Origin: Labilithrix sp.
Lineage (GTDB): Bacteria > Myxococcota_A > Polyangia > Polyangiales > Polyangiaceae
Direction: 5' to 3'
DNA: 40,163 bases
Assembly: GCA_019637105.1 (NCBI GenBank)
Contig: JAHBWF010000065.1
Span: 1 to 40,163, forward strand
Every line of letters begins with the position of its first letter. Within the stretch, counting starts at the first letter, position 1. This document shows, piece by piece, positions 1 through 40,163 of this stretch. Under the pieces are notes generated by a model. It saw nothing but the letters and a program-made list of their open reading frames with translations. It had not been told where the DNA came from and searched no databases. The position numbers and the translations under genes were made by a program.

Positions 1-2394
1 CGGCGGCGGCGTGATCGCCGTGGGCGGCGGCGTGATCCCGCTCGGGCCCGGCGGCGGCGCGGCGGACACGACGCTGTTGAACGCGGTGCGCGCGGCCGTG
101 AACGGACCGGCGACCGCGCCGGCCGTCGTGGTGGTCGCGGCGCCGCCCTGCTGCGCGCGCGGGCTCGGGCTCGTCGTCGAGATGATCGCGATGACGACGC
201 CGGCGATGAGCAGCGCGATCGAGCACGAGAGCGCGGCGACGACCCACATCGGCGGGCGGCGCTTGAAGCGCTGCGCGGTCATCGTGCGGTTGTCGCGGCC
301 GAGGTGCGGCGGCATCCGGTTCGAGGGATGTCCGCGGTGGATGAACTCGCCGCTCTGGCCGGTCGGGTGCGGCCCCTGGCGCGGGTAGCCGTCGCCGAGG
401 TGCATCGGCTGCTGCCCGTAGTCGAAGCCCGGCTGCATGCCCATCGGCGTCTGGCCGGACATCGGCATCGGATCCGCGAACGGGACCTCGCCGGTGAACG
501 ACGGCGCGTAGCCGCCCGGCGGCGGCGGCGCGAGCGGAGACGTCTGCGGAAGCCCGGCCGTCGCCCCGAAGCGCGCCGGCATCGGCCGCGGCGGCGCGGG
601 AGCGGGGCCCGGCGGCATCGGGCCGTTGGGGTTGCGGCCCGCCGCGGGAGGCGGCTGAGGGAACGCCGGGCTGCTCTCGTGCGCGTGGCCGGGCTCGCGC
701 GCGTTGGCGACGATCGTCGCGTCGCCGTCCTCTTCCTCCTCGAAGTCCTCCGGCTCGATCGTCTCGACGCTGTGGGAGCCGCCTCCGCGGCGCGGGCGCG
801 GGCGATCCTCCGGCGCGATCTCCATCAAGGTCGGCGGCTCGCTGAGGCCGACCCCGCGCGCGGCGAGCGCCTCCTCCATCATCGGGCCCGCCTGGATCGT
901 CGGTCCGTCGCCGTCGGCGGGGTGCGGCTCGTCGATCGACGGAGGCGGCAACGTCGCCGGCGCGCCCGCGGCCGGTCGCGGCGGGGCAGGGGCGCGGCCC
1001 CGCTGTGGCGGGCCGTTGGCCGGCATCGGCGCCGGCCCGCGCGGCGTGGTCAGCGACGCGCCGGTCTCCTTCGCGTCTTCCGGCAGGAGCTGCGGGCCGA
1101 GCGGCGGCATCTGCCCTTGCGGCGGCATCCCCGCCGCCGGGAGCGGCCGCGGCGGCATCCCCGCCGCGGGGGCGGGCCTCGCCGCCGCGATCCCCGGCGA
1201 CGACGGCTGCACCTCGGAGTTGGTGAACTCCGGGCCGATCTTCGGCTTCGACAGGAGCTGATCGACGTTGATGGTCTGCGTGACCTCGGCCGCCCAGCGG
1301 AGGTGCGCCTCTCGCTTCTGGATGCGGTCGGTGAAGATCGATTGCGTGTACGCCGCGACCTCGTCGGAGGCGATGAAGAGGCCCCGTCGCATGAGGAGCG
1401 ACTGGAGCGCGCGAGAGAGCTCGCGGGCGGTGCGGAAGCGCTCGCCGCGGTTCTTCGCGAGCGCCTTCATCACGATCTTCTCGAGGTCGACCGGGTAGCC
1501 GCGGATCAGCGTCGACGGGCGCGGGACGTTGCACTCCTGCACCTTGGCGAGCGTGTCGAGGTCGCTCTCCATCCGGAAGAGGCGCTGCCCGGTCGTGAGC
1601 TCCCAGAGCACGACGCCGAGCGCGAAGATGTCGGTGCGCCGGTCGATGCCCTCGCCGTGGACCTGCTCGGGCGACATGTACGCGAGCTTGCCCTTCAGCG
1701 TGCCGGCGCGCGTGTGGCTCATGCGCGAGCTGAACTTCGCGATGCCGAAGTCGACGACCTTGGTGACGCCGTCGTACGTGACGAACAGGTTGTGCGGGGT
1801 GACGTCGCGGTGGACGAGGTTCAGCTTCTCGCCGTTCTTGCCGAGCAGCTCGTGCGCCGCGTGCAGCCCCTCGGCGGCGTCCGCGATGACACGGCAGGCG
1901 ATCTCGGGCGGCATCGCCGTGCCGAGCTCCTCGGTCCGCCGCATCACCTCGCGGAGCGGCTCGCCGTGGAGGTACTCCATCGCGATCCAGTACGTGTCCT
2001 CGTGCTTGCCGAGGTCGAAGACCGTGGCGACGTTCGGGTGCGAGATCCGCGCGGCGACGCGGGCCTCGTCGAGGAACATCTGGACGAACGACTCGTCCTC
2101 GACGAGGTGCGAGTGGATCTTCTTGATGGCGACCCACTTCTGAAAGCCGCCGGGGCCGTCCATGCGCGCGAGGTGCACGCTGGCCATGCCGCCGATGCCG
2201 ATCTCGTCGACGACGCGGTAGCGCCCGAGGAAATAGGTGCCGCCGTTGCGGATGTCCGGCATGGATCCCGACGGGAGCTGGGAGGGCACGCCGCCGTCGT
2301 GGCTCGAGGGACCCGAGCTCATGTCCGGCCGGTGGGCGCGATCCTGCGGCACGTCGCTCTCCTGGTTCGGGTCATTCGGTCCATCACTGCTCAC
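1..2394 (-). CDS. Ser/Thr protein kinase (Hanks type), C-terminus cut by window edge
   Basis: Membrane-anchored eukaryotic-like kinase that would phosphorylate Ser/Thr on cytoplasmic partners. The 798 visible residues show a Gly-rich loop IGIGGMASV (about 66-74), the ATP lysine in VAIKK (K91), the catalytic loop HRDVTPHN (H195, D197), the metal-binding DFG (D215) and a SPEQ activation-loop end. A long Pro/Gly/Ala-rich linker runs from about residue 375 to 710, then a basic stretch and one membrane helix (about 717-739), so the sensor part lies outside the window. The GTG start overlaps the last 11 bases of the upstream TPR/Ig gene, which suggests translational coupling and a shared pathway. 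An in-frame ATG at residue 25 is a possible alternative start. Kinase identity is secure; the substrate is unknown. Confidence 0.93.
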   Translation of the reverse strand, partial: MSSDGPNDPNQESDVPQDRAHRPDMSSGPSSHDGGVPSQLPSGSMPDIRNGGTYFLGRYRVVDEIGIGGMASVHLARMDGPGGFQKWVAIKKIHSHLVEDESFVQMFLDEARVAARISHPNVATVFDLGKHEDTYWIAMEYLHGEPLREVMRRTEELGTAMPPEIACRVIADAAEGLHAAHELLGKNGEKLNLVHRDVTPHNLFVTYDGVTKVVDFGIAKFSSRMSHTRAGTLKGKLAYMSPEQVHGEGIDRRTDIFALGVVLWELTTGQRLFRMESDLDTLAKVQECNVPRPSTLIRGYPVDLEKIVMKALAKNRGERFRTARELSRALQSLLMRRGLFIASDEVAAYTQSIFTDRIQKREAHLRWAAEVTQTINVDQLLSKPKIGPEFTNSEVQPSSPGIAAARPAPAAGMPPRPLPAAGMPPQGQMPPLGPQLLPEDAKETGASLTTPRGPAPMPANGPPQRGRAPAPPRPAAGAPATLPPPSIDEPHPADGDGPTIQAGPMMEEALAARGVGLSEPPTLMEIAPEDRPRPRRGGGSHSVETIEPEDFEEEEDGDATIVANAREPGHAHESSPAFPQPPPAAGRNPNGPMPPGPAPAPPRPMPARFGATAGLPQTSPLAPPPPGGYAPSFTGEVPFADPMPMSGQTPMGMQPGFDYGQQPMHLGDGYPRQGPHPTGQSGEFIHRGHPSNRMPPHLGRDNRTMTAQRFKRRPPMWVVAALSCSIALLIAGVVIAIISTTSPSPRAQQGGAATTTTAGAVAGPFTAARTAFNSVVSAAPPPGPSGITPPPTAITPPP

Positions 2395-3316
2395 GGACCC
2401 CCACCTGTCCGACCGACACGTTCGGCGACGGGCGCGTCCCGAAGAAGACCGCGGTCCCCGCCCCGACGAGGGCGATGCCGCCGATGACGTAAGGCCAGGG
2501 CGAAGACCAGAACGCGCCGCCCTTGCGCACGTCGGGATCGCCGCCGGCCGGCTTCTCGCTCGCGCCGCCGCCCTCCTTCGAGCCCGTTCGACCGGCGACC
2601 GCGCCCTTGTCGGTGTCCTTCTCGGGGACGCGCACCCGCTCCTCGGCGGAGGCCAGCCGGTTGTCGTGGCCGTCGAGCGCGTCGACGTGGACGAGGATGC
2701 TCGCGCCGGGGAGCGTGACGTCCGAGTCGATCTCGAACTCGACGGCCTCGTCGGGCTTCGCGTCGAGCGAGACCTCCTTGCCGGTGGTGCCGTCCTTGGC
2801 GACGACGCCGATGCGGCTCACGATGGGGAGGTGCCCCTTGTCGAGGGTCGCGGTGATCGTGAACGACTTGCCGGGCTGCACCTCGCGCGGCGCCTGCACC
2901 GCGAGCTGGATGCTCCCGATCTTGGCGGTGTCGCGCTTCGCGCGCTCGGCCAGCGCGGCGCCCTTCGAGCCGGCTTCGCTCGGGACGGTGAAGTCCGCGT
3001 CGAGGATCGACGCGGCGCGGAACGCGGCGACCGCGGAGTCTCGCTTCCCGAGCACGGCGCGGATCGATCCGAGGCGGACGTAGCCCTCGAGCACCTCGTT
3101 CGGCGCGAGCCCGCCCTTCTCGAGCGCCTCGCGGTAGAGCGGCTCGGCGGTCTCGAGGGCGCGCCGATCCCACGCGGCGCGCGCTTGACGGAGCGCAGGT
3201 CCGCCGGCAGCGGACTCGGCCGCGTGGGCCTCGCCCGCGATCACGCCGAGCACGAGCACCGTGCTCAGCGCCGCGGCGCGTGCCCCGAACGCATGGAGGG
3301 CGCCAGATCTTTCCAC
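2384..3316 (-). CDS. TPR/Ig-like exported membrane protein, partner of the kinase
   Basis: 310 residues with a GTG start. An N-terminal signal peptide (about 1-32, ending in AGEAHA) precedes TPR-like helices (about 40-125; pattern AEPLYREALEKG and VRLGSIRAVLGKRDSAVAAF). A beta-rich Ig-like region follows (about 135-220, with PGKSFTITATLDKG), then a Gly/Lys-rich linker and a C-terminal hydrophobic segment (about 273-292). It therefore probably sits in the envelope with most of its mass outside the cytoplasm. The stop overlaps the kinase start by 11 bases. Genes of this build beside Ser/Thr kinases are familiar in myxobacteria, but no function is established; a role in sensing or scaffolding for the kinase is inferred from position only. 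Confidence 0.8.
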   Translation of the reverse strand: MERSGALHAFGARAAALSTVLVLGVIAGEAHAAESAAGGPALRQARAAWDRRALETAEPLYREALEKGGLAPNEVLEGYVRLGSIRAVLGKRDSAVAAFRAASILDADFTVPSEAGSKGAALAERAKRDTAKIGSIQLAVQAPREVQPGKSFTITATLDKGHLPIVSRIGVVAKDGTTGKEVSLDAKPDEAVEFEIDSDVTLPGASILVHVDALDGHDNRLASAEERVRVPEKDTDKGAVAGRTGSKEGGGASEKPAGGDPDVRKGGAFWSSPWPYVIGGIALVGAGTAVFFGTRPSPNVSVGQVGVREQ

Positions 3317-3435
3317 TCTTGAAGACGCTATCGGCCTCGGCAGAGGCGCGCAAGCATCACCCTCCCGCGAGGCGTCGAGGGCCGCCAGTCACCTACAACG
3401 GCGCCGTCGTTCGTCCGCGCGCCGGGGTCTCCGCG
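3317..3435. other. Intergenic gap upstream of the TPR/kinase pair
   Basis: 119 bases between two minus-strand genes. It presumably carries the promoter of the TPR/kinase pair. I see no clear consensus promoter or terminator hairpin in it. Confidence 0.4.
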
Positions 3436-4242
3436 TCAGGGGAAGGGCTGGCTCGGTCGCCCGCGCTCGAAGAAGAACGAGAACGATCCGCGGATGTGAC
3501 CTCGGCACGGCGGCGGGGGTCCGTCGGGCGTGGCCTCGCGCGGATCGGCGAGGTAGACGTCGAAGCAGCCGGCGTTGAGGCGCTCGGCCGCGGTCTCCTC
3601 GTCGAGCTTCCCGTTCGAGATGCTCGTGAAGGCGATGACGCTCTTGCCGCTCCCCACGCCCGCCGGGAGCTCCTTGTCCGGAGCGCACCCCTGCGTCGGA
3701 TCGGCGCCGAGGAGCGCCTGCGCCGTACACGTCCCGTCGGCCGGGATGGTCACCTCGTCGACCGCCTGGAGGGTGACCGTCTGCGTGCGGCAGCTCCGCT
3801 GGAGGTAGAGCGTCATGTTCACGAGCGCCGGCGAGGCGTCGCCCCGCACCGGCATGCCCGGGGGCGTGACCGCCGGCGGGAGATCGACCGGCAAAGGCTC
3901 GCGGTAGCGCCCCGCGAAGCCGCGGCTCGGATCGGGCCGGATCTTCGTCCGATCGTTGATCAGGATCGTCAGCCCGTCGGAGAAATTCTGAAAATCGCTC
4001 CCGCTCTGGATGCGCAGCGTGAGCGCGTCGCGGTACGGGACGGCCGCGAGGAAGTCGGGCTCGAGCTCGAACGCGCCGGTCCAGCAGTCGGGCGCATCGA
4101 GCGTGCCGACGATGCGCCCGTCGCCCTCGCCTTGGGAGCACGCGGGCGCGAGCGCGGCGATCGCCGCCGCGACGCCGCCGAGGCTCACGACGCGCGGACC
4201 GAACCGGCGCGCGCGGCGCGTCGCTGGCCGAGGGCTCTTCAC
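3436..4242 (-). CDS. Putative lipoprotein of unknown function
   Basis: 268 residues from a GTG start, with a basic N-terminus, a hydrophobic stretch and a lipobox LAPAC (lipidation Cys at 35). The mature part begins with a run of small and charged residues, then a globular region with several cysteines and the segment DGLTILINDRTKI. I do not recognise a family. It starts 10 bases after the mnmA stop on the same strand, so it may be co-transcribed with mnmA. The exported lipoprotein assignment rests on the signal sequence; no role is proposed. Confidence 0.72.
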   Translation of the reverse strand: MKSPRPATRRARRFGPRVVSLGGVAAAIAALAPACSQGEGDGRIVGTLDAPDCWTGAFELEPDFLAAVPYRDALTLRIQSGSDFQNFSDGLTILINDRTKIRPDPSRGFAGRYREPLPVDLPPAVTPPGMPVRGDASPALVNMTLYLQRSCRTQTVTLQAVDEVTIPADGTCTAQALLGADPTQGCAPDKELPAGVGSGKSVIAFTSISNGKLDEETAAERLNAGCFDVYLADPREATPDGPPPPCRGHIRGSFSFFFERGRPSQPFP

Positions 4243-4252
4243 GAGCGGGAGA

Positions 4253-5356
4253 CTAACAGATGCGCGCGCCGCCGAGCACGCGGTCGCCGTCGTAGAAGAC
4301 GGCGATCTGTCCGCGGCTCACCGCGCGCACCGGCGCCTCGAAGCGGATCGTCCCGGCGGCGTCGCGCGAGCGCTCGACGCGGCCGCGCGCGCCCTCGTGG
4401 CGATAACGGACGCGCACGCGCGCGTCGAGCGGGAGCTCGACGCCGGGCGCGACGACGATGTCCTCGACGCGCGCCTCGCGAGCGGCGAGGTCGCCGTCGT
4501 CGCCGAGGCGGACCGTCGCGGTCTCGGGATCGATCGACGTGACGAACGCGGGCTTGCCGAGGGCGACGCCGAGGCCCTTGCGCTGGCCGACGGTGAAGCG
4601 GTGGACGCCGTCGTGGGCGCCGACGACGCGGCCGTCGGCGTCGACGATCGGCCCCGGGCGGAGCCGTCCCTTCGCGCGCTCCTCGACGAACGCGGCGTAC
4701 GCGCCCGCGCCGGCGCCGACGAAGCAGAGCTCCTGGCTCTCTCCCTTCGTCGCGCCGGGGAGGCCGCGGCGGACGGCCTCGGCGCGGACCTCGGCCTTCG
4801 TGCTGTCGCCGAGCGGGAAGAGGAGGCGCTCGAGCTCGGCGCGCTTGGTCGCGTAGAGAAAGTAGCTCTGGTCCTTCGATCCGTCGACGCCCTCGCGGAT
4901 GAACGGCGCGCCGTCGGCGGCGCGGCCGAGGCGCGCGTAGTGGCCCGTCGCGACGTGCGCGGCGTCGAGCCGATCGGCGAGCGCGGCGAGCTCGTTGATC
5001 TTCACGCCGCGGTTGCACGCGGCGCAGGGGCTCGGCGTCTCGCCGGCGAGGTACGCCTCGACGAACGGCTCGACGACCGTCCGCGCGAAGAGCTCGCGCC
5101 GGTCGAACGTGAAGTGCGGGATGCCGAGCGCGTCCGCCGTCCGGCGCGCGTCGTACTGGTCCTCGGGCGCGCAGCAGCGCCCGTGCGCGCCGGGGCCGGC
5201 CTCCGGGTAATCCCAGAGGTGCAAGGTCACGCCGACGACGTCGTGGCCTTCGTCGACGAGGCGCGCCGCGGCCACGGCGGAGTCGACCCCGCCGCTCATC
5301 GCGACGAGGACGCGTGATCGCTTGCCGGACGCGCCGCTCCTCGTGCCGCTGCTCAT
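4253..5356 (-). CDS. mnmA: tRNA-specific 2-thiouridylase MnmA
   Basis: Cytoplasmic enzyme that adds sulfur to C2 of the wobble uridine in tRNA-Lys, -Glu and -Gln, using ATP and a persulfide relay. The sequence shows the PP-loop SGGVDSAVAAARL (about 21-33), the catalytic-site segment PCAACNRGVKINELA with the nucleophile Cys in CN (C114), and the second active cysteine in ELCFVG (C211). The GQRKGLGVA segment and beta-barrel tail are also as expected for the family. At 367 residues the length is normal. I chose the ATG at 5356 because GAGAG lies about 11 bases upstream; a GTG at 5368 would add four residues. It follows the rod-like protein gene closely on the same strand, an unusual neighbour for a housekeeping gene. 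Confidence 0.95.
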   Translation of the reverse strand: MSSGTRSGASGKRSRVLVAMSGGVDSAVAAARLVDEGHDVVGVTLHLWDYPEAGPGAHGRCCAPEDQYDARRTADALGIPHFTFDRRELFARTVVEPFVEAYLAGETPSPCAACNRGVKINELAALADRLDAAHVATGHYARLGRAADGAPFIREGVDGSKDQSYFLYATKRAELERLLFPLGDSTKAEVRAEAVRRGLPGATKGESQELCFVGAGAGAYAAFVEERAKGRLRPGPIVDADGRVVGAHDGVHRFTVGQRKGLGVALGKPAFVTSIDPETATVRLGDDGDLAAREARVEDIVVAPGVELPLDARVRVRYRHEGARGRVERSRDAAGTIRFEAPVRAVSRGQIAVFYDGDRVLGGARIC

Positions 5357-5379
5357 GTCGCGGCGCACTCTCTAGCGCA

Positions 5380-5718
5380 TCACTGGCCCTGGAGCACGGT
5401 CTTGACCCCGCTCGCGGCGCGATCGACGAGCTTGGCCGAGAGGTCCACCGCCTCGCTGTAGCGGTAGACGCCGGCCTGGAGCGCGAGGAGCTCGACGTTG
5501 CCGATCTCCTTGCCGCCGCCTCCGACGACGCGCTTCACGAGCGCCTCGCCGCGGTCGACCTCGCGGCCGAGCCCGCGGAGGACGCGGGCGAACGGGCTCG
5601 GCTCGGCGTCCGCCGCGGCCGGCGCCGCGTCGCGCGCGCCGGCGTCGCGCGTCGACGCCCTCGCCGGGCCGTCGGTGGTGAGTCTCCCGTCCCTCGTGCT
5701 CGCGTCACCGGCTCGCAT
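5380..5718 (-). CDS. sctI: Type III secretion inner-rod-like protein (YscI/SctI family)
   Basis: 112 residues. The N-terminal 40 are low-complexity (Ala, Arg, Asp). The conserved part is the C-terminal 40: an ELLALQAGVYRYSEAVDL block followed by SAKLVDRAASGVKTVLQGQ up to the stop. A LLxLQ...YS...L..K...A..G+..LLQxQ pattern ending at the C-terminus is what I know of the YscI/HrpB/PscI inner-rod subunit, which forms the rod inside the needle complex. Length also fits (about 80-150). It lies 140 bases downstream of a FliA-type sigma gene and upstream of mnmA. No other secretion gene is visible in the window, so it may be an outlying member of a dispersed system. The call rests on one short motif and is tentative. 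Confidence 0.55.
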   Translation of the reverse strand: MRAGDASTRDGRLTTDGPARASTRDAGARDAAPAAADAEPSPFARVLRGLGREVDRGEALVKRVVGGGGKEIGNVELLALQAGVYRYSEAVDLSAKLVDRAASGVKTVLQGQ

Positions 5719-5858
5719 GGACGGCGCTTCGGCCGCGCCGGCGCCGCGTTGCGCGCTTTCGTCCGGCCGCGGCCCCGAAGAAGCGCGGTTTTTCGAGGCC
5801 GCCCCACGCGGCGCTCGCTCGGCTCGCTGAATTTTGATCGAGCTTCACGCTCGTTGAT

Positions 5859-6584
5859 TCAGGGCCCGACGCGCGCGCGCTTGAGGTGGCGCGCGAGGGC
5901 CTCGACGCCGCGGGCGTGGAGGCGGCTCGCCCACGACTTGGACAAGCCGAGCTCCCGCGCGGCCTCGTCGAGGTTGACCTCGTCGAAGTAGTGCCGCGTG
6001 AGGAGCGTGCGCTCCTGGTCGGGGAGCTCCGCGATCGCGAGCTTGATCCGCGCGATGAGCTGCGCGTGGCCGACGTTCGACTCCGGGCTGTGGTCCGGAT
6101 CCTTCGCGGACTCGAGGGCCTCGCCGCGGCGCGGGGAGAGGAAGCCGAGGGCCATCGCCATCGCGGCGGAGGCGAGCTGGTCGCCGAGCCGCGCGTCGGC
6201 GGCTTCGGCCGTCGGCGGGGGAGCGGCGGCCTGCTCCTCGTTCGCGGCGTCGTGCACGAGGTCGGCGGCCTGGAGCGCGCGGAGCTTCCGGTAGACGCGC
6301 TTCGGCAGGTTCCCGCTCTGGCGGACGGAGTCGATCATCGCGCCGCGGATGCGCAGGTTCGCCCAGCGCCGGAAGGGGATCCCGCGCTCGGCGTCGAACG
6401 AGCGCGCGGCGGCGAGCAGCGCCTCGCGGCCCTGCGAGGCGAGGTCGTCGACCTGGACGTGGGCGCCGAACTGCCGCCGCATCTGCCGGGCGATGACGTC
6501 GACGAGCGCGAGCCCCTCGGTCACCCGCGCCAGCACCTCGGGCGGATCGGCGGTCCTCGGTTCGCTCCCCACGATGGGCTCCAC
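5859..6584 (-). CDS. RNA polymerase sigma factor, FliA/SigF-type (sigma-70 group 3)
   Basis: 241 residues. Region 2 spans about 25-90, with DDLASQGREALLAAARSFD and the -10-recognising helix PFRRWANLRIRGAMIDSVR. Region 4 spans about 175-235, with IAELPDQERTLLTRHYF followed by the helix-turn-helix LDEAARELGLSKSWASRLH. The stretch between (about 110-170) is long, Ala/Pro-rich and poorly conserved, where FliA would have region 3. The GTG start has GGTGGG about nine bases upstream; no in-frame ATG is better placed. Group 3 sigma factors drive flagellar, sporulation, stress or secretion regulons. The gene just downstream resembles a type III rod protein, so a secretion-related regulon is a reasonable inference, not a demonstrated one. 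Confidence 0.85.
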   Translation of the reverse strand: MEPIVGSEPRTADPPEVLARVTEGLALVDVIARQMRRQFGAHVQVDDLASQGREALLAAARSFDAERGIPFRRWANLRIRGAMIDSVRQSGNLPKRVYRKLRALQAADLVHDAANEEQAAAPPPTAEAADARLGDQLASAAMAMALGFLSPRRGEALESAKDPDHSPESNVGHAQLIARIKLAIAELPDQERTLLTRHYFDEVNLDEAARELGLSKSWASRLHARGVEALARHLKRARVGP

Positions 6585-6787
6585 GATCCGTGTCCCACCA
6601 CCTCAAGTCAAGACTTCGCCGCCGTGACGGCGCGCTCGCGCCTCGGAGCGCCGGACGCGATCGAGGGCGCGGGCGCGGGAACGCGGGCGCGTGTCCGGGC
6701 GACGATTTCGAGGACGCCGGCGAGGTCCGTCGTGGCTTCCGGTCTGCCGTGGTGATGCTAGGGTGCCCGCCCGCCGCGGACTCCAGC
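6585..6787. promoter_or_regulatory. Divergent intergenic region (sigma gene / plus-strand operon)
   Basis: 203 bases separating two divergent transcription units, so promoters in both directions are expected. No -10/-35 or operator sequence stands out by eye. In-frame start codons at 6590 and 6755 could extend the plus-strand gene leftward. Confidence 0.45.
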
Positions 6788-7477
6788 ATGACCGAACGCC
6801 AGAAGCCGAGCGACCGGGACGTCTCCTCCGTCCGCCTTGCCGCGAGCGAGCGCGTCGCCTCCATCGACCCGCGCGCCCACGCCGCGTGGCGCACCTGGCT
6901 CGCGGCGCTGGCGAAGGACGCCGACGCCGTCACCGCCGCCGCGCTCGCGTACGAGTCGCTCGGTCCGGACGGCCGCGACGCCTGGCTCGACGCGCTCGAC
7001 AGCGACGCGCCGGAGGTCGGCGTCCCGAAGATCGCGCTCTACGCGCCGCTCCTCGGCGTGGAGGACGACGACGAGCGGCGCGCGCGCATCGTCCTCAACG
7101 TCGTCGGCGCCGCGCGCAAGAGCACGCCGCCGCGCGCGCTCGTCGGCCGCCACGGCGAGGACCGCGTCTGCCTGATCGTCACTCCGCTCTACCTCGACTT
7201 CGTCGAGATCCTCTTCTGCCGCTACGACCCCGACGTCGGCATCCGCGAGGCCTGGCACAAGTGGCTCGCCCACAAGGACGACGTCGCGACCTCCGCGGCC
7301 GAGGTCGGCGTCGTCATGCGCGAGGGGCCGCTCCCGGAGGTCGTGGAAGAGCTCGCCCACGCGGTCGTGGCCGACCGTCGAGGAGGCAGGACCGCGCCCC
7401 CGTCGCTCGTGCGCTACATCGATTTGTTCGCGCCCGATCTTGCGCATCCCGTGAGGGACGGCGACCCTGACGAGTAG
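6788..7477 (+). CDS. Conserved-looking protein of unknown function
   Basis: 229 residues counted from the ATG at 6788. In-frame ATG (6755) and GTG (6590) starts exist further upstream, but the extra residues are Arg/Gly-rich and look like non-coding sequence. No signal peptide or membrane helix is seen. The middle contains a hydrophobic segment VCLIVTPLYLDFVEILFCRYDP followed by an Asp/Glu-rich C-terminal half. I do not recognise the family. It leads a run of four plus-strand genes spaced 2-8 bases apart (to 10724), so it is probably co-expressed with the four-cysteine protein, the redoxin-like lipoprotein and the HtrA-like protease. Confidence 0.7.
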   Translation: MTERQKPSDRDVSSVRLAASERVASIDPRAHAAWRTWLAALAKDADAVTAAALAYESLGPDGRDAWLDALDSDAPEVGVPKIALYAPLLGVEDDDERRARIVLNVVGAARKSTPPRALVGRHGEDRVCLIVTPLYLDFVEILFCRYDPDVGIREAWHKWLAHKDDVATSAAEVGVVMREGPLPEVVEELAHAVVADRRGGRTAPPSLVRYIDLFAPDLAHPVRDGDPDE

Positions 7478-7485
7478 GCGACGCC

Positions 7486-8139
7486 ATGGAACGGCCGGAT
7501 CTCGACAAGCGATGCGGGAGCTGCGCGCGCTTCGTCCGCGTGATCGAGACGATCGACGAGAACGGCGAGGTCAAGCGCAAGGGCGAGTGCCTCCTCATGG
7601 TGTGGCCGCCGCCGCTCTACGAGCACAGCACGTGCTCGCAGTACGTGAAGCGGGGGACGTTCACCGGCAAGGCGGCGCCGAAGGCGCGGACGCCGCGCGC
7701 CCCGCGGACGTCGCCGCGCGGGCCCGCCCGCCCCGGCCAACCGCGTGTACCCTTCGAGTTCGAGCTGCCCGAGGAGCTTCTGGACATGAACGCTGACGAA
7801 TTCCGCGAGGTCCTGCGTGAGGTCATCCGTGACGAGCTCGGCGTCGCCGAGGTCGAGCTCGGCGGTCGCTGGCAAGGCGGCGAGGTGATCCTCAAGCCGG
7901 GGCGGGAGGGGACGCAGGAGAAGCGCATCCCGATCGAGGCGCTCTTCGGCAAGATCGTGATGATCCGCGATCGGCTCCGCGTGCTCGAGCAGAAGATCAA
8001 CGGCAACGGGAAGCTCTCGGCGGAGGAGAAGGTCCAGATGCAGCAGTACGTGACCGGCTGCTACGGATCGCTGACGACGTTCAACGTGCTCTTCGCGGAG
8101 AAGACGGATTACTTCGTCGGTCAGAAAGGCGACGACTGA
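7486..8139 (+). CDS. Four-cysteine (zinc-ribbon-like) protein of unknown function
   Basis: 217 residues, predicted cytoplasmic (no signal peptide). The N-terminal 50 residues place four cysteines as C10-x2-C13, C35 and C50 (CGSCARF ... KGECLLM ... STCSQYV), a spacing able to bind zinc or an iron-sulfur cluster. A Pro/Arg/Lys-rich linker (about 60-85) follows, then an acidic helix (PEELLDMNADEFREVLREV) and a helical C-terminal part ending in a Cys-containing YVTGCYGSLTTFNVLF segment. The ATG lies eight bases after the previous stop, and the next gene starts two bases after its own. I know of no named family; metal binding is inferred from cysteine spacing alone. Confidence 0.72.
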   Translation: MERPDLDKRCGSCARFVRVIETIDENGEVKRKGECLLMVWPPPLYEHSTCSQYVKRGTFTGKAAPKARTPRAPRTSPRGPARPGQPRVPFEFELPEELLDMNADEFREVLREVIRDELGVAEVELGGRWQGGEVILKPGREGTQEKRIPIEALFGKIVMIRDRLRVLEQKINGNGKLSAEEKVQMQQYVTGCYGSLTTFNVLFAEKTDYFVGQKGDD

Positions 8140-8141
8140 GC

Positions 8142-8750
8142 GTGCTCCGCGGGGCGACGCACGGCGTTGACGCGGCGCTGCTCGTGGAGGTCGAGCGGGG
8201 GCTCCCGCGCGGGCCCGGCGCGCGGCGAGGGGTCTTCGCCGCGGCGCTCCTCGCGCTCGTCGCGTGCGGCCCGAAGCAGGCCGACGGACCGGCCGTCGGC
8301 GTGTCGACCAAGGACGGCGCGCCGCTCCCGTCGTCGGACGAGGCCACGTCGTACGCCTTCGATCCGCTCGAGGACCGACCGGTGTCGTCCGAGGTCCACC
8401 GCGGCAAGCCCACCGTCATCGTCTTCGTGACGACCGGCGATCTCATCGGGCAGGCGCAGGTGAGCTACCTCGTCCACATGGCGAAGAACGACGGAGACAG
8501 CGTCAACTACGCCGTCGTCGCGCTGCACCCGCGCAAGGAGATCGTCCTCGTCGACGCGTACCGGACCACGCTCGGCGTCGAGTTCCCCGTCGCGCTGGCG
8601 GGTCACGAGGCGACCGGCTCCTCGGGCCCGTTCGGCGAGATCCCGGCGGTGCCGACGGTGGTCATCCTCGATCGCGAAGGCCGCATCGTCTGGAAGCACA
8701 CGGGGCTCGCCAAGAACGACGAGCTCCGCGGCCACATGCGCGGGCTCTGA
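8142..8750 (+). CDS. Thioredoxin-fold (redoxin-like) lipoprotein without the CxxC motif
   Basis: 202 residues from a GTG two bases after the previous stop; a GTG at 8184 is an alternative. The N-terminus carries a hydrophobic segment and lipobox LVAC (Cys42). The rest follows the TlpA/AhpC redoxin layout: GKPTVIVFVTTGDL at the first strand and helix, and IPAVPTVVILDREGRIVWKH, which contains the cis-proline (VPT) and the terminal hairpin. Where a TlpA protein has WCxxC, this one has TTGDLIG and no cysteine. It is therefore unlikely to act as a thiol-disulfide oxidoreductase and may instead be a binding or chaperone-like relative. It is the third gene of the run that ends with the HtrA-like protease. 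Confidence 0.78.
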   Translation: MLRGATHGVDAALLVEVERGLPRGPGARRGVFAAALLALVACGPKQADGPAVGVSTKDGAPLPSSDEATSYAFDPLEDRPVSSEVHRGKPTVIVFVTTGDLIGQAQVSYLVHMAKNDGDSVNYAVVALHPRKEIVLVDAYRTTLGVEFPVALAGHEATGSSGPFGEIPAVPTVVILDREGRIVWKHTGLAKNDELRGHMRGL

Positions 8751-8756
8751 CCGGCG

Positions 8757-10724
8757 ATGCGCCTCCGCCTCGCGACCGCCCTCGCCGCATGCGCGGCGCT
8801 CTCTGCGTGCAAGGGCGGACCGAGCAAGGAGCCGAGCGCGCGCGGCGCGGCGCCCCGCGCGGCCGCGTGCGCGGAGGTGACCGCGCACCTCGTGACGTTC
8901 GGCGAGGCCCTCGAGACGGTGTCCGCCGACGCCAAGACCCGCGGCGTGAGCTACGCGGGGAGGCTCGAGCTGTTGCTCTCGTTCGAGAGCGCCGCGGTCC
9001 AGCTCGACGGCGAGCTCGGCGCCGTCCGCCCGAGCGGCGAGGTCGAGGCGCCGATCAGGACGGCGCACTCCGCGCTGGTGAAGTCCGCGGAGTTCGCGCG
9101 CGCCGAGCGCGACGCGCTGGAGAAGCACGCGAAGGAGCTGTCGCCGCTCGCGAAGGAGACGCAGCAGGCGTGGACGTCGCTCCGCGCCGCGTGCGAGGCC
9201 AAGCGCGCGCCGGCCGACTGCGCCCGGGTCCGTGACGTGGTCGGGCAGTTCGACGCCGCGGACACGCCGGCGGACCACGCGCGCGCCGTGGCGGCGCTCG
9301 CGGCGCTCAAGGTGTCGTCGGCGAGCCTCGCCCGGGCTCGCGACCGCGCGGTCGCCGCGAGCAAGGCCGTAGAGGAGGCGTCGAAGGCGCGCACCGACGA
9401 GACGGCGGCGATGCCGGCGGCCTGGGCGTCGGTGCAGAAGGACCTCACCGGCGCGATGGACGGCCTCGTCCAGGCGTGCAAGGGCGAGGCGCCGAGCTCC
9501 GCCGAGCTCGTCGCGGCCGAGCGCCCCGATCCGCGCAAGCTCACCGTGCTCGTGCACGTGCGGCCGCCCGCGGGCGTCGAGCGCGCCCTCCTGTCGCTGG
9601 CCGCCGCGTCGACCGACGCCGACGAGCGCGAGTTCTACAAGGCGCGCGCCGAGGGCGCGTTCGGGAGCGGGTTCTTCCTCGTGAGGAGGACCGACGAGGG
9701 CGGGACCGAGGTCCTCGTGGTCACGAACCGCCACGTGATCGAGCTCGGCGATCGCGCGGACCTCGAGCTCGCCGACGGGACGTCGCTCGGCGTCGCGGAG
9801 GTCGTCTACGCGAACCCGATCCACGACCTCGCGGTCCTGCGGCCCAAGGAGGAGCTCGCGGTGCGCGAGGGCTTCGCGTTCTCGCGCGCGCCGGCGAAGG
9901 ACCAGCAGGTCGTGATCGCGACGGGCTTCCCGGGCCTGGTCGGCCGCCCCTCGTACCAGACGACGAAGGGCTACGTCTCCAACGAGAGCTTCAAGCTCGA
10001 CGACGGCTCGCGTCCGCTGACGTACCTGCAGCACACCGCGCCGATCGATCCGGGCTCGAGCGGCGGCCCGCTCACCGACGAGTCCGGCCGCGTGCTCGGC
10101 GTCAACACGCTCAAGGTCACGGGGCGGGACTCCGTCGGCCTGGCGGTGCCGTCCCGCTTCGTCCTCGACACGCTGCGCGCCGCCGCGTCGATCGAGACGC
10201 GCCACGCGTCGCCGTCGGATCGGGAGAAGTCGGCGCGGCTCGCGTGCCTGGCGTTCCTCGGGGAGCTCGGCGCCGCCGAGCCGCGGATGCTCGTGCTCGA
10301 GCAGATGATCTCGAACCACCTCGTCGGCGCCGCCGGCCTCGACGCCGCCTCGGCGCTCGGCGGCGAGGAGGCGTTCGAGCAGCTCTGGAACACCGACTCG
10401 GTGCGCGCCATGCGGATCGCCACGCTCGTCCAGGTGCGCGCGGCGTTCATGCTCGGCGGCGGCCCGAGCGTCCTCGAGACGTGCGCCGACCCCGACCCCG
10501 CCGGCGCGCGGGAGGACCAGGCGAGGTACCACGTGCGCCTCGGCAACTTCGAGACGCGCGACGTCGCGCTCCGCTGGGAGCACGGGCGATGGAAGATCGA
10601 CGGCTTCGCGGCGCCGCGCGCGACGGCGCGGAAGCCGGCGTCGCCGAAGAAGCTGCCGCCCCCCGGCCCGCCGCCGGGCGCGCGGAGGCCGTCGCGCAAG
10701 GTGACGCCGCCGCGCGGGCGGTAA
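8757..10724 (+). CDS. HtrA/DegP-like trypsin-fold serine protease, lipoprotein
   Basis: 655 residues. A lipobox LSAC (Cys18) anchors it to the envelope. Residues about 40-250 are Ala/Glu/Lys-rich and probably helical or coiled-coil. The protease domain (about 265-480) shows a complete triad: His326 in VTNRHVIE, Asp357 in HDLAVL and Ser435 in DPGSSGGPL. I see no PDZ domain after it; the C-terminal part (about 480-620) is an Ala-rich helical region followed by a short beta segment (VRLGNFETRDVALRWEHGRW) and a Pro/Lys-rich end. It would degrade or inspect misfolded envelope proteins, with the substrate unknown. It starts six bases after the redoxin-like gene, which suggests a common envelope-quality role. 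Confidence 0.9.
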   Translation: MRLRLATALAACAALSACKGGPSKEPSARGAAPRAAACAEVTAHLVTFGEALETVSADAKTRGVSYAGRLELLLSFESAAVQLDGELGAVRPSGEVEAPIRTAHSALVKSAEFARAERDALEKHAKELSPLAKETQQAWTSLRAACEAKRAPADCARVRDVVGQFDAADTPADHARAVAALAALKVSSASLARARDRAVAASKAVEEASKARTDETAAMPAAWASVQKDLTGAMDGLVQACKGEAPSSAELVAAERPDPRKLTVLVHVRPPAGVERALLSLAAASTDADEREFYKARAEGAFGSGFFLVRRTDEGGTEVLVVTNRHVIELGDRADLELADGTSLGVAEVVYANPIHDLAVLRPKEELAVREGFAFSRAPAKDQQVVIATGFPGLVGRPSYQTTKGYVSNESFKLDDGSRPLTYLQHTAPIDPGSSGGPLTDESGRVLGVNTLKVTGRDSVGLAVPSRFVLDTLRAAASIETRHASPSDREKSARLACLAFLGELGAAEPRMLVLEQMISNHLVGAAGLDAASALGGEEAFEQLWNTDSVRAMRIATLVQVRAAFMLGGGPSVLETCADPDPAGAREDQARYHVRLGNFETRDVALRWEHGRWKIDGFAAPRATARKPASPKKLPPPGPPPGARRPSRKVTPPRGR

Positions 10725-10767
10725 CTCGACGCCCAGCTCGGCGCGCGCCAGGGCGCCCGCGTCGCGG

Positions 10768-10844
10768 GTCGTCGGAGGGCTCGAAGAGGTGTCGTCGGAG
10801 GGGCTCGAGGAGGTGTCGTCGGAGGGCTCGAAGAGGCGTCGTCG
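10768..10844. repeat. Short tandem repeat, about 23 bp x 3.3
   Basis: Three near-identical units (10768-10790, 10791-10814, 10815-10837) beginning GTCGTCGGAGG and ending CTCGA(A/G)GAGG plus T or C, followed by a partial unit. Unit lengths are 23, 24 and 23 bases. It lies in the 235-base gap (10725-10959) between the protease and the next lipoprotein gene. Units abut without spacers. The rest of the gap shows no gene. Confidence 0.85.
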
Positions 10845-10959
10845 CGACGCGGGCGGACCGTGCATCCTGCAACGGCGTCGCGTCAGGACACGCACGTCGC
10901 GAGCGGGGGCCCGATCCTCCGCATGAAGACAGCGGCACAGGTGTTGCTGCCCGCGGTGC

Positions 10960-11790
10960 ATGCTCCGGGCTCGTCGTCGGTGGGGCGCCGTCGCGTGCGG
11001 CGTCGTCCTATTCTTCTCCTCGTCGTGCGGGGGCCGTGAGAACGACCCTGACGGCATCGCTGCGAACCCCTCGGACGCCGGGCGGGCTCCCACGGAGCCT
11101 GCGCCGCTCCCTCCCGCGACCGGGTGGGGGGACGTCCGCGTCATGTCGATCGACGGGACCTTGGCGCTGAGCGTGCACTTCCAGCGCGATCCGCCGCCCG
11201 CGGATCCGCCGCTCGGCGCGTGCCGCTTTGGCGAGCTCCAGGGAGCGCGGGAGACCGCCACGCAGAGCGCCGGCGCGATCACGCTCGTGGTAGGGGAGGG
11301 CGCGTCGCCCGCCTTCACGTTCGAACCCGCGGAGTACGCGAGCTACGCGCGCGGCATGGTGGCACCTACCCCGCCCGCCGGGACGGCGATCCGGCTCGCC
11401 GCGACGGGCGCCGAAGTCCCCGCCTTCGACGTGTCGCTCGTCGCGCTCGAGGACGTGACGCTGGTACCGCAGGACGGCGCTCACCTCGACGGCGAGGGAC
11501 CGCTCACCGTCCGGTGGGAGGGCGGCGAGGGCGGCGAGGGCGACAACGTCTGGGTCGCCCTCACCGGCGAACGGCAGATGGCGTCTTGCTGGCTCGAGCC
11601 GTCGGCGAAGAGCGTCGTCGTTCCGAGCGAGCTCGTGCGAGCCGTCTCCGCGGCTCCCGGGACCCACGACTGCGACGACTGCCTCCGTCTCCAGGTCGTG
11701 ATGACGCGACGCGCGGAGGTCCGCGCGGGTGAGTACGCGGTGGTCGCGCGCTACGAGACGTACGCGTCGGAGACGCTCACGCTTCGCTGA
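10960..11790 (+). CDS. Putative lipoprotein of unknown function
   Basis: 276 residues. The N-terminus has a basic start, a hydrophobic core and lipobox FSSSC (Cys23), followed by a Pro/Ala-rich linker (about 35-55) typical of surface-tethered proteins. The mature region is beta-rich with five further cysteines, including a CDDC pair near residue 230 (HDCDDCLRLQVVM). I do not recognise a family. It follows the protease gene after 235 bases containing a tandem repeat, so it may have its own promoter. Its 3' end converges with the Sel1 gene on the other strand. Confidence 0.75.
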   Translation: MLRARRRWGAVACGVVLFFSSSCGGRENDPDGIAANPSDAGRAPTEPAPLPPATGWGDVRVMSIDGTLALSVHFQRDPPPADPPLGACRFGELQGARETATQSAGAITLVVGEGASPAFTFEPAEYASYARGMVAPTPPAGTAIRLAATGAEVPAFDVSLVALEDVTLVPQDGAHLDGEGPLTVRWEGGEGGEGDNVWVALTGERQMASCWLEPSAKSVVVPSELVRAVSAAPGTHDCDDCLRLQVVMTRRAEVRAGEYAVVARYETYASETLTLR

Positions 11791-11801
11791 ACGCGCGCGT
11801 G

Positions 11802-11815
11802 ACCGGCCCGCCGGT
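11802..11815. terminator. Possible short terminator hairpin between convergent genes
   Basis: ACCGG-CCCG-CCGGT, a perfect five-base stem with a four-base loop, lies between the convergent lipoprotein (ends 11790) and Sel1 gene (ends 11868). There is no T-run, so the call is weak. Confidence 0.3.
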
Positions 11816-11867
11816 TCGGAGCGGGTAGGGGGAGAGCTCACGGCGTCGGCGCAATCTGAAGTCGCGT

Positions 11868-12743
11868 TCAGCTGAACCAAGTAGTAGATGGCGAGGGTAG
11901 TAGATGGGTAACGCTGTCCCAACGGCGTCGGCCGGTTCGGTCGAAATGTTGGAGGATTTCACGGGCTTCATCTCTCACATCTACATCTGGTGACCGACTC
12001 ATCCGTTCTAGGTATTGTCGTGCCTGCTTGGCGATGCCCTGTTGCTTTCCTGCAAGGTTCATTTCCGCAAGAACGAGTCCGGCGAGCGGGTTACCCAAAC
12101 GTTGGGCTCGTCGTAGCCAGTAGCGCTCCTTCTTCCGGTCGGTACGATCGCGATAGAGGACAGCGAGATTGAATGCAGCGGCGTGGTCTCCCCTTCGGGA
12201 GCCCTCTCGATAGCAGCGCTCGGCCGCCGCAAGGTCACGGCGAGTGCCAATACCGTCGGCGTAGCAATCTCCAAGTGCGCGCAGCGCCGCTGGCTCAGCC
12301 CAAAACGCCGCGCGACGTAGATAGTTCACGGCCCTTTTCGGGGCGCGGACCAAGACGACGCCAGCGCGATCGCGACGACCTTCGAGGAGCCACTCTCCCA
12401 TATGTGAGAGGGCCAGGATGTCTCCCGTTGCAACCGCCGCTCGGAGCAATCGAAAATACCTCCGAGTTGGTCCGCGCCGCTTCAGCTCGCGAAGAGCCGA
12501 AGCCATCGACACGTTGATCGGATTCGTACCTGACACACTACTAGCACGAGTCGTCATCGTCGTCACCCGGACCAAACGGGAAGACGCCGTTCGGTGTTCG
12601 GCGGAGGCCGGTAGCCCAACAGCTCGTATTCGGTTTTCTGTATGGGGGTTCCGGAAGGCCTCGCCAACGTCGGAGATCTCGATCAGCTCCGTGAGTTCAT
12701 CCAGCTCCGTGAGCTCGTTGAGGACGAGTTGCCCGAATAGCAT
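11868..12743 (-). CDS. Sel1-repeat protein (second copy downstream of Rhs)
   Basis: 291 residues from the ATG at 12743. The first 60 residues are atypical: they begin with an imperfect internal duplication (LNELTEL, LDELTEL), and the start could instead be Met63 or Met80. From about residue 95 to 260 there are Sel1-like helical repeats, for example EPAALRALGDCYADGIGTRRDLAAAERCYREG and DHAAAFNLAVLYRDR. Sel1 repeats are protein-binding solenoids related to TPR. The gene lies 124 bases downstream of another Sel1 gene with the same repeat order, so the two look like paralogues. Base composition is visibly lower in GC than in flanking genes. As a gene behind an Rhs protein it may be an extra immunity gene, which is inference. 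Confidence 0.72.
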   Translation of the reverse strand: MLFGQLVLNELTELDELTELIEISDVGEAFRNPHTENRIRAVGLPASAEHRTASSRLVRVTTMTTRASSVSGTNPINVSMASALRELKRRGPTRRYFRLLRAAVATGDILALSHMGEWLLEGRRDRAGVVLVRAPKRAVNYLRRAAFWAEPAALRALGDCYADGIGTRRDLAAAERCYREGSRRGDHAAAFNLAVLYRDRTDRKKERYWLRRAQRLGNPLAGLVLAEMNLAGKQQGIAKQARQYLERMSRSPDVDVRDEAREILQHFDRTGRRRWDSVTHLLPSPSTTWFS

Positions 12744-12867
12744 CGCCGGATGCTCTTCCCTCTGCCCCCAACCCCGGGAGAGGACGGCGCGACAGACGCG
12801 CCTGGAGCGGCAAGGATCTTCTCAGTCATTGCCGCGGCAAAAGACGATCAAGGGCGATATCGGTTAG

Positions 12868-13560
12868 TCATCGCTTACGCGTGCTCGAGCGACGAATATG
12901 CGTACCTACGGCGTTTGTTTGACGTTGCGTTCGACGTAAAATGAGAAGGACCTTTTTGGCATCTGCATCCCCAGCGTCAGCAGCAATCCCATACCACCGA
13001 ATCGCTGCTGCGCGGCTGCGTCGAACACCTTCACCCAACTCATATGCTCTGGCTGCCGCGTATGCTGCTTCTGCGTCGCCCTGCATGCCCGCGATCCTGT
13101 ACCATTTCTGAGCTTCGGTCAGGTTCGCATTCACTCCGATGCCCCAGTAAAGGCATCGTGCGACTTCGGGAGCGGCATCGCGGTCACCCCGTTCGGCCGC
13201 TTCGCGGTACCAATGATAGGCGGCAGACAGCGACTTGCGCCGACCGAGTCCCTTCTCGAAGCAGACGGCCAAGTCGTACTGTGCGGCAGGAATGCCGAGC
13301 TTTGCAGCGTGCAGCAGGTACCGCGCTGCTGCTCGGACATCCTTGCGCATTCCCTTTCCGTGCAGGCTCCAGCTCCCAAGTGCATATGCCGCCCAAGGAT
13401 CGCCCTTCTTCGCGCCGATTCGTAGTAGCGGAACGCACTCCTTGATCACGGCTGGTGAGGAGCTACGCAGCGCTAGCGCCAGCGCCGTGACGTACTCCGG
13501 TGAAGGCCCAGGTGGCTGTCGTTCCGGCCGGTTCACCTTGGCGGCCATGGTCCCTTCCAT
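12868..13560 (-). CDS. Sel1-repeat protein, candidate Rhs immunity gene
   Basis: 230 residues, soluble, no signal peptide. Repeats fill about residues 40-215, with units such as DPWAAYALGSWSLHGKGMRKDVRAA, IPAAQYDLAVCFEKGLGRRKSLSAA and DAEAAYAAARAYELGEGVRRSRAAA. Each matches the Sel1 pattern A..LG..Y..G.GV..D...A..WY..AA. The ATG at 13560 lies inside the Rhs gene and overlaps its end by 28 bases (16 if Met5 is used), so translation is probably coupled to the Rhs reading. A small cytosolic gene directly behind a variable Rhs tail is the usual immunity position, and solenoid proteins are known in that role. Binding to the Rhs tail has not been shown. GC is lower than in surrounding genes. Confidence 0.78.
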   Translation of the reverse strand: MEGTMAAKVNRPERQPPGPSPEYVTALALALRSSSPAVIKECVPLLRIGAKKGDPWAAYALGSWSLHGKGMRKDVRAAARYLLHAAKLGIPAAQYDLAVCFEKGLGRRKSLSAAYHWYREAAERGDRDAAPEVARCLYWGIGVNANLTEAQKWYRIAGMQGDAEAAYAAARAYELGEGVRRSRAAAIRWYGIAADAGDADAKKVLLILRRTQRQTNAVGTHIRRSSTRKR

Positions 13561-16500
13561 CCGTCTGGTCTCCTCCTATTCGGGCGGCGACCATCATCAC
13601 CGCTCTCGCCACCACAGTCCCGCTGTTTTCTGGACTTGCCCTTCTGGTGCTTGCCCTTAGTCGATGGTCGCTTGTTCTTTGTGTGCTCGGTGGCCGGCAA
13701 AATGCCGGTACCTTCACCGGGAGCGTCTGCCGTGTCGGGAATCGGTGGCGACGGAAGATCCCAGGGAGGCGCCGTGGTCGGCCCCCCTAGCGGCATCACC
13801 GGATCGTACGGCATGTGTGGGAACGAAGGCCAGCCGTTCACGTCCTGCTGGGCAGCATTATCCAGCACCACATACGTTGCGACCGCTGCGAGAATGGCGA
13901 CACCGGCTATCACTAGGGGGACTGCATAGTGCCCGGTCGGATCGATGAAGTTGATCGGGTCATCGTTAACGTAGGCGTAGAAGTTCGACCCGTCCGTGAA
14001 ACGGTTTGCGTCCTTGCTGGTCCACCGGCCCGTGCTGGGATCGTAGTCGCGCGCTCCGAACCGCACGAGGCCGGTGTCGCGATCCCACAGCCCTCCGGCG
14101 AAGCCGAACGGTAGCGGCTCCGTTCCGGACTCGGTCGCGTTGCCCCACTCGTCGTAGGCGATCGTCTGGACGACCGCGCCGGTCGACGCGTTGACGACGA
14201 GGAGCGGGCTGCCGAGATGATCCTTCACGATGCGGTAGGTCGTCCCGGCCTTGATCATGAGGTCCGGCGAGTGACTCTGGGTTGCGTACACGAACCGTGA
14301 GACCACGGCGCCCAACCCGTTCAGCTCCGCGACGATCCGCCGACCGTCGTAGAGGAAGCCCTGCACCAGGGTCGCCCCGTACTTTTTACCGACACGACGA
14401 TCCTGGCCGTCGACCACGTAGTGGATGGTCTCGAACGGAGCCGCGCGCACCGCCGTACGCAGGTTCCCGTGTGCGTCGTAGACGTAGTCGAACACCGTCG
14501 CCGCGGGCGCGATCGTGCTCTTCTTCGACAGCTCGCCGTTGTTGCCGTACTGGAACGCGAAGTTGCCTTGCGTCAAGAGGCGATCTTGATCGTCGTGCGT
14601 TCCGTCGCTTCGGTTGCCGTTGTCGTCGTACGTCCACGTCCGCGTCGGCGTCGGCGAGTCGACGTAGACCTTCCAGAGCCGACCGGCCGCGTCGTACTCG
14701 TAGTCGTAGACGTGGGTGATCGCGCCGACCGTTTCGGTCTTCTTGTGGATGCGGCCGGCGCCGTCGCGTTCGTAGGTCACGCCGTACGCCGTGGCGGAGC
14801 CCGAGATCGAATGGCCCACGATCTCGCCGAACGCGTTGGGCGTGAACGTGTCGCCGACGCCGCCGACCGACGTGCTCGTGAGGAGGCCGTTCGTGCTCCA
14901 CGTCAGCGTCATGCCGCCCGCGGACGTGACTAGATCATCGCCGTCGTACACCAAGCTGATCGGGCTCGCGCCGTCGATGTCCCAGCTCGAGACGCGGAGG
15001 AAGTTGTCGTAGGTCTTGTGCACGTAGTGCGCGAACGGGCCGCTCACGTCCTGCTGCGCGAGCAGCGAGCCGTCCCACGTGTTCGTGAGCGTGACGCCGT
15101 CGCTCGTCGCGATCGTCGAGACGCGCCCCTGCGCGTCGCGACCGAACGTCGTCGTCACCGCCGCCGACGTCTGCGCCAGGCGGCCGAGAGGATCGTACCC
15201 GTAGCTCACGGGCTTGTTCGGATGGCTCGAGAGCAGCGTGAGCCCGTCGAAGTCACGCGTGTACGACGTGTCCTTGGGGTTCAGCGACGGCGTCCCGTCC
15301 GGCGGCTCGTACAGCGACAGACGGTCGTTCGGATCGAACGAGAACGCATGCGCCGGCTGACTGGGAGGAGCGATCGAGATCAGGTTGCCGGACAGATCGT
15401 AGCTCGTCGCGAGCTGGCGCCCACCCGGCAGCGTCGTCAGGAGCGGGCGGCCGTTCGCGTCGCGGCTGTCGAACGTGACGCCGAGCCCTTCCGGCGCGGT
15501 CGTGCTCGCGATCCAGCCGCTCGTCGGATCGTAGCTCGTCCCGTAGGTGCGCGAGCCCCACGTCACCAGGTCGACGCGGCCTTGGCCGTCGTAGCTGAAC
15601 TGCACCGGGTGCAGCGTCACCGGCGAGGAGCCGAGGACCGTCACCGCCGTCACGCGCTCGAGGTTGTCGAGGGTCACCTCCACCACGCGACCCGCGGGCG
15701 ACGTCGTGGTCCACTTCGCGGGTGGCCCCGCGGAGAAGACGCTCGTCGTCACCGCGGACGGCAGTCCGCTCGCCGCGCGCGTCGAGGTGATCGTCTGCGA
15801 CGTCACGCTGAACGGATCCCCCGGCGCCGCGAGCGTCGCGCTTCGCGTCTCGGTCGTCGTCATCGCGTGCGTCGTCGCCGGATATCCAATCTCGACGTTC
15901 AACGACTTGGCGAAGGACGCCGCCGTGCCCCAGCGCGGGTCGGCCGCGGTCTCGGTGATGGTCACTTTGGTCCCGTCCGGGTAGCTCGCCGCGGTCGCCT
16001 CGTCGACGAGCGTGTCGACGACGGAAGCCAACGCGGGGCCCGCTTTCGTGATCGTGCGCCGCTCGCGGATCGCGCTGTCGAAGCTCCCGCGTAGATCGAC
16101 GCGATGGTTCGTCACGCGTCCTTCGGGCGACGAGAGGGTCACCGACCATCCATTCCCGTCCGACGTCGTCATGAGGCGCGTACCCGGCGAGCCCGGCGTC
16201 GCGTCGACGTCCTTCAGGAGGCGGCCGTCGCCCGAGTATTCGAAGTGGTGGGCGTGGCCACGCGGGTCCACCAGCTCGGTGAGCAAACCCGAGGTCGTCG
16301 CGGCGAGCTGGGTGATCTCCGTCGTCACGGGGTTCGTGATGTTCGCGAGGTAGCCGTTCGCGTCGAGGGCGAGCGTCGTGACCTGACCGCGTGGCGCGGT
16401 GATGACGACCTGGCTCGCGGTCGGGCGAGCGATCGTCGTCACGTTGCTCGCGACGTCGATGATCGACGTGAGCTGTTTGGTCGTGGCGTCGTACCCGAAG

Positions 16501-19500
16501 GTGAGGAGCGGGGTCCCCTTGAGCCCGGAGAGCGTGCGGAGGTGCCTCCCCGCGAGATCGAGCTCGTAGACCTCTCGGCCGTCTTCGCTCGGGACGTGGA
16601 CGTTCACGCCGTCGCTCGTTCCAAACGGAACGCGGAGCCGACGGAGCCGACGTGGGAACGTCTCGGCGACGAGGATGTCGCGCCCGGCAACGGCGATGGT
16701 GTCGAGCTCGGCGAAGACCGCACGAAGCGCGGGACCACCGTCGCCGTCGCTCAGCCCGAACGGGTTGTCGGCCGGACCGGCGAGGCGCAAGAGCGATCCC
16801 TCGGGCGTGACCTTGACCAGGCGCGGGTAGCAAGAGACGAAGAACGAGTCGTCGCCGAGCGCGTGGACGCTGCCCGTCGAAGCGAAGTCGCACCAATCCT
16901 GGTGGATCGACGTGCTCACGAGGAACGGCCGTCCGTCGGGCTCGATCCGCGTCAGCTTCTGACCCACCGTATTCAAAACGAAGAGGGTGCCGTCCTCGCG
17001 CAGCGAGACGTTCCAGACGTCGGTTCCGGTCGAACCCGCGAAGTAGGTCGTGATGATGCCCTCCGGACCTACGCGGCGGACGCGATCGTGCCCGACGTCC
17101 GCGATGAAGACGGCTCCGTCGGAGGCGACCGCGAGGCCTCGCGGCTGGCGGACGCTGGCCGCCGTAGCAGCACCTCCGTCTCCGCATCCTGGGGGCGGCA
17201 GCGTGCATTCGTTGGCGCTGCCCGCCGCGCCGGTACCCGCCACGTGGTGAAGGTTGGGGGTCGATCCCGGATCGATCTTCCAGACGCCGTTCACCGGCGT
17301 GAGGCCGTTGGTCGCCTCGGAGAAGTAGATCGACCCGTCCGGACCGACGGCGAGACGGTTTGGCCAAACCTGCGCGTGAAGCGCCGGCATTCCGTCGCTG
17401 CGCGTGACCACCGGAGCGAGGCCCGCGACGGTCGTGATGATCCCGTCCGGCGCGATTCGCCGGATCCGACCGCCGAGCGCTTCTTGACCGCCCTCGGCGA
17501 CGTAGACGCTCCCGTCCGGAGCGCGGACGAAGTCGATGTTGTCGGCGAACGCGGCTTGCGTAGCCGGGATGTTCTCGGCGCCGCTGACACCGCCGCCGGC
17601 GAAGTTGTCCACTTGATAGGCCCACGCGATCCGGCGCCGTCCTCCGTCGCCGAGGAAGAGCGTGTCGTAGTTGTCGACCAGATGGTTGACGTCGATCGTC
17701 CATCCGCCAAACCCGAGCGGCTTCGCGTCCGCGCGCGTGAACGGGACGATCGCCTCCTTCCAGATCGTGGCGGTGCGCGCCGCGCGATTCCCCGAGATCG
17801 TCGTGCCGGCGGGCACACCGAAGATCGGCGTGTCGCCGGTCGTCGTGCCATCGTATTCGTAGCCTACTCGGATCTTCGCCTCGAAGGTCCCCGTGACCTG
17901 GCGGCCGTACGCGTCCACTCCGTCCCAAGTGAACGTGAAGGTGTCGTCGAGCGCGAACGGGGGCAGCTTCTCGTACGCGAAGCGGCGTCCCGCGACGTCG
18001 ATCTCGACGTGGATGCGAAGCGGCGCCGGGTTGAGGACGGTGTTGCCTGTGACGCGGAAGGACACTTGGCTCAGGTAGCCCGCGCTACGCTCACTTTGAT
18101 AGTGGAGCGTGTACGGTGTACCGACGATCGGGATCCGTTCGCCGAGGGTTCGTGACTCGCAGCCGATGATCGAGCCGCACCTCTTCGTGTCGTCGTCGGT
18201 GGCGTTCGCCTTGGGATCCGGCGTGGGCGGCGGCTCCGCGCCCGGCGGCGGGGAGAATCCCCAGTTCGCGTCCCACGCCGAGAAGTGGCTCATCCGCGAG
18301 CGCCACAGCTCGGTCCCGACGGGGAACTCGCTCGCGAGCGCGGCGCGTTCGTCCGCGTCGATCCCGATGGCCGCGAGCTCCGAAGGCGTGGCCTCCCCGG
18401 CGCCGCTCGTGATGATGAGGTTCGCGAGACCTCCCGACGTGCTCGAGACCTTGACGATGCGACCGGACTCGTCGCCCATCCAGCCGCCTTTGACGTCGTC
18501 GTAGTAGCCGAGGGGAACCGTCTGACCGACCGGGTACCCGGTGAAGTTGTCGACGTACATCACGACGTTCTTGTCGAACTCCGGGTGCGCGATCCCCACG
18601 GCCGTCGCCGCCGGCACTGCCAGCTCGACGGCGTACGTGTAGCCGCTCGTCGGCGGCAGCTCGCCGGGCATGCGACGGACTCCGTCCGCGATCGTGTACT
18701 CCGTGACCGCGATCGCGAGCGGCCCGCCGGGCGGGGTGAAGTTCGTGAAGTTGGTGTTCGCGGGGAAATAGAGCGTCGCGCGTCGCGCGGGGTCGGCGTC
18801 GACCCCCATGCCGGTCAGCGCGCCGCGAACGATCTGCGGCGATCCGATCCCGGGCGTGAACGTGTCCCCGCTCGTGAGGAGCGTCGTCAAGACGACGTCC
18901 TCGACGACCGTGAAGTCTCGAGGCTTCGCGACGGCGTGGCGCTGGATGGGGAGCGTTCCGGCGGCGGTGATGTTCACGAGCAAGACGCCGCCCCCGTTCA
19001 CCGCGAGGTCGTAGAACCCGTCCGAACGCGTGAGCGTCTGACCGTACTCGGGGTGGCCGCCGATCTTGACCGTGACGCCGGCTTGGGGGGTCACGCCGTC
19101 GGTCGCGAGGACTCGGCCGCGAATGACCGCGGCGCGGGCGGGATCGATCGTCCCGCCCGCGACCCCCGTCTGTACCGGCGATCCGCCGGTGTAGAGGAAC
19201 TCGGTCGACGCGTAGAAAGGCGCGCTCGACGTGTTGTCGAGCGGCGGCGCGCCAGCCGTCGTTTGGCAGGCCGGATTGAGCTCGTTGACGATGCCGCGAT
19301 CGGCGCTGCACGAGTCCGTCGTGCACGGGTTGTGGTCGTCGAAGTCCGTTGGGCCGAGCGGCGCTCCGGCGACACACGCCGTCCCGCCGCCGCCGATCGG
19401 CTGGCAGGTCTCGTGCCCATTGCACACGTCGCCGTCGCTGCAACTCGAGCCCGCCGGGAGTGGAGTCCCTGGCACGCACTCGCCGCTGCCGTCGCAGCTC

Positions 19501-20231
19501 GCCGGCCGACACGGGTTCCCTGTCCAGCAGGCCGTGCCCGCCGGGGCTGGCGCGCCCGACTCCGTGTGGCCGCTTCCATCACAGACGACGGCGCCGGCGC
19601 AGAGGTTCGCCGTCGCCACGGGGGTGCCCCGCGGCAGATCCGTGTGTACCACCACGTCACCCGGGCCGCATGAATCCGAGGTACACGGGTGATTGTCTTC
19701 GAGCTTCGTGACCGCGGCTTGGATCGAGACGCTTCCGGCCGTGCCCTGCACGCGCGTGAGGCTCAATTGAAGGTTCGTGAACGAATACTCTTCCAAGGGA
19801 GTGACGCCGACGCATTCGGCGGTCTTCACCACCATCCTCGACGGGCTGACCGCCTCGTACGGGCACGAGATGGTTGGCGTTCCGCTCATCGCCAACGTCG
19901 TCGACAACGTCGCCGTGAAATCGGCTGAATGGCCGGAGAGGACTTTGAGCTCGTCGGGAAAAACGGCGCTGATCGGAGGCGAGATGGTCGGCTCCGAAGC
20001 GTCGTCGATCGTGCTGGGCGTCGCCGTGGCGGTCAGCGTGGAGACGCGACAGTCGCCGGAGCCGGTGATCACGGCGGAGGCGTTCGTTCCGAGCGATTCG
20101 CCGCCCGACTCCGAGCTGCTACAGCCTGCGATCCACAAAACGACGACCGCCGCCGCCGCGAGGAGCCACTGCACCACGTGAGCCCCAACGCGAGCTCGAA
20201 GCAGAGAGACGACGCGCGCATGAAGCGACAT
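13533..20231 (-). CDS. Rhs/YD-repeat lipoprotein with variable C-terminal tail (polymorphic toxin candidate)
   Basis: 2232 residues from the ATG at 20231. The signal peptide ends in lipobox IAGC (Cys37) followed by Ser-Ser, so it is probably outer-membrane anchored. Next come a beta-rich region and a Cys-rich segment (about 205-325, CDGSGECVPG-like units). A carboxypeptidase-regulatory-like fold lies near 365-405 (VTPQAGVTVKIGGHPEYGQT), NHL-like repeats at about 880-1200 (RIRRIAPDGIITTVAG), YD repeats at about 1240-1980 (YGYDPLGRL, YEYDAAGRLW), and the Rhs core (DHLGSPLLVVN near 2003, YDPSTGRWTSKD, YAYVNDDPINFIDPTG near 2097). The last 130 residues differ: a membrane helix (about 2104-2122), a Pro-rich linker and a very basic end with GGESGDDGRRPNRRR. 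Upstream in-frame codons to 20411 were rejected because the signal peptide begins at 20231. Confidence 0.9.
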   Translation of the reverse strand: MSLHARVVSLLRARVGAHVVQWLLAAAAVVVLWIAGCSSSESGGESLGTNASAVITGSGDCRVSTLTATATPSTIDDASEPTISPPISAVFPDELKVLSGHSADFTATLSTTLAMSGTPTISCPYEAVSPSRMVVKTAECVGVTPLEEYSFTNLQLSLTRVQGTAGSVSIQAAVTKLEDNHPCTSDSCGPGDVVVHTDLPRGTPVATANLCAGAVVCDGSGHTESGAPAPAGTACWTGNPCRPASCDGSGECVPGTPLPAGSSCSDGDVCNGHETCQPIGGGGTACVAGAPLGPTDFDDHNPCTTDSCSADRGIVNELNPACQTTAGAPPLDNTSSAPFYASTEFLYTGGSPVQTGVAGGTIDPARAAVIRGRVLATDGVTPQAGVTVKIGGHPEYGQTLTRSDGFYDLAVNGGGVLLVNITAAGTLPIQRHAVAKPRDFTVVEDVVLTTLLTSGDTFTPGIGSPQIVRGALTGMGVDADPARRATLYFPANTNFTNFTPPGGPLAIAVTEYTIADGVRRMPGELPPTSGYTYAVELAVPAATAVGIAHPEFDKNVVMYVDNFTGYPVGQTVPLGYYDDVKGGWMGDESGRIVKVSSTSGGLANLIITSGAGEATPSELAAIGIDADERAALASEFPVGTELWRSRMSHFSAWDANWGFSPPPGAEPPPTPDPKANATDDDTKRCGSIIGCESRTLGERIPIVGTPYTLHYQSERSAGYLSQVSFRVTGNTVLNPAPLRIHVEIDVAGRRFAYEKLPPFALDDTFTFTWDGVDAYGRQVTGTFEAKIRVGYEYDGTTTGDTPIFGVPAGTTISGNRAARTATIWKEAIVPFTRADAKPLGFGGWTIDVNHLVDNYDTLFLGDGGRRRIAWAYQVDNFAGGGVSGAENIPATQAAFADNIDFVRAPDGSVYVAEGGQEALGGRIRRIAPDGIITTVAGLAPVVTRSDGMPALHAQVWPNRLAVGPDGSIYFSEATNGLTPVNGVWKIDPGSTPNLHHVAGTGAAGSANECTLPPPGCGDGGAATAASVRQPRGLAVASDGAVFIADVGHDRVRRVGPEGIITTYFAGSTGTDVWNVSLREDGTLFVLNTVGQKLTRIEPDGRPFLVSTSIHQDWCDFASTGSVHALGDDSFFVSCYPRLVKVTPEGSLLRLAGPADNPFGLSDGDGGPALRAVFAELDTIAVAGRDILVAETFPRRLRRLRVPFGTSDGVNVHVPSEDGREVYELDLAGRHLRTLSGLKGTPLLTFGYDATTKQLTSIIDVASNVTTIARPTASQVVITAPRGQVTTLALDANGYLANITNPVTTEITQLAATTSGLLTELVDPRGHAHHFEYSGDGRLLKDVDATPGSPGTRLMTTSDGNGWSVTLSSPEGRVTNHRVDLRGSFDSAIRERRTITKAGPALASVVDTLVDEATAASYPDGTKVTITETAADPRWGTAASFAKSLNVEIGYPATTHAMTTTETRSATLAAPGDPFSVTSQTITSTRAASGLPSAVTTSVFSAGPPAKWTTTSPAGRVVEVTLDNLERVTAVTVLGSSPVTLHPVQFSYDGQGRVDLVTWGSRTYGTSYDPTSGWIASTTAPEGLGVTFDSRDANGRPLLTTLPGGRQLATSYDLSGNLISIAPPSQPAHAFSFDPNDRLSLYEPPDGTPSLNPKDTSYTRDFDGLTLLSSHPNKPVSYGYDPLGRLAQTSAAVTTTFGRDAQGRVSTIATSDGVTLTNTWDGSLLAQQDVSGPFAHYVHKTYDNFLRVSSWDIDGASPISLVYDGDDLVTSAGGMTLTWSTNGLLTSTSVGGVGDTFTPNAFGEIVGHSISGSATAYGVTYERDGAGRIHKKTETVGAITHVYDYEYDAAGRLWKVYVDSPTPTRTWTYDDNGNRSDGTHDDQDRLLTQGNFAFQYGNNGELSKKSTIAPAATVFDYVYDAHGNLRTAVRAAPFETIHYVVDGQDRRVGKKYGATLVQGFLYDGRRIVAELNGLGAVVSRFVYATQSHSPDLMIKAGTTYRIVKDHLGSPLLVVNASTGAVVQTIAYDEWGNATESGTEPLPFGFAGGLWDRDTGLVRFGARDYDPSTGRWTSKDANRFTDGSNFYAYVNDDPINFIDPTGHYAVPLVIAGVAILAAVATYVVLDNAAQQDVNGWPSFPHMPYDPVMPLGGPTTAPPWDLPSPPIPDTADAPGEGTGILPATEHTKNKRPSTKGKHQKGKSRKQRDCGGESGDDGRRPNRRRPDGWKGPWPPR

Positions 20232-20298
20232 GGTAGCTAACGCTAACGGACTAGCGCCCGAGCCGCTATCGTCGCTTTGCCTAGTATCGACGTTCCGT
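20232..20298. promoter_or_regulatory. Divergent promoter region (Rhs / O-antigen ligase-like)
   Basis: 67 bases between the Rhs start and the ATG chosen for the plus-strand membrane protein. Both promoters must lie here or inside the gene starts. No clear -10/-35 pair or operator is visible to me. An ATG at 20230 could extend the plus-strand gene across the gap. Confidence 0.4.
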
Positions 20299-23064
20299 AT
20301 GGCCCCTGCCGATCGCTCGCTTCTCGCATCCGAATCGATATGGCTTCTCGCTGCTGCGTTCGCGCCGCTCCTCTTCAACGTGGAGAGCGCCCGCCACTTC
20401 GAGGCGGACAAGGCCGTCGTGATACGGGGCCTCGCGATCGTGGCGCTGGCGATCGAAGCGGCGCGTCTCGTGCGCGGGGCCTCGACGAGCCGCGGTCGAA
20501 TGCGGGCCTTCTTGGGGACGACGGGGCTCCATCGCCTCGCGATGACGAGCGTCCTCGCCTTCGGCGCCTCGCTTTTGCTCTCGACCGCGCTTTCCGTCGC
20601 GCCGCGGATGTCGTGGTGGGGGAGCTACGAGCGCCGTCAGGGTGCGTACACGGCGATCTCCTACATCGTACTCTTCGCCATCGCCTGCGCGCGCCTCGAG
20701 CGCTCCCGAATCGAGCGTCTCGTTTCCGTGTTGTGTCAGAGCGCCGTCGCGATGTCCCTCTATGCGCTCGTCCAGGTGAGCGGGCACGATCCGATTCCGT
20801 GGACGACCGACGTCGTGAAGCGCCCGACGTCGACGATGGGGAACTCTGCGACGCTCGCTGGTTTCCTCGTCGTCGTCACCCCGTTCCTATGGATGCGCCT
20901 CGCGGACGCATGGCGAAGCCGGTCGGCGACGAGCTCCGTCGTGACGCCCGTGCGCAGAGGGCGCCTGTTCGAGCTCCTCGGAACGCATCTCATGCTCCTC
21001 GGGAGCGTGTTCGTCCTCGGTCAGTCGAAAGGGTGGTTCGGCGAGCCCCTGCGCTACGCGCTCGCCATCGCGGTCGCCGTCCTGACATGGGCGCTTCGCG
21101 GCGCGGTGGACGCGGCGGAGCGACGCCACTTCGCGGCCGGCGTGCTCGCCGCTGCCGGCGCGTGGACCGTGCTGACCATGGTCGGTGTCCTGGGCGGGGG
21201 ATCTTCGGTCAGCGGCGCCCTCGTGTTGACGGCGCTCGCGATGGCCACCGTCGTGTTCTGGGGGCGTCAACGCTCGACTCGAGAGGCCTCGAGCGAGCGT
21301 CGTTCGCGCGACGCAACCTCTCCGTGGACGCGGCGAGGGATCCTGGTCGGCGACGCGCTCGCCGTCGTCGTTTGCGTCCTCGTCGTCTTCCTCACTCAGG
21401 CGCGCGGCCCGCAGATCGCGCTCTTCGTCTCGCTCGTCGCGTTTTGGAACGTGAAGACCTTCCTCGCGAACGAGCGTCGTAGCCAGTCGAGGCGAGGACT
21501 TCGCCGAATCGTAGGCCTGAGCGTCCAGGCTCTGTTGATTCTCGGCTTGCTGATCTTCAATCTCTCGACGAGTCCGCTCGCTCGAAGCGCGCGCGAGCTG
21601 CCCTACGTCGGACGACTCGGGAAGTGGCTTCTCCTCTCCGAGGGAACGGGCCGCGAGCGCCTCCTCATCTGGCGCGGTGACGCGTACGGGAGCGGGATGC
21701 TCGGCCTCGTCACCGAGAGCCCGTTCCGATCGATGGTGGGTCACGGTCCCGAGACGTTGAAGGAGTCCTTCGCCCGCGTATTTCCGCCGTCGCTCGTCGC
21801 CGAGAGCTCGCGCGACCTCTCGCCCGACCGAGCGCATCAAGCCATGCTCGATGTCTGGTACGGCCAGGGTCTCCTCGGCCTCATCGCGCTTCTCGGCGTC
21901 TTCGGAGCCGCGATCGCGATGACGATTCGCGGCGCGCGCGTGGGTGACGAGCGAGGGCGAGCCTTATCCACGGCTTGTCTCGCGGCGGTCATGGCGAACA
22001 TCGTCGACGGTATCGCGGAGATTCCATCGACGGCCTCGCTCACGGCGTTCTGGATGGTGCTGGCGATCGCCGTCGCTATCCCCAGGACCGACTCGTCCGA
22101 CGATCCGGCGCCGCGCCTCCGCGCGGTGCACCGGGTTTGGGGAGCCGTGCTGCTCCTCGCGACCCTCGCTGCCGTCGCAGGATGGAGCGGCAACGTCTCC
22201 AGCGTCGTCGCGGACATGCACTTTCACGCCGGGCATCGCTACGCGGGCGACGCGCGCCTTCCGTCTCTCGTCGCGCGTTGCGAGAGCACGTTGCGAGCCA
22301 TGGAAGCGGCGCCGCGGGAGGACGAGTACCCCGCCGATCTCGGGAGCGTCTTCGTCCTGATGAGTCGTCACCAGCTCGGGCCGCATCGGCGTCGTGACGA
22401 GCCGGGGGGCTCGCGGTGCTCGAGGATCTTCGATTCGAGCGACCGCGAAGGTCTCCTCCTCGAGGGGCGGTCGGCTTTGCATGTCGCGTATCGTCTCAAC
22501 GAACGGAGCAAGGACAGGATCGCCAATCTCGCCGAGATCGAGGCGCTGCTCTACGAGGCGACCGGGAACCGCGCGCACCTCGAGGCGAGTCTCCGCTGGT
22601 ACGAGCGGGCGAGCTCGGCCGCCCCGAACGACGTTCGGATCTTGAACCACCGTGCCTCGGCGTTGATCGCCGCAGGCGCCGAGCATTCTTCGACGGCAGA
22701 GGCGCTCCTCGAGCGTTCGCGGCGGCTCGATCCGGGCTTCATCGAGACGCGCGTCGTCTTCGCGGACCTCCTGCTGGCGGAGCGACGCATGGAGGAGGCG
22801 GCGGCGGCCTACGCCGACGTGTTGAGGACGAGCCCGGGCACCCTACGCACCGGGGACGGTTCGCGCTTCCGCGACGTCGTCGCCGACCTTCGCGCCGCCG
22901 GAGATTTCGTTCGCCCCCTCGAAGCTGCGCTCGAGGCGTATCTCCGAGAGATGCGCGGTCAGCTCGTCCGCCCCGCCGGAGAAGAGGAGAAGCGGTGGCT
23001 CATGGATGAGATCGACGTCACGGAGCAAATGCTCGCCCGTATCCGGGCCGGTGAACGCGACTGA
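20299..23064 (+). CDS. O-antigen ligase/polymerase-like membrane protein with TPR C-terminus
   Basis: 921 residues from the ATG at 20299 (an ATG at 20230 would add 23 that look non-coding). The first two thirds hold about a dozen hydrophobic helices. The Wzy/WaaL family pattern is present: a cytoplasmic-side QARGPQIALFVSLVAF near 368, a large periplasmic loop with RERLLIWRGDAYGSG and VGHGPETLKESF near 480, then HQAMLDVWYGQGLLGLIALLGVFG near 512. Such proteins join or polymerise glycan units on undecaprenyl or lipid A carriers at the periplasmic face. The C-terminal third (about 740-900) is soluble with TPR-like repeats (LRWYERASSAAPNDVRILNHRA). No glycosyltransferase genes flank it, so the substrate cannot be inferred; it could also be a protein O-oligosaccharyltransferase. 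Confidence 0.82.
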   Translation: MAPADRSLLASESIWLLAAAFAPLLFNVESARHFEADKAVVIRGLAIVALAIEAARLVRGASTSRGRMRAFLGTTGLHRLAMTSVLAFGASLLLSTALSVAPRMSWWGSYERRQGAYTAISYIVLFAIACARLERSRIERLVSVLCQSAVAMSLYALVQVSGHDPIPWTTDVVKRPTSTMGNSATLAGFLVVVTPFLWMRLADAWRSRSATSSVVTPVRRGRLFELLGTHLMLLGSVFVLGQSKGWFGEPLRYALAIAVAVLTWALRGAVDAAERRHFAAGVLAAAGAWTVLTMVGVLGGGSSVSGALVLTALAMATVVFWGRQRSTREASSERRSRDATSPWTRRGILVGDALAVVVCVLVVFLTQARGPQIALFVSLVAFWNVKTFLANERRSQSRRGLRRIVGLSVQALLILGLLIFNLSTSPLARSARELPYVGRLGKWLLLSEGTGRERLLIWRGDAYGSGMLGLVTESPFRSMVGHGPETLKESFARVFPPSLVAESSRDLSPDRAHQAMLDVWYGQGLLGLIALLGVFGAAIAMTIRGARVGDERGRALSTACLAAVMANIVDGIAEIPSTASLTAFWMVLAIAVAIPRTDSSDDPAPRLRAVHRVWGAVLLLATLAAVAGWSGNVSSVVADMHFHAGHRYAGDARLPSLVARCESTLRAMEAAPREDEYPADLGSVFVLMSRHQLGPHRRRDEPGGSRCSRIFDSSDREGLLLEGRSALHVAYRLNERSKDRIANLAEIEALLYEATGNRAHLEASLRWYERASSAAPNDVRILNHRASALIAAGAEHSSTAEALLERSRRLDPGFIETRVVFADLLLAERRMEEAAAAYADVLRTSPGTLRTGDGSRFRDVVADLRAAGDFVRPLEAALEAYLREMRGQLVRPAGEEEKRWLMDEIDVTEQMLARIRAGERD

Positions 23065-23071
23065 GCCGGGG

Positions 23072-23091
23072 GGCGGCGCTCGCGCGCCGCC
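23072..23091. terminator. Bidirectional terminator-like hairpin
   Basis: GGCGGCGC-TCGC-GCGCCGCC: a perfect eight-base GC stem with a four-base loop in the 30-base gap between two convergent stops (23064 plus, 23095 minus). No T-run follows, but position and symmetry fit a shared terminator. Confidence 0.6.
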
Positions 23092-23094
23092 GCG

Positions 23095-23973
23095 TCACTG
23101 CGGCTCGGCGACGAGCGGGGCGGAGGTCGAGGAGCCGGCGCCCCAGAAGCTGAGGCCGGCCGGCCTCTGCGGGATGGGGATGGTCGTGGTGACGATCTTG
23201 TTGGAGCCGAAGACGACCTCGAAGAGGTTGCCGCCCTCGTCGAAGCCGTAGACGTTGCCGCCCCAGAACGAGAGGCCGAAGACCTTCTTGTGCTCGACGG
23301 AGCCCCAGTTCTTGAGGAGCTTTCCGGTCTTGGGATCGATCTCCACGAGGCAGTCGAAGGTGCTGCAGCTCCCGCCCTTCACGGTGAGGAAGGTCTTGCC
23401 GCCCTTGACGGAGGCGATGTCGCCGCTCGAGACGAGGTTGCCGCCGAGCTTCCCGACGACGGTGCGCGAGCCGTCCTTCACGTCGATGCGGACGTAGTCG
23501 CCGCCGTCGTAGCCGACGAGCGCCTCCTCGTTCGCGTCGAGCGTGCCCTTCGGGACGAAGGAGAGCGAGTTGGGGTAGTTCCCGCTGTGGAGCTCCGTGC
23601 AGACCGCGGTGGTCTTGTCGACCGTGTAGAGCGTGTTGTCCGAGACCGCGTAGAGCGTCGACTTTTCGTCGAGCGCGATGTCGATGATCCGTTCGCAGCC
23701 CTTGAAGTCGCCGACGACCGTGACGGCCTTCGTCGCCGGCTCGAGCTTGTAGAGCGTGGTCGCGCTCTGGCCGAAGACCTCGTGCACCTCCGGGAGCTCG
23801 GGCGCGTCCGGCGGGGCCTCCGTGCCGAAGTCGCCGGTCGGGCTCGGCGCGGGCGTCTCTTCGTTGCCGGCCGCCGGCTTCGTCTCGTCGAAGCCCTTGC
23901 GCTCCGCGCTCGAAGCGCAGCCGGCGAGCGTTGCAACCAGGCCGAGGAGGAGGAGCGAGCGGGGCGCGAGCAT
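23095..23973 (-). CDS. Putative lipoprotein, beta-propeller-like
   Basis: 292 residues from the ATG at 23973 (a TTG at 24012 would add 13). A signal sequence with lipobox LAGC (Cys19) is followed by a Pro/Glu-rich linker. The mature part has recurring strand units of the kind seen in propellers: TTLYKLEPATKAVTVVGDF, STLYAVSDNTLYTVDKTTAV, DCLVEIDPKTGKLLKNWG, VFGLSFWGGNVYGFDEGG and LSFWGAGSST. Two pairs of cysteines may form disulfides. It probably sits at the outer surface of a membrane, with unknown ligand. It lies 54 bases downstream of the acyl-CoA synthetase gene on the same strand, but no functional link is evident. Confidence 0.72.
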   Translation of the reverse strand: MLAPRSLLLLGLVATLAGCASSAERKGFDETKPAAGNEETPAPSPTGDFGTEAPPDAPELPEVHEVFGQSATTLYKLEPATKAVTVVGDFKGCERIIDIALDEKSTLYAVSDNTLYTVDKTTAVCTELHSGNYPNSLSFVPKGTLDANEEALVGYDGGDYVRIDVKDGSRTVVGKLGGNLVSSGDIASVKGGKTFLTVKGGSCSTFDCLVEIDPKTGKLLKNWGSVEHKKVFGLSFWGGNVYGFDEGGNLFEVVFGSNKIVTTTIPIPQRPAGLSFWGAGSSTSAPLVAEPQ

Positions 23974-24027
23974 GAGCGGGGCGGAACCTAGCGCAAGCGC
24001 TCGGCTTCGCAACGATACGACCGCGTC

Positions 24028-25605
24028 TCACGAGGAGAGTGTGGGGAGACGTAGGTGCGCTGGGAGCTGTCGGACGAGCTCGGGTTTCACGACCTTGCCG
24101 AGGGCGTTCTTCGGGAGCTCCGCGAGAAACACGACGTCCTTCGGCACCTTGTACGGCGCGAGCCGCTCGCGGACGAACGCGCGGAGGTCCGCGGCCTCGC
24201 AGGCGGCGTCACCGCGTCGAACCACGCACGCCACGACGCGTTCACCCCACGCCTCGTCCGAGATCCCGACCACCGCGACCTCGGCGACGGCGGCGTGCTC
24301 GCGCAGCACCTCCTCGATCTCGAGGGCGCTCAGCTTGTAGCCGCCGCTCTTGAGGATATCCACGCTCGTCCGGCCGAGGATCCGGAACGGCGCGCCCTCG
24401 AGCGAAGGGTCGCGCGTCACCGTGTCGCCCGTGCGGAACCACGGCGCGCCGCCGCGCGGATCGGGGACGAACGCGCTCGCCGTCTCGGCGTCCTTGCGGT
24501 GGTAGCCCGCGAAGACGCTCGGCCCGCGGATCCAGAGCTCGCCGACGTCGGCGTCTTCGTGGGCGGGGCCCTCGCCGACGATCTTCGTCTCGACGGTCGG
24601 CAGCGGGAGGCCGACCGAGCCGGCGAAGCGCGGGCCGTGGAGCGCGTTGCTGATCCCGACGCCGATCTCGGTCATGCCGAAGCGCTCGAGCGGGATGGTC
24701 CCGGTCACGGCGCGCCAGCGCTCGGCCAGCGTCACCGGGAGCGCCGCGCTGCCGCTCGTCGCCAGGCGAAGCTTCGCCGCGCTCGCCGACCAGCGCGCGC
24801 GCTCCTCGTCGGTGGCGGCGTCGAACGCGAGGAAGAGCCGGTGGTACATCGCGGGGACGCCCATGAAGACGGTGGCGTTCGCCATCTCGTCCCAGACGGC
24901 CCGCGCGTCGAACGCGCGCAGGCGCGCGGCGGCGCCGGCGCCGATCGCGGTGAGCAGCGCGATCGCGAGGCCGTGCATGTGGTGGAGCGGCAGCGCGTGG
25001 AGCAGGACGTCGCTCTCCGAGAACCCCCACGCGCGGCCGACGAGCGCTTGCTGCACGCCGATGTTCTCGTGCGTCAAGACGGCGCCCTTCGGCTTGCCGG
25101 TGGTGCCGCTCGTGTAGAGCTGGAGGGCAGGCGAGGCCTCCGCGACGGCCTCGGCGAGCGAGCGCGCGTCCGCCCCCGCCGGCGTCGCGAGCAGCGGCTC
25201 GAGCGCGCGGACCGCGTGAGCGCCCGCCAGCGGCGCGGCGAGCTCGCGCATCGGCGCCGACACGAGCACGGTGCGGACGCCGGCGTCGGCGCAGAAGTAC
25301 GCGGTCTCGGGCGCGGGGTGCAGCGGCGAGAGCACCACGACGGCGCCGCCGGCGAGCAGGACGCCGAAGAACGCGGAGAGGAACCCGGCGCTCGGGTGGA
25401 CGAGGAGGGCGACGCGCTCGCCCGGCGGGAGCGGGCCGTCGGTCGTGAGCGCCGCGGCGATCGCGACGGCGCCGCGGACGACGCTCGCGTAGGAGCGCGC
25501 GCCGCCTCCGTCGTCGCCGCGCGCTCCGGCGTCGAGGGGCCCTTCGAGGACGGCGGCGCGGGGATCGTCCGCGCGCGCGGCGAAGCGTGCGAGCAGCTGG
25601 CTCAT
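24028..25605 (-). CDS. Acyl-CoA synthetase, malonyl-CoA synthetase (MatB/ACSF3)-like
   Basis: 525 residues of the adenylate-forming (ANL) superfamily. It would activate a carboxylic acid with ATP and transfer it to CoA in the cytoplasm. Visible motifs: the P-loop YTSGTTGKPKGA (164-175), FGMTE (309-313), GELWIRGPSVFAGYH (355-369), RTGD (391-394), the hinge GRTSVDILKSGGYK (411-424) and the catalytic lysine in NALGKVVKPEL (K504). GRTSVDI.KSGGYK.SALEIE is close to what I know from malonyl-CoA synthetases, but substrate choice cannot be settled by eye. The ATG has a strong AAGGAGG seven bases upstream. It is divergent from the cyanophycin operon across 395 bases. Confidence 0.88.
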   Translation of the reverse strand: MSQLLARFAARADDPRAAVLEGPLDAGARGDDGGGARSYASVVRGAVAIAAALTTDGPLPPGERVALLVHPSAGFLSAFFGVLLAGGAVVVLSPLHPAPETAYFCADAGVRTVLVSAPMRELAAPLAGAHAVRALEPLLATPAGADARSLAEAVAEASPALQLYTSGTTGKPKGAVLTHENIGVQQALVGRAWGFSESDVLLHALPLHHMHGLAIALLTAIGAGAAARLRAFDARAVWDEMANATVFMGVPAMYHRLFLAFDAATDEERARWSASAAKLRLATSGSAALPVTLAERWRAVTGTIPLERFGMTEIGVGISNALHGPRFAGSVGLPLPTVETKIVGEGPAHEDADVGELWIRGPSVFAGYHRKDAETASAFVPDPRGGAPWFRTGDTVTRDPSLEGAPFRILGRTSVDILKSGGYKLSALEIEEVLREHAAVAEVAVVGISDEAWGERVVACVVRRGDAACEAADLRAFVRERLAPYKVPKDVVFLAELPKNALGKVVKPELVRQLPAHLRLPTLSS

Positions 25606-26000
25606 CGGGGGTCCTCCTTACTACGACGGGGGCGAACATCCAGCGCCCGCGCCGATCGATCCCGGAGCGCCCGGAGCGATCGAGCTCCGCCGAACGTCCG
25701 GCGGCGTCGCGCGTACCGTCGCGCCTCGCGATCATGTCCGGGCGCGCGATCGGGATCCGCGCGCCGGACGCCGAGCCCGCGGTCGCGGTCGCAGCTCGCG
25801 CGACGCCGCCTCTCCGATGGCCGCGTGGCCGGCCGCGGCCCACGCCCAAGGACGCGAGACGAAGCAGTGGGCCCACCCCTCCGCCGATAACCGGCGCGGG
25901 CGGCCCCGGCCGCGGCCCACGCCCACGAGGACGGGTGACGAAGCGGTGGGGTCCACTCTCGGCCATGGCCGGCGGCGGCGGCCTCGGCTAACAAGGACGC
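25606..26000. promoter_or_regulatory. Divergent intergenic region, acyl-CoA synthetase / cyanophycin operon
   Basis: 395 bases without a supportable gene, between divergent starts. It holds the Shine-Dalgarno of the synthetase at its left end and a 77-78 bp tandem repeat at its right end that runs up to the iadA start. Both promoters should be here; I could not pick out reliable boxes. Confidence 0.6.
25831..25985. repeat. Imperfect tandem repeat, about 77 bp x 2 plus partial copies
   Basis: Two copies, 25831-25907 and 25908-25985, each start GGCCGCGGCCCACGCCCA, continue GGACG(C/G)G(A/T)GACGAAGC(A/G)GTGG and end in a GC-rich block. A fragment of a third copy (AAGGACGCGTGACGA, 25993-26007) runs into the start of iadA, and the end of an earlier copy is discernible just before 25831. 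Confidence 0.75.
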
Positions 26001-27191
26001 GTGACGACGCCCGCGCTAATGCTCCTCCGCGACGCCGAGGTCTACGCGCCGCTCCGGCTCGGCCGCCGCGATCTGCTCATCGGCGGCGGAGCGATCCTCG
26101 CGATCGAGGCGCGGCTGGACGACGTCGCCGTCCCGGGCTGCGCGATCGTCGACCTCGGCGGGGCCCGGCTCGTCCCCGGCTTCGTCGACGCCCACGTCCA
26201 CCTGACCGGCGGCGGGGGCGAGTCGGGGCCGGCCTCGCGCGTCCCGCGCGTGACGCTGTCGGAACTCTCGACCGCGGGGGTCACGACCGCGATCGGCGTC
26301 CTCGGGACCGACGGCACGACGCGCACGATGGCGTCGCTCGTCGCGGCCGCGCTCGGGCTCCGCGCCGAGGGGCTCACGGCGCACTGCTGGACGGGCGGCT
26401 ACGCGATGCCGCCGGTGACGCTCACCGGCTCGGTGCGCTCCGACGTCGTGTTCGTCGATCCGATCCTCGGGGTCGGCGAGCTCGCCATCAGCGATCACCG
26501 ATCGTCGCAGCCGACGTTCGACGAGCTCGTGCGCGTCGCCGCCGATTGCCACGTCGCCGGCATGATGAGCGGCAAGGCCGGCGTGCTGCACCTCCACCTC
26601 GGCGACGGCCCTCGCGGCCTCTCGCTCGTCCGCCGCGCGATCGAGGAGACCGAGCTGCCGCCGAGCACGTTCTACCCGACCCACGTGAACCGCAAGAAGC
26701 GGCTCTTCGAGGAGGCGCTCGGCCTCGCGAAGGACGGCGTCCCGGTCGACGTCACCGCGTTCCCCGTCGAGGACGGCGAGGACGCGCTCTCCGCGCCCGA
26801 CGCCGTCGCGGCCTACCTCGCGAGCGGCGCGCCGAGGCAGCTCCTCACCTGCAGCTCGGACGGCGGCGGGTGCCTCCCGACGTTCGACGCCGCCGGGCGC
26901 GTCGCGGCGATGGACGTCGGGCGTCCGTCGGCGGTCTCCGAGGCGCTGCGCGCGCTGCTCGCGCGCGGTCACGCGCTCGAGGACGTGCTCCCGGCGTTCA
27001 CCAGCAACGTGGCCGGGGTGCTGCGCCTGCCCTCGAAGGGCCGGATCGCCGTCGGCGCCGACGCGGACCTCGTGGTCCTCGACGAGCGCGGCGGCCCGCG
27101 CGACGTGATGGCCCGCGGCCGTTTCCTCGTGCGCGGCGGAGCCCCCGTGGTCGAGGGCACGTTCGAGCGCCGGTCGATTCCTTCCCCTTGA
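26001..27191 (+). CDS. iadA: Isoaspartyl dipeptidase (beta-aspartyl peptidase)
   Basis: 396 residues, amidohydrolase superfamily. It hydrolyses beta-aspartyl dipeptides; beside cphA/cphB the likely substrate is beta-Asp-Arg released from cyanophycin. Compared with E. coli IadA from memory: metal ligands HVHLTGGGGE (H65, H67, E74), AISDHRS (162-168), HLGD (H199), PTHVN (H228) and the catalytic Asp in SSDGGG (D287) are present. The carbamylated lysine of E. coli (GVKCAISDH) is replaced by Glu160 (GVGELAISDH). Start is uncertain: GTG at 26001 has AAGGA only three bases away, and an ATG at 26019 lacks a clear ribosome site. First gene of the operon, 70 bases before cphB. Confidence 0.9.
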   Translation: MTTPALMLLRDAEVYAPLRLGRRDLLIGGGAILAIEARLDDVAVPGCAIVDLGGARLVPGFVDAHVHLTGGGGESGPASRVPRVTLSELSTAGVTTAIGVLGTDGTTRTMASLVAAALGLRAEGLTAHCWTGGYAMPPVTLTGSVRSDVVFVDPILGVGELAISDHRSSQPTFDELVRVAADCHVAGMMSGKAGVLHLHLGDGPRGLSLVRRAIEETELPPSTFYPTHVNRKKRLFEEALGLAKDGVPVDVTAFPVEDGEDALSAPDAVAAYLASGAPRQLLTCSSDGGGCLPTFDAAGRVAAMDVGRPSAVSEALRALLARGHALEDVLPAFTSNVAGVLRLPSKGRIAVGADADLVVLDERGGPRDVMARGRFLVRGGAPVVEGTFERRSIPSP

Positions 27192-27261
27192 CGGGAATCG
27201 GGGCATGGGAGACTGGAGGGCGCGGGACGTTCCCGTCCCGCGGACCGAAGGCAGCCTCGAC

Positions 27262-28089
27262 ATGAGCCCAGCAAGAGTGGAAGCCGACAACAAGCGCGGC
27301 TTCATCGTCCCCATCGGCGGCGCCGAAGACAAGGAGGGGACGACCGACATCCTCCGCAAGTTCATCGACGTGTCCGGCGGCGCCGGCTCGCGCATCGTCA
27401 TCATCCCGACGGCTTCGAAGCTCGAGGACACCGGCCGCCGCTACGAGAAGCTCTTTCGCAAGCTCGGCGCCGACGAGGCGAAGGCGCTGCCGCTCGCCTC
27501 GCGCGAGGACGCGGGCAAGGACGAGTGGCTCGACTACATCGAGAAGGCCGACGGCATCTTCGTGACCGGCGGCAACCAGCTCCGCCTGACGACGATCCTC
27601 GGCGGCACCGCGATCGCGAAGGCGATCCGCCGCGCCAACGCGCGCGGCGTCGCCGTCGGCGGGACGAGCGCGGGCGCCGCCATCCTGAGCGAGCACATGA
27701 TCGCCTTCGGCGCCGAGGGCCACACGCCGCGCGCCGGCGCCGTCGCGCTCGTCCCCGGCTTCGGCCTGACGAACCGCATCATGATCGACCAGCACTTCCG
27801 GCAGCGCGACCGCCTCGGCCGACTGCTCACGGCGCTCGCGTACAACCCGTTCGCCGTCGGCGTCGGGCTCGACGAGGACACGGCTGCCTTCATCGACCAC
27901 ACGCGCAAGCTCACCGTCGTCGGCACCGGCGCGCTCACGATCGTCGACGCCTCCGAGCTCACGCACTCGTCGATCGCCGAGACGAAGGAGGGGCGGCCCG
28001 TGTGCCTGACCAACGTACGCCTGCACGTCCTCACGGCGGGCGGGTCCTTCGATCTCGAGACGCGCCGCGCGAGCGCCCCGGAGGTGTGA
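27262..28089 (+). CDS. cphB: Cyanophycinase CphB
   Basis: 275 residues, S51-type serine peptidase that cuts cyanophycin into beta-Asp-Arg dipeptides. Key features: PIGGAEDKEG near the N-terminus, FVTGGNQLRLT (about 100-110) lining the active site, and the nucleophile elbow AVGGTSAGAAILSEHM with Ser136. IDQHFRQRDRLGRLLTAL and GVGLDEDTAAF follow, all usual for the family, and length is normal (about 270-300). I chose the ATG at 27262 because GAAGG lies ten bases upstream and family proteins start near this point; an in-frame GTG or ATG at 27205 would add 19 unrelated residues. No signal peptide, so an intracellular enzyme. Three bases separate its stop from cphA. Confidence 0.96.
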   Translation: MSPARVEADNKRGFIVPIGGAEDKEGTTDILRKFIDVSGGAGSRIVIIPTASKLEDTGRRYEKLFRKLGADEAKALPLASREDAGKDEWLDYIEKADGIFVTGGNQLRLTTILGGTAIAKAIRRANARGVAVGGTSAGAAILSEHMIAFGAEGHTPRAGAVALVPGFGLTNRIMIDQHFRQRDRLGRLLTALAYNPFAVGVGLDEDTAAFIDHTRKLTVVGTGALTIVDASELTHSSIAETKEGRPVCLTNVRLHVLTAGGSFDLETRRASAPEV

Positions 28090-28092
28090 GCC

Positions 28093-30900
28093 ATGGATCT
28101 GCTCGAACGTCGCGTCTACCGCGGTCCCAGCCTCTACGCGCACTTCCCGGTGATGCGCCTCACGATCGACCTCGGCGCGCTCGAGGCCTGGCCGAGCGCC
28201 GCGATCCCCGGCTTCAACGAGGGGCTCGTGCGCGCGCTCCCGGGGCTGAAGGAGCACACGTGCTCGGTCGGCGTCGAGGGAGGCTTCCTCCGGCGCCTCT
28301 CGGAGGACGGCGGCACGTGGCTCGGGCACGTGCTCGAGCACGTGGCGATCGAGCTGCAGGTCCTGACGGGCGCGAACGTGTCCTTCGGCAAGACGCGCGG
28401 CGAGGGGACGCCGGGCCGCTATCACGTCGTCTACGAGTACGAGGAGGAGCGCGTCGGCGAGGCCGCCGGCGATCTCGCCATCAAGCTCCTCCACGACCTC
28501 TTGCCCGCGGAGCTCCGCCCCGCGTCCGCCGGCGAGGCGGCGCCGTTCGACTTCGAGGCCGAGGTCGTCGAGCTGATCGACTACGCGCAGCGCCGTCAGC
28601 TCGGTCCGTCGACGGGCGCGCTCGTCCGCGCGGCCGAGGCGCGCGACATCCCCTGGCTCCGGCTGAACGACTACAGCCTCGTCCAGTTCGGGCACGGCAA
28701 GTACCAGAAGCGGATCCAGGCGACCGTGACCTCTGAGACGCGCCACATCGCGGTGGCGATCGCGTCCGACAAGGAGGAGACGAACCGCATCCTCGGCGAC
28801 CTCGGGCTCCCGGTGCCGCGCCAGCGCCTCGTGCGCACGGCCGACGGCGCGGTGTCGGTCGCGAACCGCCTCGGGTACCCCGTCGTCGTCAAGCCGCTCG
28901 ACGCCAACCACGGCCGCGGCGTGTCGCTCGATCTCCGGACCGACGAGGAGGTGCGGGTCGCGTTCGAGCGCGCGCGCGAGCACGCGCGCAGCGTCGTCGT
29001 CGAGACGTTCCTCACCGGCTTCGACCACCGCATGCTCGTCGTGGGCGGCGAGCTCATCGCCGTCGCCAAGCGCGTCCCCGGGCACGTCGTGGGCGACGGC
29101 GAGCACACGATCGCCGAGCTCGTCGATCGCGTGAACGCCGATCCGCGCCGCGGGATCGGCCACGAGAAGGTGCTGACGCGGCTCGAGCTCGACGCGCAGG
29201 CCGAGCGCCTGATGACGGCGAAGAGCGTGACCAAGGACACCGTCCTCCCCCGCGGCGAGGTGCTCTACCTGCGCGGGACGGGCAACCTCTCGACGGGCGG
29301 GACCGCGATCGACCTCACGGACGTCGTGCACCCCGACAACCGCGAGATGGCCGTCCGCGCCGCGAAGGCGATCGGCCTCGACGTCTGCGGCGTCGACTTC
29401 ATCACCTCCGACATCTCCGAGAGCTACCGCGAGGTCGGCGGCGGGATCTGCGAGGTCAACGCGGCCCCCGGGTTTCGCATGCACGTCGCCCCGACGGAGG
29501 GCAAGCCGCGCGACGTCGCCGGGCCCGTGCTCGACATGCTCTTCCCGCCGGGGACGCCGGCGCGGATCCCGATCGCCGCGCTGACCGGCACGAACGGCAA
29601 GACGACGACCGCGCGCATGCTCGCGCACATCCAGAAGATGAACGGGCACACCGTCGGGCTCACGACGACCGACGGCGTCTACATCGACGGCGAGCGCACG
29701 GTCGTCGGCGACATGACCGGCCCGCAGTCCGCGCAGATCGTCCTCCGCGATCCCTCGGTCGACCTCGCCGTGCTCGAGACCGCGCGCGGCGGGCTGCTCC
29801 GCGCGGGCATGGGCTACCGGACGTGCAACGTCGGAGCGGTCCTCAACGTCGCGGAGGACCACCTCGGGACCAAGGGCGTCGACACGCTCGAGCAGCTCGC
29901 CGAGGTCAAGCGCATCGTCGTCGAGGTCGCGCGCGACTGCGCCGTGCTCAACGCCGACGACCTGCACTGCCTCCGGATGGCCGATCACACGAAGGCGGCG
30001 CGGATCGCCTACGTGACGATGAACCCGCGCCACGAGCTCGTGCGCAAGCACATCCGCGCCGGCGGGCTGGCGGTGGTCCTCGAGGAGGGGATCAACGGGC
30101 ACATGATCACGCTCTACGACAAGGGCGCGCACCTGCCGCTGCTCTGGACGCACCTCGTCCCGGCGACCTTCGAGGGCAAGGCGATGCACAACGTGCAGAA
30201 CGCCATGTTCGCCGCGGTCATGGCGTACGCCATGGGCGTGAAGATCGAGAACGTCCGGCAGGGCCTGCGCACGTTCGACACGTCGTACTTCCAGGTGCCT
30301 GGGCGCACGAACGTCTACGACGAGCTGCCGTTCAAGGTGATCGTCGACTACGGGCACAACCCCGCCGCGGTGCAGGCGATGAGCGACTTCGCGCAGCGGC
30401 TCGAGTGCACCGGCCGGCGCGTGTGCGTGCTCTCCGGCCCGGGGGATCGTCGCGACGAGGACCTCCGCGCGATCGCGCGCGCGGCCGGCGAGGCGTTCGA
30501 CCGGATCATCCTCCGGCGCGACGACGACCTCCGCGGGCGCGGGCCCGACGAGGTCCCGCGCATGATGGAGGCCGAGCTCCTCGCGGGCGGGTTCCCGCGC
30601 GAGGAGCTCGAGGTGATCCCCGACGAGCAGGCGGCGATCGACGCGGCGCTCCGCTCGGCGAAGCGCGGCGACCTGCTCTTGCTCTTCGCCGACAAGATCT
30701 CGCGCACGTGGAAGCAGGTCATCTACTTCAAGCCCGAGTGGGCGGAGGCGACGACGGGCGGGGCGCCGCCGCCCGCGCAGAGCGGCGCGCTGCCCCCGGC
30801 GCTCGGCTCCTCGCTGAGCCTCGGCGACGGTCTGCTCGACGGCGCCGCCATGATCCAGGACGAGCGCGGCGTCCGCCTGGCGCGCGAGTCGGACGACTGA
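28093..30900 (+). CDS. cphA: Cyanophycin synthetase CphA
   Basis: 935 residues; makes multi-L-arginyl-poly-L-aspartate without a ribosome, using ATP, Asp and Arg. Three modules are visible. The N-domain (about 1-160) has GTWLGHVLEHVAIELQ. The ATP-grasp domain (about 210-480), which adds Asp to the backbone, has VVKPLDANHGRGVSLDL (K267), RMLVVGGELIAVAKRVPG and GGGICEVNAAPGFRMH. The Mur-ligase domain (about 490-880), which adds Arg to side chains, has LTGTNGKTTTAR (K503), LETARGGLLRAGMGY, NVAEDHLG, HNVQNAMFAA and VDYGHNPAA. The last 50 residues form a Pro/Gly/Ala-rich tail beyond the usual end. The ATG overlaps no gene and lies three bases after cphB; the paralogue starts five bases downstream. 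Confidence 0.97.
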   Translation: MDLLERRVYRGPSLYAHFPVMRLTIDLGALEAWPSAAIPGFNEGLVRALPGLKEHTCSVGVEGGFLRRLSEDGGTWLGHVLEHVAIELQVLTGANVSFGKTRGEGTPGRYHVVYEYEEERVGEAAGDLAIKLLHDLLPAELRPASAGEAAPFDFEAEVVELIDYAQRRQLGPSTGALVRAAEARDIPWLRLNDYSLVQFGHGKYQKRIQATVTSETRHIAVAIASDKEETNRILGDLGLPVPRQRLVRTADGAVSVANRLGYPVVVKPLDANHGRGVSLDLRTDEEVRVAFERAREHARSVVVETFLTGFDHRMLVVGGELIAVAKRVPGHVVGDGEHTIAELVDRVNADPRRGIGHEKVLTRLELDAQAERLMTAKSVTKDTVLPRGEVLYLRGTGNLSTGGTAIDLTDVVHPDNREMAVRAAKAIGLDVCGVDFITSDISESYREVGGGICEVNAAPGFRMHVAPTEGKPRDVAGPVLDMLFPPGTPARIPIAALTGTNGKTTTARMLAHIQKMNGHTVGLTTTDGVYIDGERTVVGDMTGPQSAQIVLRDPSVDLAVLETARGGLLRAGMGYRTCNVGAVLNVAEDHLGTKGVDTLEQLAEVKRIVVEVARDCAVLNADDLHCLRMADHTKAARIAYVTMNPRHELVRKHIRAGGLAVVLEEGINGHMITLYDKGAHLPLLWTHLVPATFEGKAMHNVQNAMFAAVMAYAMGVKIENVRQGLRTFDTSYFQVPGRTNVYDELPFKVIVDYGHNPAAVQAMSDFAQRLECTGRRVCVLSGPGDRRDEDLRAIARAAGEAFDRIILRRDDDLRGRGPDEVPRMMEAELLAGGFPREELEVIPDEQAAIDAALRSAKRGDLLLLFADKISRTWKQVIYFKPEWAEATTGGAPPPAQSGALPPALGSSLSLGDGLLDGAAMIQDERGVRLARESDD

Positions 30901-30905
30901 GCCGC

Positions 30906-32657
30906 GTGGCCGAGCCCGAGGACGTCACCCCGGAGGCCGGGCGCCCGCGCGCTCGGCTCGTCGACGCGCGCCGCCTGACGGGGCCGAACCTGCTCGCGCG
31001 GACGCCGCTCGTGATCGTGGAGCTCGCGATCGACGAGGGCGGGGACCGGGCCCGCGTCCGCGCGGCGTACCTCGACGAGCTCGGGCGGATGCGCGCGGCG
31101 CTCGGGCTGCCGGCGGCGGTCGACTGGCTCGAGCGCCTCCACCGCGGCGGCGCCGTCGTCGGCTACGCGGCGCCGATCGACGTGATGCTCGCGTGCGCCG
31201 AGATGAGCGAGTGGGCGGCGCTCTCGGCGTGCGAGCTCGTCGCCGCGCGCGCGCCGCTCGCGCTCGAGCCGAAGCGCGCGGAGATCGCGGCGATGCTGGC
31301 GGAGGGCCGGAGCCCGGCGCTCCTCGCGCTCGCCGAGGAGGCGGCGCGGCGCGGCGTCCCGCTCCTCTGGGACGACGCGCGGATCAGCCTCGGGCTGGGC
31401 GCGCGCTCCTCGTGCTGGCCGCGCGACGCGCTCCCGGCGCCGGCCGACGTGCGCTGGGACGGCCTCGGCCGGATCCCGATCGCGCTCGTGACGGGGACCA
31501 ACGGGAAGACGACGACGACGCGGCTGCTGGCGCGGATGGGGCGCGAGGCAGGGCGGCGCGTCGGGGCGTCCTCGAGCGACGCGATCACGATCGGCGGCGA
31601 GGTGATCGACGAGGGCGACTGGACCGGACCCGCCGCGGCGCGCGTCGTGCTCCGGCGCGAGGACGTCGACCTCGCGGTCCTCGAGACCGCGCGCGGCGGG
31701 ATCCTGCGGCGCGGGCTCGCGGTCGACGGCTGCGACGTCGCGCTCGTCACGAACGTCAGCGACGACCACGTCGGCGGCTACGGCGTCGACGACCTCGACG
31801 CGATGGCGCGCGCCAAGGCGGTGATCCTCGACGCGCTCCTCCCGTCCGGCGTCGCCGTCCTCAACGCGCGCGATCCGCGCCTCGTCGCGCTCGCGCGCGG
31901 TCGGCCGCGGGTCGCGTTCTTCGCCGATCTCGACGCCGGCGGGCCCGAGACCGAGGCCGCGCGCGCCGCGATCGAGCGGCACCGCGCGTCCGGGCACGAC
32001 GTCGTCGTCGCCGCCGGCGGGCGGATCGTCCACGCGCGGGCGGAGGCGGAGACCCGCATAGCGGAGGTCGCGGCGATCCCGATCGCGTTCGGCGGCTCGG
32101 CCCGCTTCAACGTCGAGAACGCCCTCGGCGCGACGGCCGCGGCGATCGCGCTCGGGCTCCCGGCGGACGCGATCGCGCGCGCGCTCGAGGGGTTCGGCGC
32201 CGGCGAGAACCCCCGGCGGAGCGTCCTCGTCGAGCGGGGCGGCGTGCGGATCGTGCTGGACTTCGGCCACAACGTCGAAGGCGTCCGCGCCGTGATGAGG
32301 TTCGTCGCGTCGCTGCGCGGCGATCCGCCGCGCGGCGCCCTCACGGTCATCACGGGGAGCGCGGGCGACCGGAGCGATCGCGAGATCGCCGGCGTCGCCC
32401 GGGTCATCCACGACGCCGGCGCGGATCGCGTCGTCGTCCGCGAGCTCTCGGACTACCTCCGCGGGCGCGCGCCGGGGGAGGTCCCGGAGGTGTTCCGGCG
32501 CGAGCTCTTCGCGCTCGGGCTCGCGCCGGAGGCGTTCGCGATCGCCGCGTCGGAGGTCGACGCGCTTCGTCGCGCGCTCGCGGCGGCGCGGCCGGAGGAC
32601 TTCGTCGTGCTCCTCGTCCACGTCGACGAGGACGAGGTGCGGGCGCTCCTCGCCTGA
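30906..32657 (+). CDS. Mur-ligase-type CphA paralogue lacking the ATP-grasp domain
   Basis: 583 residues from a GTG five bases after cphA. The N-terminal 190 residues resemble the CphA N-domain start (DARRLTGPNLLART) but contain no ATP-grasp signature. The Mur-ligase domain follows with an intact P-loop VTGTNGKTTTTRLLARMG (K201), LETARGGILRRGLAVDGCDVA, NVSDDHVGGYG, RFNVENALGA and DFGHNVEGV. These blocks line up in order with CphA, so the two genes look like ancient duplicates. Reduced synthetase homologues (CphA2, CphA') are known beside cphA elsewhere; which of these, if any, this matches I cannot tell. It should be able to ligate one amino acid by acyl-phosphate chemistry, perhaps Arg or another residue onto Asp side chains. 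Confidence 0.85.
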   Translation: MAEPEDVTPEAGRPRARLVDARRLTGPNLLARTPLVIVELAIDEGGDRARVRAAYLDELGRMRAALGLPAAVDWLERLHRGGAVVGYAAPIDVMLACAEMSEWAALSACELVAARAPLALEPKRAEIAAMLAEGRSPALLALAEEAARRGVPLLWDDARISLGLGARSSCWPRDALPAPADVRWDGLGRIPIALVTGTNGKTTTTRLLARMGREAGRRVGASSSDAITIGGEVIDEGDWTGPAAARVVLRREDVDLAVLETARGGILRRGLAVDGCDVALVTNVSDDHVGGYGVDDLDAMARAKAVILDALLPSGVAVLNARDPRLVALARGRPRVAFFADLDAGGPETEAARAAIERHRASGHDVVVAAGGRIVHARAEAETRIAEVAAIPIAFGGSARFNVENALGATAAAIALGLPADAIARALEGFGAGENPRRSVLVERGGVRIVLDFGHNVEGVRAVMRFVASLRGDPPRGALTVITGSAGDRSDREIAGVARVIHDAGADRVVVRELSDYLRGRAPGEVPEVFRRELFALGLAPEAFAIAASEVDALRRALAAARPEDFVVLLVHVDEDEVRALLA

Positions 32658-32709
32658 GCCGGCGCGCCGCGTGCGCCGCCGGCGTCCGCGTCGTCCGGGC
32701 CGGAGGCCC
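32658..32709. terminator. Hairpins between the convergent cyanophycin and lipoprotein operons
   Basis: GCCGGCG (32658-32664) pairs with CGCCGGC (32677-32683), and a second stem GGGCC-GGA-GGCCC lies at 32697-32709. They sit between convergent stops at 32657 and 32724 and lack T-runs, so they are only likely terminators. Confidence 0.45.
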
Positions 32710-32723
32710 CGCCGCGTCGCGGA

Positions 32724-33593
32724 TCAGTCGCGGCAGCAGAGGACGCCGCCGCCCTCGCTCGCGGGCTTCGTCACGTTGCCGAGCTCGTTCTCGCCGTCGG
32801 CCCCGCACGCCCACGTCGCGGGCAGGGACGCGCAGAGGTCGTTCGAGAAGCGATCGAGCGGCGCGCAGGTGGCCGGGTCCGGCGCCTCGCCGACGTCGCC
32901 GCAGCCGAAGAGATCGTTCGAGCCCGGCCCGCACATGGCGCCGCCCGAGCCGGCCTGCCGGACGGCGAAGAACGCGTTCTGGTCGGCGATGCCGGAGACC
33001 GCGCAGCCCTCGCCGCCGGACTTCGCCGCGACGACCGCCGGCGACTCGCAGACGTGCCAGCCGACCTGGCAGAGATCGGCGACGTTGCACCCCTGGCCCG
33101 TGGGGTTGGCGCTGTCGTTGCCCGCGGCGCGCCCGCACGCCGGCGTCGTGGTGGTGCCGAGCCCCGGCACGGACCAGCCGCCCGCGCACGCCGCGATGTT
33201 CGGGAACGCCGTCGCCGACGCGAACCCCTCGCGCGTGCCGTCGGCGCACCCCGCGTCGTTGGTGCACTTCGCGTCCGCGCAGACGCGGCTCACGCAGTCG
33301 CGCGCGACGCTGCACGCGCGGCCGTTGGCGCACGCCGGGCAGGTGGCGCCGCCGCAGTCCACGTCGGTCTCGTCGCCGTCGCGGACCCCGTTCGAGCACG
33401 AGGGGCCCGCCGGGGCCGCGTCGCCGGCGTCGACGTCCTCGACGGCGCCGGCGTCCGCCTCCGCGGTCCTCCGCCCGGAGAGCAGGCGCGGCGAGGCGGA
33501 CTCCTCCGGCGCGCACGCGCCCGCGAGCGCGCCGGCGCCGAGGAGGACGGCGACGACGGCGACGGAGCGGTGCCTCTCTCGTGCGTCCTTCAC
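32724..33593 (-). CDS. Cys-rich lipoprotein, third gene of the DUF1592/DUF1552 operon
   Basis: 289 residues from a GTG five bases after the DUF1552 stop. Lipobox LAGAC (Cys27) is followed by an Asp/Ala-rich linker. A Cys-rich motif SNGVRDGDETDVDCGGATC with PACANGRACSVARDCVSRVC lies at about 70-115, a type common in myxobacterial surface proteins and usually disulfide-bonded. The C-terminal domain has many more cysteines (CNVADLCQVGWHVCES, ending in GGGVLCCRD), so the protein must fold outside the cytoplasm. A longer in-frame reading exists upstream but lies inside the DUF1552 gene in another frame. Function unknown; spacing suggests it works with the two genes before it. Confidence 0.75.
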   Translation of the reverse strand: MKDARERHRSVAVVAVLLGAGALAGACAPEESASPRLLSGRRTAEADAGAVEDVDAGDAAPAGPSCSNGVRDGDETDVDCGGATCPACANGRACSVARDCVSRVCADAKCTNDAGCADGTREGFASATAFPNIAACAGGWSVPGLGTTTTPACGRAAGNDSANPTGQGCNVADLCQVGWHVCESPAVVAAKSGGEGCAVSGIADQNAFFAVRQAGSGGAMCGPGSNDLFGCGDVGEAPDPATCAPLDRFSNDLCASLPATWACGADGENELGNVTKPASEGGGVLCCRD

Positions 33594-33598
33594 GGTGG

Positions 33599-34948
33599 TC
33601 AGGCCAGGATACCAGATGCGCGGCCGGTGCTCTTGTACGCGCCCTCGCCGAGGTTCGGCATCCGGACGCCGTAGAGCTTCAGGAGATCCACGTGGAGGTC
33701 GCTCATGGCCCGGTTCTGCCCGAGCTCGGTCACGGTCGCGGGCGTCGGCGTCCCGTAGACCTCCTGTCCGAGCTTCATCTCGCCGGCGACGTTCTCGCTC
33801 GCGACGAGGAGCGGGACGTTCGCCGAGTTGTGCGTCCGGCCGTCGGACATGTTGCTCCCGAGGATGGTCACGGTCTCGCCGAGGATGTTCGCCGCCTCCA
33901 GGCCGGCGATCAGCTCGGCCCACAGCCCGACCTGCACCTGGTTGATCTGGATGAGCGTCGCCCAGTTGTTGTGCGCCGAGTCGTGCTGCTCCGCCGGGAC
34001 CGTCGTGGTCGGGCTGTTCGGCCCGATGCCGTCGTTGTACATGATCGTCGCCGCGCGCGTGAGCCCACACTGCATCGCGGCGATGATGATCTTCTGCATC
34101 GTGCGGAAGTTCCGGACGTAGCTCTCGCCCGCGGTCTCGGCGGCGGGCCTCACGCAGGTGGTCGCCCGCGCCGCGCTCGTGAGCTCGCCTTCGACCTCGC
34201 GGATGCTCGCCGCGTACGCCTCGAGCCGATGCTTGTCCGCCGCGGAGAGCGTGGACTTGTGGTGGGCGTACTGGTCGAGGACGCCGTCGAGGATGCTCTT
34301 GCGCCGCTTGAGCAGGTACGCCGCCCGCTCGTTGGAGAGCTTGTCGCTCGAGCCGAAGACGCGCGTGAACATCTGGAGCGGATCGATGATGTTCGAGATC
34401 GGGCTCGTGGCGTCGCGCCAGGCGATCGAGTTGACGTAGTTGATCGAGCCGACGCGATCGTGTCCCTCGTCCCAGCTCGGGACCTGGTTGAAGCCGGCGT
34501 GCAGGCTCCGGATGGGCGCGTTCGGCTCGGTGTCGGCGATGATCTGATCGAGCGACTTCGCGCAGCGCTGGTAGTTCGGATCGGAGCTCGGGTTGGGGGC
34601 GTTCGTCGTCCCCACCGGCGTCGAGGAGAGGAACCCCGCCGTCCCCGACCAGTGGACGTCGAAGTTGTTGACCGCCTTGAAGCCGCGCATGACGGCGACG
34701 TTCGGCGCGACGCCGAGATCGGCGAGGGGCTTGAGCGCGCCGCCGCGCGCGCCGGCGTAGCCCCAGTCCCCGTTGGCCCCGTCGGGCATCGGGGCGCCGC
34801 TGCCGAAGAAGCAGCCGATGAAGCGCTTCTTGAGCGGCGCCGGCTGCGCGTGGGCGAGGCGGACGGGGAGGGCGGACTCCAAGAGCGGCAGCGCGATGGA
34901 GATCCCGAGGCCGCGGAGGACGTTGCGTCGTGTCAGTCGAGAGCTCAT
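33599..34948 (-). CDS. DUF1552 family protein, Tat-type signal
   Basis: 449 residues. The N-terminus SRLTRRNVLRGLGISIALPLL carries an RR followed by a hydrophobic stretch and AHAQPA, a twin-arginine export signal. The body matches what I know of DUF1552: RFIGCFFGSGAPMPDG, LKPLADLG, FDVHWSGTAGFLSSTPV, SLDQIIA near 132, and the end region ETVTILGSNMSDGRTHN with NVPLLVAS. The family is typical of Planctomycetes and Myxococcota and is usually paired with DUF1592-type proteins, as here; biochemical activity is not established. Start ATG at 34948 is two bases after the stop of the upstream gene, so the two are surely co-transcribed. Confidence 0.9.
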   Translation of the reverse strand: MSSRLTRRNVLRGLGISIALPLLESALPVRLAHAQPAPLKKRFIGCFFGSGAPMPDGANGDWGYAGARGGALKPLADLGVAPNVAVMRGFKAVNNFDVHWSGTAGFLSSTPVGTTNAPNPSSDPNYQRCAKSLDQIIADTEPNAPIRSLHAGFNQVPSWDEGHDRVGSINYVNSIAWRDATSPISNIIDPLQMFTRVFGSSDKLSNERAAYLLKRRKSILDGVLDQYAHHKSTLSAADKHRLEAYAASIREVEGELTSAARATTCVRPAAETAGESYVRNFRTMQKIIIAAMQCGLTRAATIMYNDGIGPNSPTTTVPAEQHDSAHNNWATLIQINQVQVGLWAELIAGLEAANILGETVTILGSNMSDGRTHNSANVPLLVASENVAGEMKLGQEVYGTPTPATVTELGQNRAMSDLHVDLLKLYGVRMPNLGEGAYKSTGRASGILA

Positions 34949-34950
34949 GG

Positions 34951-36627
34951 TCACCCCGCGCCTCCGTGGCTGACGCTGCGGAAGGCCTTGCTCGTCACCA
35001 GCCGCCTGATCATCGCGCGGAGGCTCGGCGGCCTGCCGTCGGCCGAGTAGGTGAGGTAGGCGAGGAGGTCGGCGTCGGCCTTCGACGCGGCGTGGACGAC
35101 GCGGCGGGTCGAGTAGACGGTGAGCTTCTCCGCCGCGCACCGGTGGTAGTCGGGGAGCTCCGCGATCATCGTGTTGAGCTCGCCGAAGCGGCTGAACGGC
35201 TTGCCGAGCAACGTGCTCGCGGTCTCGACGGGCCTGCCCGTGTCGGCGTACGCGTCGCGGAGACGTCCGCGCATGTCGAAGCCCTCGAGGCCGAGCCCGA
35301 GCGGATCCATGTACTCGTGGCAGCCCGCGCACGCCGGCCCCGCGTTGCGGTGGCTCTCGAGGCGCTCCTTCACGGAGGCGTTCGCGGGGATCGACTCCGA
35401 CACCTTCTGGATCTGCTCGAAGAGCGCGGAGTCCGGCGGCGGGATCACCTTGCAGAGGAGGCGGTCCTGCACGAGGCGCCCGCGGTGGATCGGGCTCGTC
35501 TTCAGCGACGAGGCGCTCAAGGACAGCCAGCTGCCTTGCTGAAGGACGCCGCCGCGCTCGTCGATCGCGACGCGCGTGAGCTCGCGCGAGAACTCGCCGA
35601 CGACGTTGTAGTGCGTGGCGAGCTCCTGATTCAGGTACGTGAACCCCGGCTGGACGATCGCCGTCACCGGCAGGTCCTCCTTGAGGACGTCCGCCATGAC
35701 GCGCCAGCTCTCGTTCCACATCGCGTGCTCGAGCGTTCCGGGCGCGGTGCTGTCGTACGCGCGGAAGTCGAACCACTGCCCCATGAAGCTCTGGACGAAG
35801 ACGTCCGTGCGGGTGTCGATGAGGCGCTCCACCTCGGCGACCAGGGCGTCGGGCTGGGAGACGAGCGTCCCGTCGACCGCCCTCCGCCAGAGCTCGTCGT
35901 CCGGGATCGACGCGGTGAACATGAAGGAGAGGCGGCTCGCGAGCTCGTAGGCGTCGAGCTCGCGCTCGCCGGTGAAGTCCGGCGTCGGCGGCGCCTCGAT
36001 GCGCGTCACGAGCTGCGGCGCGAGCAGGACGGCCCCGAGCGCCGCGCGGAGGCCGTCGAGGAAGACGGCGTTCGGCTCGGTCAGCGCGCTCTGGGCGAGC
36101 GCGACGCCCTCGGCGTAGCGCTTCGCGAGCGCCTCCGCCTCGGCCGGCGCGAGCGGGCGGCCGTAGGCGCGGAGCGCGAACGGCTCGACGATCGACTTCG
36201 CGCACGCGTCGTACGGGAGCCGCGCGGCCTCGTCCACCGAGCACGTCATCACCTTGGGCGAGACGACGGCGCGGTCGAGGACGGCCTCGAGCGTCTCGGA
36301 CAGATCGCGCACGGCCTTGGTGTCGAGGTTCGTCCAGGGCACGGCGTCGAAGCCCGAGAACTGCGTGGTCGCCGTCCACGCCTTCTGGAGATCGAGCGGG
36401 AGGCGCTCGCCGATCAGGTCCGAGACCACGTTCAGGTACTCGCGGTTCGACAGGTTGCGCGTCATCGCCGGCCCGGCCGTGAGCGCCTCGCGCAGCGCGG
36501 CGAGGGCGGGATCCTCGTCGCCCGAGCCCGGGCGTTCGTTCCGGAGCGAGTCCGAGACGTCGTCGCACCCCGCGGCGGCGGACACCGCGAGCGTCGACAG
36601 GAGCAGGACCGGCGTGCGCCAGCGCAT
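34951..36627 (-). CDS. DUF1592/DUF1588/DUF1595/DUF1585 family lipoprotein with CxxCH motif
   Basis: 558 residues from the ATG at 36627; longer in-frame starts were rejected because the signal peptide with lipobox AAGC (Cys21) begins here. The segments follow the DUF1587-1595-1592-1588-1585 order: LSNREYLNVVSDLIGERL, FALRAYGRPLAPAEAEAL, YELASRLSFMFTASIPDDELW, FVQSFMGQWFDFR, TSPIHRGRLVQDRLLC, and the last block with SLRAMIRRLVTSKAFR. A CAGCH motif (C433, C436, H437; then EYMDPLGLGLEGFD) could bind a c-type haem. These proteins are thought to be exported and redox-related, but no substrate is known. It leads the operon with DUF1552 and a Cys-rich lipoprotein. Confidence 0.9.
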   Translation of the reverse strand: MRWRTPVLLLSTLAVSAAAGCDDVSDSLRNERPGSGDEDPALAALREALTAGPAMTRNLSNREYLNVVSDLIGERLPLDLQKAWTATTQFSGFDAVPWTNLDTKAVRDLSETLEAVLDRAVVSPKVMTCSVDEAARLPYDACAKSIVEPFALRAYGRPLAPAEAEALAKRYAEGVALAQSALTEPNAVFLDGLRAALGAVLLAPQLVTRIEAPPTPDFTGERELDAYELASRLSFMFTASIPDDELWRRAVDGTLVSQPDALVAEVERLIDTRTDVFVQSFMGQWFDFRAYDSTAPGTLEHAMWNESWRVMADVLKEDLPVTAIVQPGFTYLNQELATHYNVVGEFSRELTRVAIDERGGVLQQGSWLSLSASSLKTSPIHRGRLVQDRLLCKVIPPPDSALFEQIQKVSESIPANASVKERLESHRNAGPACAGCHEYMDPLGLGLEGFDMRGRLRDAYADTGRPVETASTLLGKPFSRFGELNTMIAELPDYHRCAAEKLTVYSTRRVVHAASKADADLLAYLTYSADGRPPSLRAMIRRLVTSKAFRSVSHGGAG

Positions 36628-36808
36628 GATCTGCGCACGCGCAAGACACGTGCCGCGCGACCGCGCTCCGGACCTCCGAGGATCCAGGACCTGCGCGATC
36701 ACCCTGGTGCGTCGATGCCCCAGGTTGGGCCGGGGCAACGTTCGTCCACGCTCGGCGAGGCCGCTGCGCAGCGGCTCGCGCAAGCGGCGCGCGGGCGCGC
36801 CGACGGCG
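36628..36808. promoter_or_regulatory. Upstream region of the DUF1592 operon
   Basis: 181 bases between two minus-strand genes, expected to carry the DUF1592 operon promoter. No recognisable boxes, operator or repeat were seen. Confidence 0.35.
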
Positions 36809-37321
36809 TCACGTCGCGAGCTTCTTCACGGTGTCCCAGGTGCGCGTCGTGATGTCCTTGCCGAGCGTCTTCTCGAGGAGCGTCATGAACACGGCGCCGC
36901 GCGGGCTCGGCACGTAGGCGGTGAAGACCTCGGCGCCGACGAGCCGGAGGATCTGCGCGCCGTCGACCTTCACCGGGAGCGAGAGGTCCGTCGTCGGCGG
37001 GGCGCGCAGGAACGTGACCACGCGCTTGGCCTGCGCGGGGAGCCGGAAGCCCGCGTACGGATCGGCGTCGAGGATCTCACGGAGCGTGTCGATGGACCGC
37101 ACGATCGTGAGGAACGCGCGGCCGAGCTCCTTCTCCATCGCCCGCTCGGCCCTCCGCTCGAGGGACTTCGCCGCCGCCGGCTGCGCGCGGAAGAGGACGT
37201 TGCCGCTGGAGAGGACCGTCCTGACGTCCTCGAAGCCGGCCGCCTCGAAGCACCGCTTCAGCTCGGGCATCTTCGCGTTCGTCGGGCTGACGCCTCGAAG
37301 GAGGGCCGCGTAGGCCTTCAT
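36809..37321 (-). CDS. DUF1697 family protein
   Basis: 170 residues, soluble. The beginning MKAYAALLRGVSPTNAKMPEL and the block FEAAGFEDVRTVLSSGNVLF match the DUF1697 family, as do the middle (RVVTFLRAPP) and the C-terminal segment (FMTLLEKTLGKDITTRTWDTVKKL). Length is normal (about 170-180). The family is widespread, small and without an assigned function. It is divergent from the Gly-rich membrane protein and upstream of, but 181 bases from, the DUF1592 operon, so it is probably a separate unit. Confidence 0.9.
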   Translation of the reverse strand: MKAYAALLRGVSPTNAKMPELKRCFEAAGFEDVRTVLSSGNVLFRAQPAAAKSLERRAERAMEKELGRAFLTIVRSIDTLREILDADPYAGFRLPAQAKRVVTFLRAPPTTDLSLPVKVDGAQILRLVGAEVFTAYVPSPRGAVFMTLLEKTLGKDITTRTWDTVKKLAT

Positions 37322-37385
37322 CGCGTCGACGCTAGCACGGCCGGAATCGGGGGCGCTCGTCGCCCGCCGGCGCTATCGTTGGGCC
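37322..37385. promoter_or_regulatory. Divergent gap, DUF1697 / membrane protein
   Basis: 64 bases between divergent starts; presumably holds promoters for both. No motif stands out. Confidence 0.35.
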
Positions 37386-38576
37386 ATGCGCGTCACGGAG
37401 ACGATCGGGCCCGCCTGGGAGACGATGAAGCGGATCCTCTTCCGCCCCTTCAACCTCGGGACCTGGTTCTCGTTCGGGCTGATGTTCGCCTTGCAGAGCT
37501 GCGCCGAAGGGAGCGGCGGCAACAACAACTTCCGCCTCCCCGACACGAGCGGCCTCGGCGGCGACGGCGCTTCGTCGGGCTCCGAAGACCTGACGTCCGA
37601 CGCGATCTCGCACGTGCTGCCGCGCGATCTCCTCGCGCAGGCCGGCTTCGGCTCGATCGGCAGCGGCGAGATCGTGCTCCTCGCCGTCGTCCTCGTCCTC
37701 GTCGCGATCCCGCTCATGCTCCTCATGTTGTGGCTCGGCAGCCGCGGTCAGATGATGGCGATCCACGGCGTCGCCACGGGGACGGCGAACGTCGGAGAGG
37801 CGTGGCGCACGACGTCGCCGTCCGGCGGACGGATGTTCAAGTTCCACCTCGCGCTCGCCGGCATCGCCCTCGCCGTCTTCGTTCCGCTCCTCGGCGTCGG
37901 CGCGATCTTCGTCGTCCCGGCGATGAGGGACGCCGCCGGCCTCGACGGGCTCGTGTGGGTCCTCCTCCCGCTCGCGTTCGGCGTGCTCGTCGCGATGATC
38001 CCCTTTTTCATCGTGAAGTCGCTCGCGCGGAACTTCGTCGCGCCGATCATGCTGAAGCACGAGATCGGCGCGCGTGAAGCGTGGAAGCGCTTCTGGCCGC
38101 ACGCGCGGGAGCACGTCGGATCGCTCGTGGTGTTCTGGCTCCTCGGGATGCTCTTCTCGCTCGGCGCGGCGATCGTCGGCGTCTTCGCGGGCTTCCTCAC
38201 GTGCTGCCTCGGGTTCCTCCCCGTGCTCCACCAGACGATCATGGCGCCGTACTACGTCTTCGAGCGCGCCTGGACGCTCGAGATCCTCGCGTCGATGGGC
38301 CCCGAGTTCGATCTGCGCTCGGCGCCGCCCGAGCCGTTCGGCGGTCCGGGCGGTGGCTTCGGCTACGGCGGCCCGGGCGGCTACGGCGGCCCGGGCGGCT
38401 ACGGCGGCGGGTCCGGTCCCGGCGGGTTCGGTCCCGGCGGCGGGGGCGGCCCTGGCGGCGGGTACGGGGGCGGCTTCGGTCCCGGCGGCGGGTACGGCGG
38501 CGGCGGGTACGGCGGCGGCGGCTACGGCGGAGGCACGCCTCCCGCGGGCGGGTTCGGCGGCCCTCCGGGCTTCTGA
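37386..38576 (+). CDS. Multi-pass membrane protein with Gly-rich repeat tail
   Basis: 396 residues. Hydrophobic helices are seen near 26-38, 98-120, 155-182, 193-212 and 238-275, with an N-terminal amphipathic stretch (AWETMKRILFRPFNLGTWFSFG) and an outside loop rich in Ser/Gly. Helix arrangement and the phrase FRPFNLGTWFSFG recall bacterial DUF7544/GlpQ-membrane-domain-like proteins, but this is not certain. From about residue 318 the chain turns into 75 residues of GGYGGPGG and GGGYGGGG units, encoded by tandem 18-base units (38367-38384, 38385-38402) and diverged copies to about 38560. The tail may mediate phase-type or protein-protein contacts; that is speculation. It has no close operon partner. 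Confidence 0.8.
   Translation: MRVTETIGPAWETMKRILFRPFNLGTWFSFGLMFALQSCAEGSGGNNNFRLPDTSGLGGDGASSGSEDLTSDAISHVLPRDLLAQAGFGSIGSGEIVLLAVVLVLVAIPLMLLMLWLGSRGQMMAIHGVATGTANVGEAWRTTSPSGGRMFKFHLALAGIALAVFVPLLGVGAIFVVPAMRDAAGLDGLVWVLLPLAFGVLVAMIPFFIVKSLARNFVAPIMLKHEIGAREAWKRFWPHAREHVGSLVVFWLLGMLFSLGAAIVGVFAGFLTCCLGFLPVLHQTIMAPYYVFERAWTLEILASMGPEFDLRSAPPEPFGGPGGGFGYGGPGGYGGPGGYGGGSGPGGFGPGGGGGPGGGYGGGFGPGGGYGGGGYGGGGYGGGTPPAGGFGGPPGF
38367..38560 (+). repeat. Coding tandem repeat (Gly/Tyr-rich tail)
   Basis: Two exact 18-base units GGCGGCCCGGGCGGCTAC (38367-38384 and 38385-38402) followed by diverged copies encode the GYGG-rich tail of the membrane protein. Such repeats change length readily by slippage. 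Confidence 0.8.
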
Positions 38577-38880
38577 TCGCGCCCCGACGATCGGGCTCGC
38601 GCGGGCGCGGGGCGATCGTGAACGCGCGATCTGTGAAGCCCGATTCGCGACCGGGAGGCTCGCGAGGCGCGCGGACCTCGGATTGTCGCGGATTTGGGCT
38701 TCGGGTCTACCCGGAGGCGACGGCACGGACCCTGCTTCGAGAGCGGGGGACGACCGCCGCACCTCCGCGAGGGTCGGCGGCTCGCCTCGAATCCGGAGAC
38801 GAGATCAGGCAGGCTCGTCGAACATCCCATCGACGCGTCGCCGCGCGCGATCGCGCTCCTCAGCCCCTCGTGAGACCCTC
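38577..38880. other. Intergenic region without recognisable genes
   Basis: 304 bases between two plus-strand genes. Open frames crossing it are arginine-rich and look like chance readings. No hairpin, repeat or promoter consensus is convincing. It must contain the promoter of the small lipoprotein. Confidence 0.5.
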
Positions 38881-39198
38881 ATGACCACCGGCGCCCGCCA
38901 CAGCCTCGTCTCCAGCTTGATCGTCGTCGTCGCGCTCGCCGCCGGGTGCGCGATCGACCCCACCGATGGGATCGCCGGCTCGCGAGGCCCCGTCGGATCG
39001 CTCGGCGCCTCCTGCAGCTGCAGCAACGGTCAGGCGGACTGCGACGGCGACCAGGGGCAGTGCCAGGACGGCCTGTCGTGCATGCGGACCGACTCGGGCA
39101 ATCAGGTGTGCACGCACGCGTGCCCGTGCCCGCTCAACTACGTCTGCAAGGCGGCCGGGGTCCCCGGCGCCCGCCTCGCGTGCTTCAAGCAGCCCTGA
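38881..39198 (+). CDS. Small Cys-rich lipoprotein
   Basis: 105 residues from the ATG at 38881. A signal sequence with lipobox LAAGC (Cys23) leads to a mature part of about 80 residues with ten more cysteines in a dense pattern (CSCSNGQADCDGDQGQC, CMRTDSGNQVC, HACPCPLNYVCK and CFKQP at the end). The spacing suggests a disulfide-stabilised mini-domain of the dickkopf or EGF-like sort seen in myxobacterial surface proteins. Longer in-frame readings upstream are arginine-rich and lack a signal peptide at their start. Function unknown. Confidence 0.78.
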   Translation: MTTGARHSLVSSLIVVVALAAGCAIDPTDGIAGSRGPVGSLGASCSCSNGQADCDGDQGQCQDGLSCMRTDSGNQVCTHACPCPLNYVCKAAGVPGARLACFKQP

Positions 39199-39204
39199 GC
39201 CGCG

Positions 39205-39219
39205 TCCTCTCGTCGAGGA
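39205..39219. terminator. Weak hairpin between convergent genes
   Basis: TCCTC-TCGTC-GAGGA, a five-base stem, lies between convergent stops at 39198 and 39230. No T-run; low-confidence terminator. Confidence 0.25.
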
Positions 39220-39229
39220 ACTTCGCGCC

Positions 39230-40163
39230 TCAGTGGAGATCGCCGATCAGCCACGAGAACGCCGGGACGAGGACCTCCTCGGGTGAGGCGCCGCCGCTCC
39301 GGAGCTCGCCGCGGCGGTTCACGCTGAAGCCGTGGTCGCCGACGACCAAGAGCAGCGTCCGTGGCGGGAGCGTCGCGATGTGGCGCGCGAGCGCCTCGGC
39401 GGTCGCCGTCGCGATGCTCTCGAGGGACGCGACGACGTCGGCGGCGCCGTCGAGCATCGCCGGGACGAGGTCGAGCTTGTAGAGCTCGCGCGATCCGACG
39501 CGGAGCCGGCGGACGACCTCGGCCGCGCGGCCGCGCAGCGACTCGGCGGGCTCCTCGCGGGCGGGGGCGCGGAGCGCGTCGAGCCCGCGGGCGAACGTCT
39601 CGATCTGACGCATCGTGGTCGAGGGCAGCGCGCTCCAGAGGAGCGTCTCCGAGGTCAGCGTCGCGATCCCGACCGCCTCGCGCGCCAGCGCGTCCCGCAC
39701 GAGGCACCCGAGGTCGAAGCGCATCGAGTCGACGAGGAGGACGTGCGACGAGCGCGCGTTCGAGAGGCGCGCCTGCTTCGACGCGATGTCGTAGGCGTCC
39801 ATCACCAGCCGCGGCCGTCGGTTGGTGGCGCCGAAGGCGGTGAACGCGTCCGTGTAGGAGCGCTCGAAGGACCGCCGGAAGTCGTCGTAGGCGCGGATCG
39901 CGCGGGGATCGTCGAGGCCGCTCGCGACGGCGTTCGCGAGCGGGACGTAGCTCTCGGCGAAGAGCCGCTCGAAGGCGGCGAGCGGCTGCGCGCCGCGCGC
40001 CGCGGACAGGGCGATCGCCCAGCTGCGCCACGCGTCGTGGGGGCCGCTCCGCGGGACGCCGGCGCTCGCGCGGCGCGACGCGCGACGATCGCGCGCGGAT
40101 GTCCTCGGCTCCGGCGGCGAGACGTCCGGCGTCGTCGGCGGGGCGGCCGCGGCGTCGGTCCCG
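39230..40163 (-). CDS. PglZ-like alkaline-phosphatase-superfamily protein (N-terminus cut by window edge)
   Basis: The reading frame is open to the right edge, giving 310 visible C-terminal residues. The visible N-terminal part is Pro/Ala/Arg-rich, then helical (FERLFAESYVPLANAVASG). From about 100 residues in, SSHVLLVDSMRFDLGCLVRD resembles the metal-site strand of PglZ domains (VDxxRFDL). LLLVVGDHGFSVNRRGELRSGGASPEEVLVPAFSW at the end fits the DHGF metal ligands and the GGAS.EEV.VP ending of that family. PglZ proteins occur in phage-defence (BREX) loci and in two-component systems; no partner is visible here. A GTG/ATG at 39805 could look like a start, but coding continues upstream. Family call is tentative. 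Confidence 0.62.
   Translation of the reverse strand, partial: GTDAAAAPPTTPDVSPPEPRTSARDRRASRRASAGVPRSGPHDAWRSWAIALSAARGAQPLAAFERLFAESYVPLANAVASGLDDPRAIRAYDDFRRSFERSYTDAFTAFGATNRRPRLVMDAYDIASKQARLSNARSSHVLLVDSMRFDLGCLVRDALAREAVGIATLTSETLLWSALPSTTMRQIETFARGLDALRAPAREEPAESLRGRAAEVVRRLRVGSRELYKLDLVPAMLDGAADVVASLESIATATAEALARHIATLPPRTLLLVVGDHGFSVNRRGELRSGGASPEEVLVPAFSWLIGDLH

Follow-up and report, generated by a model that had tools for sequence, protein, structure and literature searches.

The cyanophycin operon and its fourth gene

The sequence under study comes from Labilithrix sp. (assembly GCA_019637105.1, contig JAHBWF010000065.1), and the window is the whole stretch of 40,163 nucleotides that was analyzed. 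Window positions 26001 to 32657 hold four plus-strand genes in tandem, separated by gaps of 70, 3, and 5 bases:

26001..27191, + strand: iadA, isoaspartyl dipeptidase; GTG start; TIGR01975, 388 bits (cutoff, 331)
27262..28089, + strand: cphB, cyanophycinase; TIGR02069, 265 bits (cutoff, 127)
28093..30900, + strand: cphA, full cyanophycin synthetase with N, ATP-grasp (G), and Mur-ligase (M) domains; TIGR02068, 1156 bits, model positions 3 to 859 of 862
30906..32657, + strand: Mur-ligase-only CphA paralogue, 583 amino acids; GTG start; Pfam, partial TIGR02068 match, tree, and structure fit

The initial annotation had described this series of genes, including the 583-residue second ligase and the three gaps; its open reading frames are exact, and the first three genes score above their TIGR cutoffs. 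The spacing suggests that the four genes share a single transcript. A consensus scan of positions 25500 to 33000 found no promoter- or terminator-like sites, a result that says little at 72 to 76% G+C, and no Rfam family matched in the window. Other genomes share the order iadA-cphB-cphA-ligase, which is thus not a chance arrangement. Downstream of the operon, a DUF1552 (HXXSHH) protein adjoins a DUF1592/1588/1585 protein on the minus strand (33599 to 36783). The G+C content dips locally to 0.61 at positions 12001 to 14000 and is 0.68 to 0.76 in the rest of the window.

Domain architecture of the paralogue

The following parts of the paralogue were recognized:

30951..31241, + strand: reduced CphA-type N domain, residues 16 to 112, starting DARRLTGPN; structure model, CphA chains matched by VIA
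31251..31415, + strand: remnant of the G-domain entry, residues 116 to 170, corresponding to about CphA residues 150 to 207; hhalign
31467..32654, + strand: Mur-ligase (M) domain with lid, residues 188 to 583; PF08245, PF02875, and fit to 7wae_A
31491..31514, + strand: P-loop TGTNGKTT, residues 196 to 203; K201 and T202 in 39 of 39 family members

Pfam detects Mur_ligase_M (PF08245) and Mur_ligase_C (PF02875), and the M domain is complete as in CphA1, P-loop and lid included. Against TIGR02068, only model positions 477 to 849 of 862 were matched, with 348 bits, which is below the cutoff of 850 expected of a CphA1. No ATP-grasp family was found by Pfam in the paralogue at an E value of 1, or in 23 members of its family at an E value of 0.1. 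The segment corresponding to the entry of the G domain gave an hhalign score of 58.9, versus a maximum of 22.3 among 30 column-shuffled controls; the ATP-grasp core expected to follow it is missing, and only the entry aligns. A hidden ATP-grasp fold within residues 1 to 190, the weak point that the initial annotation had seen in its own reading, was not found with the structure model and the fold matches. The initial annotation was likewise borne out in its claims of a retained N-domain start, a complete Mur-ligase site, and a missing ATP-grasp domain. The N domain has a CphA-type fold in the structure model; in the VIA comparison, the absence of a family from the lists was not counted as exclusion. 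The N-domain model PF18921 was reached by none of the 23 members at an E value of 0.1, which makes polymer binding by this domain uncertain.

With CphA1 (7wae, 7lg5, and 7lgq), the paralogue shares the N-domain start, the G-entry segment, the complete M domain with lid, the P-loop, and the Mg and catalytic residues, and it is encoded in the same operon as a CphA. It differs from CphA1 in lacking the ATP-grasp core, in its reduced N domain without an HxxEH motif, and in an altered loop before the RGR motif. CphA2 (8fxi and 7ta5), which repolymerizes beta-Asp-Arg, is likewise a CphA reduced to a single ligase site; according to PMC9427784, it retains the G site, and its M-domain P-loop and lid are missing. 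The paralogue is the reverse, with the P-loop Lys201 in 39 of 39 members, the lid present, and the G core gone. The shortened second CphA open reading frames of betaproteobacteria, which we take to be CphA', resemble it in lying beside cphA. However, at least 16 such open reading frames (16 loci) match N and G, with an M domain that stops at position 127 to 246 of 387; they lie upstream of cphA, and their domain retention is the opposite. The layout, which the initial annotation had left open, thus matches neither CphA2 nor CphA'. MurE and other Mur ligases have the same fold and catalysis but neither a CphA N domain nor the CphA signatures.

Three family members from one genus, g140, with genomes of 11 to 13 Mb (L141, L142, and L149), were considered as truncated genes, which they are not: all three have their full length, and their M domain contains an additional linker that is variable in length and, by eye, rich in Pro and Ser.

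Descent from CphA

A tree of 101 M domains, with no FolC among them, was built with IQ-TREE, setting aside nine named rows, the CphA proteins of 38 loci, and shortened M domains (CphA' included). The 31 rows of the ligase family form a single clade (99/98) nested within CphA, and six Mur-ligase outgroup rows separate at 100/100, ruling out a MurE-like placement. The score against the FolC family TIGR01499 is 35.5 bits (cutoff, 163). With its M domain nested in CphA and its N domain of CphA fold, the paralogue belongs to the CphA superfamily. Pfam sees generic Mur-ligase domains only, as would be expected if a standard MurE- or FolC-like ligase with no tie to cyanophycin were present by chance; the tree placement, the fold, and the linkage to cphA described below make that reading extremely improbable.

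The CphA proteins that adjoin a ligase likewise cluster, in a single clade of 26 rows (100/100) that includes two from contigs that end in or at cphA (L103 and L106) and one whose ligase lies on another contig (L039). Four CphA proteins (L093 and L036 to L038) with no ligase beside cphA in the available stretch branch just outside this clade. The best explanation is that the paralogue arose from a CphA through loss of the ATP-grasp core.

Loss or decay of the ATP-grasp domain with retention of M is also seen elsewhere, and well-supported M-domain branches require at least three such changes: in the ligase family, in Deinococcus plasmid proteins, and in Duganella. A stand-alone side-chain ligase would thus be a recurrent invention. 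The Deinococcus proteins, annotated as "Mur ligase family," are from plasmids of D. deserti and D. taeanensis (L154:6026-8200 and L152:7702-10218, respectively). They are CphA proteins with a missing or decayed ATP-grasp domain, with weak G matches remaining in L152, and the tree places them with ordinary CphA from other bacteria (100/99); no cphA is annotated in the stretch shown. The Duganella protein (L117:10226-12328) is a CphA relative of 701 amino acids, encoded on the opposite strand immediately downstream of a full cphA; its M domain alone was matched, and its start is CphA-like by eye. Actinobacteria have three Mur-ligase-only open reading frames beside cphA (L090:10496-13075, L100:10726-13023, and L102:8527-10248). 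These resemble the ligase family in a CphA-like start (GPNLYF), the lack of an ATP-grasp match, and YLRGR with His at position 572 in all three, and differ from it in the N region and, in two cases, by a long C-terminal extension. Support for a possible shared origin with the ligase family was weak in the careful tree (86/31) and stood at 98 in the quick tree.

Distribution and linkage to cphA

The assembly of the source organism has 334 contigs, 8.45 Mb in total, and is 91.5% complete; apart from itself, the ligase query matched nothing in it but the CphA M domain (E value, 1e-5). Among 59 genomes searched, its own and 58 relatives, near-full-length matches with 52 to 83% identity were present in 10 others, and 41 of 290 genomes of the same class carry the ligase (E value, 1e-70). 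All 41 also have cphA, in one case (G189) just as a contig-end fragment. By their coordinates, the two genes are neighbors on the same contig in 38 of these genomes; in the remaining three (G022, G189, and G216), they are on separate contigs. A Fisher test of co-occurrence (P = 2e-28) ignores kinship and is not used as evidence.

In a scan of one genome per species, at least 4 members were found among at least 80 loci, from two Acidobacteriota, Lysobacter sp. Root916, and Plesiocystis pacifica, and in each of these the ligase directly follows cphA. Four of 15 matching plasmid records contain members: two from Ruegeria, one from Shinella, and one from Roseateles XES5, a record marked unverified whose ligase copy is nearly that of Shinella. 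The gene order in all four is cyanophycinase, cphA, and "Mur ligase family protein," the sole annotation of the ligase there.

An iadA gene is in the neighborhood of 18 of 21 ligase loci, and two of the other three begin within cphA. Beyond iadA, cphB, cphA, and the ligase, there was no conserved neighbor that would name the amino acid; other shared open reading frames resembled antisense or shifted-frame products or were common to few relatives. One genome (G151) has cphA, cphB, and iadA with no ligase within 17 kb, so CphA can manage without the ligase there. Upstream of their cyanophycin genes, the two Ruegeria plasmids (L150:2043-4664 and L153:1954-4575) carry genes for aldehyde dehydrogenase and saccharopine-dehydrogenase-like proteins, which hint at a link to lysine; since they come from one genus, they are left out of the argument.

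Two further observations were made. A phage search returned an unannotated "Bacteriophage sp." sequence from human feces (MT838013.1, 6719 to 7738), with 40% identity to the M domain over 59%. Six genomes of the same class, all of family f15 (G108, G113, G138, G150, G155, and G159), have tandem cphA genes scoring about 970 to 1014 bits, with one of the genes truncated at the end of a contig, and five of the six have an additional shortened copy on another contig.

Catalytic residues and the presumed amino acid pocket

Residues were compared in a set of 39 family members, the window copy and near copies included. PMC9427784 gives Lys499, Thr500, Glu558, Arg731, and His748 as the ATP and Mg residues of TeCphA1. 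They align with Lys201, Thr202, Glu260, Arg438, and His455 of the paralogue, and these five, together with His288, Lys304, Asp452, Asn456, Arg519, and Arg521, make eleven catalytic positions unchanged in 39 of 39 members. The CphA signatures GD..GP and ARGG are present in the ligase family, and the Mur-ligase outgroup rows mostly deviate from them. Conserved catalytic residues and CphA signatures together suggest that the ligase should be active with a CphA-like acceptor. Such invariance also argues against a noncatalytic subunit incorporated into the CphA oligomer or regulating it, since some of these positions should have changed in an inactive protein. Contacts of the M core and G core help to hold the CphA1 tetramer together (PMC9427784), and the ligase-adjoining CphA proteins form one clade, both of which fit a subunit role; we consider it improbable, with only a slight chance of being correct.

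Two features set the presumed amino acid pocket apart from that of CphA:

32439..32468, + strand: loop RELSDYLRGR, residues 512 to 521; alignment
32619..32621, + strand: His572; His in 36 of 39 members, not invariant

The RELSDYLRGR loop presumably takes the place of the DNPR loop of MurE, a mapping made by alignment rather than from a bound structure. Its RGR motif is common to CphA and the ligase family. An acidic residue four positions before RGR is found in 94 of 97 CphA proteins but in only 9 of 39 ligase members, and Tyr517, two before RGR, is found in about 32 to 33 of 39 and is not invariant; in these counts, three rows (L053, L056, and L058) look shifted by one column. At the position of His572 (CphA 867), CphA has Asp in 30 of 31 sequences of one set and Asp or Glu in 52 of 59 of another. 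The frequent loss of the acidic loop residue and the change from Asp or Glu to His suggest that the pocket has less need of a positively charged amino acid, so that the substrate is perhaps not Arg; the altered loop would still be compatible with Arg.

The ligase might accordingly be read as a helper that adds Arg in trans like the M domain of CphA, completing or repairing underarginylated chains. The catalytic residues and RGR motif in common with CphA and the shared operon fit such a role; the two substitutions just described, and the fact that the paired CphA retains its own M site, speak against it, and on balance we regard it as unlikely. It overlaps with the reading that we prefer, in which the amino acid is left open, so the likelihoods attached to the two are not shares of one whole.

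The HxxEH motif is absent from the N region of all 39 ligase members. It is present in the window CphA, in 18 of 18 CphA proteins from the paired set whose N domain is visible, and in 44 of 62 other CphA proteins. In CphA1, this is the peptidase motif that generates primers (PMC9262961), and primer making, if any, would thus stay with CphA. This bears on a further alternative, that the long polymer is not the substrate and that the ligase instead produces or recycles small beta-aspartyl compounds such as beta-Asp-X primers. Such a role would need no backbone domain and would suit the reduced N domain and the iadA gene near 18 of 21 ligase loci. However, the paired CphA can itself make primers, as published for CphA with HxxEH (PMC9262961), and iadA is also near the ligase-free cphA of G151; this alternative is quite unlikely.

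Proposed function

The preferred reading is that the paralogue is an active, CphA-derived Mur-type ligase that acts beside the CphA of its operon and probably joins an amino acid to the Asp side chain in cyanophycin or a fragment of it. From the observed architecture, invariant catalytic residues, and linkage to cphA, we infer its activity, acceptor, and amino acid as follows. As an ATP-dependent partner of the full CphA, the paralogue would be unable to add Asp to the backbone, given the missing ATP-grasp site. It would phosphorylate the side-chain carboxylate of Asp and then couple an amino acid to the activated residue, in the way that the CphA1 M domain attaches Arg. With a presumed amino acid loop unlike that of CphA, a different or additional amino acid seems likelier than Arg alone. 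The cphB and iadA products would degrade the resulting product. Overall, the analysis supports the interpretation offered in the initial annotation. More tentatively, the polymer might have two kinds of side chain, with CphA placing Asp with Arg and the ligase adding a second, non-Arg amino acid; this would be a natural polymer not yet described. To our knowledge, an activity has been measured for none of the ligase family members.

No description of a Mur-ligase-only CphA paralogue was found in the open-access literature. PMC3646047 mentions "cyanophycin ligase-like proteins," in the part available without domain detail, as well as 19 groups, so members of the family may already be on record with no function assigned. 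Gene clusters of cphA1, cyanophycinase, and dipeptidase are described in the accessible part of PMC10206079, where no such ligase is named, and for Lysobacter capsici the corresponding part of PMC4742617 gives cphB followed by cphA and names no further gene.

We consider the family to be a real and conserved ligase of cyanophycin operons, uncharacterized as far as we found, with a predicted side-chain-type function. Cyanophycin clusters have been described as synthetase, cyanophycinase, and dipeptidase; here there is a conserved further gene, found in at least three phyla (Myxococcota, Acidobacteriota, and Pseudomonadota). As a mirror image of CphA2, the paralogue is useful for studying the mutual dependence of the two CphA sites. 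If another amino acid is added, the product would be a natural modified cyanophycin, and the enzyme would provide a separate side-chain ligase for designed polyaspartate polymers.
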